A stretch of 44,913 bases of DNA from positions 1 through 44,913 of the forward strand of contig JADZBD010000011.1 in the NCBI GenBank assembly GCA_020852255.1, written 5' to 3'. The position numbers and the translations under genes are program-made. How positions within the stretch are numbered: position 1 is the first letter of the stretch; every line of letters starts with the position of its first letter. Shown piece by piece: positions 1 through 44,913 of this stretch. Under the pieces are notes generated by a model. It did not search any database, was not told the DNA's origin, and saw only the letters and a list, made by a program, of their open reading frames with translations. This DNA comes from Bacteroidia bacterium. GTDB lineage: Bacteria > Bacteroidota > Bacteroidia > JADZBD01.

Positions 1-2868
1 CCCACCCTTCCCACCCCGGACCAACTCGGTTCCTTTACTTACCAGTCGGTGCCCGGCGATCCAATGCAAGCCAGGATTTAGACCCTGGACAACGGGCTCA
101 CAGTATATATCAGTGTAAATAAAAACGCCCCGCGCATCCAGACCTACATTGCAGTAAGAGCCGGCAGCAAGAATGATCCGTCGGATGCCACAGGCCTGGC
201 CCATTACCTCGAACACATGCTTTTTAAGGGAACGGATAAATACGGAACCATGGATTTCTCCAAAGAAGAGCCTATGCTGAAAAAAATTGAGGAACTCTAC
301 GAGAAATACCGGTCTACCAAAGATGAGAAACTGAGAAAAAGTATCTACCGCGAGATTGACAGCATCTCAGGTCTGGCGTCGAAATACGCGATCGCCAACG
401 AGTACGACAAAATGATGTCGGTTATTGGTGCTAAAGGTACAAATGCCTATACCTGGATGGAACAAACAGTGTATGTAAACGATATCCCATCCAATCAATT
501 ATCCACCTGGTTAGATGTTGAATCGGAGCGGTTCCGGAATCCTGTCATGCGCATTTTCCATACGGAGCTTGAGGCGGTGTATGAGGAAAAGAACATCTCC
601 ATGGATAACGACCAGGATAAACTCTGGGAAAACCTTTTCGCAGGATTGTTTCAAAAGCATACTTACGGAACGCAAACCACGATTGGGACCGTTGATCACC
701 TCAAGAATCCAAGCATTAAAAAGATCAGGGAATATTATAATACCTATTACGTTCCCAATAATATGGCGATCTGCCTGTCCGGCGATCTGGATCCTGACGC
801 CACAATAAAAATGATCCGTGAAAAATTCTCCGGGTGGAAGAAGAAGGATGTGCCGGTATTCAAGGTGCCCGCAGAAGTGCCTTTCCTGAAACCGGTAGAG
901 AAACATGTTTACGGGCCGAATGCCGAAACCATGGTCATGGCATTTCGTTTCAATGGTGCCGGTACGCGCGATGCCGACCTGTTAAACCTGATCAGCCGCC
1001 TGTTATACAACGGCACCGCAGGAATTATTGACCTGGACATTGTACAGGAACAGAAAGTGCTCGCAGCATCCGCATTTCCCCTGATTATGAAAGATTATTC
1101 CGCACTTGTGCTCAGCGGTGACCCAAAGACGGGGCAGAAACTGGAAGAAGTCCGTGACCTTCTCCTGCAGCAGATAGAAAAATTAAAGAATGGCGATTTC
1201 CCCGACTGGATGATTGACGCCACAATTAATAATATCCGCTATGAGGAAATGGTGCAGATGGAACAGAACCGGTACAGGGCCGATCTCTTTGTAACTGCAT
1301 ATGTGCAGCATCGCAAATGGGAAGAGGTAATTGGGGAAACTAATCGCCTCGCGGGCATTACACGTAAAGATATAATGGAATTTGTGAAAGCCAGTCTGGG
1401 AAATAATTACGTATGTGTATACAAACATACCGGTGAAGACAAAAATGTTCAGAAGGTGGAGAAACCTGTGATCACCCCGGTGGAGGTAAACCGCGATGCC
1501 GCCAGTGGTTTTGTTCAGGAAATTATGTCCAGAAAAGTGCAACCCATTGAACCGGTTTTTTTGAATTATGAAACAGATATCAAAAAGTACTATTTCAAAA
1601 ACCGCGCTCCGGTTTACTATGCAGAAAATACAGAAAATAAGACCTTCAGCGTGAGTTTCGTCATCCGAATGAGTAACAAGAAGGACCGCAGGGTGCCCAT
1701 TGCAGTAGACTACATCAATTACCTTGGAACATCCAAGTACACGCCAGCCGCACTGAAACAGGAATTTTATAAACTGGCCTGCAGCTATTCCGTTTACGCC
1801 AGCGAAGAAAATGTTCATGTCAATATTTCCGGTCTGACGGTAAACATTGAACCGGCACTGGCACTTTTAGAACAATTACTCAGGGATGCAAAACCCGATG
1901 AGTCTGCCCTGAAAAACCTGGTAAGCGACGTCCTTAAATCGAGGGCGGATGCAAAGCTGAATCAAGACCAGATACTTTGGTCGGGCATGATGAATTACGG
2001 CACCTACGGAAATGCTAATCCGTACAAACACATGCTCAGCGAAAAAGAACTGACTGCACTGAAAGCAGAAGACCTGGCGGCTTTCCTGCGTGACCTGATC
2101 AATTACGAACAGGAGATATTCTTCTATGCGGACCTCCCCGGAGAAAAAATGCTTCAGCTCTTTGAAAAACATCATCCACTTCCCGCTGAATTCAAAGTGA
2201 TGAAAGACAACATCACATTTACCCGGCTCCCCAACACGGAAACGAAAGTTTTTGTTGTGGACTTCGACATGAAGCAGGCAGAGATTCTTTTTCTGAGCAA
2301 AGGCCCGGACTTTGATCCCGCCCTCATTCCATATGCACGCATGTTCAATGAGTATTTCGGAGGCGGCATGGGTTCTGTAGTGTTCCAGGATATGCGCGAG
2401 TCCAAAGCACTGGCCTATTCTGTATTCTCCAGCTTTTCGGTGCCCGACCGCAAGGAAAAGCCCTTTGGCGTGATGGCTTATATTGGTACTCAGTCGGATA
2501 AATTATCTGATGCAATGGCCGGCATGATGAATCTGCTTACCAAAATGCCCCAGTCGGAATTGCTCTTTAGCACTTCCAAAGATGCCCTTTTGCAAAACAT
2601 CCGTTCACAGCGCGTCAAACCATCGGAAATGCTGGGGTATTTTCTAAATGCAACAAAACTCGGAATGAATTACGACATTCGCAGAAATGTTTTTGAGACC
2701 GCCGGAAAAATGACACTCGCAGATATCAATTCTTTCCACGAAAAGAACATTTCCGGAAAAAAGTATAACATTATGATTCTTGGAAAAAAGAGTCTTCTGG
2801 ATATGAAAACCCTCGAAAAATACGGAAAAGTGGAGTTTCTTACGCTGGAACAGATTTTTGGATATTGA
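1..2868 (+). CDS. M16 family zinc metallopeptidase, 5' end outside window, interrupted by an in-frame amber codon
   Basis: A two-domain insulinase/pitrilysin-like protease of the roughly 950-residue Bacteroidota class, normally exported to the periplasm. The frame is open from base 1, and the zinc motif HYLEH is encoded at 202-216. The downstream acidic helix (ELEAVYEEKN, near 570-595) supplies the third zinc ligand of the family. A second M16 domain follows from about base 1550. TAG at 79-81 sits in the conserved context R-I-stop-T-L-D-N-G-L, where relatives have tyrosine (RIYTLDNGL). After that stop there is no ATG, GTG or TTG until ATG 217, which lies past HxxEH, so restarting there would give an 883-residue protein without the active site. 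Readthrough, a true pseudogene, or a base error near a contig end are all possible. The family assignment is firm; the functional state is open. Confidence 0.85.
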
Positions 2869-2916
2869 GGAGAAAGTAAACATCATACAGGAGCAAATGA
2901 AGATAAAAACGATACT

Positions 2917-4146
2917 ATGAAAAAGATCAAAGTAGCCAATCCGGTAGTGGAACTTGATGGGGATGAAATGACCCGCATCATCTGGAAATTTATTAAAGAC
3001 AAATTGATTCTTCCTTACATGGAGGTGGATATTAAATATTATGACCTTGGCGTAGAACACCGGGATAAAACAAACGACGAAGTAACTGTAGAGGCCGCGA
3101 ATGCAATCAGGAAGTATTCCGTTGGTATCAAATGCGCCACGATTACGCCCGATGAAGCACGGGTAAAGGAATTTAATCTGAAACAAATGTGGAAGAGTCC
3201 GAACGGAACGATACGGAACATTCTCGACGGAACGGTTTTCCGCGAGCCTATCGTGTGTAAAAACGTTCCCAGGTTAGTACCTAATTGGACAGCACCTATT
3301 TGTATTGGGCGTCACGCATTCGGCGATCAGTATCGTGCTACCGATGTGCTGATCAAAGGAAAAGGGAAGCTCACCATGACCTTTACTCCCGAAGATGGTT
3401 CGGCACCACAAAACTGGGAAGTGTTCAACTTTAAGGGCGATGGCGTGGCCCTCAGTATGTACAATACAGATGCTTCCATCGCCGGTTTCGCTCAATCGTG
3501 TTTCAACCTGGCCTTACAGAAAAAATGGCCCTTGTTCCTCAGTTCTAAAAACACGATTCTGAAGAAATATGACGGTCGTTTTAAAGACATTTTCCAGGAG
3601 ATCTATGAAAAGGAATGGAAATCTAAATATGAAGCTGCCGGAATATACTATGAACACCGACTGATCGACGACATGGTAGCTTCCGCCTTGAAAATGCACG
3701 GGAACTTTGTGTGGGCCTGTAAGAATTACGATGGCGACGTGCAAAGTGATACCGTGGCTCAGGGTTTTGGATCGCTGGGCTTAATGACCTCTGTGCTGAT
3801 CACGCCAGACGGAAAAACCATGGAAGCCGAAGCAGCTCACGGAACAGTAACCCGGCACTTCCGGGAACACCAGAAAGGCAAACCTACCTCTACCAATCCC
3901 ATCGCCTCTATTTTTGCCTGGACACGCGGGCTTGAATTCCGGGGAAAGCTGGACGGGAATCAGGAACTGGTTAATTTTTGTCAGACCCTCGAAAAGGTTT
4001 GTGTAGAAACTGTGGAAAGCGGTAAAATGACAAAGGATCTTGCGGTTTGCATTCATGGCGGCCAGGTGAATCACGGGGAGCATTTTCTTTACACGGATGA
4101 GTTTTTAAACGCCCTGGATGCGAATTTGAAGAAGAAACTGGGGTAA
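2917..4146 (+). CDS. icd: NADP-dependent isocitrate dehydrogenase, eukaryotic-type homodimer
   Basis: Oxidatively decarboxylates isocitrate to 2-oxoglutarate in the TCA cycle, producing NADPH in the cytosol. The 409-residue length and the sequence signatures ([17 protein letters not shown] at the N-terminus, [20 protein letters not shown] for substrate binding, [18 protein letters not shown] near the coenzyme site) match the subfamily shared by mitochondrial/cytosolic eukaryotic enzymes and many Bacteroidota, not the E. coli Icd type. The ATG follows the M16 gene by 48 nt in the same direction, with a weak purine-rich upstream stretch. The family is certain; the NADP rather than NAD preference is inferred from subfamily membership. 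Confidence 0.95.
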
Positions 4147-4154
4147 GGAAAAAC

Positions 4155-4207
4155 GCGGGATGATGAAGACCTTTCAAATGATCTTGTACGCCTACACGTT
4201 ATCCCGC
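4155..4207. terminator. Possible long-loop hairpin between convergent icd and helicase genes
   Basis: GCGGGAT at 4155-4161 pairs with ATCCCGC at 4201-4207, extendable by a G-T and an A-T pair, with a loop of about 35 nt. It fills the gap between two convergent genes, so a bidirectional terminator is plausible, but no T-tract follows and the loop is long. Weak call. Confidence 0.25.
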
Positions 4208-4212
4208 ACCTC

Positions 4213-5631
4213 CTAACCCATGCCAAAATTCACCAGGGCCACCTTTTTAGATCCTCTGGTAACCGCCGTATACAACCAGCGCAGGTACTCGAGATTCAGC
4301 ATCTCATCCTTCATATAGCCCTGATCAATAAATACATTTTCCCATTGGCCACCCTGGGCCTTATGACAAGTGATTGCATACGCAAATTTGACCTGTAAGG
4401 CATTATAGCAGGGGTCTGCCTTAATCTTTAAAAAACGTTCCCGCTTGTTCGTATAGCCCGAATAAAACTCCTGCATGGACTGGTACATCCGGTTACTGTC
4501 ATCCCGACTCAATGCAGGGCCATCCGCTGTGAGTGTATTAAGCACAATGCGGGCTTCGCGCTCAGGCTCGTCCGGATAATCGGCCATACTGAATAAAATG
4601 TCTGCAAAGCGCAAACCATATAGGTTCTTTTTCGATTTCACCTTGGATACAATAATAGTGTCGCCATTTGCTATGAAGCCGGCCTTGCTTTCCGGCGGAA
4701 GCCAGGTGTAATTATTCTTCACTACCATCAGGTGATCTCCCGCACTCAACTCCTCCTCCTGGTACCTGATCCTGGCACGGATCTGTGCGTTATAAAGATT
4801 CGCATTTTTGTTGCTGCGGCAAATCACAATCGTTTCCTCCACCCCGCCCGCCGAGTAGGCCGCATTGAGCAATTCTTCCAGATCCGATCCGTAAACGGCC
4901 CTGAAATCTCTGAAACTTCCGGTATTAAATACGGGTTTGCTCACCGCCTCATTCCTGATCATTTCCCGCAGCATGGTGGCATTGTGAAGGATGCCGGATT
5001 CACCGGCCTGCCGCACCACCTCCGTCAGCTCGCACTTATAAACTTCCAGGTAGAACGTTCGGGAAAGAAACTTTTCATCGAGTGCCGGACTTTGAGCCGA
5101 TCCCACCGGCGGCAGCTGTGCAGTATCTCCCGAAAATAATATTCTGCAATTCTCGCCCCCATACACAAAACCGAAAAGATCCTCCAGAAGATTCCCGCTC
5201 CCAAATACATGCTGATCCGGGCTTCCGGCTTCACCCATGATCATCGAAGCCTCGTCCACAATGAACAACGTATTCTTCCATTTATTCTCTCTGAGGACGA
5301 ATTTTTCCACACCACCGGTACTAACTTTCCAGTAAATATTCCTGTGAATCGTTCCGGCCGGCTGTCCGGAATAATTTCCCAGCACTTTAGCCGCCCTTCC
5401 CGTAGGTGCCAGCAACACCACTTTCATCCCAACATGCGGAAGGGTGTTCACCAATGCCGAAAGCAAGGTTGTCTTTCCGGTACCGGCATACCCCTTCAGA
5501 ACAAACAAAGATCGCGGATTGTTGTTGTACAAAAACTGCGACATCAGTACAATGGCATCCTCTTGTCCTGCCGTAGGCTCATGCCCACACTCCTTTCTCA
5601 TCAAATGACGGAATAACACTTCGTCTGCCAT
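4213..5631 (-). CDS. RecD-like ATP-dependent DNA helicase (superfamily 1)
   Basis: Predicted 5'-3' SF1B helicase of the compact RecD2-like type common in Bacteroidota, 472 residues. Motifs in order: Walker A GYAGTGKTT at residues 47-55, Walker B LFIVDEASM near 122-130, motif III LFSGDTAQLPPVG, a UvrD_C_2-type motif V (AITCHKAQGGQWENVFI) and motif VI (WLYTAVTRGSKKVAL) at the C-terminus. The N-terminal RecD2 helix-hairpin-helix extension is absent, so this is the minimal motor form. It is divergent from the DUF3822 gene; the two start regions share a symmetric promoter-like inverted repeat. A role in DNA repair is inferred from the family; the specific pathway is unknown. Confidence 0.9.
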   Translation of the reverse strand: MADEVLFRHLMRKECGHEPTAGQEDAIVLMSQFLYNNNPRSLFVLKGYAGTGKTTLLSALVNTLPHVGMKVVLLAPTGRAAKVLGNYSGQPAGTIHRNIYWKVSTGGVEKFVLRENKWKNTLFIVDEASMIMGEAGSPDQHVFGSGNLLEDLFGFVYGGENCRILFSGDTAQLPPVGSAQSPALDEKFLSRTFYLEVYKCELTEVVRQAGESGILHNATMLREMIRNEAVSKPVFNTGSFRDFRAVYGSDLEELLNAAYSAGGVEETIVICRSNKNANLYNAQIRARIRYQEEELSAGDHLMVVKNNYTWLPPESKAGFIANGDTIIVSKVKSKKNLYGLRFADILFSMADYPDEPEREARIVLNTLTADGPALSRDDSNRMYQSMQEFYSGYTNKRERFLKIKADPCYNALQVKFAYAITCHKAQGGQWENVFIDQGYMKDEMLNLEYLRWLYTAVTRGSKKVALVNFGMG

Positions 5632-5635
5632 TGGG

Positions 5636-5673
5636 TAAAGATACCCGTAAGAGTGGTATATTTAGTATCTTTA
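5636..5673. promoter_or_regulatory. Divergent -7 boxes forming an inverted repeat
   Basis: TAAAGATAC at 5636-5644 and GTATCTTTA at 5665-5673 are a perfect 9-bp inverted repeat with a 20-nt spacer. Each arm read outward is a TATCTTTA box, one base from the Bacteroidota -7 consensus TAnnTTTG. The left arm ends 4 nt before the helicase start codon and the right arm ends 3 nt before GTG 5677 of the DUF3822 gene. No good -33 TTTG box is seen on either side. It could be two promoters, an operator, or both. Confidence 0.4.
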
Positions 5674-5676
5674 TCC

Positions 5677-6510
5677 GTGCTTCTTTCCGTGGACGATCAG
5701 GAAAAAATCTCACTTACCGACGAACAGGCCTTTTCTGTACCGGCCGGCTCCTGCAGTCTGCACCTGCTGTGCAGGGATGGCGGATGGGAAGCGGGACTCT
5801 TTCACCGGACCGAACAGCGATGGCTGGGGATACATACCGGAAAAACAAATGATCTGTCATTCAATGGCCCTGAATGGTTGCATCGGGAGCATGGTTCCGT
5901 TTCGGTTTCCTGGGTTGGGAGACGTTTTACATTTATACCCAGCGATCTCTTCAACGACCGTCATACGGAGGATTACCTGAATACCGGCTGCGGGCGCGAT
6001 ACAGAGCATAAAACTTTTGTAGTTCCAATGAAGCATCTGCCCGCCCAGCTGATCTTCGGTATATACAAGGATACCACAGAGCGCATCCGTTCACTATGGC
6101 CGCGCGCAGAATTTCATCACCAGGCCAGGTTCACCGTAGACCCCTTCCTGGGAAGAAACAAGAACAGCGCGGGGAAAAAGGTGCAGGCCTGTATGCATGA
6201 GAATTTAATGGAGATTGTGGTCACAGAGGGCAATCAGCTTATTCTCTACAACGTAACAGAATACCGGAATCCGGACGAAGCCGCTTATCATGTAATGAAT
6301 GCCTATGAAGTGCTTCGCCTCAATCCAGAGTCAGTGCCTGTGACCCTCGGTGGATGGTGCGGAAAAAATTCAGCTGTATACGCTTTGATTTTTAAATACG
6401 TACGACAGGTAGAACATTTTCCATTCCCGGAAGATCAACAGTTCTCGTGGCAACTTGCTGAACTCCCTGCCTACCGGTTCCATCCGCTTTTTTCCCAATG
6501 CGCATCATAG
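5677..6510 (+). CDS. DUF3822 family protein
   Basis: A conserved Bacteroidota protein of unknown molecular function that regularly sits just upstream of rsmD and coaD. It is cytosolic, with no signal peptide or membrane helix. Visible features are a beta-rich N-terminal half and the conserved-looking stretch ENLMEIVVTEGNQLILYN in the middle. Its fold in the family is thought to resemble actin-like ATPases, but no clear phosphate motif can be read here. The start is uncertain: GTG codons lie at 5653, 5677 and 5689. I chose 5677 because a TATCTTTA -7 box at 5666-5673 would place the 5653 codon upstream of transcription. The 3' end overlaps rsmD by 13 nt, so the two are translationally linked. 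Confidence 0.75.
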   Translation: MLLSVDDQEKISLTDEQAFSVPAGSCSLHLLCRDGGWEAGLFHRTEQRWLGIHTGKTNDLSFNGPEWLHREHGSVSVSWVGRRFTFIPSDLFNDRHTEDYLNTGCGRDTEHKTFVVPMKHLPAQLIFGIYKDTTERIRSLWPRAEFHHQARFTVDPFLGRNKNSAGKKVQACMHENLMEIVVTEGNQLILYNVTEYRNPDEAAYHVMNAYEVLRLNPESVPVTLGGWCGKNSAVYALIFKYVRQVEHFPFPEDQQFSWQLAELPAYRFHPLFSQCAS

Positions 6511-7040
6511 GGGGCAGTCACCGCAGCCGCAGGATAGGAGCTCCCCGCGATCTTCCACTGCGTCCAACCACTGATTTCGCCAAGGAATCTCTTTTTAATA
6601 TTCTGCAAAACAAAATAGATCTGCAGGAAATCCGTGTACTTGATCTTTTCTGCGGAACAGGTGCTATTAGCTTCGAATTCTCATCCCGCGGCGCTGCAGA
6701 GGTGATTGCCGTGGATACCAACGCAAAATGCACCGGATTTATCCGTGAAAAAGCAGGTGAATTCGGATTTAGTAATCTGCGTTCAGTTCGAATGGATGCA
6801 TTCGGCTTCCTGGAAACCAACCGGCTGGACTATGACATAATATTCGCCGATCCGCCTTATGATTACAAGAAATACCGTGAATTGGTGAAGGTTATCCTTA
6901 ATGGCAATGCGCTGAAACCTAATGGCTTATTGATCGTAGAACATGAAGCCAAAATGGAATTTCCAGAGGAGGAACGATTTTTGGAAAAAAGAACATACGG
7001 AGCCGTAAATTTCAGTTTCTTTCAAAAGGACAATGCATGA
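6498..7040 (+). CDS. rsmD: 16S rRNA (guanine(966)-N(2))-methyltransferase RsmD
   Basis: SAM-dependent methyltransferase that modifies G966 of 16S rRNA during 30S assembly; 180 residues, the usual length. The N-terminal MRIIGGSHRSRRI and LRPTTDFAKESLFNIL signatures are diagnostic. The SAM-binding motif I is VLDLFCGTGAISFE and the catalytic N-methyltransferase motif is FADPPYDYKKY. It overlaps the DUF3822 gene upstream by 13 nt and the coaD start by 4 nt (ATGA), showing a tight operon. Assignment is secure. Confidence 0.95.
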   Translation: MRIIGGSHRSRRIGAPRDLPLRPTTDFAKESLFNILQNKIDLQEIRVLDLFCGTGAISFEFSSRGAAEVIAVDTNAKCTGFIREKAGEFGFSNLRSVRMDAFGFLETNRLDYDIIFADPPYDYKKYRELVKVILNGNALKPNGLLIVEHEAKMEFPEEERFLEKRTYGAVNFSFFQKDNA

Positions 7041-7498
7041 ACAAGACCGCTGTATTTCCGGGATCCTTTGATCCCATCACCAAAGGGCATGAAAGTGTGA
7101 TCCGCCGTGCGCTTCCCCTATTTGACCGGATCATTGTGGCGGTAGGGAAGAATTCGGAGAAGAGCGGACATTTCCCGCTCGAAAAAAGAATGGATTGGAT
7201 ACGCCATACATTCGCGGGTGAAAAAAAACTGGAAGTGAAATCCTACTCCGGTCTTACTATTGAATTCTGTAAAGAGGAAGGAGCAGCCTACCTGCTGCGT
7301 GGGTTAAGAAGCGGAGCAGATTTCGAATTTGAAAAAACGATTGCGCATATGAACCGCGATATGCGGTCCGGAATTGAAACAATTTTCATTCTCACACTCC
7401 CCGAATACGCCCATGTGAGTTCCACCATTGTACGTGAAATCATCCGTAACGGAGGAGATGCTTCCATCTTTGTACCGGCGGCAGTAGCGCTTAAATAA
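7037..7498 (+). CDS. coaD: Phosphopantetheine adenylyltransferase
   Basis: Catalyses the penultimate step of coenzyme A synthesis, transferring AMP from ATP to 4'-phosphopantetheine. The 153-residue protein has the nucleotidyltransferase motif FPGSFDPITKGH with the T/H-x-G-H signature at residues 15-18, LLRGLRSGADFEFE around the pantetheine site, and the C-terminal ATP motif SSTIVREI. ATGA overlap with rsmD and a 1-nt gap to the following gene place it third in a four-gene operon. Confidence 0.97.
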   Translation: MNKTAVFPGSFDPITKGHESVIRRALPLFDRIIVAVGKNSEKSGHFPLEKRMDWIRHTFAGEKKLEVKSYSGLTIEFCKEEGAAYLLRGLRSGADFEFEKTIAHMNRDMRSGIETIFILTLPEYAHVSSTIVREIIRNGGDASIFVPAAVALK

Positions 7499-7499
7499 C

Positions 7500-8966
7500 A
7501 TGAGAATATTCTTTTTATATCTCAGCCTGATCACAGGTTTTTCTTCCGCATGGGCTCAGAAAACCACGCTGGTAGGAAAAGCGGATGCAGTCTATTTCGG
7601 AAAAGAGATCCGGTTGGTGGGATATGATGACAATCTGAGCGACAGGGAAGTAGTACTCGCACGAGATACAGTACGCCCGCCTGGCTTCTTCACCTTTGTA
7701 CTTCAGATGAAATATACCCGCCCCCTCTTTATCCGATGCGGAAACAAACAGGCGGTCATTTATGCTGAGCCTGGCAAAACGTATAAACTGGGATTGCTGA
7801 AGGCGGATTCTTCCATCATTGAAACAGTCGGGGGATTGATCCCGGTAAATCTTGTCTTCATGAACAGTGACTCAGCGGAGTTGAATTATCTGATATCCCG
7901 GTGCGATGAACGGCTGAATGAACTGTTAAAATCGGAGAAGGGCACAGCGGTCAAGGATCAGCGACCCAACGACCTGAAGCCGGACAGTATGGAGCGAAAG
8001 AAAAATCAGAACTACCGATTGCTGAAAAAGATTGATTCGCTTGAGAATGTGCTTCGTGCTGAACTGAAATACGCTAAACAGGATTATTTTCACACCTACC
8101 GCATGTATACGTTCGCAAAAGCGAAACTTCCGCTGATGAGCGGACAGGCCGCCTGGAAGGAATTCCTGAAAGGAAGACCGATTCTGTATGAACACCGGGA
8201 ATACATGGAATTTATCTGCGCATTCTACGAATCTGAACTGGAGCACAAGTTGTACACCCATCCGGTGATCGGCGTGGTGAATGCCAATGAGGATTGCCTG
8301 AAGTTTCGTGATCTGGTAAAACACAGTGTGTACACTCCGAACGACACGCTGAAGGAATTGTCAGCCCTGGTTCTGCTTCGCCTGGCACAGAGCATCAAGC
8401 AATATAACAAGGATAGACTTTGCCGGACCATTTCCAGAGCCGCGGCAGAGTACAAACATCCGTACCATATGGTAATGGCCGGGAATCTCTCATTTGTATA
8501 TTGCCGAATGATCCCCGGATCCGACCTGCCCTTGATGCATTTTCGGGATATCCAGGGAAATGAACGTACGCTGAAGGAATTTGGTGACCGGTATATTTAT
8601 GTGATGTTCTGGCGCAGCGATATTTCCGTTTGCGAGGAGCACATGAGGCAGATTCCGGAATTAAAGCGAAAGTATGGTCAGAAAATTGCCTTTGTAGCAG
8701 TGTGGCTGGATGAGGATGCAGGAACAGTCAAGGCTCTGATGAAAAAATATCCAAAAGCCGACTGGGAAACATTCTTTCCTTCACCGGGAGGAGAAGTTCA
8801 GGAGCTTTTTAATGTACGCGGAGTGCCCATATATTTTCTGATCAATCCCTTTCATCGTTTGTCACTTTCACCTGCACCCGAACCGGGCTTAGAGATTGAG
8901 AAAAAGTTCGATGAGGTGAAGAAAAAAGGCAACAAAGCTTTTTTGCCGGGGCAGAAAGAGAATTAA
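7500..8966 (+). CDS. Exported thioredoxin-fold (TlpA-like) protein lacking the CxxC motif
   Basis: A 488-residue protein with a signal peptide (MRIFFLYLSLITGFSSAWAQ, cleavage likely after AWA). The N-terminal part resembles the DUF4369-type beta domain found before TlpA-like modules: a 'LVGKADAVYFGKEIRL' opening, then an AEPGKTYKL motif near residue 90. The middle is helical. A thioredoxin-like fold occupies about residues 340-475: FWRSDISVCEEH stands where redox-active relatives have WCxxC, and the cis-proline loop RGVPIYFLI is intact. Only one cysteine remains in the active-site turn, so thiol-disulfide exchange by the usual route is unlikely. The protein may be structural or a chaperone/adaptor in the periplasm. 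It follows coaD by 1 nt, an unexpected operon partner for CoA synthesis. Confidence 0.75.
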   Translation: MRIFFLYLSLITGFSSAWAQKTTLVGKADAVYFGKEIRLVGYDDNLSDREVVLARDTVRPPGFFTFVLQMKYTRPLFIRCGNKQAVIYAEPGKTYKLGLLKADSSIIETVGGLIPVNLVFMNSDSAELNYLISRCDERLNELLKSEKGTAVKDQRPNDLKPDSMERKKNQNYRLLKKIDSLENVLRAELKYAKQDYFHTYRMYTFAKAKLPLMSGQAAWKEFLKGRPILYEHREYMEFICAFYESELEHKLYTHPVIGVVNANEDCLKFRDLVKHSVYTPNDTLKELSALVLLRLAQSIKQYNKDRLCRTISRAAAEYKHPYHMVMAGNLSFVYCRMIPGSDLPLMHFRDIQGNERTLKEFGDRYIYVMFWRSDISVCEEHMRQIPELKRKYGQKIAFVAVWLDEDAGTVKALMKKYPKADWETFFPSPGGEVQELFNVRGVPIYFLINPFHRLSLSPAPEPGLEIEKKFDEVKKKGNKAFLPGQKEN

Positions 8967-8967
8967 G

Positions 8968-9002
8968 AACCCCGAAGACATCGCCTGATGTACTTCGGGG
9001 TT
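8968..9002. terminator. Strong bidirectional terminator hairpin
   Basis: AACCCCGAAG at 8968-8977 pairs perfectly with CTTCGGGGTT at 8993-9002. An inner ACATC/GATGT stem closes a GCCT loop (8978-8991) with one bulged A. It begins just after the stop codon of the thioredoxin-like gene and just after the 3' end of the oppositely oriented tRNA-Lys, so it can end both transcripts. No strong T-tract on the plus strand. Confidence 0.7.
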
Positions 9003-9003
9003 G

Positions 9004-9076
9004 TGATCCCGCTGGGGCTCGAACCCAGGACCCTTACATTAAAAGTGTAATGCTCTACCAACTGAGCTACGGAATC
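9004..9076 (-). tRNA. tRNA-Lys (anticodon TTT)
   Basis: Reading the minus strand from 9076, a 7-bp acceptor stem (GATTCCG with CGGGATC, one T-G pair) encloses a D arm containing AGCTCAGTTGGTAGAGC. The anticodon stem TTACA/TGTAA has a CTTTTAA loop, giving anticodon TTT. A T arm with GGTTCGAGCCC follows. The discriminator base is A and CCA is not encoded. A full Bacteroidota promoter lies upstream at 9133-9163. Confidence 0.95.
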
Positions 9077-9132
9077 TCTCACCTTTCACGGCACGAACCG
9101 CAAAGGGCAAATTACCTTTCTAAAAAGGCCTG

Positions 9133-9163
9133 CAAATATACAAGTCTTCCCTATAATCCCAAA
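9133..9163 (-). promoter_or_regulatory. Full-consensus promoter for tRNA-Lys
   Basis: On the minus strand the order is TTTG (9160-9163), 19 nt, TATATTTG (9133-9140). This matches the Bacteroidota primary sigma-factor consensus exactly in both boxes and in spacing. It would give a start point near 9126 and a leader of about 50 nt before the mature tRNA. Confidence 0.8.
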
Positions 9164-9242
9164 CCCACCTGTCCTTTTTTTTAACAGGTTTTCAGCTAGT
9201 TAGCCGGGTTAAACTACCGGATGTCCTTTTCAGGTAAAGCAT

Positions 9243-9250
9243 TACTTTTA
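9243..9250 (+). promoter_or_regulatory. Putative -7 box before the conserved hypothetical gene upstream of aroK
   Basis: TACTTTTA fits TAnnTTTG with one mismatch and ends 6 nt before GTG 9257. No convincing -33 box. If real, it excludes ATG 9221 as the main start. Confidence 0.35.
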
Positions 9251-9256
9251 TCCTCA

Positions 9257-9724
9257 GTGGTAAAGGACATCCTTATTATTAAACCCGTTGTTGGCCTGGG
9301 CAACCTGAACTTCGGTTCTACCGTTGAACAGGCTATTGCATTGTTTGGAAATCCGGAAGAAACAGAAGAAATGGACAGCGCCGGGGAATACCCCTCTATG
9401 GTACTTCACTTCTGGTCCAAAGGATTCTCTCTCTTCTTCGACCATTCCCATGGAAAAAAATTCTCCTGTGCCGAAGTGGATAACCGTTCCACCCTGTTAT
9501 GGGAAATGCCGGTGTTCTCTCTCTCCGAAACACAACTGAAAGACCTTTTCAGTTCCAAAGGCTATAACCAGTCGGAAACGGAAAAACACGAATGGGGTGA
9601 AAACCGCATCTCCTTTGATGAAGCCCTCATTGATTTCTACTTCGAAAAGGGGAAAATGAGTTCCATAAATTTCAGTATCCCGCCTGACGGGAAACCCCAA
9701 CAGGTTCTTATACTCCCTAACTAA
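9257..9724 (+). CDS. Conserved hypothetical protein, translationally coupled to aroK
   Basis: No function recognised. The protein is about 155 residues, soluble and acidic. It opens with GLGNLNFGSTVEQAIALFG, a 'G-I/L-G-x-L-x-F-G-x-T-x-x-E' pattern seen at the start of many small Bacteroidota proteins that describe a sequence-length-limited alpha/beta fold. Later stretches alternate short strands (FSLFFDHS, LIDFYFEKGKMSSINF). Start choice: GTG 9257 is preferred over ATG 9221 because a -7-like box sits at 9243-9250 and the conserved pattern begins shortly after 9257. Its TAA shares a base with the aroK ATG (TAATG), indicating coupled translation. Confidence 0.65.
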   Translation: MVKDILIIKPVVGLGNLNFGSTVEQAIALFGNPEETEEMDSAGEYPSMVLHFWSKGFSLFFDHSHGKKFSCAEVDNRSTLLWEMPVFSLSETQLKDLFSSKGYNQSETEKHEWGENRISFDEALIDFYFEKGKMSSINFSIPPDGKPQQVLILPN

Positions 9725-10236
9725 TGATCATCTACCTCACCGGATTCATGGGCAGCGGCAAATCTACCGCAGGAAAACAATTGGCCGCTCTATTGCAATT
9801 CCCCTTTTTCGACCTGGACGAAGAACTCTCTAAGACCTGCGGTATGAGCGTGACGGAAATATTTTCCGAAAAAGGTGAACCCTGGTTCCGGGAACAGGAA
9901 CACTCTCTGCTGCGTACGCTATCTGCCAGCCCAAACGCTGTGATTGCCACCGGCGGCGGCACCCCCTGCTTCTATGACAATATGGATTTCATGAATTCCA
10001 GCGGCATCACCGTTTACCTGAAACTTAGTGCCAGTGCGCTGCAGAACCGGCTCACCCCAAACCAGCAAAGTCGTCCGCTCATCGCCCGAAAAAACCCCGG
10101 TGAATTACTCAAATTCATTACCGAACTGCTGGAAAAAAGGGAAGATTTTTATCGCAAAGCCTCCTACACCGTGAAGGGCACTAATCTGGATGTTCACAAG
10201 CTGGCAGATATTCTGAAAGTAAAAGAAGTCAGATAA
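9724..10236 (+). CDS. aroK: Shikimate kinase
   Basis: Phosphorylates shikimate at the 3-OH using ATP, the fifth step of the shikimate pathway to aromatic amino acids. The 170-residue protein has Walker A GFMGSGKST at residues 7-15, the shikimate-binding DLDEEL, the Walker-B-like GGGTP loop, the lid arginine region RPLI, and the C-terminal R-x-D-F-Y-R. All landmark residues are present. It is coupled to the preceding hypothetical gene by TAATG and converges with the PyrR-like gene. Confidence 0.95.
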   Translation: MIIYLTGFMGSGKSTAGKQLAALLQFPFFDLDEELSKTCGMSVTEIFSEKGEPWFREQEHSLLRTLSASPNAVIATGGGTPCFYDNMDFMNSSGITVYLKLSASALQNRLTPNQQSRPLIARKNPGELLKFITELLEKREDFYRKASYTVKGTNLDVHKLADILKVKEVR

Positions 10237-10257
10237 ATTCCCGAGGCAGACATCACC

Positions 10258-10761
10258 CTACCGGATAAAAACACCACCCCCTTTACCGAACTTCACCTCC
10301 ACGTGCTCCTGTAACGTGGTGGAAAGGGATAAACCCACATGATCTGCATGTACCGGATACCGGCGGTGGGAACGGTCAACCAGCACCGCTGTATTGAGCT
10401 TCTTAAGCGGCACAGATAAAAAAGGCTTCAGCCCATACATCAACGTGCTGCCGGAATTAAGTACATCATCCACCACCAGCACCACCTTCCCCGTTAGTTC
10501 ACCGGCCGTTAATCCGGTTTCTACCTTCTTGCCGATCGGATGTTCTTTATCCACCCGCAGGCTTCGAAGCAAAATCCTGAATCTTTTATGCTTCTTCAGC
10601 GCCTTTGCCAGCTCCTTCGCCAGAAGAAAACCATTCTTCTCTATGCCCGCTATTATCAGCTCCTTCTCCCGGTAGTTCCGCTCCAGAATCTCCATAGCCA
10701 TTCGCTCCACCTTTTGGCTGATCTGCTTCTGACTCAGCAATAAAGTGCCTTTGTTTTTCAT
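10258..10761 (-). CDS. PyrR-like phosphoribosyltransferase
   Basis: Type I phosphoribosyltransferase of 167 residues. The PRPP-binding loop VVLVVDDVLNSGST is at residues 93-106 and the PPi-binding AGIEKNGFLLAKEL near 38-51. The C-terminal DRSHRRYPVHADHVGLS closely follows the PyrR pattern (DRGHR-x-x-P-I-x-A-D-x-V-G), so uracil phosphoribosyltransferase activity is likely. Whether it also regulates pyr mRNA as in Bacillus cannot be told; no pyr genes are nearby. A hypoxanthine-type specificity is the alternative. A TAATTTTA -7-like box ends 7 nt before its ATG. Confidence 0.85.
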   Translation of the reverse strand: MKNKGTLLLSQKQISQKVERMAMEILERNYREKELIIAGIEKNGFLLAKELAKALKKHKRFRILLRSLRVDKEHPIGKKVETGLTAGELTGKVVLVVDDVLNSGSTLMYGLKPFLSVPLKKLNTAVLVDRSHRRYPVHADHVGLSLSTTLQEHVEVKFGKGGGVFIR

Positions 10762-10768
10762 GTGAGGG

Positions 10769-10776
10769 TAAAATTA
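10769..10776 (-). promoter_or_regulatory. Putative -7 box of the PyrR-like gene
   Basis: Minus-strand TAATTTTA (TAnnTTTG with A at the last place) ends 7 nt from the start codon. No -33 TTTG at the expected distance. Confidence 0.35.
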
Positions 10777-10833
10777 TGAATTTTCAAGGTTGAAATCCTT
10801 TTCCTGACCATTCATTCAACTCGCTGGTTTCCT

Positions 10834-10841
10834 TATATTTG
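10834..10841 (+). promoter_or_regulatory. Perfect -7 box fixing the start of the next gene
   Basis: TATATTTG matches the Bacteroidota -7 consensus exactly and ends 9 nt before ATG 10851. The in-frame TTG at 10839 lies inside this box and cannot be the start. The -33 region reads TTCA rather than TTTG. Confidence 0.5.
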
Positions 10842-10850
10842 TCCCTGCCA

Positions 10851-11282
10851 ATGGCTACCGTACCTTCCTTTAAGATCATCCCACCCGCCATCTCCTCGGC
10901 CGGATTGTATTATTTCACCACTGATCTGGGAATAAAATATGAAGTTCGTTTTGGACGGAGGAAAGACAATATTCTTAAAGCCACCATCGTATTTGGTGTG
11001 ATCAATGACGAATTTGAAGGGGAAGAATATGTTGTCACCAACAGCGGTGAACTTTACAGGGTAATGGAAACCATCAACCAGATCATTGCCTTGTTTATGA
11101 AAGAACATCCAAAGATGATTTCATATGAATTCACGGGACTGGCCCGTGAAAATGAAACCGAAGACAAAGCCTCCGCACGGATCAATCTTTATTTCCGTTA
11201 TGCCAAACGCATATTTGATAAAAACTGGAAAATTGAATTCCAGGGAAATAACACCATTCTGGTTTCAAGAACTGGAACGTGA
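10851..11282 (+). CDS. Conserved hypothetical protein upstream of accC
   Basis: No function recognised. The protein is 143 residues, soluble, with no signal peptide. Visible features: a beta-rich first half (GLYYFTTDLGIKYEVRFGRR), a 'VVTNSGELYRVMETINQII' segment in the middle, a conserved-looking HPKMISYEFTGLAR and an aromatic SARINLYFRYAKRIFDKNW. The pattern strand, TNSGE, helix, 'P-x-x-I-x-Y', R-I-x-L-Y-x-R-Y is loosely like DUF6934-type proteins, which occur near phage-defence and plasmid genes, but the match is too weak to name. Start ATG 10851 is set by the -7 box at 10834-10841. Its TGA lies 5 nt before the accC ATG. Confidence 0.6.
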   Translation: MATVPSFKIIPPAISSAGLYYFTTDLGIKYEVRFGRRKDNILKATIVFGVINDEFEGEEYVVTNSGELYRVMETINQIIALFMKEHPKMISYEFTGLARENETEDKASARINLYFRYAKRIFDKNWKIEFQGNNTILVSRTGT

Positions 11283-11287
11283 TCAGG

Positions 11288-12775
11288 ATGAAAGAGATCA
11301 GCAAAGTCTTAGTGGCAAACCGGGGAGAGATCGCTCTCCGTGTGATGCGCACCTGTCGTGAAATGGGGATCTGCACCGTAGCTGTTTATTCGGATGCCGA
11401 CAAAGGAGCTCCCTTTATGCGCTATGCGGATGAAGCGGTAAATATCGGCCCCCCTCCTTCCGCACAATCCTATCTGGTAGCGCATAAGATCATTGAGGCT
11501 GCGAAGAGCACCGGTGCCGACGCCATTCATCCGGGCTACGGATTTCTCTCCGAAAATTCCGAATTTGCCGAAGCCGTTGAGAAGGCCGGTATTATCTTCA
11601 TTGGCCCCTCTCCTAAAAGTATGGATACCATGGGAGACAAACTTTCGGCAAAAGCAGCGGTCAAAAAATTCAATATCCCCATGGTTCCCGGCTCAGACGG
11701 AGCCATCACAACTGTTGATGAAGGAAAAAAGATTGCCGCAGCCACGGGGTATCCGCTCCTGATCAAAGCCTCCGCCGGCGGAGGAGGCAAAGGCATGAAA
11801 ATAGTTGAGAAAGCGGAAGAATTCGAAGAACAAATGAAACGCGCGGTCAGCGAGGCTACTTCCGCCTTTGGCGACGGAAGTGTATTCATTGAAAAATATG
11901 TGACCGGTCCGCGGCATATTGAAATTCAGGTACTGGGCGATCGGCACGGCAATGTAGTGCATCTGTTTGAAAGAGAATGTTCCGTGCAGCGCCGGCACCA
12001 AAAAGTAGTGGAAGAAGCCCCTTCTTCTGTGCTCAGCCCTGAACTGAGAAAAAAAATGGGCAACTGTGCTGTTAATGTTGCCAAAGCCTGCGATTACGTG
12101 GGCGCTGGAACCGTGGAATTCCTGGTCGACGAAGGAATGAATTTCTACTTTCTCGAAATGAATACCCGTCTGCAAGTGGAACATCCTGTAACAGAAATGA
12201 TCACCGGGGTAGACCTGGTAAGGGAACAGATCCGCGTAGCCCGCGGCGAAAAACTTTCGTTCTCACAGGACGATCTGGAAATACGAGGACACGCCATGGA
12301 GATCCGGGTGTATGCGGAAGATCCTTCCCGTGGTTTTCTGCCCGATATTGGCAAACTGATTCATTATCAAACTCCCAAAGGCCCGGGGGTTCGGGTAGAC
12401 GATGGCTTCGAAGAAGGAATGGATATTCCTATTTTTTATGACCCCATGATCGCTAAACTTATCACCTACGGTAACGACAGAAATGACGCGATTGAAAAAA
12501 TGAAAAGGGCCATCCGGGAATACCGAATTGTTGGAGTGGAAACAACCCTCCCGTTTTGCCGTTTCGTAATGGAACATAAAGCGTTTGTTTCAGGAAAATT
12601 TGACACTCACTTTGTGAGCCGTTTCTTCCGGCCGGAGCTGATGGACGAGCAGAAGGAGGATGAATTACTGGTGGCCGGCGCGATGGCAATGCTTCTCCAA
12701 CAGGAAATAAAAGCAGCATCCTCCGGCGTTAAAACTACCGCACAACCCCGTACCGCCTGGAAACGCAGCAGGTAG
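11288..12775 (+). CDS. accC: Biotin carboxylase subunit of acetyl/acyl-CoA carboxylase
   Basis: ATP-grasp enzyme that carboxylates biotin on a carrier protein, for fatty-acid synthesis or for propionyl/methylcrotonyl-CoA carboxylation. 495 residues. The N-terminal KVLVANRGEIALRVMRTC, the glycine-rich ATP loop ASAGGGGKGMK, the ATP-binding FIEKYVTGPRHIEIQV, and EMNTRLQVEHPVTE with catalytic residues are intact. The C-terminal tail ending in WKRSR is a short Bacteroidota-type extension; no biotinyl (AMKM) domain is fused or encoded next door. GTG 11279 is an alternative start that overlaps the previous stop. Its partners must be elsewhere; a carboxyltransferase is at 43095. Confidence 0.92.
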   Translation: MKEISKVLVANRGEIALRVMRTCREMGICTVAVYSDADKGAPFMRYADEAVNIGPPPSAQSYLVAHKIIEAAKSTGADAIHPGYGFLSENSEFAEAVEKAGIIFIGPSPKSMDTMGDKLSAKAAVKKFNIPMVPGSDGAITTVDEGKKIAAATGYPLLIKASAGGGGKGMKIVEKAEEFEEQMKRAVSEATSAFGDGSVFIEKYVTGPRHIEIQVLGDRHGNVVHLFERECSVQRRHQKVVEEAPSSVLSPELRKKMGNCAVNVAKACDYVGAGTVEFLVDEGMNFYFLEMNTRLQVEHPVTEMITGVDLVREQIRVARGEKLSFSQDDLEIRGHAMEIRVYAEDPSRGFLPDIGKLIHYQTPKGPGVRVDDGFEEGMDIPIFYDPMIAKLITYGNDRNDAIEKMKRAIREYRIVGVETTLPFCRFVMEHKAFVSGKFDTHFVSRFFRPELMDEQKEDELLVAGAMAMLLQQEIKAASSGVKTTAQPRTAWKRSR

Positions 12776-12781
12776 CCTCTG

Positions 12782-13570
12782 TTAAGGAGTACTCAAACTT
12801 ACCGGCAATACCTTTCCGTTAAAGTATTTGTGCCCGTTCACGGTAAAATCGGCAATAAACTCTCCCATCTGTGACGCATTCACCGGCGCCTTGAAGCCCG
12901 GAAAGGCCTGCGCTAACATCTCAGTCTGAACTGCTCCCGGGGCGATGCCGTTCACGCTGATATTTTTCTTTTGCAATTCAACTGCCAGGCATTCGGTAAG
13001 AATGCTCAACGCTCCTTTCGACGAAGAATAGGCACTTAGTCCGGCAAACTTGGCGGTTCCCGTTATCCCGCCCATGCTGGATATATTCACGATGTGTGCT
13101 CCCCTGGCCTGGATCACCTGCTGCCGCAATGACAGTCGCTCCCCGAGACGCTCTCCCCCGGAAGATTCCAATACTTCAGTGGATTCCACAGTAATAACAC
13201 CTTCCATCAGGGGAACGAGATACTGGATCAGTCGGAAAACGGAGAATACGTTAACTTCAAATACCCGCCGTAGTTCAGCAGAGCTGATTTGTTCAAAAGG
13301 CCTGGAAACAAGCAAACCCGCATTGTTCACCAGGGCATGAACTTTCGGAAAAATCTTCTTTACCTTCTGCTCTACCAGCGATTCCATATCTCCCTTTTCC
13401 AGGTCAAAGGAAATCATCTCAAACCGGGCTCCGGGCATTTCCCTTTGCAGCCGTTCGGCCAGATCCGGGGCGTTTCTCGAAATCCCCAGCACATGGTGTC
13501 CGCCCAATACAAGATGACGGGCCGTTTCATAACCGATCCCCCGGGATACACCTGTTACAATAATGTTCAT
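12782..13570 (-). CDS. Short-chain dehydrogenase/reductase with an internal insertion
   Basis: Classical NAD(P)-dependent SDR of 262 residues. The cofactor motif TGVSRGIG is at residues 6-13, NNAG at 82-85, the catalytic serine in NISSM near 162-166, and Y181-x-x-x-K185. The basic residue in the Rossmann turn (TGVSRGIG, then ISRNA) suggests NADPH. About 30 charged residues (roughly 123-156) are inserted between PLM and GAHIVNISS, where typical family members have only a few. Substrate unknown. The gene converges with accC with a 6-nt gap, and a TACCTTTG -7 box ends 4 nt before its ATG, implying a leaderless message. Confidence 0.85.
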   Translation of the reverse strand: MNIIVTGVSRGIGYETARHLVLGGHHVLGISRNAPDLAERLQREMPGARFEMISFDLEKGDMESLVEQKVKKIFPKVHALVNNAGLLVSRPFEQISSAELRRVFEVNVFSVFRLIQYLVPLMEGVITVESTEVLESSGGERLGERLSLRQQVIQARGAHIVNISSMGGITGTAKFAGLSAYSSSKGALSILTECLAVELQKKNISVNGIAPGAVQTEMLAQAFPGFKAPVNASQMGEFIADFTVNGHKYFNGKVLPVSLSTP

Positions 13571-13574
13571 ATCA

Positions 13575-13582
13575 CAAAGGTA
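13575..13582 (-). promoter_or_regulatory. Perfect -7 box of the SDR gene
   Basis: Minus-strand TACCTTTG fits TAnnTTTG exactly and ends 4 nt upstream of the start codon. The sequence 19 nt further upstream is AAAA, not TTTG. Confidence 0.5.
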
Positions 13583-13608
13583 GACAAAACGGGTAGTCTC
13601 CTTTTTAG

Positions 13609-13616
13609 TAATTTTA
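13609..13616 (+). promoter_or_regulatory. Putative -7 box of the barrel-like gene
   Basis: TAATTTTA, one mismatch from TAnnTTTG, 13 nt before ATG 13630 and divergent from the SDR promoter. Confidence 0.3.
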
Positions 13617-13629
13617 AGGAACGGAACCC

Positions 13630-14208
13630 ATGAAAAATAAACTACAACATTTGCTGCATCCTGTCCGCTTACTGCTTCTGCCGTATGCCTTACTTATCGC
13701 AATCCCGGTTTTTTCTCAGGATGATTTCATGACTGATTCTGTCAAACATCCGCCGAAACAAAAAAAGGAACCTTTCTGGAGCTGGGATAAAGTAGAGTTC
13801 GGTGGTTCGTTGGGAGCTTCCTTCGGCAATGTCACCTTCATTGATGTTTCACCTACTATCGGTTATCGCCTGGTAAAAAATATTGTTGCAGGTGCGGGTC
13901 CATTATATAATTATTTTCACGATAAGAGAAACAATATCGAAATCAATATTTACGGCGGCAGAACCTATGTAAGGCCTTACATTTATAAAGGCGCCTTTCT
14001 CCACGGCGAACTGGAGTGGATCAACGGTAATTTTCTCCTGAACAAACCGAAACAGCGTTTCAATGTGTTCGGATTACTGGCAGGCGGGGGGTTTCAGCCA
14101 AGTCCCGACGGGGGTTTTTTCGTGCTGGCACTGTGGGAACTGCTTCATGATCCTTTGTATCCTTATCCCAATCCCATCTTCAGAATGGGATTTACCATCG
14201 GTATTTGA
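13630..14208 (+). CDS. Exported beta-barrel-like outer-membrane protein, function unknown
   Basis: 192 residues with an N-terminal signal peptide (hydrophobic LLLLPYALLIAIPVFS, likely cleaved before QDD). The mature part is rich in alternating short strands with glycine and aromatic residues: KVEFGGSLGASFGNVTFIDV, SPTIGYRLVKNIVAG, NIYGGRTYVRPYIY, FRMGFTIGI. The C-terminus ends in a strand, as in outer-membrane barrels. Similar small Bacteroidota proteins exist and have no known role; some databases misname them as alpha-ketoglutarate decarboxylase, which nothing here supports. Confidence 0.7.
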   Translation: MKNKLQHLLHPVRLLLLPYALLIAIPVFSQDDFMTDSVKHPPKQKKEPFWSWDKVEFGGSLGASFGNVTFIDVSPTIGYRLVKNIVAGAGPLYNYFHDKRNNIEINIYGGRTYVRPYIYKGAFLHGELEWINGNFLLNKPKQRFNVFGLLAGGGFQPSPDGGFFVLALWELLHDPLYPYPNPIFRMGFTIGI

Positions 14209-14284
14209 TTCTCCTTCAGGCACTTCGACTAAAACGTTGATTTTTTCGCCCAATTGCCATATTTTAGCGATAAATAAAGCTCTT

Positions 14285-16723
14285 ATGCGTTTTTTGACAC
14301 TTTCCCTCGCGCTTTTTCTTTTCCTCCAAGGTTATTGTAATGAAAAGCAAATTCATAATCTGTACGGTAAGGCATTCACAGAAGCATACCACCTTCACCC
14401 GGAGATTCCGAAAGGATTGCTTGAAGCCGTATCCTTCACACAGACCCGATTGTATCACCTCACTGCCAATGAGCCGGTATCATGCCTCGGACTCCCGCAA
14501 AGTTTTACCTTATTCGGAATGGTGGAAGACGGGAAAGGCGTTTTCAGAAATAACCTCCAGACCATTTCCTCCTTATCAGGCTATTCTGCGTTAGAAATTA
14601 AAACGGATCCCCGCACGGCCATCCTTGCTTATGCCACTGCACTTGTAACACTGAATACAGAGACGCGAGGTTCCGCTTTTTTTTCAGCCGACTTTCCCTG
14701 GCTTACACGGGTTAGCATGTTATCAGAACTGCCGGCAAAGAAAGATTTTGCATTCGATTCCTTCCTGTACGAAGTGGTGCGGTTCATAAACAACCCTGAA
14801 ATGGCAGCGGAATATGGTTTTAAAATACTGGGGTGGGACGAAGAAAAAATTTTTGGTGAAAACCTGAAAGTACTGTCCTCACGAACGATCATCGCAGGAG
14901 AGAAGGACGTAAAGACCCCGGAAGGGAATGTATACAAACTCTCGCCGGAACTGCAGTCGCCCGATTATCCCCCCGCCCTCTGGAATCCTGCGGGATCATG
15001 CAACTATTCCAACGGCCGTTCCCAGGCTGTTTCCGCCGTTACCATTCACACGGTTCAGGGCTCTTATGCAGGTTGTATCTCCTGGTTTCAAAACTGCGCT
15101 GCTTCCGTTTCCGCCCACTACGTGGTACGCTCCTCGGACGGACAGATCACTCAGATGGTGCTGGAATCAAACACGGCCTGGCATGTTGGAAATCAGAATT
15201 CCTACACGGTTGGAATAGAACATGAAGGTTATGTAACCCAACCGAGCTGGTATACTATGGCCATGTACAACGCCTCTGCTGCTTTGTCGGCCGACATTTG
15301 CGCGAGTCATGGTATTGACCCGCTCAGAACGGGTTGGTGGCCCTGGCTGGCAACTACTAATTACAATACATCTTCCATCCCCGGAGCCTGTACCCGGGTG
15401 AAAGGACATCAGCATTATCCCAGCCAGACACATACAGATCCCGGGCAATACTGGGACTGGGATCTGTACTACAAACTTATCAACCCGGCCCCTGCGGCCA
15501 CGATGCTCACCTCGGCCAGCGGAATTTTTTTTGACACCGGCGGATCCGGCGGAAACTATACAGATGATGAACGCGTTGTATGGACCATTGCCCCTCCCAA
15601 CGCCAGTTCAGTCACCCTCACCTTCAGCGCATTTAGTGTAGAGAACACCTGGGATTATCTTTTTATCTACGACGGAAATTCTGTCAATAGTCCTTTGATT
15701 GGTATGTATACAGGCTCCAACTCTCCGGGCACAATACTGTCCACCGGCAGCAGCATGACGATTGAATTCAGGTCTGACTGTTCCACAAACGATGCCGGCT
15801 GGAACGCCACCTGGAATTCCTCCGCCTCTGCCCCGCCCTCCAACTTGACGGTACAACAGAGCAGCTGTCCTTCACTGGGTGTAACCCTTAACTGGAGCAA
15901 TACCGGCAACGGCTGGTATGCAGATGTTTCCACAGACCCTAACTTCACCGTTTATTATAACAAAAACGTTTCCAATACCACCAGCTCCGCCTGTCCGGGC
16001 AGCTTTTGCGAATACCCTTCGTGCAACACCTACCTGCAGTTTGAACCCAATACTACCTACTACTGGAGAATCTGGGATGGAATCTCACAAACTTACGGCA
16101 CACCGTTTACCACTCCCGTTTGTGCCACCACGGATAATAATTGCTCGGGGAGCATCGATGATTCAGGAGGGCCCAACGGCAACTACGGAAGTAACGAAGA
16201 TTATACTTTTACCATATCTCCGCCGAATGCCGGAAGTATAAGTATTAATTTTTCCGCATTTGACCTCGAGAACGGGTTCGACTCACTCTATATTCATGAT
16301 GGTCCGAACGTAAATGCTCCCTTGCTGGGCGCATGGACCGGGTCCATCAGCCCCGGTATAGTGAATTCTTCCGGCGGAAACATGACGCTGCATTTCGTAT
16401 CCGATCCACTGGTGAATAACACAGGTTTCAGTGCTGTATGGAGTTGTACACAGGTAACCGGAACAAATGACCTACCTGCTCTTTTCCTGAATACCTACCC
16501 GAATCCGATAATGCCAGGGGAAGATCTGTTCATTCAAACATCAGTGAGCGGAATGGCTGATATTACTCTCTCCGACATTTCAGGAAAAATTGTTCTCCGC
16601 TACCGCATGGAACTCAATACCGGAGACAATGCAATGATCCTGCCCTTGCTGGCCGGAGGCAGTTACGTTCTCGATATCCACATGAACGGCTCGAGCCGGA
16701 GATTTCCGGTGCTGATCAGATAA
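14285..16723 (+). CDS. Secreted N-acetylmuramoyl-L-alanine amidase with two CUB domains and a T9SS type A sorting domain
   Basis: Predicted extracellular peptidoglycan amidase, 812 residues. Order: signal peptide (1-18), a helical N-terminal region (20-240) with a lysozyme-like 'IPKGLLEAVSFTQTR', an Amidase_2 domain (about 248-398), CUB domain 1 (407-513), a linker/fibronectin-like domain (514-615), CUB domain 2 (618-722) and a C-terminal sorting domain beginning NTYPNP (about 728-812). Zinc ligands expected from the family are visible: H in VTIHTVQG, H in KGHQHYP and D in THTDPGQYWDWD. The open frame runs further upstream to 14063, but that part overlaps the previous gene in another frame and lacks a signal peptide, so ATG 14285 is chosen. 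A role in bacteriolysis, wall recycling or defence is inferred. Confidence 0.88.
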   Translation: MRFLTLSLALFLFLQGYCNEKQIHNLYGKAFTEAYHLHPEIPKGLLEAVSFTQTRLYHLTANEPVSCLGLPQSFTLFGMVEDGKGVFRNNLQTISSLSGYSALEIKTDPRTAILAYATALVTLNTETRGSAFFSADFPWLTRVSMLSELPAKKDFAFDSFLYEVVRFINNPEMAAEYGFKILGWDEEKIFGENLKVLSSRTIIAGEKDVKTPEGNVYKLSPELQSPDYPPALWNPAGSCNYSNGRSQAVSAVTIHTVQGSYAGCISWFQNCAASVSAHYVVRSSDGQITQMVLESNTAWHVGNQNSYTVGIEHEGYVTQPSWYTMAMYNASAALSADICASHGIDPLRTGWWPWLATTNYNTSSIPGACTRVKGHQHYPSQTHTDPGQYWDWDLYYKLINPAPAATMLTSASGIFFDTGGSGGNYTDDERVVWTIAPPNASSVTLTFSAFSVENTWDYLFIYDGNSVNSPLIGMYTGSNSPGTILSTGSSMTIEFRSDCSTNDAGWNATWNSSASAPPSNLTVQQSSCPSLGVTLNWSNTGNGWYADVSTDPNFTVYYNKNVSNTTSSACPGSFCEYPSCNTYLQFEPNTTYYWRIWDGISQTYGTPFTTPVCATTDNNCSGSIDDSGGPNGNYGSNEDYTFTISPPNAGSISINFSAFDLENGFDSLYIHDGPNVNAPLLGAWTGSISPGIVNSSGGNMTLHFVSDPLVNNTGFSAVWSCTQVTGTNDLPALFLNTYPNPIMPGEDLFIQTSVSGMADITLSDISGKIVLRYRMELNTGDNAMILPLLAGGSYVLDIHMNGSSRRFPVLIR

Positions 16724-16780
16724 TTTCATCCTATTTATCTGACTATTCAGCCCTCTTGCTGATCTATTAGGCGAAAGACT

Positions 16781-16811
16781 TTTGTTTTCACCTTTCTCCC
16801 CGTTAGATTTG
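16781..16811 (+). promoter_or_regulatory. Full-consensus promoter for the YCF48-like gene
   Basis: TTTG at 16781-16784, 19 nt, TAGATTTG at 16804-16811. Both boxes and the spacing match the Bacteroidota consensus. The expected start is near 16818, about 10 nt before ATG 16828. Confidence 0.75.
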
Positions 16812-16827
16812 AGGAAAACCAGGCTCT

Positions 16828-18030
16828 ATGAAAAAGATCTTTACGACGATCATTTCGTTCATCACACTATCCGCTGCGGCTCAGTGGGTAAATCAGAATT
16901 CCGGCGTAACCCAGGAATTGAAAGGAGTATTCTTTGTGGATCAAACCACAGGATGGGCAGTAGGAAACCAGGGAACCCTTCGCTACACGAATAACGGCGG
17001 AACCAACTGGACTTCCCAGGTTTCGAACACCACCTGGAACCTTTGGGATATTTTTTTCGTTAATTCTCAGGTAGGTTTTGCCTGCGGAGCAAACGGAACG
17101 ATCATTAAAACCATTAATGGCGGAACCAACTGGACTACACTTACCACCGGTACTACTACCGAAATGCTCAGCATTTTCTTTCTGGATGCAATGAACGGTA
17201 TCTGCGTTGGAAGGGGAGGAAATATGATTGGCACCATCAATGGAGGAACCAGCTGGAATCCGCTGACCTCCGGCGTTACGGAAGATCTTTATCATATTCA
17301 GTTTGTGAGCGCATCGGAGGGATATATGTGCGGCGTAAACGGCGTTTTTCTTAAGTCAGTGAATGCCGGAATTACCTGGACTCCGCAAACTACTTCTACA
17401 ACCGACACCCTGCAGGCACTTCATTTCAGTGCATCCGGAAACGGCTATGTTGCGGGACAAGGAGGGCATGTTCGTTTTACTGACGGTGCCGGAACGTTTA
17501 CATCTGTCAATACACCAAATAACAAATCAATGAACGATGTTCACTTTGTTTCCAATACAAGAGGATGGGTCGTGGGAGATTCCGGAAAAATTTATACTAC
17601 ATCCAACGGCGGGACAAACTGGACACTTCAAACATCACTCACAACCCAGCGACTCAACGCCGTGCATTTTCCAAATGACACTACCGGATGGTGTGTCGGA
17701 AAGAACGGTATTATCCGCAAACTGCAATTTACAAACGTGAATCCTGGATGGTCTGAAAACAACAGCCTGAAGATTTCGGCCCGTGTGTTTCCTAACCCTA
17801 CCACCGGAACTATTCATCTGAGTTATACCATGAATGCAGCCGGAACCGTAATGGTTGCCGTTGTAGATCTGCTAGGAAAGGAAACACTGATTGTAAAGGA
17901 TCAGAAATCAGTGAGCGGGCAAAATCACCTTTACCTGGATCTGAACGAGCTGAACTTAAAGAAAGGCGCTTATTTTGTAAAAATCCGCAGTGGAAGCAGT
18001 GTTTCTTACGCGAAAGTGCTCTACCAATAA
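16828..18030 (+). CDS. Secreted YCF48/BNR-like beta-propeller protein with T9SS type A sorting domain
   Basis: 400 residues. A short signal peptide (MKKIFTTIISFITLSAAAQ) is followed by six or seven propeller blades of about 43 residues, each with 'F-x-D/N-x-x-x-G-W/F-x-x-G-x-x-G' and 'N-G-G-x-N/S-W' (for example TINGGTNWT). The C-terminal roughly 80 residues (VFPNPTTGTIHLSY to the end) are a Por-type sorting domain. YCF48 relatives assist photosystem II assembly in cyanobacteria, but in Bacteroidota such proteins are generic secreted propellers of unknown ligand. It is monocistronic, with its own promoter and a terminator at 18083-18110. Confidence 0.85.
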   Translation: MKKIFTTIISFITLSAAAQWVNQNSGVTQELKGVFFVDQTTGWAVGNQGTLRYTNNGGTNWTSQVSNTTWNLWDIFFVNSQVGFACGANGTIIKTINGGTNWTTLTTGTTTEMLSIFFLDAMNGICVGRGGNMIGTINGGTSWNPLTSGVTEDLYHIQFVSASEGYMCGVNGVFLKSVNAGITWTPQTTSTTDTLQALHFSASGNGYVAGQGGHVRFTDGAGTFTSVNTPNNKSMNDVHFVSNTRGWVVGDSGKIYTTSNGGTNWTLQTSLTTQRLNAVHFPNDTTGWCVGKNGIIRKLQFTNVNPGWSENNSLKISARVFPNPTTGTIHLSYTMNAAGTVMVAVVDLLGKETLIVKDQKSVSGQNHLYLDLNELNLKKGAYFVKIRSGSSVSYAKVLYQ

Positions 18031-18035
18031 TAGAC

Positions 18036-18079
18036 TGTCATTCTGAGCGAGTCTGCGTCAGCAGACGAGACGAAGAACC
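18036..18079. repeat. Intergenic copy of a 'GTCATTCTGAGCG' dispersed repeat
   Basis: The 44-nt stretch begins TGTCATTCTGAGCGAG and ends ACGAGACGAAGAACC. This closely resembles the 'GTCATTCTGAGCG...GAAGAA' short repeat that is scattered between genes in many bacterial genomes. Here the middle carries an inner palindrome GTCTGC-GTCA-GCAGAC. Only one copy is visible in the window, so repeat status rests on recognition, not on counting. Confidence 0.45.
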
Positions 18080-18082
18080 AAA

Positions 18083-18110
18083 GCCCCGGAAGAGTTGGAG
18101 CTTCCGGGGC
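18083..18110. terminator. Strong bidirectional terminator hairpin
   Basis: GCCCCGGAAG at 18083-18092 pairs perfectly with CTTCCGGGGC at 18101-18110 around an 8-nt loop. It lies between the convergent propeller and lipoprotein genes. No long T-tract on either side. Confidence 0.65.
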
Positions 18111-18144
18111 GAGACCAATTAACCAATTAAACCAACTATTGTTT

Positions 18145-18561
18145 TTACCGGATGAAAACGCTGGCCGCGGCCACACCGGTATTAAAATTCAGTGAAGCGG
18201 AAGTCTGGATCACGCCGTCAGAATGAATTTCCAGAACGATCTCCTTACGCTCCCCCTTCGTATTCCAGGCTTCAATGCTGACCTGGTTATTTCTGGGAAT
18301 TTCAACTTCAAATTTCTCATCCGCACGGAGAACATATTTCTCAACTACCGTCAGCATTCCGTTCTCAAATACAGTGTACCGTACAGTTAAATCCGCGCTC
18401 TCTCCGTAAACGGAGTACTTCACCAGCGCAGGAGAAGTATTTACAGGAGTTTGGGTAATACTGTTTTGCGGTGCCGGGCTGTTCTTTTCACAGGATGTGA
18501 AGCCGGCGGCAAGTACGAGAAGAACAAAAAACACAAGAATGGATACAAGAACCTTTTTCAT
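18145..18561 (-). CDS. Small predicted lipoprotein, function unknown
   Basis: 138 residues. The signal peptide ends in a lipobox-like AGFTSC, so the mature protein would start at the cysteine near residue 24. A proline/threonine-rich linker (SPAPQNSITQTPVNTS) precedes a compact beta-rich domain (LVKYSVYGESADLTVRYTV, then FEVEIPRNNQVSIEAW). This resembles small envelope lipoproteins with an immunoglobulin-like fold, for example MmpS-like proteins, but I do not assign a family. A good promoter lies at 18586-18616. Confidence 0.75.
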   Translation of the reverse strand: MKKVLVSILVFFVLLVLAAGFTSCEKNSPAPQNSITQTPVNTSPALVKYSVYGESADLTVRYTVFENGMLTVVEKYVLRADEKFEVEIPRNNQVSIEAWNTKGERKEIVLEIHSDGVIQTSASLNFNTGVAAASVFIR

Positions 18562-18585
18562 TTTTAAAGACCTTTAATTCGGGCG

Positions 18586-18616
18586 CAAAAGTAATACAAT
18601 CAGGCCCAGAAAGCAA
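18586..18616 (-). promoter_or_regulatory. Promoter of the lipoprotein gene
   Basis: On the minus strand TTG (18614-18616), 20 nt, TACTTTTG (18586-18593, perfect -7). The -33 box is CTTG rather than TTTG. The start is expected near 18580, about 20 nt before the ATG. Confidence 0.65.
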
Positions 18617-18672
18617 GATTCGTCGATAAAATAACAGCTTTTATCGAATAAATTTAAATACTTGTCTGATTT

Positions 18673-18888
18673 TCAATGTAATGGGCTCAGCGCACGGATT
18701 CCTCCGTAATACCCCGTCTTTCTTTTACGGCGTTCCGCCCTTTTCCATTTTTTCTTGTGTGCCTTGTTCTTCTTCTTCAGCAATTTGCTTGTTTCCTTGC
18801 TGCTTTCGGTGGGACGGAGCTTGTTTGGCCCGCCGCAGGAGAGCAGCAGGAACGAGAACAATCCGATACACAGCACTGTGAGACGCAT
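18673..18888 (-). CDS. Very small basic lipoprotein
   Basis: 71 residues. The lipobox LLLSC ends a short signal peptide (MRLTVLCIGLFSFLLLSC). The mature part is about 54 residues and strongly basic (KLLKKKNKAHKKKWKRAERR). This layout recurs in Bacteroidota but the role is unknown; the positive tail could bind lipopolysaccharide, peptidoglycan or nucleic acid. It is divergent from the acyl-CoA ligase gene. The call rests on the clean lipobox and start position. Confidence 0.6.
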   Translation of the reverse strand: MRLTVLCIGLFSFLLLSCGGPNKLRPTESSKETSKLLKKKNKAHKKKWKRAERRKRKTGYYGGIRALSPLH

Positions 18889-18907
18889 GGTGCCGAAAAA
18901 TAAGTAC

Positions 18908-18915
18908 TACTTTTA
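18908..18915 (+). promoter_or_regulatory. Putative -7 box of the acyl-CoA ligase operon
   Basis: TACTTTTA, one mismatch from TAnnTTTG, lies 35 nt before ATG 18951. No -33 TTTG seen. Confidence 0.3.
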
Positions 18916-18950
18916 TACGGTGAATATCACTTAAGGGTAATAATATTAAC

Positions 18951-20723
18951 ATGCCTTCCATGCAACCTTCCCGGGTTTTTGATCTTTTAAAGCGTTTACA
19001 GGAAAAGTTTCCGAAAGAAGACGCGCTTGCTGCAAAAGAAAACGGAGCCTGGAGAAAATGGTCTACCACTGAATTTACGGAAACGGTGGATCATCTGGCT
19101 TCCGGACTCTTGCTGGCCGGATTGGGCAAGGGAGACCGGATCGGGATTATCTCCAACAACCGTCCGGAATGGAATATTGCAGATTACGCCACGCAGCGGA
19201 TTGCCGCAGTTTCCGTTCCCATTTATCCCACCATTTCCGAGACCGACCTGGCTTTTATTCTTAAGGACGCGGAAGTGAAACTGATCTTCGTTTCGTCGGA
19301 AGATCTTTACCAAAAAGTGAAGAGTGTGGCCACTGTGGCTGCACCGCAGATGTCTGTTTACTGCTTCAATACCATTCCCGGATCCTTGCACTGGACCGAG
19401 CTTACCGCCTCCGGAAAGTCGCACCCCCAGAAGGATAAGATCGAAGCCCTTTCCGCAGCCGTAAACAGCAATGATCTTTTTACGATTCTTTATACTTCCG
19501 GCACCACCGGTGTCCCCAAGGGTGTGATGCTCTCCCACGCCAACCTGCTCAGCAACTGCATGGCCACAGAAAGTCTTGCGCCGTTCCGTTCGGACTGGCG
19601 GGCACTCTCTTTCCTGCCGCTCAATCACGTATACGAACGCATGCTGAATACCTTATATATATACCTCGGCATCTCGATCTATTACGCTGAATCCCTGGAA
19701 ACCATTGGCGAGAACCTGAAAGAAGTGAAGCCACAGATATTTGTTACCGTACCCAGGCTGCTGGAAAAGGTGTATGATAAAATTGTTGCCAAGGGCGCTG
19801 AACTAAGCGGTGTTAAAAAGAAACTATTCTTCTGGGCACTGAACCTCGGCCTGCAATTTGAGCTGGAAGGTAAGAGCGCATGGTATTCCATGCAGCTTTC
19901 CCTCGCCAATAAACTGATTTTTTCAAAATGGAGGGAGGCACTGGGAGGCAATATTGTAGCCGTATGTTCAGGAGGTGCCGCCCTGCAGCCCCGACTCGCC
20001 CGTGTTTTCAATGCGGCACAGATCAAGGTTTTGGAAGGATACGGACTTACTGAAACCTCTCCGGTTGTAGCCGTGAATACATTTTGGCCGGGAGGAATGA
20101 AATTCGGTACCGTAGGACCTGTTATAGAAAAAGTAGAAGTGAAACTCGCCGATGACGGAGAGATCCTTGTCAAAGGACCCAACGTAATGCTGGGATACTA
20201 TAAACGGCCCGACCTTACCGCAGAAGTGATGGATACAAACGGGTATTTCCGCACCGGTGATATCGGCACTTTCATCGACGGAAAATTCCTTAAAATTACT
20301 GACCGTAAAAAGGAAATCTTTAAAACTTCAGGCGGCAAATACATTGCCCCGCTTGCCATTGAGAACAAGCTGAAAGAATCGCCATTTATAGAACAAGCCA
20401 TGGTGATTGGGGAAGGGCAGAAATTCCCCTCGGCTTTCATTACACCCACCTTTGCCGCCCTGGAATCCTGGGCTCAGAAAAAAGGCATTAATATAAATGA
20501 CCGTTTAGTGCTGGTGGAACATCCTGAAGTAAAAGCCCTGTTCCGCCAGGAGGTGGAAAAAGCGAATACGCACCTTGCCCAGTACGAAAAGATTAAGCGG
20601 GAAGCCGTGCTGCCCGCAGAATGGTCTGTGAACGGTGGAGAACTCACCCCGAAACTCTCCCTGAAAAGAAAAGTGATCTTAGAAAAAAACAAGTCGGTGT
20701 ACGACCGCATTTACGCAGAGTAA
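18951..20723 (+). CDS. Long-chain fatty acid-CoA ligase (AMP-binding)
   Basis: Activates fatty acids to acyl-CoA through an acyl-adenylate, using ATP. 590 residues, typical of the bacterial FAA1-like long-chain group. The phosphate loop YTSGTTGVPKGVMLS lies near residue 180, the adenylate motif EGYGLTETSPVV near 363, the acyl-CoA ligase signature with YFRTGDIG near 430, and DRKKEIFKTSGGKYIAP (hinge and catalytic-lysine region) near 451. No signal peptide; cytosolic or peripheral membrane. Three nucleotides separate it from the FadN-type gene, so the pair forms a beta-oxidation operon. Confidence 0.92.
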   Translation: MPSMQPSRVFDLLKRLQEKFPKEDALAAKENGAWRKWSTTEFTETVDHLASGLLLAGLGKGDRIGIISNNRPEWNIADYATQRIAAVSVPIYPTISETDLAFILKDAEVKLIFVSSEDLYQKVKSVATVAAPQMSVYCFNTIPGSLHWTELTASGKSHPQKDKIEALSAAVNSNDLFTILYTSGTTGVPKGVMLSHANLLSNCMATESLAPFRSDWRALSFLPLNHVYERMLNTLYIYLGISIYYAESLETIGENLKEVKPQIFVTVPRLLEKVYDKIVAKGAELSGVKKKLFFWALNLGLQFELEGKSAWYSMQLSLANKLIFSKWREALGGNIVAVCSGGAALQPRLARVFNAAQIKVLEGYGLTETSPVVAVNTFWPGGMKFGTVGPVIEKVEVKLADDGEILVKGPNVMLGYYKRPDLTAEVMDTNGYFRTGDIGTFIDGKFLKITDRKKEIFKTSGGKYIAPLAIENKLKESPFIEQAMVIGEGQKFPSAFITPTFAALESWAQKKGININDRLVLVEHPEVKALFRQEVEKANTHLAQYEKIKREAVLPAEWSVNGGELTPKLSLKRKVILEKNKSVYDRIYAE

Positions 20724-20726
20724 ACG

Positions 20727-23102
20727 ATGACCCGAAATATCAGGAAAGTAGCCGTGCTGGGAAGCGGCGTGATGGGTTCCCAGATTGCATGTCATTTTGC
20801 AAATACGGGAGTTGAAGTCCTTCTTCTGGACATTCCTGCACCCGGATCTGCTCCGGATAACCTATCTGCAAGAAACAAAATAGTAAACGAAGCGCTGGCC
20901 AACGCGCTCAAAATGTCACCCTCCCCGATTTACCGGAATGCATTCGCCGGCCGAATTCAAACGGGCAACCTTGAAGATGATTTTGCACGCATCAGCAATT
21001 GCGACTGGATCATCGAGGTGGTGGTAGAGCGGCTCGATATAAAAAAACAAGTATTTGAAAAAGTAGAAGCCCATCGCCGTCCGGGCAGCCTGGTTACCTC
21101 CAATACCTCCGGCATCCCGATTCAGCTTATGACCGAAGGCCGTAGCGATGACTTCAGGAAAAATTTCTGCGGAACACATTTTTTCAATCCTCCCCGCTAT
21201 CTGCGCCTTCTCGAAATCATTCCCACCTCTTTTACCGACAAAGAGGTGATTTCCTTTCTGATGGAATATGGAGAACTGCACCTCGGTAAAACCACTGTAC
21301 TCTGCAAAGACACACCGGCCTTTATTGCTAACCGGGTGGGAGTATACAGCATCATGTCGCTCTTTCATACGGTGGAGCAAATGGGTCTAACCATTGAAGA
21401 AGTAGACAAACTGACCGGACCGGTGCTGGGCCGGCCCAAATCCGCCACCTTCCGCACGTGTGATGTGGTAGGTCTGGACACCCTGGTTCATGTGGCGAAC
21501 GGCCTTGAAAAAAATCTTCCGGACGACGAGGCGCGCGCCTTGTTCACCCTTCCCGGTTTCATTCGCAAAATGACGGAGAATAACATGCTGGGTGCTAAAA
21601 CCGGTAAAGGTTTTTACTACAAACCAAAAGGAGCCTCCAAAGATGAAATACAGGTACTGGATCTTTCCAAAGGAGGTTACCGGGCCCGGCAGAAAGTAAA
21701 ATTTGCCACACTGGAAGCCGCAAAACCCGTAGAGGATCTGCGGCAGCGCATGAAGATTCTGATCAGCGGAAAAGACAAAGCAGGCGATTTTTACCGGCCC
21801 AGTTTTGCCGGTTTATTCTCCTATGTATCACATCGCATACCCGAAATCGCCGACGAGATTTACAAGATCGATGATGCTATGCGATCGGGCTTTGGCTGGG
21901 AACTGGGACCATTTGAATGCTGGGATGTTTTCGGCGTGAAGGAAACAGTAGAGATGATGAAAGCCAACAACGTGAAAGTAGCCCCGTGGATAGATTCAAT
22001 GCTCGCCGGCGGAAATTCATCCTTCTACCGCCTGCACAACGGAAGAAAAGAATTCTATGACCCTTCGGTAAAAACATATCAACCCATCCCCGGAACGGAA
22101 GATTTCCTCTTCCTCGACATCCTTCGCGGAGAAAAAACGGTATGGAAAAATGCCGGAGTTACCCTTACCGATACCGGCGACGGAATACTCAACCTTGAAT
22201 TTCATACCAAGATGAATTCCATCGGCGGCGAGATCATCCAGGGCATCAACACCGCCATTGAAAAAGCTGAAAAAGAATTCAGCGGACTGGTCATATCCAA
22301 CGAAGGACAAAATTTCTCGGCAGGCGCTAATGTTGGAATGATCTTCATGTTCGCCGTGGAACAGGAGTGGGACGAACTGAATCTGGCCATCCGGATGTTT
22401 CAGAATACCATGATGCGTATACGTTACTCTTCCGTTCCTGTGGTGGTGGCTCCGCATAATCTCGCGCTTGGCGGTGCCTGCGAAATGAGTATGCATTCGG
22501 ATCGTGTGGTAGCGCATGCAGAATGTTATATGGGTCTCGTGGAATTCGGCGTAGGATTAATTCCCGGCGGTGGGGGAACCAAAGAGTTCGCCCTGCGTCT
22601 TTCAGATGAAATCCGCGATGGGGATGTAGAACTCAATGCCTTCCGGAACCGCTTTCTCACCATCGGACAGGCCAGGGTGGGAACCTCTGCCTACGAGGCT
22701 TTTGACCTCGGATACCTTCGCAACGGAAATGATCTGGTAGTAGTATCCCGTCAGCGCTTACTCACTGAAGCAAAAAAGCAATGCAAAATGCTTGCGGATG
22801 CCGGTTATACACAACCCCAGCCTCGAAAAGACATACGGGTGCTTGGAAAACAAGGACTGGGTTTGGCCTATCTCGGTGCCAACTCCATGCTGCACGGCCA
22901 TTATATCTCAGAACACGACGTCAAAATTTCCCAAAAGCTGGCCTGGGTACTCTGCGGCGGCGATCTCTCGGCACCAACCAAAGTGAGCGAACAATACCTC
23001 CTGGACCTCGAACGCGAAGCCTTCCTTTCTCTTTGCGGAGAACGAAAAACCCTTGAACGAATCCAAAGTATTCTGACCGGAGGGAAGGTGCTCCGGAACT
23101 AG
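20727..23102 (+). CDS. fadN: 3-hydroxyacyl-CoA dehydrogenase / enoyl-CoA hydratase fusion, FadN-type
   Basis: 791 residues; the length and order match Bacillus FadN: an NAD-binding dehydrogenase domain first and a crotonase domain last, the reverse of E. coli FadB. The NAD motif is VLGSGVMGSQIA at the N-terminus, the dehydrogenase dimer domain contains DTPAFIANRVGVY, and the hydratase domain (about 480-680) shows SAGANVGMI for the oxyanion hole and LGGACEMSMHSDR, GLVEFGVGLIPGGGGTKE. It catalyses hydration of enoyl-CoA and oxidation of the 3-hydroxy product. The thiolase and acyl-CoA dehydrogenase that usually follow in Bacteroidota are not present. Ends with TAG, so amber is a normal stop in this genome. 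Confidence 0.92.
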   Translation: MTRNIRKVAVLGSGVMGSQIACHFANTGVEVLLLDIPAPGSAPDNLSARNKIVNEALANALKMSPSPIYRNAFAGRIQTGNLEDDFARISNCDWIIEVVVERLDIKKQVFEKVEAHRRPGSLVTSNTSGIPIQLMTEGRSDDFRKNFCGTHFFNPPRYLRLLEIIPTSFTDKEVISFLMEYGELHLGKTTVLCKDTPAFIANRVGVYSIMSLFHTVEQMGLTIEEVDKLTGPVLGRPKSATFRTCDVVGLDTLVHVANGLEKNLPDDEARALFTLPGFIRKMTENNMLGAKTGKGFYYKPKGASKDEIQVLDLSKGGYRARQKVKFATLEAAKPVEDLRQRMKILISGKDKAGDFYRPSFAGLFSYVSHRIPEIADEIYKIDDAMRSGFGWELGPFECWDVFGVKETVEMMKANNVKVAPWIDSMLAGGNSSFYRLHNGRKEFYDPSVKTYQPIPGTEDFLFLDILRGEKTVWKNAGVTLTDTGDGILNLEFHTKMNSIGGEIIQGINTAIEKAEKEFSGLVISNEGQNFSAGANVGMIFMFAVEQEWDELNLAIRMFQNTMMRIRYSSVPVVVAPHNLALGGACEMSMHSDRVVAHAECYMGLVEFGVGLIPGGGGTKEFALRLSDEIRDGDVELNAFRNRFLTIGQARVGTSAYEAFDLGYLRNGNDLVVVSRQRLLTEAKKQCKMLADAGYTQPQPRKDIRVLGKQGLGLAYLGANSMLHGHYISEHDVKISQKLAWVLCGGDLSAPTKVSEQYLLDLEREAFLSLCGERKTLERIQSILTGGKVLRN

Positions 23103-23148
23103 ACGAAAAAGCCTCATCCCCGGTCAAAGCCGGGTTATTCACCGACCT

Positions 23149-23172
23149 GTTGAAAAACCTGCGTTTTTTAAC
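23149..23172 (+). terminator. Possible terminator after the fatty-acid operon
   Basis: GTTGAAAAAC at 23149-23158 pairs with GTTTTTTAAC at 23163-23172 (one G-T pair) around a CTGC loop. A second weaker CCCGG/CCGGG stem lies just before it (23119-23134). The T-run falls inside the stem, so termination strength is uncertain. Confidence 0.4.
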
Positions 23173-23232
23173 CGACTGATAATCTGTGATTTATATCAAT
23201 CTTCGAATTAAGGTGCATCCTTTTTGACTCGT

Positions 23233-23245
23233 TGATTGTCAATCA
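23233..23245. promoter_or_regulatory. 13-bp perfect palindrome upstream of the adhesin operon
   Basis: TGATTGTCAATCA is an odd perfect palindrome about 40 nt before a -7-like box and 88 nt before the first adhesin start. It is the right size for a dimeric regulator site, but a single copy of this size can arise by chance in AT-rich DNA. Confidence 0.25.
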
Positions 23246-23285
23246 GATAGTAGGAAGATCATTATTTAAAAACAGCAGATTTTCG

Positions 23286-23293
23286 TACATTTA
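23286..23293 (+). promoter_or_regulatory. Putative -7 box of the adhesin operon
   Basis: TACATTTA (one mismatch) lies 39 nt before ATG 23333. The -33 region is AT-rich (TTAT/TTTA) without a clear TTTG. Confidence 0.3.
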
Positions 23294-23332
23294 AAGGTTG
23301 ATTCGTTCATCATTTTTAGAACCATAAGCCCC

Positions 23333-26300
23333 ATGGTCGAAGTTATAACGGCATTGCGTAAAGGAGCGGTGATTTCGCTCACACTGCTCTATGTCTTTTC
23401 CGGTGTACGTGCACAAAATAAATCCGGAAACTGGAGTGTATCCAAACCATTCCGTCAATCTGCCTTTATTGAGAATAAGGATCAGTTCCGGGGACAGAAC
23501 GGGCTTCCTGAAGTTCCGGTGCAGTTTGGAATTTCTAATGATGGAGTAGACATTTTCCTCAGCAAGAACGGAATTACCTACCGGCATTTTGAAAAAGTTT
23601 CAAAAGATTATTCAGGAACTCCTACCGGAAAGCGGTTGAAGGGACAAACCAAATGGGAAGCCGTTCCGCATTATGTTCATGTTCGTTTCGCCGGAGCTAA
23701 TCCCAATTGCATTGCCACTCCCGAACAAGCCCTTGCATGGTATTACACTTACTCGCATCCTGACGATGACAACAAGGGGCTGAAGTGCAGCGCCTTCAAA
23801 AAAGTGATTTACAAAAATCTTTATCCCGGCATTGACATAGAATACACTGTACACGAACAGGGGGGAATAAAATATTCCTTCATTGTTCATCCCGGCGCAG
23901 ATCCTTCCGTTATCCGCCTGGAATATTCCGGCGAAGTTGATCAATTGGAACTGGAGAATGGAAACCTGCTGATCCGTTCAGCCGGGGTGGGAAACATTAC
24001 GGACCATCAACCGGTTTCCTTCATGCAGTCGGGAAACACTCCCGTGAGTTCCTCTTACGTATTGTCAGGAAATTCCATCACTTTTAAGCTGGGAAAATAC
24101 AACACAGCCGGAACACTGATCATTGACCCCTGGACGTCTCCCACCGCTTTTACCGGTTTTCAGGGCGCTTATGAAGTGGATTATGATCAGAACGGAAATC
24201 AATGGGTTTATGGCGGTGCTTACCCCTGGCAGGTAATCAAATACAACAACGCCGGCGTTCAGCAATGGGTTTTCACCTGCAATGCCTTCAACCCTACCTG
24301 GAGTTATTATTTCGGTGACTTCTGCGTTGATCCTGTAAGCGGAAGTGCCTACATGGTAGAGTCCATCAACACAGGAATCGGAGGAGAAATCATCAAGATC
24401 AACACCAACGGAATACTGGTGATCGTATTCCCCGGGAATGTGATGCTGGAAGAAATGTGGAGAATAGCTTACAATGGCTGTACGGACAAGCTGGTGATCG
24501 CCGGAGGCGGAGTTTCACAAACCAACCAGGCCTGCCTGATCGACACTTCGCTCACCTCCGGATTCGCAGCGTTTAATGTATGCAGTACGAATGAGATTGC
24601 CCATGACATGTGTTACCTGGCACTGGATAATGCCAACCAGGCCTATATGCACACCACCAACTGGGGCAACCCGGCACTGAATAACCGGTTGCTAAAAATG
24701 CCGGCCAATACACTTACTCCCACCACCTGGATGGTTGCAACCAACTACACTTATCAGGAAGGAGGGAACCTGACCTATATCAACGGAGGTGGTTCTCAGT
24801 CGAATGGTCACAACGGAATTGCGGTAAGTCCGAACTTTATTTACACCTGCGACGGCGCCGATCTTAAAAAATGGGATAAAACCACCGGCGCGCTTATCCT
24901 CTCTGTGAATATTGCACCTACTCCCAGAACATGCGGAGGAATGGCCGTTGACAATTGTGATAATATTTTTATCGGCGTTCAGAATAATATCCGTGTGTAC
25001 GATGTGAATCTCACCCTCCAGCAAACCATTCCCGCAACCGCTGTTGTTTACGATGTTCGCCTGAACGGCAGCCTCATCCACGTTTCCGGAAACAACTTCG
25101 CGCAAACAATTACCAATCCCATCACCTGTAACCAAAGTCTGAACCTGACGGTAACATCCACCGGCTCGTCCTGTTCATCCAACTCGGGAACCGCTACTGT
25201 TGTTGTTACCGGTGGATCCGGGCCCTATTCCTACGTGTGGAATCCGGGAGGGCAAACCACGGCAACAGCAACAGGACTTTCTTCCGGAACCTACACAGTT
25301 ACCGTTACGGATGCATCCTGCATTGCACTTGTTCAAACAGCCACTGTAACCGTTACCAACTCCGGTGGTCTTACCGTAACAACGCAGCAAAATAATCTTG
25401 CATGCGCCAGCAGCACCAATGGGAGCGCTACTGTAACCGTTACCGGCGGTCAGTCGCCTTACACCTATGCATGGAATCCCTCCGGGCAAACAACCGCAAC
25501 CGCAACGGGACTTGGTCCGGGAACCTACACCTGTACCATCACGGACGCATCCGGCTGTACCGTAACACAAACATTCACGATTACTGCACCTCCGGCTCTG
25601 GCCAATACCACTGCCACCACACCGGCTAACTGTGGCAGCAATAACGGAAGCGCCTCGGTAACTGCCAGCGGCGGAACGGGACCTTATACTTATGCCTGGT
25701 CTAGTGGCGGAACTGCGGCAACGGAAACCGGACTATCTGCCGGAACATACACCGTAACCGTAACCGATGCCAACGGATGTACCATGACAGCAACTGTTAC
25801 GGTAACGAGTTTGGGCGGTGGTCCAACGGTAGCGATAGCCTCTCAAACCAATCCTTCCTGTTCTAATTCCTCAAACGGAACAGCAACAGTGAACGTTACA
25901 ACGGGGAACGCTCCCTATACCTATGCTTGGTCTCCCGGCGGAGGAACAGCTGCCACCGGAACAGGGCTCGCTGCAGGAACCTATACTGTTACAGTTACGG
26001 ATGCCAACGGATGTATAGCCACTATTACTGTAACTGTTACCGCACCTCCACCTGTAACTGCTACCACATCAAATGTACCTGCCAATTGCAATTCAAGTGA
26101 CGGAAGCGCCAGTGTAACCGCAGGCGGTGGAACAGGGCCTTACACCTACTCCTGGTCAAGTGGCGGAACCGGCAGCACCGAAACCGGACTTGCTTCCGGA
26201 ACATACACCGTAACTATTACTGATGCGAATGGCTGTACACTGACCGCCACCGCCAACGTACCCGTTCTAAATGGTCCTACTGCCATTGCCAGCGGGAACA

Positions 26301-26797
26301 CCATCATCATGGCCGGAAATTCAACCAATCTGACTGCCACCGGCGGCGGAAATTACCAGTGGAGTCCGGCCTCAGGGTTATCCTGCACCACCTGCCCCAA
26401 TCCGGTAGCAACACCCAGCGTGACTACTCAGTACTGCGTAATCGTAACGGATGCCTCAGGTTGTTCGGATTCTGCCTGTGTATATGTTGTGGTCGAATAT
26501 CCTTGTCCTACCGCAGCAGACTTCACCGTCCCCAATGCCTTTTCTCCGAACAAAGACGGCAAGAACGACATCTTTATACTACAGGGTCTCGGACTTTGCC
26601 TTGTAGAATTCAAAATGGTGATCTATGACCGCTGGGGTGAGAAAGTGTGGGAAACGGAGAATGTGAATACCGGGTGGGACGGAACCTTTAAAGGAAAGCC
26701 ACTGGATCCTCAGGTTTTTGTGTACTACATCAGTGCTAAGTTTTTAAATAATAATGAAGAGTTCATTAAAAAAGGTAATGTAACCTTGATGCGCTAA
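23333..26797 (+). CDS. Giant adhesin 1: DUF7948-like head, propeller-like region, five SprB repeats, gliding-associated C-terminal sorting domain
   Basis: 1154 residues, secreted by type IX secretion. Signal peptide to about residue 28 (ending VFSGVRAQ). The head (about 40-270) has the 'FIENKDQ ... Y/V-x-x-x-N-G-x-D-I-F-L' pattern of the DUF7948 class, with GIDIEYTVHEQGGIKYSF. Residues 270-600 form a propeller-like middle with many G-G-x-Y strands. Five SprB-type repeats of about 75 residues span 603-981, each closing with GTYTVTVTDANGC or similar. A PKD/Ig-like linker (982-1060) precedes the sorting domain PNAFSPNKDGKNDIF and YDRWGEKVWE (1062-1154). First gene of the cassette, 19 nt before adhesin 2. 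Surface attachment or motility is inferred from SprB. Confidence 0.85.
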   Translation: MVEVITALRKGAVISLTLLYVFSGVRAQNKSGNWSVSKPFRQSAFIENKDQFRGQNGLPEVPVQFGISNDGVDIFLSKNGITYRHFEKVSKDYSGTPTGKRLKGQTKWEAVPHYVHVRFAGANPNCIATPEQALAWYYTYSHPDDDNKGLKCSAFKKVIYKNLYPGIDIEYTVHEQGGIKYSFIVHPGADPSVIRLEYSGEVDQLELENGNLLIRSAGVGNITDHQPVSFMQSGNTPVSSSYVLSGNSITFKLGKYNTAGTLIIDPWTSPTAFTGFQGAYEVDYDQNGNQWVYGGAYPWQVIKYNNAGVQQWVFTCNAFNPTWSYYFGDFCVDPVSGSAYMVESINTGIGGEIIKINTNGILVIVFPGNVMLEEMWRIAYNGCTDKLVIAGGGVSQTNQACLIDTSLTSGFAAFNVCSTNEIAHDMCYLALDNANQAYMHTTNWGNPALNNRLLKMPANTLTPTTWMVATNYTYQEGGNLTYINGGGSQSNGHNGIAVSPNFIYTCDGADLKKWDKTTGALILSVNIAPTPRTCGGMAVDNCDNIFIGVQNNIRVYDVNLTLQQTIPATAVVYDVRLNGSLIHVSGNNFAQTITNPITCNQSLNLTVTSTGSSCSSNSGTATVVVTGGSGPYSYVWNPGGQTTATATGLSSGTYTVTVTDASCIALVQTATVTVTNSGGLTVTTQQNNLACASSTNGSATVTVTGGQSPYTYAWNPSGQTTATATGLGPGTYTCTITDASGCTVTQTFTITAPPALANTTATTPANCGSNNGSASVTASGGTGPYTYAWSSGGTAATETGLSAGTYTVTVTDANGCTMTATVTVTSLGGGPTVAIASQTNPSCSNSSNGTATVNVTTGNAPYTYAWSPGGGTAATGTGLAAGTYTVTVTDANGCIATITVTVTAPPPVTATTSNVPANCNSSDGSASVTAGGGTGPYTYSWSSGGTGSTETGLASGTYTVTITDANGCTLTATANVPVLNGPTAIASGNTIIMAGNSTNLTATGGGNYQWSPASGLSCTTCPNPVATPSVTTQYCVIVTDASGCSDSACVYVVVEYPCPTAADFTVPNAFSPNKDGKNDIFILQGLGLCLVEFKMVIYDRWGEKVWETENVNTGWDGTFKGKPLDPQVFVYYISAKFLNNNEEFIKKGNVTLMR
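25141..26277 (+). repeat. Five SprB-type protein repeats in adhesin 1
   Basis: Five units of about 75 codons. Each has a Cys near its start (SSC, LAC, ANC, PSC, ANC), a G-P-Y-x-Y-x-W core and an end of the form T-D-A-x-G-C (repeat 1: TDASC). None has the extra CxxxC/GLC pair found in adhesins 2 and 3. Confidence 0.85.
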
Positions 26798-26816
26798 TCT
26801 CCAAACATTCACTATC

Positions 26817-29039
26817 ATGAAAAAGATCGTTCTATTCGCTGCAGTTCTTTTATTCTCGGCAGCTCACGCACAACAGACTTGCTATCAGAACCCGTCTGTT
26901 GAGGGTCCGTCTGCACCACACGTGGTACCGGCTCCATGGCAGGCTTGTTACGGATCACCTGATACTCAACCCGGACAATGGGGCATTACCCTTCCTCCGT
27001 CGAACGGAACCGGTTATGTGAGTTTCCTTCATTCCGGAAATTCTGTGAACGGCTACAGCGAGGGAATGACCCAGTTGCTCGTTCCGGCTATGGTGGCCAA
27101 TACTACCTATTCATTTACGGTAGACCTGGCCTATTCCCCGATTTATAATACTGCCAGTCCTGGCAATTGCTACAGTTCACTGCAGATCTGGGGTGGTAAT
27201 TCCGCCTGTGCGCAAACAGAACTTCTATGGCAATCAGGTCCGTTCACACATCCCAACTGGCAAACATATAACGTAACATTTACCCCCACCGGTAACTGGA
27301 CGTACATTGCCTTTGAACCATATTATATCACACCCTGCACCGGTTATATCAATTGCCTTCTGGATAATATTTCCTGTATTGCACCGGTGAACGGTAACGT
27401 TACGGGCACAGCCGCTCTGTGTGCAAACACCTGTGACGGAACCGTTACGGCGAATCCCTCTTCCGGTACACCTCCCTACACCTACCTTTGGACTCCAGGA
27501 AACTACACAACTCAAACAGTAACCGGTCTTTGTGCCGGTACCTACTCCTGCGTAATTACGGACGCAAATTCTCAGACCGTTACCGGCTCCTTTACGGTAA
27601 CTGCTCCTCCCCCTGTTGCGCTCACTGCCACTTCCACAAACATTCTTTGTTTCGGACAGTGTACTGGAACTGCCAGCGCCAATGGATCCGGTGGTACCGG
27701 AACACTTGGCTACAGTTGGAGCAACAGTTCTACAACGCAAAGTCTGACAGGATTATGTCAGGGAACCTACACCGTGACGATGACAGATGCCAATGGGTGT
27801 TCGATAACCAGTTCAGTCACCATAACGGAACCACCACTACTCACTTCATCAGCAACGTTTACAGATGTCACGTGCTTTGGAGCGGCTAACGGAACGGCGA
27901 GTGTAACGGCCAGCGGCGGTACTTCGGGATATACCTATTCGTGGAGTCCTTCAGGAGGCAATCAATCCACCGCCAGTAACCTGGGACCAAACACCTACAC
28001 GGTTACGGTAACAGACGCCAACGGCTGCACAAGTACCAGCACTGTCACAATTATTCAACCGACTCAATTGATTACTACCAGCAACGGGTCATCTGTTCCC
28101 TGTGCAGGTTCATGTACCGGAATTGGCACCACCTCTGCATCCGGCGGAACGGGAAACCTCACCTACTCCTGGTCGCCGGGAAATATGACCACCACAAACC
28201 CGACCGGTTTATGCGCCGGCACCTATACGGTAACTGTAACCGATGCCAACGGATGTACTTCCACGGATACCATTCAGGTAGTACAGCCGCCGGCAATTTT
28301 GCTTTCTACTACCGTGCAGGATGCTTCCTGTAACGAATCAAATGGAAATGCAACCGTTACTGCCACCAACGGAAATGCACCGTACTCCTATTCCTGGTCT
28401 CCCAGCGGTGGAACAGCTGCCACAGGAACAGGACTGGGAGCAGGAACCTACACAGTTACCGTTACCGATGCCACCGGCTGCACCTCAACCGCAACAGCCA
28501 CGGTCATTGACAACAGTCCGACCGCTACCATCAGTCCAACTATAGTAATCATGGCCGGTAATAATACTGCACTTACTTCTACTGGTGGAGGTGTCTATTC
28601 CTGGTCTCCAACGAATAATCTTTCATGTACGGATTGCCCCAATCCCACAGCAAATCCTACTGTTACTACCCAGTATTGCGTAACCATAACAGACCAGAAC
28701 GGGTGTACCGATTCGCAGTGTACCTATGTAATTGTGGAATATCCCTGCCCCATTGACGAAAATTTTGGGGCACCCAATGCCTTCTCTCCAAACAAGGACG
28801 GGAAGAATGACATTTTCCTTGTTCAGGGTATGGGACTGTGTTTCAAGGACTTTGTACTTACAGTCTACGACCGCTGGGGTGAAAAAGTGTTTGAAACCAC
28901 CAATCCGAATACCGGTTGGGACGGAACTTATAAAGGGAAGCCACTAGATCCCGGAGTTTACGTCTATTATATAAGCACCACTTTAGTTGGTACGAGTACA
29001 GCTATTGAAAAGCGGGGCAATGTAACTTTGATGCGGTAA
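26817..29039 (+). CDS. Adhesin 2: galactose-binding-like head, five SprB repeats, gliding-associated C-terminal sorting domain
   Basis: 740 residues with a short signal peptide (MKKIVLFAAVLLFSAAHAQ). The head (20-185) is a jelly-roll-like domain of the type 'C-x-N-P-S-V-E-G-P ... P-x-x-W-x-x-C' with GYVSFLHS, TYSFTVDLAYS and CLLDNISC strands, resembling carbohydrate-binding heads on other Bacteroidota adhesins. Five SprB-type repeats occupy 190-567, a PKD/Ig-like linker 568-642, and the sorting domain PNAFSPNKDGKNDIF to the end 643-740. 81 of 98 residues of the sorting segment match adhesin 3 by hand alignment. Gaps of 19 and 4 nt to its neighbours show an operon. Glycan binding is a guess from fold. 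Confidence 0.85.
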   Translation: MKKIVLFAAVLLFSAAHAQQTCYQNPSVEGPSAPHVVPAPWQACYGSPDTQPGQWGITLPPSNGTGYVSFLHSGNSVNGYSEGMTQLLVPAMVANTTYSFTVDLAYSPIYNTASPGNCYSSLQIWGGNSACAQTELLWQSGPFTHPNWQTYNVTFTPTGNWTYIAFEPYYITPCTGYINCLLDNISCIAPVNGNVTGTAALCANTCDGTVTANPSSGTPPYTYLWTPGNYTTQTVTGLCAGTYSCVITDANSQTVTGSFTVTAPPPVALTATSTNILCFGQCTGTASANGSGGTGTLGYSWSNSSTTQSLTGLCQGTYTVTMTDANGCSITSSVTITEPPLLTSSATFTDVTCFGAANGTASVTASGGTSGYTYSWSPSGGNQSTASNLGPNTYTVTVTDANGCTSTSTVTIIQPTQLITTSNGSSVPCAGSCTGIGTTSASGGTGNLTYSWSPGNMTTTNPTGLCAGTYTVTVTDANGCTSTDTIQVVQPPAILLSTTVQDASCNESNGNATVTATNGNAPYSYSWSPSGGTAATGTGLGAGTYTVTVTDATGCTSTATATVIDNSPTATISPTIVIMAGNNTALTSTGGGVYSWSPTNNLSCTDCPNPTANPTVTTQYCVTITDQNGCTDSQCTYVIVEYPCPIDENFGAPNAFSPNKDGKNDIFLVQGMGLCFKDFVLTVYDRWGEKVFETTNPNTGWDGTYKGKPLDPGVYVYYISTTLVGTSTAIEKRGNVTLMR
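27388..28518 (+). repeat. Five SprB-type protein repeats in adhesin 2
   Basis: Repeats 1, 2 and 4 carry a second Cys four residues after the first (LCANTC, LCFGQC, PCAGSC) and also GLC before GTY. Repeats 3 and 5 carry neither. Repeat 1 lacks the usual terminal NGC and has a Cys at GTYSC instead. Confidence 0.85.
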
Positions 29040-29043
29040 TCCT

Positions 29044-31434
29044 ATGTTTAGAACGTTCTTAGCCTTTTCCGCAGTTTTAGGTCTGTTTCCTCTGAATTCG
29101 TGGGCGCAGAGTACCTGCAATTATATCAACGGAAAACCCGGCACCTGCCAGTCACCCGCCCCGAAAATTGTAAATCCCACTCCAACGAACGGGAACGGAG
29201 TGCTTGGCGCGACATACGATTTCCAAAAATGCGGATTGAATTTCGTGCAGTCCAGTGTAAAGCTGGGACAGCGGTACACGATTTCCTGTTGTCCGAATAC
29301 AGTTGGTGCTGCCCAGCCCGCCACCTTCGCCATTGCCGGTATACCCGGAACGGCTGTAATTGAGCGCGCATACCTATGGGCCGGTACTTCCGGAAACGGA
29401 ATTGCTATAACAGCCAGCATTACAAACCCACTCGCGGCGAACCAGAATTTTCCTATGACCATTGTAGGACAGGATCAGGATAAGTGCTGGGGATTTACAG
29501 GAACGTACACCTATCGTGCGGACGTTACCAGCATCATTGCCGGAAACGGGAATTACATTATCAGTGGTCTTCCAACCAGTACCACACAAAGCGGAAATGA
29601 TACCGACGGAGCCACGCTGATGATCATTTATTCCGATGCGTCTCAAACCTGGCAGGGGGAAATACACATCTGGGACGGATGCCTTGTGGGCATCGGAACC
29701 TTTGAAACAACCAATATCACGGGGTTCAATGCCTGTGCCAATTCACAAAACGGAGTCGGGTTCATCTGCTCGGCGGATCATCAGCAGATCAATTCAGGAT
29801 TTGTGATCAACGGAGGCGCCCCATTCACCATTGGCATGACAGAAGACTGGTACAACTATATTTCCGCGCCCACCAATGTCACCGCCGGACAAACTACTTC
29901 GAATTTTCAGATACAGGCCAGCGGAGACTGTTTCAACTGGATGGTGGCCGGATTGTATTTTCAAACGGTTGGATGTACCACCTGTTGTACGCCCACCGGT
30001 ACCCTCACGGTGTCCCCTACTGTAACTACCTCCAATTGTAATCCTTGTACAGGCACAGCAACCGCCAATCCCAGCGGAGGACAGGCGCCTTACAGCTATA
30101 CCTGGAATACGATACCTGCACAAACCACACAAACTGCCACAGGACTTTGTCCGGGTTCATACGTTGTGAATGTTGTGGACGGATCCTGCAATACCGGAAC
30201 GGACACCGTCATTATTCTGCCATCGGCTCCTGTGACCGCCACTACCAGTTTCACCGATGTACTTTGTTTCGGCGGCACTACCGGAACGGCAACAGCGAAT
30301 CCGGGCGGAGGAACTGCCCCGTTTACCTATTCCTGGAGTCCTTCCGCGCAAACAGGACAAACAGCATCCGCGCTTGCAGCAGGAGTATACACTGTAACGA
30401 TTACGGATGCGGCCGGGTGTACAGTCACCGCCACGGTAACAGTGAATCAGCCCACGCAATTACTCAATGCCGCCAACTCACTTACCGGAGTTACCTGCGG
30501 CGGTTATACAGACGGAACGGCCACAACTGGCGGAAGCGGCGGTACGAGTCCGTACACCTATTCCTGGAATCCGGGAGGACAAACCGCGCAAAATGCCACA
30601 GGAATGGCGGCAGGCACCTATACCGTAACCGTGACGGATGCCAACGGGTGCACGGCAACCGATACAGTAATTATTGCTTCGCCTCCGCTGATGCTTCTCA
30701 CTACCGGCACAACCGACGCTTCCTGCAATGAAGCCAACGGAGAAGCCACTATTGCCGCAAGCAATGGCCCCGGACCATTTACCTTCCTGTGGAGCCCGAG
30801 TTCCCAAACTGATTCTCTTGCCACCGGACTGGCGGCCGGAGTTTATACTGTGCTGGTAACGGATGCCAACGGCTGTACGCTTACCACCACTGTTACCGTA
30901 GTAGATAACAGTCCTGTTGCTACCATCAGCCCAACGGTAATAATTATGGCCGGCAATAACACCACCATTATTTCCACCGGAGGCGGCACCTACACCTGGT
31001 CGCCCACCAATAATCTTTCCTGTTCTGATTGTCCGAGCCCCGTGGCAAATCCAACTGTAACCACGCAGTATTGCGTAACGGTAACCGACCAGAACGGATG
31101 CACCGATTCGCAGTGTACGTATGTTATTGTTGAATATCCTTGTCCGGTTGATGAAGATTTCGGTGCACCGAACGCGTTTTCTCCGAACAAAGACGGCAAA
31201 AATGATATTTTCATTGTACAGGGGATGGGACTTTGTTTCAAGGATTTCATTCTTGTTGTGTATGATCGTTGGGGAGAAAAAGTGTTCGAAACCAATAATC
31301 CGAATACTGGATGGGACGGAACATACCGCGGAAAAGTTTTGGATCCGCAGGTGTTCAGCTATTATATATCCACTACCCTTGTGGGCAGTGATAAGCCCAT
31401 TGTGAAACGAGGAAACGTAACATTGATACGGTAA
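29044..31434 (+). CDS. Adhesin 3: DUF3344-like head, four SprB repeats, gliding-associated C-terminal sorting domain
   Basis: 796 residues. Signal peptide MFRTFLAFSAVLGLFPLNSWA. The head (25-312) contains 'IERAYLWAGTSGNG', 'YTYRADVTSIIAGNGNY', 'DGATLMIIYSDASQTW' and 'GMTEDWYNYIS'. This order of a lone A-Y-L-W strand, a D-V-T element and a D-G-x-T-L-x-I-I-Y-S strand resembles DUF3344-type heads. Four SprB-type repeats cover 316-624, a PKD/Ig-like linker 625-698 and the sorting domain 699-796. It begins 4 nt after adhesin 2 ends and 18 nt before the PorP/SprF gene. Cysteine-rich in the head (SCCPN, CTTCC), suggesting disulfides outside the cell. Confidence 0.85.
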   Translation: MFRTFLAFSAVLGLFPLNSWAQSTCNYINGKPGTCQSPAPKIVNPTPTNGNGVLGATYDFQKCGLNFVQSSVKLGQRYTISCCPNTVGAAQPATFAIAGIPGTAVIERAYLWAGTSGNGIAITASITNPLAANQNFPMTIVGQDQDKCWGFTGTYTYRADVTSIIAGNGNYIISGLPTSTTQSGNDTDGATLMIIYSDASQTWQGEIHIWDGCLVGIGTFETTNITGFNACANSQNGVGFICSADHQQINSGFVINGGAPFTIGMTEDWYNYISAPTNVTAGQTTSNFQIQASGDCFNWMVAGLYFQTVGCTTCCTPTGTLTVSPTVTTSNCNPCTGTATANPSGGQAPYSYTWNTIPAQTTQTATGLCPGSYVVNVVDGSCNTGTDTVIILPSAPVTATTSFTDVLCFGGTTGTATANPGGGTAPFTYSWSPSAQTGQTASALAAGVYTVTITDAAGCTVTATVTVNQPTQLLNAANSLTGVTCGGYTDGTATTGGSGGTSPYTYSWNPGGQTAQNATGMAAGTYTVTVTDANGCTATDTVIIASPPLMLLTTGTTDASCNEANGEATIAASNGPGPFTFLWSPSSQTDSLATGLAAGVYTVLVTDANGCTLTTTVTVVDNSPVATISPTVIIMAGNNTTIISTGGGTYTWSPTNNLSCSDCPSPVANPTVTTQYCVTVTDQNGCTDSQCTYVIVEYPCPVDEDFGAPNAFSPNKDGKNDIFIVQGMGLCFKDFILVVYDRWGEKVFETNNPNTGWDGTYRGKVLDPQVFSYYISTTLVGSDKPIVKRGNVTLIR
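29992..30915 (+). repeat. Four SprB-type protein repeats in adhesin 3
   Basis: Repeat 1 has the extra pair (NCNPC and GLCPGSY); repeats 2-4 (LCFGG, TCGGY, SCNEA) lack both extra cysteines. All end in a Cys of the form D-A/G-x-(G)-C. Confidence 0.85.
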
Positions 31435-31452
31435 TTATTAAACTTACGAGTG

Positions 31453-32547
31453 ATGAAAGCCAAGAAGATGATTCCTGTACTAACAACCGCCATGGTATCG
31501 GCAGCCTGCTTGCTTTTTACGGGCGTGAACGCACAGGATATCCATTTTTCCCATTATAACGAAGCGCCGCTGACGCTGAATCCGGCGCTTTGCGGTGTTT
31601 CTTATAACTACCGGGCCGCTGTGCTGTACAGAGATCAGTGGAGAAGCGTAACGGTGCCGTATGTAACCTACGGAGGCTCGTTTGAAGCAAGAATCAAACT
31701 CAATGCCTGGGAAAAGGTGGGAAATAATCTTACCCAGATTTATAAAAAAGCATTTCGGAAAGTAGCGGCCGGCCTCGCATTTTACAACGACCGCGCAGGT
31801 GACGGTGCGCTAAGTACCATACACGCGAATTTTTCACTCTCTACCCGCGTGCAGATCGACGATTATACTTTTGTAGCAGCCGGCGTTCAGGGAGGGATCA
31901 TTCAGAAAAAAGTAGATTTCTCAAAGTTCATCTGGCCGGATCAGTTTGTAGGCACAGGATATGATACCGGTGTGGATCCCGGGGAAAATTTCAATTCCAG
32001 CAGTTTCATACACGGTGATTTCAGCGGGGGAATTCTCTACGCTTACGATCGTGGTGAAAAGGCCATCCGCGCCAATAACGAATTGCGTTTTGATGCCGGC
32101 ATCTCTGCCTTTCACATTAACCAACCGACGCAACGATGGCTCGGAGGTTCCAGCGAAAAACTGGGTATGCGTTACGTAATTCATACGAAGTGTCTTTTCG
32201 GGATTAAGAACTCTACGATCTCGGTTTATCCCAGTTTTGTATTCATGCTTCAGGGACGTCAGAAAGAGATTCTGTTCGGAAGCCTGCTGCGCTATCACTT
32301 TAAGGACGATTCCAAGTTCACCGGCTACATCAAAGCCACACATGCCGGCTTCGGAGCACATTACCGGAACCGGGATGCTCTGATTCCCAGCGCCTTTATC
32401 GAGTTCGGTACGGTGGCTATCGGAATGAGCTATGATGTGAACTTGTCAAAACTCCACTACGCGAGCCAGTACAAGGGAGGCTTTGAGGTGTTTCTCCGCT
32501 TTAACGGAGCTACCCCCTTCATTTACCAGAATGCGCCCTCCTTCTAA
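31453..32547 (+). CDS. PorP/SprF family type IX secretion system outer-membrane protein
   Basis: 364 residues. The signal peptide ends LLFTGVNAQ, followed by the family opening 'DIHFSHYNEAPLTLNPALCG' and YRDQWRSV. The rest is a barrel rich in GxxG/aromatic strands ending in FLRFNGATPF. In Flavobacterium johnsoniae SprF is needed for secretion of the adhesin SprB and its gene lies directly after sprB; here the homologue follows three cargo genes with the matching class of sorting domain. It probably anchors or shuttles these adhesins. GTG 31450 is an alternative start one codon upstream. Confidence 0.9.
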   Translation: MKAKKMIPVLTTAMVSAACLLFTGVNAQDIHFSHYNEAPLTLNPALCGVSYNYRAAVLYRDQWRSVTVPYVTYGGSFEARIKLNAWEKVGNNLTQIYKKAFRKVAAGLAFYNDRAGDGALSTIHANFSLSTRVQIDDYTFVAAGVQGGIIQKKVDFSKFIWPDQFVGTGYDTGVDPGENFNSSSFIHGDFSGGILYAYDRGEKAIRANNELRFDAGISAFHINQPTQRWLGGSSEKLGMRYVIHTKCLFGIKNSTISVYPSFVFMLQGRQKEILFGSLLRYHFKDDSKFTGYIKATHAGFGAHYRNRDALIPSAFIEFGTVAIGMSYDVNLSKLHYASQYKGGFEVFLRFNGATPFIYQNAPSF

Positions 32548-32560
32548 GCGCCGCCGGTAC

Positions 32561-32579
32561 GTTTGATAACCTTTCAAAC
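32561..32579. other. Small hairpin after the adhesin operon
   Basis: GTTTGA/TCAAAC, 6-bp stem with a 7-nt loop, no T-tract. Downstream, AACCTGTTA occurs twice, close together (near 32610-32630). Otherwise nothing is seen in this 141-nt gap apart from a TAATTTTA -7-like box at 32663-32670 before the next gene. Confidence 0.25.
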
Positions 32580-32662
32580 TCCTCAGTTTCAACAGCACGG
32601 GATGCAGTAACCTGTTAACAACCTGTTATTAAGTAGAGCCCCCCTAAACCCTTGATTTCCTG

Positions 32663-32670
32663 TAATTTTA
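32663..32670 (+). promoter_or_regulatory. Putative -7 box of the hydrolase-parAB operon
   Basis: TAATTTTA (one mismatch from TAnnTTTG) ends 18 nt before ATG 32689, at the head of a long co-directional gene run. No clear -33 box. Confidence 0.35.
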
Positions 32671-32688
32671 GACTCATTACGGGTACCT

Positions 32689-33372
32689 ATGAGGATTACT
32701 TATTACGGTCATTCCTGCTTTGGAGTAGAGGTGGCCGGCAAACATCTTTTATTTGATCCCTTTATCTCCGGGAACCCCCTCACCAAGGGAAAGCTGGATG
32801 CATCCAGGGTGCCTGCAGATTACATCCTGCTGTCTCACGGGCATGAAGATCATATTGCCGATGCCGTAAGTATTGCCTTGCGCACCAGTGCCACTTGCAT
32901 TTGCTCCTGGGAAATCAGCGTGTGGCTGGGGAAGCAGGGGGTGGAGAAGACACATCCCATGAATACCGGTGGAAAATGGTTATTTGATTTCGGAAAGGTT
33001 AAATGTGTGAATGCCGTGCATTCCTCGGGTTTGCCTGACGGCACTTACGGAGGTAATCCGATGGGGTTTATCGTTGAGTCGGGTGGGAAAAACTTTTATT
33101 ATTCCGGTGATACCGCGCTTTCGTACGACATGAAACTCATCGGAGAATACCGGAAGATTGATTTCGCATTTCTTCCTGTCGGGGATAATTTTACCATGGG
33201 AATTGACAACGCCATCATTGCAACAGAGTTCATTCGCTGCAAGGATATCATTGCCATGCATTTTGACACGTTCGGGTATATAAAAATCAACCATCAGGAG
33301 GCTCAGAGCAAATTTGAGCGTGCCGGCTGTAAACTCCATTTGCCGGAAATAGGAGAAACCATAGAGAAATAA
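32689..33372 (+). CDS. Metal-dependent hydrolase, metallo-beta-lactamase fold (UPF0173 family)
   Basis: 227 residues. The di-metal site is visible: MRITYYGHSCF at the N-terminus, SHGHEDHIAD (H50, H52, D54, H55), the histidine of NAVHSSG, the YSGDTA aspartate and the late MHFDTFGYIK. This is the cytosolic YtkL/UPF0173 subgroup, whose substrate is not established. It precedes parA by 9 nt and may be the first gene of the operon. Confidence 0.9.
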   Translation: MRITYYGHSCFGVEVAGKHLLFDPFISGNPLTKGKLDASRVPADYILLSHGHEDHIADAVSIALRTSATCICSWEISVWLGKQGVEKTHPMNTGGKWLFDFGKVKCVNAVHSSGLPDGTYGGNPMGFIVESGGKNFYYSGDTALSYDMKLIGEYRKIDFAFLPVGDNFTMGIDNAIIATEFIRCKDIIAMHFDTFGYIKINHQEAQSKFERAGCKLHLPEIGETIEK

Positions 33373-33381
33373 AAAAAAGAA

Positions 33382-34203
33382 ATGGGAAAGATCATTGCTA
33401 TTGCGAATCAGAAAGGGGGAGTAGGAAAAACCACCACCTCCATCAACCTAGCAGCCGGCCTTGCCGTGCTGGAGCATAAGACCCTCATAGTGGATGCAGA
33501 TCCCCAGGCGAATTCCACCAGCGGTGTGGGATTCGATCCGCGAAACGTCAAGACAAGCATTTACGAATGCATCATCGAAGGATTAAACCCGAAGGATATC
33601 ATTCTGCAAACATCTACCCCTAACCTGGATATTCTTCCTGCACATATTGATCTCGTAGGCGCAGAAATAGAAATGATCAATATGCCGAACCGGGAGAAGA
33701 TGATGCGAAAGGCGCTGGAAAAGATCAAGAATGATTATGAATTCATTATTATTGACTGTTCACCTTCGCTGGGGCTGATCACGGTGAATGCACTCTCCGC
33801 AGCCGATTCGGTTATCATTCCCGTTCAATGTGAATATTTCGCGCTGGAGGGGCTCGGGAAACTGCTCAACACCATCAAGATTGTGCAGCAGCGACTGAAT
33901 CCTGATCTGAACATTGAAGGCATCCTGCTGACCATGTATGATATCCGTCTCCGCCTGAGCAACCAGGTGGTGGAAGAAGTAAAAACCCACTTTCAGCAAA
34001 TGGTGTTTGATACCATCATCCAGCGAAATACAAAGCTCGGAGAAGCTCCCAGCTACGGGGAAACCATCATCATGCACGACGCTTCAAGTAAGGGTGCCAT
34101 CAACTACCTTAATCTTGCAAGAGAAATTTTACAGAAAAATGAATTAACCCGCATGAAGGATTCCGACAAGGTGATCAATGTGGAGAATGTAAAAATGAAC
34201 TAA
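33382..34203 (+). CDS. parA: Chromosome-partitioning ATPase ParA (Soj)
   Basis: 273 residues. Deviant Walker A KGGVGKTT at residues 11-18, with the signature lysine, switch I DADPQANSTSG, and Walker B FIIIDCSPSLGL. It moves and positions the replication origin together with ParB. It overlaps the parB start codon by one base (TAATG), a fixed chromosomal arrangement in Bacteroidota. An A-rich stretch precedes the start. Confidence 0.96.
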   Translation: MGKIIAIANQKGGVGKTTTSINLAAGLAVLEHKTLIVDADPQANSTSGVGFDPRNVKTSIYECIIEGLNPKDIILQTSTPNLDILPAHIDLVGAEIEMINMPNREKMMRKALEKIKNDYEFIIIDCSPSLGLITVNALSAADSVIIPVQCEYFALEGLGKLLNTIKIVQQRLNPDLNIEGILLTMYDIRLRLSNQVVEEVKTHFQQMVFDTIIQRNTKLGEAPSYGETIIMHDASSKGAINYLNLAREILQKNELTRMKDSDKVINVENVKMN

Positions 34204-35102
34204 TGACAAAGAAATCAGCCCTCGGTCGCGGCCTTGGCGCACTGCTGGAGAATGCAGGCACCGATATTACATCTAATCTGGAGAGCGATCAGAAAATAGC
34301 CGGCGCCATTTCCAATATTCCCGTAAACCAGATCGAAGCTAATCCCTTCCAGCCCCGCACGGATTTTGAACGGCAGGCACTGGTAGATCTGGCCAGGAGC
34401 ATACGCGAACACGGAATCATTCAGCCGGTAACCGTTCGCAAACTGGGGTACGACAGGTACCAGCTTATTTCCGGCGAACGCCGGTTCAGGGCCTCTCAGG
34501 CAGCAGGGCTCACTTCCATTCCGGCCTATATCCGCATCGCCAATGACCAGGCCATGTTGGAAATGGCCATTATTGAAAATGTACAACGGGAAAATCTCAA
34601 CGCCATAGAAGTCGGACTCGGATACAAACGGCTCATTGACGAGTGCCACCTTACTCAGGAACAGCTCAGCGAGCGGATCGGAAAGGACCGCACTACGGTT
34701 ACGAATTATCTCCGCCTGCTCAAATTGCCGGATGAGGTTCAGGCAGGGATACGCGACCGGAAAATCTCCATGGGGCACGCCCGCGCAATTCTTGGTGTTG
34801 GAAATGAGAACGGACAACTGGATATTTTTCGCCAGGCCCTCAGTGAACATCTTTCCGTTAGACAGGTAGAAGAACTGGCCCGGCAATTCATGGACGGAAA
34901 ATATGTGGTAAAAAAGGTTAAAAAAAACGCCCGGACTAAATCTGCATCAGCACAGGATCAGCATATTCTTTCCGAACTGAGATCCCGCTTCTCCCGCCGC
35001 GCCGGTCTCATACGGAGTCCAAAAGGAAAAGGAAAGATCATTCTCCCCTTCAACAATGATGAAGAATACCGCAGGATCACGGATCTTTTGGGTATCCGGT
35101 AA
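34203..35102 (+). CDS. parB: Chromosome-partitioning protein ParB (Spo0J-type CTPase)
   Basis: 299 residues. The N-terminal VNQIEANPFQPR, the CTP-binding GERRFRA at 91-96 and ENVQREN at 125-131, a helix-turn-helix (LTQEQLSERIGKDRTTVTNY, about 150-170) for parS binding, and a basic C-terminal dimer domain. It loads onto parS and slides along origin DNA. I saw no convincing parS in the window. Confidence 0.95.
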   Translation: MTKKSALGRGLGALLENAGTDITSNLESDQKIAGAISNIPVNQIEANPFQPRTDFERQALVDLARSIREHGIIQPVTVRKLGYDRYQLISGERRFRASQAAGLTSIPAYIRIANDQAMLEMAIIENVQRENLNAIEVGLGYKRLIDECHLTQEQLSERIGKDRTTVTNYLRLLKLPDEVQAGIRDRKISMGHARAILGVGNENGQLDIFRQALSEHLSVRQVEELARQFMDGKYVVKKVKKNARTKSASAQDQHILSELRSRFSRRAGLIRSPKGKGKIILPFNNDEEYRRITDLLGIR

Positions 35103-35103
35103 T

Positions 35104-35625
35104 ATGCGCAGCGCAGTACTCCTTGGTCTCCTGATCCTCGGCGGCTCTCTGTACTGCCAGGACAGCACCAGAATAAAGAAAACGGAAAAACCCCGCTCAC
35201 CCCGCACGGCATGCATTCTCAGCGGAGTGCTTCCGGGTGCCGGGCAGGTTTACAACCGCAAGTACTGGAAAGTTCCCGTGATTTATGCCGGCATGGCGAT
35301 TCCTGCCTGGTTCGCTGCTGATATGCACCGTGAATATGATTTGTTCCGGGATGCCTACCTGCTCAGAACCGATGGCGACTCTGCAACAACAGACAACTTC
35401 CCTTTATTTACAGACGATCAGTTACGGGAGAATGTAGATTTCTACAGAAGATACCGCGACATGAATATCTTTTTGACGGCTCTTGTTTACGTTCTGAATA
35501 TTGTTGACGCCGGGGTGGATGCACACCTCAGCACCTTTAATGTCAGCAATGATTTATCCGTAAACTGGACCATCAGGCCAGGCCCTGATTCCCGGCCTCA
35601 ATACGGACTTCGTTTCACTTTTTAA
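35104..35625 (+). CDS. DUF5683 family envelope protein
   Basis: 173 residues. A signal peptide (MRSAVLLGLLILGGSLYC, then QDS) and a conserved block SGVLPGAGQVYNRKYWKVPV, then FRDAYLLRTDGD and NIVDAGVDAHL, typical of DUF5683. The family sits between parB and dapB across Bacteroidota but has no known function. The frame is open to 35056 inside parB; ATG 35104 is chosen because it follows the parB stop and starts the signal peptide. Confidence 0.85.
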   Translation: MRSAVLLGLLILGGSLYCQDSTRIKKTEKPRSPRTACILSGVLPGAGQVYNRKYWKVPVIYAGMAIPAWFAADMHREYDLFRDAYLLRTDGDSATTDNFPLFTDDQLRENVDFYRRYRDMNIFLTALVYVLNIVDAGVDAHLSTFNVSNDLSVNWTIRPGPDSRPQYGLRFTF

Positions 35626-35635
35626 TTTCTCTGAT

Positions 35636-36352
35636 ATGAATATCGCCATAATGGGTTACGGGAAAATGGGAAAAGAGATCGAGAAGGTTGCTCTCCGGCG
35701 CGGCCATCGTATTTCGGTGAAAGTAGATGAAGAAAATGCCGGCAGCATCTGCGGAAAAGACCTCAGCGGAACCGATGTAGCTATTGAATTCTCTACGCCG
35801 GAAACTGCCGTTGAAAATATCTTCAAATGCTTCGATGCGAAGATTCCCGTCATCGTAGGAACAACCGGCTGGATGGCGCGATTCCAGGATGTGAAAAACC
35901 GTTGTGAAAAAGAGAAGCAGGCGTTATTCTGGTCATCGAATTTCAGTCTGGGCGTGAATATTTTTTTCCGCATGAACGAACACCTTGCCCGACTCATGAA
36001 CGGGCAGAAAGGTTACGAACCAAGCATGACGGAGATACACCACATTCAGAAGAAGGATGCTCCAAGCGGTACAGCCATTACCCTCGCAGAAGGACTCATG
36101 AAAAATTATGAACGGAAGAAAAAATGGATCAACAACCACACCGAACGGGAAGATCAGCTCTCCGTTATTTCTCTAAGGGAAGGTGAAACACCGGGAACCC
36201 ACATTGTCCGCTGGCAATCCGAAGTAGATGATATAGAGATCCGGCATACTGCACATAACCGGAGCGGATTTGCAATTGGAGCAATTCTGGCCGCTGAATA
36301 CATGAAAGGTAAAACAGGAGTGCGCGGAATGGCTGACCTGCTGGGCTTTTAA
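35636..36352 (+). CDS. dapB: 4-hydroxy-tetrahydrodipicolinate reductase
   Basis: Reduces tetrahydrodipicolinate precursor with NAD(P)H in lysine and diaminopimelate synthesis. 238 residues, the short Bacteroidota form. The cofactor motif is GYGKMGKEIE at residues 7-16, and the substrate motif EIHHIQKKDAPSGTA is intact, including the catalytic His pair and Lys. Follows DUF5683 by 10 nt. Confidence 0.95.
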   Translation: MNIAIMGYGKMGKEIEKVALRRGHRISVKVDEENAGSICGKDLSGTDVAIEFSTPETAVENIFKCFDAKIPVIVGTTGWMARFQDVKNRCEKEKQALFWSSNFSLGVNIFFRMNEHLARLMNGQKGYEPSMTEIHHIQKKDAPSGTAITLAEGLMKNYERKKKWINNHTEREDQLSVISLREGETPGTHIVRWQSEVDDIEIRHTAHNRSGFAIGAILAAEYMKGKTGVRGMADLLGF

Positions 36353-36409
36353 CATTCCTTAACCGAATACTCATAATCTTTCACGACCTTTACGTTTTTG
36401 TAACCATAC

Positions 36410-38197
36410 ATGCTTCTGCTACTGATTGTTATTCTAACCACCCTGCTGCTCTATGCAGGGTTGGCGAAACTTTTCGCCAAGGCCGGCCTCCCAGCCTGGA
36501 AGGCATGGGTTCCCTGGCTGAATTACTACCATTGGATCAGGCTGGTAGAACGCCCCAAGTGGTGGTGGTATGTCACCTTCATCCCTGTGGTGAATATGGT
36601 CGTATTTCTGCTTATCCGCGCCGATCTCGCCAACCATTTCGGAAAACGAAAATTTGCTGAACACTTATTGGTATGGCTCTTTCCCTTCGCGGCATTTATG
36701 TGGTGGGGATACGACGCATCCGTAAAATACACCGGGTATTCTGAAAAAGAAAAAAAGATGAAGTCTGCCGGCAGAGAATGGGCAGATGCCATTGCTTTTG
36801 CCGTTCTTGCCGCCACCATCATCCGAACATTCCTCCTGGAGGCTTTTACCATTCCCACCCCCTCTTTGGAAAAATCGCTTATGGTAGGAGATTTCCTGTT
36901 CGTGAGTAAAGTAACCTACGGTCCGAAACTTCCCAACACCCCCCTCGCACTTCCGTTCATGCATCATACGGTTCCCTTGCTGGGAATTAAATCCTACAGT
37001 GAATGGCTCTCGCTCCCCTATTACCGTCTTCCTGGAATGCGCAACGTAGAACGTAATGATATTGTTGTCTTCAACTATCCTGACGGAGACACCACACTGA
37101 GCTATATGCAGGACCGCAGTTACTACAACGTAGTACGGCAGGAAGCCTTCCTTATGTGGAAGCAAAGTAATGACACGGTTAAAACAATGGCTGATTTCAT
37201 GCCTGCTGCATGGGTATATGTCAATAATCCGTCTAATCTTCCGTCCACCGGAGAGAATTCACCCTTTGGGGAAAAACTTGCCCGTCCGGTGGATAAGAGA
37301 GAAAACTACGTAAAGCGTTGTGTTGGTTTGCCGGGAGATAAATTAGAAGTCAGAGACCGTGTTCTTTTCATCAATGACCAGCCTGCTTATCAGCCCCCCG
37401 ACATGCAGTATTCCTATACCATTGGATTACGGGGCGATGATTGGGCGGAGATTCTTGACGAAATGGACATCACCGGATATACTCCCTGGTGGAAAACAAT
37501 ACCGGGAGGGGAAATCGTCCGCGATACTACCGGCGCATACTTTTTCCGAATTCACGCCACCAGCGAAAAATTCGAGATGCTCAAATCGCATCCCAGCCTG
37601 AGCTTTATTCAGGCAGACATCCAGGAAAAAGGACAGTGGGATTATTCCATTTTCCCTCACAGCCCTGATTACCCGTGGAACAACGATAATTTTGGCCCGT
37701 TTGTGTTGCCCAAAAAAGGAACATCGGTGGAAATCAATGCTAAAAACATAGTGCTCTACGACCGCATTATTGATGTGTACGAAGAAAATGATCTGAAAGT
37801 GGAAAACGAAAAAGTGTATATCAATAATAAAGAAGCCGGTTCATACACATTTAAAATGGATCATTACTGGCTGATGGGAGATAACCGCCATAACTCCGCC
37901 GACTCCCGATCCTGGGGTGTGGTTCCGGAAGATCATGTTGTAGGAACACCGGTGTTCATTTGGCTTTCTATGAAAGACCCGAATTACAATCCGTACAGCG
38001 GTACCCTGAAAGCCGGTAATATTTTCCGGAAGGACGGGAAATTCCGCTACCACCGCATGTTCACTTTTGTGAGCCGCGACGGCCTTTCCGCCTCTTTCCT
38101 GCTCCCTGCCACTATTCTATTTGCTCTCTGGTACGGATACAGCCGCTGGAAAAAGAAAAAAGAAGGAACCAAAAATCCTTCCGCACGTAAAAAATAA
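36410..38197 (+). CDS. lepB: Signal peptidase I with N-terminal DUF5684-like membrane domain
   Basis: 595 residues, longer than most signal peptidases. The first 110 residues carry three or four membrane helices with AGLPAWKAWVPWLNYYHW, a DUF5684-like module. A further helix (FAVLAATIIRTFLLEAF) leads into the S26 catalytic domain: nucleophile Ser in TPSLEKSL near residue 150, base Lys in YVKRCVGLPGDKL near 301, and MGDNRHNSADSR near 489. A large insertion separates these boxes, a feature of Bacteroidota enzymes. A final helix lies near the C-terminus. It cleaves signal peptides at the outer face of the inner membrane. Start ATG 36410 follows dapB by 57 nt. Confidence 0.93.
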   Translation: MLLLLIVILTTLLLYAGLAKLFAKAGLPAWKAWVPWLNYYHWIRLVERPKWWWYVTFIPVVNMVVFLLIRADLANHFGKRKFAEHLLVWLFPFAAFMWWGYDASVKYTGYSEKEKKMKSAGREWADAIAFAVLAATIIRTFLLEAFTIPTPSLEKSLMVGDFLFVSKVTYGPKLPNTPLALPFMHHTVPLLGIKSYSEWLSLPYYRLPGMRNVERNDIVVFNYPDGDTTLSYMQDRSYYNVVRQEAFLMWKQSNDTVKTMADFMPAAWVYVNNPSNLPSTGENSPFGEKLARPVDKRENYVKRCVGLPGDKLEVRDRVLFINDQPAYQPPDMQYSYTIGLRGDDWAEILDEMDITGYTPWWKTIPGGEIVRDTTGAYFFRIHATSEKFEMLKSHPSLSFIQADIQEKGQWDYSIFPHSPDYPWNNDNFGPFVLPKKGTSVEINAKNIVLYDRIIDVYEENDLKVENEKVYINNKEAGSYTFKMDHYWLMGDNRHNSADSRSWGVVPEDHVVGTPVFIWLSMKDPNYNPYSGTLKAGNIFRKDGKFRYHRMFTFVSRDGLSASFLLPATILFALWYGYSRWKKKKEGTKNPSARKK

Positions 38198-38198
38198 G

Positions 38199-39122
38199 GT
38201 GCAGGCCTCCCGCTTACGTAAAAACCTGTTCGCTGCCGCCACGGGAGCTATCCTACTCTACATTGCTCTCCGGCTATTGGTATTTGATATCTATTTTATC
38301 CGAAGCACCTCCATGCGCGGCACACTCTGGGAAGGGGATTACGTGCTCGTAAACAAATGGTTCTTAAATACGCCGGATCGTTACGATATCACGGTTTTTG
38401 AACCTCCTCTTCAGGATTCCTCGTACGGCGGGATCGACAGTTATATCAAACGCTGTGTGGGACTACCCGGGGATACGGTGCTCATCAGTGCCGGTGTCTT
38501 AAAAGTGAACAATGTAGAGCCGCTGATCCCTGAGCTGCTGTTCCAGTATCACATTATGACTTCGGATCAGAAAACGACAGACTCCTTGCAGAAAACTCTC
38601 CTTATTCCACCATCGGGTTTCGTACCGGGCAGCAACGCCTTCTCGGTGTTTCTCCACGCCGGACTTGCCGACAGCATCCGGCTTCTGCCAGGGGTGCTCT
38701 CCGTGGAAGTCACCCTGGATGAAAAGGGCTGGTTCGATAAGAATATTTTCCCTTTCTCCTCTTCTCTGAACTGGAACCTGGATCACTTCGGCCCCATAAT
38801 CGTTCCGGTCAAAGGGATGGAGGTTGCGATGAACGAAAAGAATTATTTGCTCTACAAGGCAATCATTCAGTTCTTTGAGAAAAAGGACATCTCTGCGAAG
38901 AACGGAAAGTACTTCATCGGAGAAACGGAGTGCGGAACATATACTTTTGAAAACGATTATTACTTTATGATGGGAGACAACCGCCATGCCTCCAGTGATT
39001 CACGGGCCTGGGGCTTTGTACCGTCTGACCATATTCGCGGAACCACAGGTCTTATTCTCTGGTCCGTTGACCCCGTAAACGGGAGTACAAGAGACCAGCG
39101 GAGGTTCCGTCTGATTCATTAA
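38199..39122 (+). CDS. Second, shorter signal peptidase I
   Basis: 307 residues with one N-terminal membrane helix (LFAAATGAILLYIALRLLVF). The nucleophile Ser lies in RSTSMRGTLWEGDY, the base Lys in YIKRCVGLPGDTV near residue 83, and MGDNRHASSDSR near 257. All catalytic boxes are intact, so it should be active, not a relic. Start GTG 38199 begins one base after the lepB stop; upstream in-frame codons would lie inside lepB. It is a tandem relative of the upstream lepB without the DUF5684-like domain. Possibly it serves a different set of exported proteins, such as T9SS cargo. Confidence 0.88.
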   Translation: MQASRLRKNLFAAATGAILLYIALRLLVFDIYFIRSTSMRGTLWEGDYVLVNKWFLNTPDRYDITVFEPPLQDSSYGGIDSYIKRCVGLPGDTVLISAGVLKVNNVEPLIPELLFQYHIMTSDQKTTDSLQKTLLIPPSGFVPGSNAFSVFLHAGLADSIRLLPGVLSVEVTLDEKGWFDKNIFPFSSSLNWNLDHFGPIIVPVKGMEVAMNEKNYLLYKAIIQFFEKKDISAKNGKYFIGETECGTYTFENDYYFMMGDNRHASSDSRAWGFVPSDHIRGTTGLILWSVDPVNGSTRDQRRFRLIH

Positions 39123-39156
39123 TTTTAGCTGCTATTCCCACAGACGTAACCCGGCA

Positions 39157-39777
39157 ATGCTGCTTCCCACGTCCTACTTCCCTCCCATCACCTGGATGAA
39201 ATATGCCTTTGATTCCGGATCATTCCGGATCGAATCCATGGAGCACTTCCCGAAACAAACCATCCGGAACCGATGCATGCTGTCGGGGCGGGAAAAGCAG
39301 ATGCTTGTGGTTCCCCTGCGCGGAAGGAAAGATAAGACCCCGACCGGTGAAATCCGGCTCGACCATTCTCAGCCGTGGCAGAGAATTCACCTGCGTACAC
39401 TGCAGGCTTTCTACCGCCGCACTCCCTGGTTTGAATTCTATGAAGATGACCTCGACGGTTTTTTCAAACGGCGCGACGAATACCTGATAGACATGAACGC
39501 TGCGCTGCTGCAAATGCTTTTCCGGTGGCTAAGATCGGACGCAGAATATTCCGTTTCTGCCTCTTACGAAAAACAGGTGCCGGACGGTGATCTGCGCAGC
39601 TGGTGGGATTCAAAGAAGATTCCTGCTGCTGCTATCACTATTCCTGATTACTGGAAAGGATCCGGCAGAACCATTCCGGCAGACCGCTTGACCAGCGTGC
39701 TTGACCTTTTCTTTTACGAAGGAAAAAATACGGGCGAAGTCCTTAAAAATGTCACGGTGCCAGTACCAGCCGTCTGA
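39157..39777 (+). CDS. WbqC family protein
   Basis: 206 residues. LLPTSYFPPITWMKYAF opens the protein and EHFPKQTIRNRCML follows, the signature of the WbqC-like family, which occurs in polysaccharide clusters and next to lepB in Bacteroidota. Enzymatic activity is not established. Cytosolic. A TAATTTTA box at 39120-39127 overlaps the previous stop codon and could drive it separately. Its 3' end overlaps the convergent gene by 26 nt. Confidence 0.85.
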   Translation: MLLPTSYFPPITWMKYAFDSGSFRIESMEHFPKQTIRNRCMLSGREKQMLVVPLRGRKDKTPTGEIRLDHSQPWQRIHLRTLQAFYRRTPWFEFYEDDLDGFFKRRDEYLIDMNAALLQMLFRWLRSDAEYSVSASYEKQVPDGDLRSWWDSKKIPAAAITIPDYWKGSGRTIPADRLTSVLDLFFYEGKNTGEVLKNVTVPVPAV

Positions 39778-40627
39778 CAAATTGTTTCTCACCGGAAAGA
39801 AAACGTACAAAATAAACACCCGGAGAAAAGCCGAGCGTGTGCACACGCGCATCAAAGAAACTGAGGTCCGGCAAGGGCTCCCGGTGAAGAACGGTCCCCG
39901 AGATGTTTAGCAACTCAAAGGTATAATCCTCCCCGGGCAATGCCGGCTCGAAGGTAACGGCGAGCTGTGAAACAGAAGAATAAAACACAGAAATAAATGT
40001 TTTCGGAGTGGAAGTCTGCACTGAAGTTCCCTGCGGTGTGGTGTAGTGAACGGAAACAGAAACCACATCCAGTTTGAACAGCGGCATTGAATCACTGCGA
40101 TTGAACACTTTGAAAAAGACTCCAAAACCGGGATCATTAATTTCAGCGGGTGTCCAGGTCTCTCCCCACAAACCGAGTCCAACGCCATAAACCCGGTTTT
40201 CATCCTGCAAATCCCAGGCTGCACTATCGGGCGTATTTGCTCCCACCATAGCGTAATTCTTGGTCAGACGAATCGTAGAATCGTATACCGCGAGCGAATG
40301 AGAAGCGAAACCGGAGAGCCGCACTTCGATGCCCGTGATTGAAGCATTGGCAGGAATTGAAAACTCAAAGCGGTTAGCGGCCATATACCGCGAGCGATAA
40401 CACATACTTTGAAAACAAAACAGGAAAGGCATTAATTCAGTTTCCGCATATTGATTATCGAACAGCTGCACCTTGTTTTCGTCCGTCCACATGGCGCCCG
40501 CACAGATCGTACAGGATGCCGGGGGATGCGTATAAGTTGAATCAGGCAATGCAACCACTGTCTGCTGCGCAGAGCAGAAAAGCGGAGAAAGCGCCAACAG
40601 AAGTACGGATAGTAAGAACCGCTTCAT
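39752..40627 (-). CDS. Secreted protein with T9SS type A-like C-terminal domain
   Basis: 291 residues with a signal peptide (MKRFLLSVLLLALSPLFCSA). A beta-rich middle domain includes RFEFSIPANASITGIEVRLS, GETWTPAEINDPGFG and VSVHYTTPQ, the layout of predicted secreted beta-sandwich proteins. The last roughly 75 residues (FEPALPGEDYTFELLN to the end) resemble a Por-type sorting domain, with the GVYFVRFLSGEKQF ending. Function unknown. Confidence 0.75.
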   Translation of the reverse strand: MKRFLLSVLLLALSPLFCSAQQTVVALPDSTYTHPPASCTICAGAMWTDENKVQLFDNQYAETELMPFLFCFQSMCYRSRYMAANRFEFSIPANASITGIEVRLSGFASHSLAVYDSTIRLTKNYAMVGANTPDSAAWDLQDENRVYGVGLGLWGETWTPAEINDPGFGVFFKVFNRSDSMPLFKLDVVSVSVHYTTPQGTSVQTSTPKTFISVFYSSVSQLAVTFEPALPGEDYTFELLNISGTVLHREPLPDLSFFDARVHTLGFSPGVYFVRFLSGEKQFVRRLVLAP

Positions 40628-40801
40628 CCGGGTGGTCCCCTTTGCTTCGTTATACGCATGTAACCATCTAAGGTTCAGGGGCTGAGAGAAGTTTAGCCCA
40701 TTGGTTCAAAAGCATCGACCAAGGGCTGTTTTTGGGGTCCCGGCCCCGGGGTATTTGCTTTATAGCCGAAAATAGCGGAGGTTTGAAAAAAGGAAAGATT
40801 C

Positions 40802-42109
40802 ATGAGCGACCGCAGAGAGTTTGTAAAGAAAGTACTCGCAGGGGCGGGAGCCTTTGCGGCCACCGGATGGCTGAACGAATCCTTCGCCGGAAAAATGGCG
40901 CCTCAGCTGAACCGGATAATATCTTTATCACCGCAAGCGGCTGCCTCGGATGAAGCCTTCTGGGAACTTGTACGTAATTCGTTCACCGTTTCGAAGGAAA
41001 TAATAAATCTGAATAACGGAGGAGTAAGTCCGCAGCCCCGGCCGGTACAGGAAGCACATATAAGAAATTACCAGTACTGTAACGAAGGTCCTTCGTACTA
41101 TATGTGGCGCATGCTGGACAAAAGCAGAGAGCCGCTGCGGAAGAAGCTGGCCGAACTGGGAGGATGTGATCCGGAAGAAGTGGCCATCAACCGGAACAGC
41201 ACGGAAGGTCTGAACTCGATCATTTTCGGACTGAATCTTAAACCGGGTGACGAAGTTGTACTGTGCAAATACGACTATCCCAACATGATGAATGCCTGGC
41301 GCCAGAGAGAAAAGCGTGACGGAATAAAACTGGTATGGGTTGATCTTGAATTGCCGTTTGAGTTTGACAAGGCAGCCCATGCTGCTTACGTACGCGCCAT
41401 GACGCCAAAAACAAAAGTGGTACACATAACGCACATGATCAACTGGTGTGGTCAAATGATGCCAGTAAAGGCCATTGCAGAGCATGCCCACTCCATCGGA
41501 GCAGAAGTAATTGTGGACGGCGCGCACACCTTTGCGCACATCGAACATAAAATTCCGGAACTCGGTTGTGATTACTACGCCACCTCCCTGCACAAATGGC
41601 TCTGCGCGCCATTCGGCAGCGGGCTGATGTGGATCAAAAAAAACAAGATCCAGAATGTATGGGCATTGCTTTCGAACGACAAACCGGACAGCAATGATAT
41701 CCGGAAATTTGAGTCGCTGGGCACGCGGAGCTTCGCGAGCGAAATGGCCATTCTGAGCGCAATAGAATTCCATGAGACCATTGGTGGAAAGCGGAAGGAA
41801 GAAAGACTGCGGTACCTGAAAGACTACTGGACACAAAAAGTGATAAAATTTCCAAAGGTCAGAATGAACACGTCACTTCAGCCGGGATGGTCATGTGCCA
41901 TTGCCAATGTATCTGTAGAAGGATGGGACGCTGTGGATATGGAGCAAACACTTTTTGAACGGCATAAAATTCATACGGTAGCCATAAAACATGAGAAGCT
42001 GAACGGCCTCCGCGTTACGCCGCACCTGTACACCAGTCTTGGCGACCTCGACAAACTCATCGAAGGACTTGAGTACATTTCGAAAACCCCTTCCCCGGGT
42101 AAAAAATGA
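40802..42109 (+). CDS. Tat-exported PLP-dependent aminotransferase class V-type enzyme
   Basis: 435 residues. The N-terminus has a twin-arginine motif (SDRREFVKK) and a weakly hydrophobic stretch (VLAGAGAFAATG), so the folded enzyme is probably exported with its cofactor. The catalytic domain resembles isopenicillin-N epimerase-like and cysteine-desulfurase-like class V enzymes: NGGVSPQPR at the start, the PLP-aspartate in VDGAHTFAHIEH, and the PLP-lysine in TSLHKWLCAPFG, about residue 265. Substrate unknown. Its last four bases overlap the start of the RidA gene. An AGGAAAG stretch just upstream may be a ribosome-binding site. Confidence 0.88.
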   Translation: MSDRREFVKKVLAGAGAFAATGWLNESFAGKMAPQLNRIISLSPQAAASDEAFWELVRNSFTVSKEIINLNNGGVSPQPRPVQEAHIRNYQYCNEGPSYYMWRMLDKSREPLRKKLAELGGCDPEEVAINRNSTEGLNSIIFGLNLKPGDEVVLCKYDYPNMMNAWRQREKRDGIKLVWVDLELPFEFDKAAHAAYVRAMTPKTKVVHITHMINWCGQMMPVKAIAEHAHSIGAEVIVDGAHTFAHIEHKIPELGCDYYATSLHKWLCAPFGSGLMWIKKNKIQNVWALLSNDKPDSNDIRKFESLGTRSFASEMAILSAIEFHETIGGKRKEERLRYLKDYWTQKVIKFPKVRMNTSLQPGWSCAIANVSVEGWDAVDMEQTLFERHKIHTVAIKHEKLNGLRVTPHLYTSLGDLDKLIEGLEYISKTPSPGKK

Positions 42110-42573
42110 AGAACACTTTATTCTGGATCACAGCCCTTGCGGCAGTGGCACTGCTGGTCTATCTGAATTTTTTTAAAAAAGATGCCTCTGATCCCGATCC
42201 CGGGATTATCTTCTCTGCTGATGCTCCGAAACCCATAGGTCCTTACAGCCAGGCTGTAAGCAGAGGAAATGCTGTTTTTGTTTCCGGGCAGATTGCAATG
42301 GATCCAAAAACAGGAAAGATGGATACCGCAGATATCGGGCGTGAGACCGAACGGGTGCTGACTAATATCCGGGCAGTGCTCTCCTCCGTGAAGCTGGAAA
42401 TGAAGAATGTAGTGAAATGCACCGTATTTATGACCGATCTTCAGGACTTCAAGGCAATGAATGCCACCTACGCGAAATTTTTTTCGTCGAACCCGCCGGC
42501 ACGGGAAACCGTGCAGGTTTCAGGACTGCCTGCAGGTGCACACGTTGAAATTTCAGTAATCGCTATCCGGTGA
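42106..42573 (+). CDS. RidA family protein with N-terminal membrane anchor
   Basis: 155 residues. A single hydrophobic segment (LFWITALAAVALLVYL, about 5-22) followed by KK precedes a complete RidA domain: PKPIGPYSQAV, VFVSGQI, MTDLQDF and the active-site arginine in PARETVQVSGLP near residue 131. RidA proteins deaminate enamine/imine intermediates that PLP enzymes leak, and are normally cytosolic and unanchored. The ATGA overlap with the Tat-signal PLP gene suggests a working pair outside the cytoplasm, although topology from charge alone is ambiguous. Confidence 0.88.
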   Translation: MKNTLFWITALAAVALLVYLNFFKKDASDPDPGIIFSADAPKPIGPYSQAVSRGNAVFVSGQIAMDPKTGKMDTADIGRETERVLTNIRAVLSSVKLEMKNVVKCTVFMTDLQDFKAMNATYAKFFSSNPPARETVQVSGLPAGAHVEISVIAIR

Positions 42574-42578
42574 TGATC

Positions 42579-42866
42579 TTACTCCTTCGCGGCGTCGCGA
42601 AGTTTTTTGTTCTCCCTGCGCAATGCAACATTCTCCTCCTTCAGGTCATCCACCTCATAGCGCGTAAGTTTTAACTTCTCGTTCAACTCCTTCTTTTGCT
42701 TCAGAAGGTCTTCAATCTCCTCTTTATACTTCGCGATCTTTCCTTTATGTGTCTCCGCCTGTTTCTCCAGTTCCTCGTTCATTTTTCGAAGGTCAGCGTA
42801 GGAATGAATTTTCTCCGGAGACTGCTTCTTCGGAATCAGGCGGTATGAATTCAACTTATAAGCCAT
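42579..42866 (-). CDS. Small coiled-coil protein, function unknown
   Basis: 95 residues, strongly charged. From about residue 30 it is one long coiled coil with heptads (LKQKKELNEKLKLTRYEV, DDLKEENVALRRENKKL) and no signal peptide or membrane helix. It may self-associate or act as an adaptor. It converges with the RidA gene (5-nt gap). A perfect -7 box lies at 42913-42920. Confidence 0.65.
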   Translation of the reverse strand: MAYKLNSYRLIPKKQSPEKIHSYADLRKMNEELEKQAETHKGKIAKYKEEIEDLLKQKKELNEKLKLTRYEVDDLKEENVALRRENKKLRDAAKE

Positions 42867-42912
42867 TTAAAAAAGCTATTATCTGTGTTGTTTAAAAATC
42901 CTTTCTGGCGTG

Positions 42913-42920
42913 CAAAAATA
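42913..42920 (-). promoter_or_regulatory. -7 box of the coiled-coil gene
   Basis: Minus-strand TATTTTTG fits TAnnTTTG exactly. Expected leader of about 40 nt. No TTTG 19-20 nt upstream. Confidence 0.45.
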
Positions 42921-43056
42921 TGCTTTTTGAGATAGCAGTACGCGGATTTTAACCAAAAGATAAGGGTGAAAAAAATATTGTCGGCAATGCTTTGCAGATA
43001 TCAGAATTTTTCCTTTATTCCCATTCGCACAGCGGAGCTTACATAGCTTTTTAAGC

Positions 43057-43064
43057 TATATTTG
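43057..43064 (+). promoter_or_regulatory. -7 box of the acyl-CoA carboxylase gene
   Basis: TATATTTG, exact consensus, about 30 nt before ATG 43095. An in-frame TTG at 43062 lies inside it and is therefore not the start. Confidence 0.5.
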
Positions 43065-43094
43065 AAGCTCATTATCAAATCTATACCACCTCCG

Positions 43095-44723
43095 ATGGAC
43101 CTGGAATTCAACAAGAACGAAGATCAAATGAAGATGCTCATTTCCGGCCTCAACAAGAAGCTGGACAAAGTATATGAGGGTGGCGGAAAGGGCAGGATAC
43201 AGAAAATGCATGAGCAGGGAAAAATGACCGCCAGAGAACGGATTGATTTTCTGCTTGACCCGGACACGCCCAGAATTGAAATCGGCGCGTTCGCAGGTGA
43301 TGAAATGTACAAAGATCACGGCGGTTGTCCGTCCGGAGGCGTAGTAGTGATGATTGGATATGTCTCTGGAAAACAGTGCATCGTGGCGGCCAACGATGCA
43401 ACGGTAAAGGCGGGTGCCTGGTTCCCTATAACAGGTAAAAAGAGTCTGAGGGCACAGGAGATCTCACTGGAGAACAGGCTTCCCATAATATACCTGGTAG
43501 ACAGCGCCGGGGTGTATCTTCCGATGCAGGATGAAATCTTCCCGGATAAAGAACATTTCGGAAGAATTTTCCGCAACAATGCCATTATGTCTTCTTCAGG
43601 AATCCTCCAGATCGCTGCTATCATGGGCTCCTGCGTGGCCGGTGGCGCTTATCTCCCGATTATGAGCGACGAGGCAATGATCGTTGACAAAACGGGGAGC
43701 ATCTTTCTCGCCGGATCTTACCTGGTAAAAGCGGCGGTGGGAGAAAATATTGACAACGAAACCCTGGGGGGCGCTACCACGCACTGCGAGATTTCAGGTG
43801 TTACGGATTACAAGTGCAGCGACGACAAGGACGCGCTGACGCGTATCCGAAATATCATGAGTAAGATCGGCGAACTGGAAAATGCAGGATTTAACCGGGT
43901 GAAGTCCGAAGCGCCGGCGAAGGATCCAAAAGAAATCCTCGGTATTATTCCGGATGCACGCGACAAACAGTATGATATGAGAGAGGTGATACGGCGGCTG
44001 ACGGATAAATCTGAATTTGAAGAATACAAGGAAGAGTATGGAAAAAGTATTTTATGCGGACTTGCGCGTATAGATGGCTGGAGTGTGGGCATTGTAGCTA
44101 ACCAGCGCAAAGTAGTAAAGACAAAGAAAGGTGAAATGCAGTTTGGCGGAGTGATTTATTCAGACTCTGCAGATAAAGCCGCCCGTTTCATTATGAACTG
44201 CAATCAGAAAAAAATTCCGCTGGTATTTCTTCAGGATGTTACCGGATTTATGGTGGGAAGTAAATCAGAGCACGGAGGGATCATAAAAGACGGCGCTAAA
44301 ATGGTGAATGCCATGAGTAACTCCGTGGTGCCGAAATTTACAGTAATCATTGGTAATTCTTTCGGCGCAGGCAATTATGCCATGTGCGGAAAAGCCTATG
44401 ATCCGAGGTTGATTGTGGCCTGGCCCACCTGCAGTCTGGCGGTGATGGGAGGTGCACAGGCCGCCAAAACACTTTTACAGATCCAGGTGAGCGCGATGAA
44501 AGCTCAGGGGAAAGAAGTTTCTCCGGAAGAAGAGAAAAAACTATTGCAAACCATCACCGACCGGTACAACACCCAAACAAGCCCGTACTATGCGGCAGCC
44601 CGTTTGTGGGTAGACGCTATCATTCACCCGCTGGATACCAGGAAATGGATCAGCATGGGAATTGAAATGGCTAATCACAAAAGGATCCGGAAGAAGTATA
44701 ATGTGGGAGTGATACAAACCTGA
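43095..44723 (+). CDS. Acyl-CoA carboxylase beta subunit (methylcrotonyl/propionyl-CoA carboxyltransferase type)
   Basis: 542 residues. Transfers CO2 from carboxybiotin to an acyl-CoA. The N-terminal half has the carboxyltransferase signature MTARERIDFLLDPDT, IVAANDATVKAGAWFPIT, LRAQEISLENRLPIIYLVD and SCVAGGAYLPIMSDE; the C-terminal half has DVTGFMVGSKSEHGGIIKDG and IGNSFGAGNYAMCGKAYDP. The pattern with DEIFPDKEHFGRIF favours the methylcrotonyl-CoA (leucine degradation) subtype over AccD. Its biotin partner is not adjacent; the carboxylase at 11288 is a candidate. ATG 43095 was preferred because the -7 box sits upstream. Confidence 0.92.
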   Translation: MDLEFNKNEDQMKMLISGLNKKLDKVYEGGGKGRIQKMHEQGKMTARERIDFLLDPDTPRIEIGAFAGDEMYKDHGGCPSGGVVVMIGYVSGKQCIVAANDATVKAGAWFPITGKKSLRAQEISLENRLPIIYLVDSAGVYLPMQDEIFPDKEHFGRIFRNNAIMSSSGILQIAAIMGSCVAGGAYLPIMSDEAMIVDKTGSIFLAGSYLVKAAVGENIDNETLGGATTHCEISGVTDYKCSDDKDALTRIRNIMSKIGELENAGFNRVKSEAPAKDPKEILGIIPDARDKQYDMREVIRRLTDKSEFEEYKEEYGKSILCGLARIDGWSVGIVANQRKVVKTKKGEMQFGGVIYSDSADKAARFIMNCNQKKIPLVFLQDVTGFMVGSKSEHGGIIKDGAKMVNAMSNSVVPKFTVIIGNSFGAGNYAMCGKAYDPRLIVAWPTCSLAVMGGAQAAKTLLQIQVSAMKAQGKEVSPEEEKKLLQTITDRYNTQTSPYYAAARLWVDAIIHPLDTRKWISMGIEMANHKRIRKKYNVGVIQT

Positions 44724-44811
44724 GTATACCACTTATAAATATTTTTTTGTAGCTTAGTTCACTGTTGCTTTAATATTAACCTGTGGCGCCCCTCACGCAA
44801 CTTTTATCCGT

Positions 44812-44913
44812 ATGCGATACTTCGTTATCCTTCTCACCATTTTTACCGGCTCCCTAAACGCTCAAAACAACCTCTGTACGGGTGCTATTCACCTCGACAC
44901 TATTTCCCAGGAA
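44812..44913 (+). CDS. Secreted protein, 3' end outside the window
   Basis: Only 34 codons are visible. The start MRYFVILLTIFTGSLNAQ is a clear Bacteroidota signal peptide, cleaved before or after Gln, followed by NNLCTGAIHLDTISQE. Nothing more can be said about function. The 88-nt gap before it holds AT-rich sequence without a firm promoter. Confidence 0.6.
   Translation, partial: MRYFVILLTIFTGSLNAQNNLCTGAIHLDTISQE

Follow-up and report, generated by a model that had tools for sequence, protein, structure and literature searches.

Proteins of Pfam family PF13573 are secreted by the type IX system and share their repeat and CHU_C signal with the three adhesins studied here (adhesins 1–3). 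SprB-type repeats occur in surface and gliding adhesins. The PF13573 profile has 37 positions, which in our sequences correspond to about columns 4–40 of a 76-residue repeat, as inferred from the match coordinates. It contains the cysteine of column 12 (C12) but stops before C49 and C63, and the pairings described below are therefore invisible from the profile. In RTX adhesins calcium acts at the linkers, whereas in SprB-type repeats disulfides are predicted. The extender domains of the RTX adhesins MpAFP and MhLap are arranged in tandem, are mechanically very stable and have calcium clamps (PMC5380327). Giant Gram-positive adhesins, such as that of Mobiluncus mulieris, have long stalks of tandem Ig-like domains with covalent cross-links, including a cross-strand disulfide within a domain (PMC10619420). 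There the ester, isopeptide or disulfide bonds lie inside domains and the linker is described as flexible (PMC10619420), whereas in SprB repeats a near-constant bond is predicted to span the linker. Disulfides between strands of an Ig-like adhesin domain have therefore been described before (PMC10619420). The earlier note on this DNA knew of no description for SprB repeats, and our search agreed: in literature from which most subscription journals were excluded, we found no article joining "SprB repeat" with cysteine, and nothing equivalent for inter-domain disulfides in adhesins. Within that same literature, neither an inter-repeat bond (here called a staple) nor a group of optional pairs that can stand in for one another appears to have been described.

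The analysed window is a stretch of 44,913 nucleotides from a Bacteroidia genome, in which three adjacent adhesin genes and, next downstream, a PorP/SprF-like gene all lie on the + strand. Adhesin 1 (23333..26797, 1154 aa) combines an N-terminal DUF7948 domain with five SprB-type repeats (25145-26278), which are followed by a terminal Ig-like domain and, as type IX secretion signal, CHU_C. Adhesin 2 (26817..29039, 740 aa) and adhesin 3 (29044..31434, 796 aa) have five repeats (27381-28520) and four repeats (29995-30915), respectively, with the same two elements, terminal Ig-like domain and CHU_C, after each array. PF13573 matched adhesins 1–3 with 113, 94 and 73 bits (cut-off 28), and the tandem arrangement of the matches identifies all three as SprB repeat proteins. 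PF13585 (CHU_C) in 3/3 adhesins, together with PF11751 in the following gene, marks them as adhesins with a type B signal of the type IX system. The terminal domains (about 26279-26560, 28521-28750 and 30916-31145, between last repeat and CHU_C) have conserved cysteines of their own: LSCxxC, and a QYC cysteine paired with a later S(A/Q)C (columns 54-68).

The PorP/SprF-like outer-membrane protein (31450..32547; PF11751, E 8e-33) is the likely surface anchor for all three adhesins. SprF proteins with a Cys-X-Cys tail provide the link to the gliding track (PMC12635249), and such a partner distinguishes a SprB gliding-motility adhesin proper. The product of the window's neighbouring gene ends in GATPFIYQNAPSF, a tail without cysteine. 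Lacking the Cys-X-Cys tail, it therefore does not belong to the SprF type that is bonded to the gliding track. GldB and GldJ are present in the window's genome.

We translated and aligned the 14 repeats of the window (five, five and four in adhesins 1–3), numbering positions by the 76 columns of a full-length repeat profile. Four repeats had cysteines at both columns 16 and 49 and ten had neither, a coincidence with a chance probability of 1/1001. The earlier note had described these extra cysteines as all-or-none, and the carriers it named were the only ones: adhesin 2 repeat 1 (27381..27614, C206 at 27432 and C239 at 27531), repeat 2 (27615..27839, C282 at 27660 and C314 at 27756) and repeat 4 (28068..28295, C433 at 28113 and C466 at 28212), and adhesin 3 repeat 1 (29995..30231, C335 at 30046 and C369 at 30148), all on the + strand. 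Adhesin 1 had no optional pair. Two measurements needed correction: the cysteines are 32-34 residues apart, not 40-45, and the first of these repeats begins at 27381 rather than 27388. This repeat, the first of its array, also has two features that the earlier note missed. Its usual last cysteine, C63, is absent (GC to SQ), and another cysteine (C245, 27549) is found at TYSC, column 55.

We then collected repeats with the full-length profile from the window's genome (132 Pfam SprB matches), from a phylum sample chosen by SprB score with cysteines ignored, and from loci retrieved by using adhesin 2 repeat 2 as the query. SprB-type repeats were present in 262/295 sampled genomes of the window's class. 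Cysteine occupied column 12 in 97% of the collected repeats, column 63 in 95%, column 16 in 16.0%, column 49 in 15.7% and column 55 in 6.5%. Among repeats less than 80% identical, 289 had both C16 and C49, 1401 had neither, 10 had only C16 and 7 had only C49. The phylum sample alone gave 11, 376, 2 and 0 in the same order. A hold-out set, drawn from loci added later (an Aureispira among them) and comprising 1,099 new repeats, gave 175, 921, 2 and 1. The pooled collection covered about 200 loci and 3,141 distinct repeats: 517 with both, 2602 with neither, 14 with only C16 and 8 with only C49, so that 99.3% obeyed the both-or-neither rule. The tabulation across Bacteroidota that the earlier note had proposed thus revealed a strong association; many one-cysteine repeats, which it had named as the outcome that would count against a pair, did not appear, single cysteines with no replacement amounting to at most a handful of the 3,141. 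Columns 16 and 49 each showed weak or no association with the common cysteine columns 12, 54, 55, 63 and 68. About 1 repeat in 6 had the optional pair. The figure was about 37% in the window's own genome versus about 3% in the phylum sample, showing that use of the pair is strongly lineage-dependent. The pair was somewhat commoner N-terminally (raw counts: 35/75 first repeats versus 374/984 from the seventh on).

Among the exceptions, all seven C49-only repeats of the set below 80% identity had another cysteine in place of C16, carried by an insert at columns 37-41. Such partner swaps were seen at loci L078, L099 and L239. C16-only repeats were mostly mis-registered or had a shifted second cysteine (VCPxxTTxY); the shifted variant ICxGxC...VCPxxTTxY was found at L010, L012, L025, L026, L027, L147, L231 and L236. 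One repeat, at L145, looked like a genuine C16-only case and breaks parity. Two further, rarer optional pairs followed the same rule and were confirmed in the hold-out: 54-68 ([[1678,0],[4,25]]) and 21-44 ([[1698,0],[0,9]]).

To place these cysteines in the fold, we modelled adhesin 2 repeats 2-4 with AlphaFold2, which returned a chain of all-beta domains with a pLDDT of 97.4 and no dip at the junctions. No solved structure of a SprB repeat was found in the PDB, and the nearest solved structures to the model were GhpA fragments and tandem Ig domains. The best fold match was GhpA, the Aureispira grappling-hook protein (PDB 9flp, 9flx and others; E 2e-8, TM 0.55-0.61, 21-27% identity). Like the adhesins, GhpA consists of tandem Ig-like domains and has a Bacteroidota host, but its sequence similarity to the SprB repeat is weak. 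Direct coupling analysis gave an antiparallel B-E register (sum 65: 18-47, 20-45, 21-44, 16-49), an antiparallel F-G register (sum 122) and a parallel A-G register (difference near 62). Of the optional pairs, 16-49 and 21-44 matched the B-E register and 54-68 that of F-G; each occupies positions that directly face one another across two strands. The 16-49 coupling survived removal of every repeat with these cysteines (z 4.2). Because coevolution sets 16 and 49 in register across adjacent strands, this pair is best interpreted as an optional cross-strand disulfide.

Where does the near-constant pair, C12 and C63, act? Loss of C12 in one repeat was associated with loss of C63 in the next ([[17,20],[5,1773]], p 6e-27), whereas the same-repeat table gave p 0.27. 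The hold-out behaved likewise (across the junction [[10,8],[1,990]], p 2e-18; same repeat p 0.3). In paired alignments C12 and the C63 of the following repeat formed the top inter-repeat coupling (z 11.0, versus 2.9 within a repeat). In 2,000 within-array shuffles the mean number of co-losses across junctions was 8.8 and the maximum 18, versus 27 observed, spread over 17 loci. The ends of the arrays were also informative. C63 was absent from 20/142 first repeats versus 25/1,883 elsewhere, and C12 from 17/139 last repeats versus 43/1,891 elsewhere. First repeats that kept C63 had an upstream cysteine in 115/122 cases, versus 11/20 of those without C63 (p 2e-5). Junctions were mostly 13-14 residues long, with C12(i) and C63(i+1) on either side of this short linker. 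However, about 20/37 repeats without C12 were followed by a repeat that retained C63. Since C12(i) and C63(i+1) are lost together and C12 and C63 of the same repeat are not, the sequences suggest that this pair probably forms a bond between one repeat and the next.

The window can be read in these terms. In adhesin 1 (25172..26464, +) the predicted staples are C614-C742, C691-C816, C767-C894, C843-C968 and C919-C1044; in adhesin 2 (27420..28706, +) C202-C328, C278-C404, C353-C480, C429-C555 and C505-C630; and in adhesin 3 (30037..31101, +) C332-C459, C408-C536, C485-C611 and C561-C686. The last partner in each series (C1044, C630, C686) belongs to the terminal domain, which in adhesins 2 and 3 keeps C63 and lacks C12. 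The array ends fit: adhesin 2 repeat 1, with no repeat before it, has no C63. All repeat cysteines of the window follow the pairing rules except those of column 55 (adhesin 1 C734, adhesin 2 C245) and the first-repeat C63 of adhesins 1 and 3, both of which have cysteines upstream.

Because the repeats of one array share ancestry, there were fewer independent events than the counts indicate, and the 16-49 association might reflect inheritance only: one two-cysteine cassette, spread by duplication and recombination, with no functional coupling. Pair-bearing repeats do cluster inside arrays (344 adjacent pairs) and have some other residues in common. Yet the association persisted below 55% identity ([[672,6],[7,117]]), and both sites switched in 79 of the 80 closest mismatched repeat pairs, chosen to be disjoint. 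In a tree built without columns 16 and 49, all 12 supported independent contrasts were concordant (12/12, p 0.0005; only 12 contrasts fell on supported branches). Inheritance alone also predicts many unreplaced singles, against the handful at most in 3,141 repeats, and leaves aside both the compensating cysteines in inserts where C16 is absent and the recurrence of one rule in three separate pairs. We therefore regard it as close to refuted. The earlier note implied two ordinary disulfides per repeat, C12-C63 always and C16-C49 sometimes, and the presence of each constitutive cysteine in about 95-97% of repeats would suit such a bond. Against it, losses of C12 and C63 were associated across the junction and not within the repeat, and same-repeat co-loss was rarer than in shuffled arrays (5 versus 11.8). 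In addition, with A and G running parallel, C12 lies next to the final part of strand G and C63 where that strand begins, at opposite poles, a distance that makes a same-repeat bond unlikely. Co-loss, coupling and strand register together led us to reject C12-C63 as a constitutive bond within a single repeat, and the scheme of two ordinary disulfides per repeat now seems improbable.

The four cysteines might instead bind a metal or ligand at a site to which C12 and C63 contribute and which the optional pair would complete. The usual spacing of four residues between C12 and C16 (CxxxC) would suit this, and a shared site would also produce all-or-none gain. But C63 lies at the other pole or in the next repeat, C12, C16 and C49 are retained without C63 in 9 repeats, and where C49 stands alone a cysteine of a distant insert makes up for the missing partner. 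Moreover, two of the optional pairs, 54-68 and 21-44, consist simply of two cysteines in strand register, and the setting is extracellular. A metal or ligand site is thus very hard to credit. The optional intra-repeat disulfide itself, as the earlier note proposed it, is strongly supported by the B-E register and by covariation that withstood de-duplication, the hold-out and tree contrasts: across relatives both cysteines are gained and lost together. Its framing as a "second" bond was incomplete. The constitutive pair appears to act between repeats, which would leave the optional pair as the sole common disulfide within a repeat.

Taken together, these results make a two-layer scheme highly probable on sequence evidence: an inter-repeat staple, C12(i)-C63(i+1), and an optional C16-C49 bond. 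SprB-type repeats are Ig-like domains of about 76 residues that follow one another head to tail along the stalks of adhesins secreted by the type IX system. In the first, near-constitutive layer, C12 at the end of strand A (bottom of repeat i) would bond the F-G turn cysteine C63 (top of repeat i+1), and each junction would then be crossed by both a peptide linker and a disulfide. In the second, with both cysteines present or neither, the B-E ladder would end with C16 (A-B loop) facing C49 (E-F turn). C16 lies four, sometimes three, residues from C12, and the optional bond would thus tie the staple-bearing loop to the body of the repeat. There it may strengthen the force path through the junction, securing the staple's anchor under load. 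The bonds would form in the oxidising cell envelope, and their role may be mechanical: rigidity and resistance to unfolding and proteolysis. The location of the optional pairs suggests stiffening of chosen stalk segments. It is likely that stalks across Bacteroidia are double-linked covalent chains, with a disulfide at every junction and interchangeable optional pairs (16-49, 54-68, 21-44, loop-49) tuning single repeats, yielding long load-bearing rods free of calcium and isopeptide bonds. If so, the stapled stalk would behave as a stiff, force-bearing, protease-resistant rod and would depend on disulfide formation in the envelope, and the optional pairs would be a simple sequence code marking reinforced repeats.

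A few observations concern other cysteines and other proteins. The cysteine of column 55 (about 6% of repeats; 25532-25534 and 27549-27551 in the window) occupies a core position in strand F. We sought a covarying partner column for it and found none, so that it too breaks the cysteine parity; it is probably a buried Val-to-Cys replacement. Loci L120, L121, L094 and L104 have an extra pair at columns 26-31 on top of the optional pair. L196 encodes a giant Aureispira protein, a 5,984-residue open frame with >60 SprB-type repeats. We rejected its identification as GhpA: a fragment of the frame matches no GhpA entry. Its repeats have C12 and C63 nearly throughout, with 16-49 and 54-68 pairs mixed.

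Follow-up and report, generated by a model that had tools for sequence, protein, structure and literature searches.

A recurrent gene pair in Bacteroidia encodes a Tat-type class V PLP enzyme and a RidA protein with an apparent export segment

The window analysed here, a stretch of 44,913 nucleotides from a genome of the class Bacteroidia, contains a gene for a PLP-dependent enzyme with a twin-arginine N-terminus, followed directly by a gene for a RidA-family protein with an added hydrophobic N-terminal segment (Table 1). It was found that this PLP–RidA pair is real and recurrent among relatives. The most notable new finding is that, whether or not the genes are linked, RidAs with apparent export signals tend to occur together with the Tat-type PLP gene, and this was seen across families within the class. 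We propose that the pair encodes an exported two-enzyme unit, in which a Tat-exported PLP lyase or aminotransferase would be accompanied by a tethered RidA that hydrolyses its enamine or imine outside the cytoplasm, and we put the probability of this reading at roughly 55 %.

Metabolite-damage control has RidA as its model, a protein whose role has been studied in the cytoplasm. If the proposal is correct, an exported RidA together with a Tat-exported PLP enzyme would extend the damage-control idea to the periplasm and would point to a periplasmic amino-acid reaction common to many Bacteroidia.

Table 1. Positions of the two genes and of their main features in the window
Feature	Position	Strand	Basis
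PLP-dependent enzyme, class V (fold type I), with predicted Tat signal at the N-terminus	40802..42109	+	435 aa; Aminotran_5
Predicted twin-arginine signal, residues 1-29, MSDRREFVKK...SFA	40802..40888	+	sequence; cleavage point guessed
Codon of PLP-binding lysine K265 (S-L-H-K)	41594..41596	+	alignment of relatives and PvdN
ATGA overlap, PLP stop/RidA start	42106..42109	+	sequence
RidA-family imine deaminase (predicted) with N-terminal membrane/export segment	42106..42573	+	155 aa; TIGR00004, PF01042
Hydrophobic N-terminal segment, RidA residues 2-22	42109..42171	+	helix in model; uncharged core
RidA domain, residues 34-155, with Y47, G61, N119, R133 and E148 kept	42205..42570	+	alignment

Identity and Tat signal of the PLP enzyme

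In a Pfam profile search the PLP product scored 131.7 bits against Aminotran_5, with a cut-off of 21.5. Its AlphaFold2 model (pLDDT 90.9) matched, in order, PvdN (Z 46.2, rmsd 1.9), the Synechocystis cystine C-S lyase C-DES (Z 44.2, rmsd 2.0) and then SufS enzymes. The residues K265, H264, D239, H242 and R404 were invariant in all 37 aligned relatives, and K265, D239 and H242 align with the K, D and H of PvdN. Y159 was likewise invariant in the 37 relatives, while PvdN has a histidine at that position. The Aminotran_5 score, the fold match to PvdN and the invariant K265 together place the enzyme in fold type I/class V.

PvdN was the top match by sequence (E 2.9e-28) as well as by fold, and PvdN and PtaA, periplasmic proteins of Pseudomonas, resemble the window enzyme in being fold type I PLP enzymes with Tat export. 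However, identity to PvdN was 23 % and the PvdN equivalog profile gave 127.8 bits where 650 are required, so that assignment as a PvdN orthologue was rejected; the enzyme is most PvdN-like, yet is not PvdN. It also differs from PvdN in being paired with a RidA gene, and no pyoverdine genes were seen beside it. C-DES, with which it has the fold in common, is 22 % identical to it. The C-DES reaction passes through aminoacrylate, and we know of no export signal in C-DES. Assignment as a SufS-type cysteine desulfurase was rejected too: the SufS/CsdA enzymes have the class V fold in common with the window enzyme, but its match to the sufS profile was below threshold (128.6 against 475.1 bits) and K389 stands at the position of the catalytic cysteine, as read from the alignment to 7tlq, a C375S mutant. 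Since that cysteine is absent, a persulfide mechanism is unlikely, and beta-elimination, transamination and deamination are the candidate reactions.

The predicted N-terminus, MSDRREFVKKVLAGAGAFAATGWLNESFAG, carries RR-x-F, runs on through a hydrophobic stretch and closes with small residues. The DRREFVKK motif, together with TatC and two TatA/B/E genes in the genome, indicates a Tat substrate, in agreement with the initial annotation, which had described the enzyme as beginning with a twin-arginine signal. Tat scoring over 196 loci left 121 distinct loci scored, 10 duplicates and 65 loci unscored, the last having an anchor motif that was missing or too close to the N-terminus. RR-x-F/L/M was present in 109 of the 121 distinct scorable relatives and a variant such as RK in the other 12; among the scored RidA-linked loci, RR was present in 20/20. 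In two relatives (L116 and L126) the motif reads RK instead of RR and the hydrophobic stretch is followed by a cysteine (in L126 within LSGC), and these PLP enzymes are possibly lipoprotein forms.

The likeness to PvdN could also be read differently: both proteins would be exported and the PLP enzyme would tailor an exported metabolite in a PvdN- or PtaA-like manner, with RidA performing a specific pathway deamination rather than general clean-up. Such a role would be consistent with the best sequence and fold match, as PvdN tailors pyoverdine in the periplasm (PMC6206403). Against it stand the missed equivalog cut-off, the fact that no biosynthetic gene cluster was seen around the pair, and the finding that the family recurring close by on the same strand is RidA. 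We consider this tailoring role rather unlikely.

The RidA protein and its orientation

The RidA product passed the curated cut-offs of TIGR00004 (151.5 bits against 106.25) and PF01042 (128.8 against 27.3). It thereby resembles the RidA/YjgF/UK114 imine deaminases, with all five catalytic positions kept, and differs from them in its added N-terminal export or anchor segment. Known RidA is cytosolic. Y47, G61, N119, R133 and E148 were identical in 153/153 RidA domains (62/62 signal-bearing and 91/91 signal-less, the window's included); the catalytic roles of these Tyr, Gly, Asn, Arg and Glu positions we take to be those of E. coli RidA. The genome has three RidA-type genes, namely that of the window, a 125-aa RidA without the extension and a divergent 132-aa one.

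Both the overlap of the two genes by ATGA and the added membrane segment, as described in the initial annotation, were recovered. Residues 3-23 form a 21-residue uncharged core, with a charge of +2 in the N-flank and -1 in the C-flank, and the model (pLDDT 88.9) has a helix over almost the same residues. An ORF artefact at this N-terminus was considered and rejected, there being no Met between the segment and the domain, so that a later ATG start cannot skip the segment. In many unlinked signal-bearing RidAs (e.g. L213, L227, L241 and L345) a Met stands after the signal and directly before the domain. This Met is perhaps an old start codon, and genes of this kind could produce both exported and cytosolic forms, which the window's gene cannot.

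The initial annotation had the RidA domain exported, and had named a cytoplasm-facing domain as the finding that would count against this. The evidence points outward, with exceptions. Among the 23 linked RidAs, 17 had a higher charge in the N-flank than in the C-flank, 4 had equal charges and 2 had the higher charge in the C-flank. In the window RidA two lysines come directly behind the segment, and the case for an outward RidA from charge is weaker for it. The variety of N-termini among the relatives is a stronger argument than the flank charges. Assigned by eye plus a hydropathy rule, these include Sec-type N-termini (L019, L067, L226, L242, L259, L350 and L371), whose signals end in FSQ, FAQ or HSQ (e.g. 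L019, L067, L226, L242, L259 and L371), lipobox-type N-termini (L227, L229, L234, L241, L265, L285, L290, L345 and L380) and uncleaved-looking anchors.

These observations bear on the alternative that RidA is anchored N-out, C-in, with its domain in the cytoplasm, where it would clean up after the PLP precursor or other enzymes before export. The lysines of the window RidA and the exceptions in flank charge (2/23 reversed, 4 tied) would fit such a topology, and Tat cargo is folded and can be active before export. However, the charges favour the opposite topology in 17/23 linked RidAs, the lipobox- and Sec-type N-termini of the relatives are unlike N-out anchors, and a RidA without a signal is already encoded elsewhere in the genome. 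A cytoplasmic RidA domain is improbable in our judgement, and a domain outside the cytoplasm, as in the proposed exported unit, appears the better reading of these N-termini.

Conservation of the pair and co-occurrence of its members

With the PLP protein as query, 46 loci were found among public genome contigs, and within the class to which the window belongs 172/395 genomes gave matches at E 1e-60 or better. Gene neighbourhoods were read at 196 loci, the window included; 184 of these were of sufficient length and differed from one another in their last 375 residues. A RidA gene lay directly downstream on the same strand in 21 of these 184 distinct loci, which bears out the conservation of the pair that the initial annotation had proposed to check. 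Two further linked cases are fragmentary, one with the PLP gene split by a frame break (L201, genome G057) and one at a contig end (L212, genome G038). Every linked RidA has an N-terminal hydrophobic segment; four RidAs farther downstream of the PLP gene (L146, L178, L180 and L182) are without one. In Roseivirga (L033, L035, L038 and L039), a cultivated relative, the PLP gene is present with no adjacent RidA. On the PLP tree, the distribution of linked loci requires 8 changes, 4 of them forced by starred branches, which indicates either repeated gain of the RidA link or several losses of it. The pair was not found on plasmids in a search of 72,556 plasmid records.

RidA was the commonest neighbour family of the PLP gene (25 loci, the four distant ones counted), and its tight distance recurs. 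LepB-type, WbqC, carboxyltransferase and T9SS-type genes also recur near the PLP gene, though less closely spaced than RidA. In the window, two overlapping ORFs at 36410-39122 are candidate signal-peptidase-I-like proteins, a label given by reading of the sequence. In other Bacteroidota, too, the PLP gene repeatedly has signal-peptidase-like, WbqC and carboxyltransferase genes in its surroundings. The divergent upstream gene at 39752-40627 (-) has a sub-threshold match to a T9SS sorting domain (19.1 against 23 bits), and a gene resembling it is also found upstream of the PLP gene at L006. At seven loci (L047, L116, L126, L138, L144, L155 and L162) a conserved gene for a membrane protein of about 280 aa lies 3' of the PLP gene, at a distance of -1 to 11 bases. 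This protein, whose L155 copy had no Pfam match, is a possible alternative partner of the PLP enzyme.

The association was also seen where the genes are unlinked. Thirty PLP-positive and 30 PLP-negative genomes were picked in list order, minus those already seen. Under an ATG-only rule, which required an ATG start and a hydropathy of 1.8 or more over 12 residues, a signal-bearing RidA was present in 10/30 PLP-positive and 0/30 PLP-negative genomes (p 8e-4). The counts for the same genomes were 8 against 0 at a hydropathy of 2.0, 11 against 0 with GTG/TTG starts, and 12/30 against 0/30 (p 1.2e-4) under the loosest rule (hydropathy 1.6), which probably admits false positives (L247, L248 and L253), so the ATG-only counts are given too. 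Had the left-out genomes been counted, the PLP-positive group would have gained ten positives and the PLP-negative group one (G014), with G026 unassigned. Counted by family, signal-bearing RidA was found in 23/41 families holding the PLP gene and 0/17 without it (p 2.4e-5).

Among the 139 genomes with a retrieved RidA, in which high-scoring RidAs are over-represented, 40 PLP-positive genomes had a signal-bearing RidA and 41 did not, while 3 PLP-negative genomes had one and 55 did not. As 41 of the 81 PLP-positive genomes show no signal-bearing RidA, it is not obligatory. Three genomes (G014, G093 and G177) have a signal-bearing RidA and no PLP gene at threshold. G014 and G093 belong to the same family as G057, whose linked PLP gene is frame-broken, and G177 is 84 % complete, its genus mates being mostly PLP-positive. 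Within that family, the signal-bearing RidA of G057 is kept beside the frame-broken gene (L201/L220), and no PLP gene lies upstream of the retained signal-bearing RidA in G014 (L221) or G093 (L223).

When relatedness was controlled for by testing independent pairs on the RidA tree, the result pointed the same way, with 3.6 for and 1.0 against out of 7 pairs, but the test had no power (p 0.375), so that shared ancestry may account for the co-occurrence. Export signals of several kinds have been gained or lost repeatedly by RidA: under the loose rule, the signals change 23 times on the best RidA tree, which has 116 columns for 153 rows and many open forks, and at least 8 of the changes are forced by starred branches. 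It is very unlikely that the exported RidA is instead a chaperone or has some other role, its pairing being an incidental co-transcription in related lineages, for although E. coli RidA has been reported as an HOCl-activated chaperone (PMC4284807) and the pair test was not significant, co-occurrence was seen for unlinked genes and by family, and the deaminase residues are intact in every signal-bearing copy.

A proposed exported unit and its cytosolic counterpart

In the proposed exported unit, the PLP enzyme would fold and take up PLP in the cytoplasm and would then be exported by Tat, as suggested by its signal, the tat genes and the precedent of PvdN; both PvdN and PtaA are loaded with PLP in the cytoplasm before Tat export to the periplasm (PMC6206403). 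Once outside, the enzyme may carry out a beta-elimination or a transamination/deamination of an amino compound and would release a free enamine or imine such as 2-aminoacrylate. RidA, which its N-terminal segment presumably tethers to the inner membrane on the outer side, and which in relatives apparently has a lipoprotein anchor or a Sec signal that is cleaved off, would turn the released product into a keto acid and ammonium, an activity predicted from the conserved residues. Since by analogy with PvdN the cofactor would be loaded before export, PLP spoiled by 2-aminoacrylate should be hard to reload outside, and local clean-up should therefore matter more there than in the cytoplasm. If this is correct, losing the exported RidA should inactivate exported PLP enzymes.

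The initial annotation had held that imine chemistry in the periplasm lies outside the known RidA picture. This stands as far as RidA is concerned, but not for the PLP enzyme, as periplasmic PLP enzymes are already known in PvdN and PtaA. No report of an extracytoplasmic RidA was found in searches of an open-access literature library. In a term search, the words periplasm, signal peptide, membrane and extracellular were absent from the main text of a survey of the Rid family (PMC4433059), and OngD is described as a 127-aa RidA, with no signal mentioned in the available text (PMC9537276).

A broader reading is that imine chemistry outside the cytoplasm is so common in Bacteroidia that RidA repeatedly gained Sec, lipoprotein and anchor signals in lineages with a Tat-exported class V PLP enzyme, as a dedicated extracytoplasmic damage control guarding a non-reloadable cofactor. 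We hold this tentatively, at slightly less than even odds.

Three loci (L178, L180 and L182) have, downstream of a relative of the window PLP gene, a class V PLP gene without a signal and, immediately after it, a RidA that likewise has none. The signal-less class V copy at L180 is 27 % identical to the window PLP enzyme, and the relative of the window PLP gene at the same locus has an N-terminus with a K-R variant of the Tat motif. The presence of a signal-less enzyme with a signal-less RidA suggests that this enzyme class and RidA are coupled within a single compartment, whichever one the enzyme occupies. The signal-less pair would be a cytosolic counterpart of the exported one.
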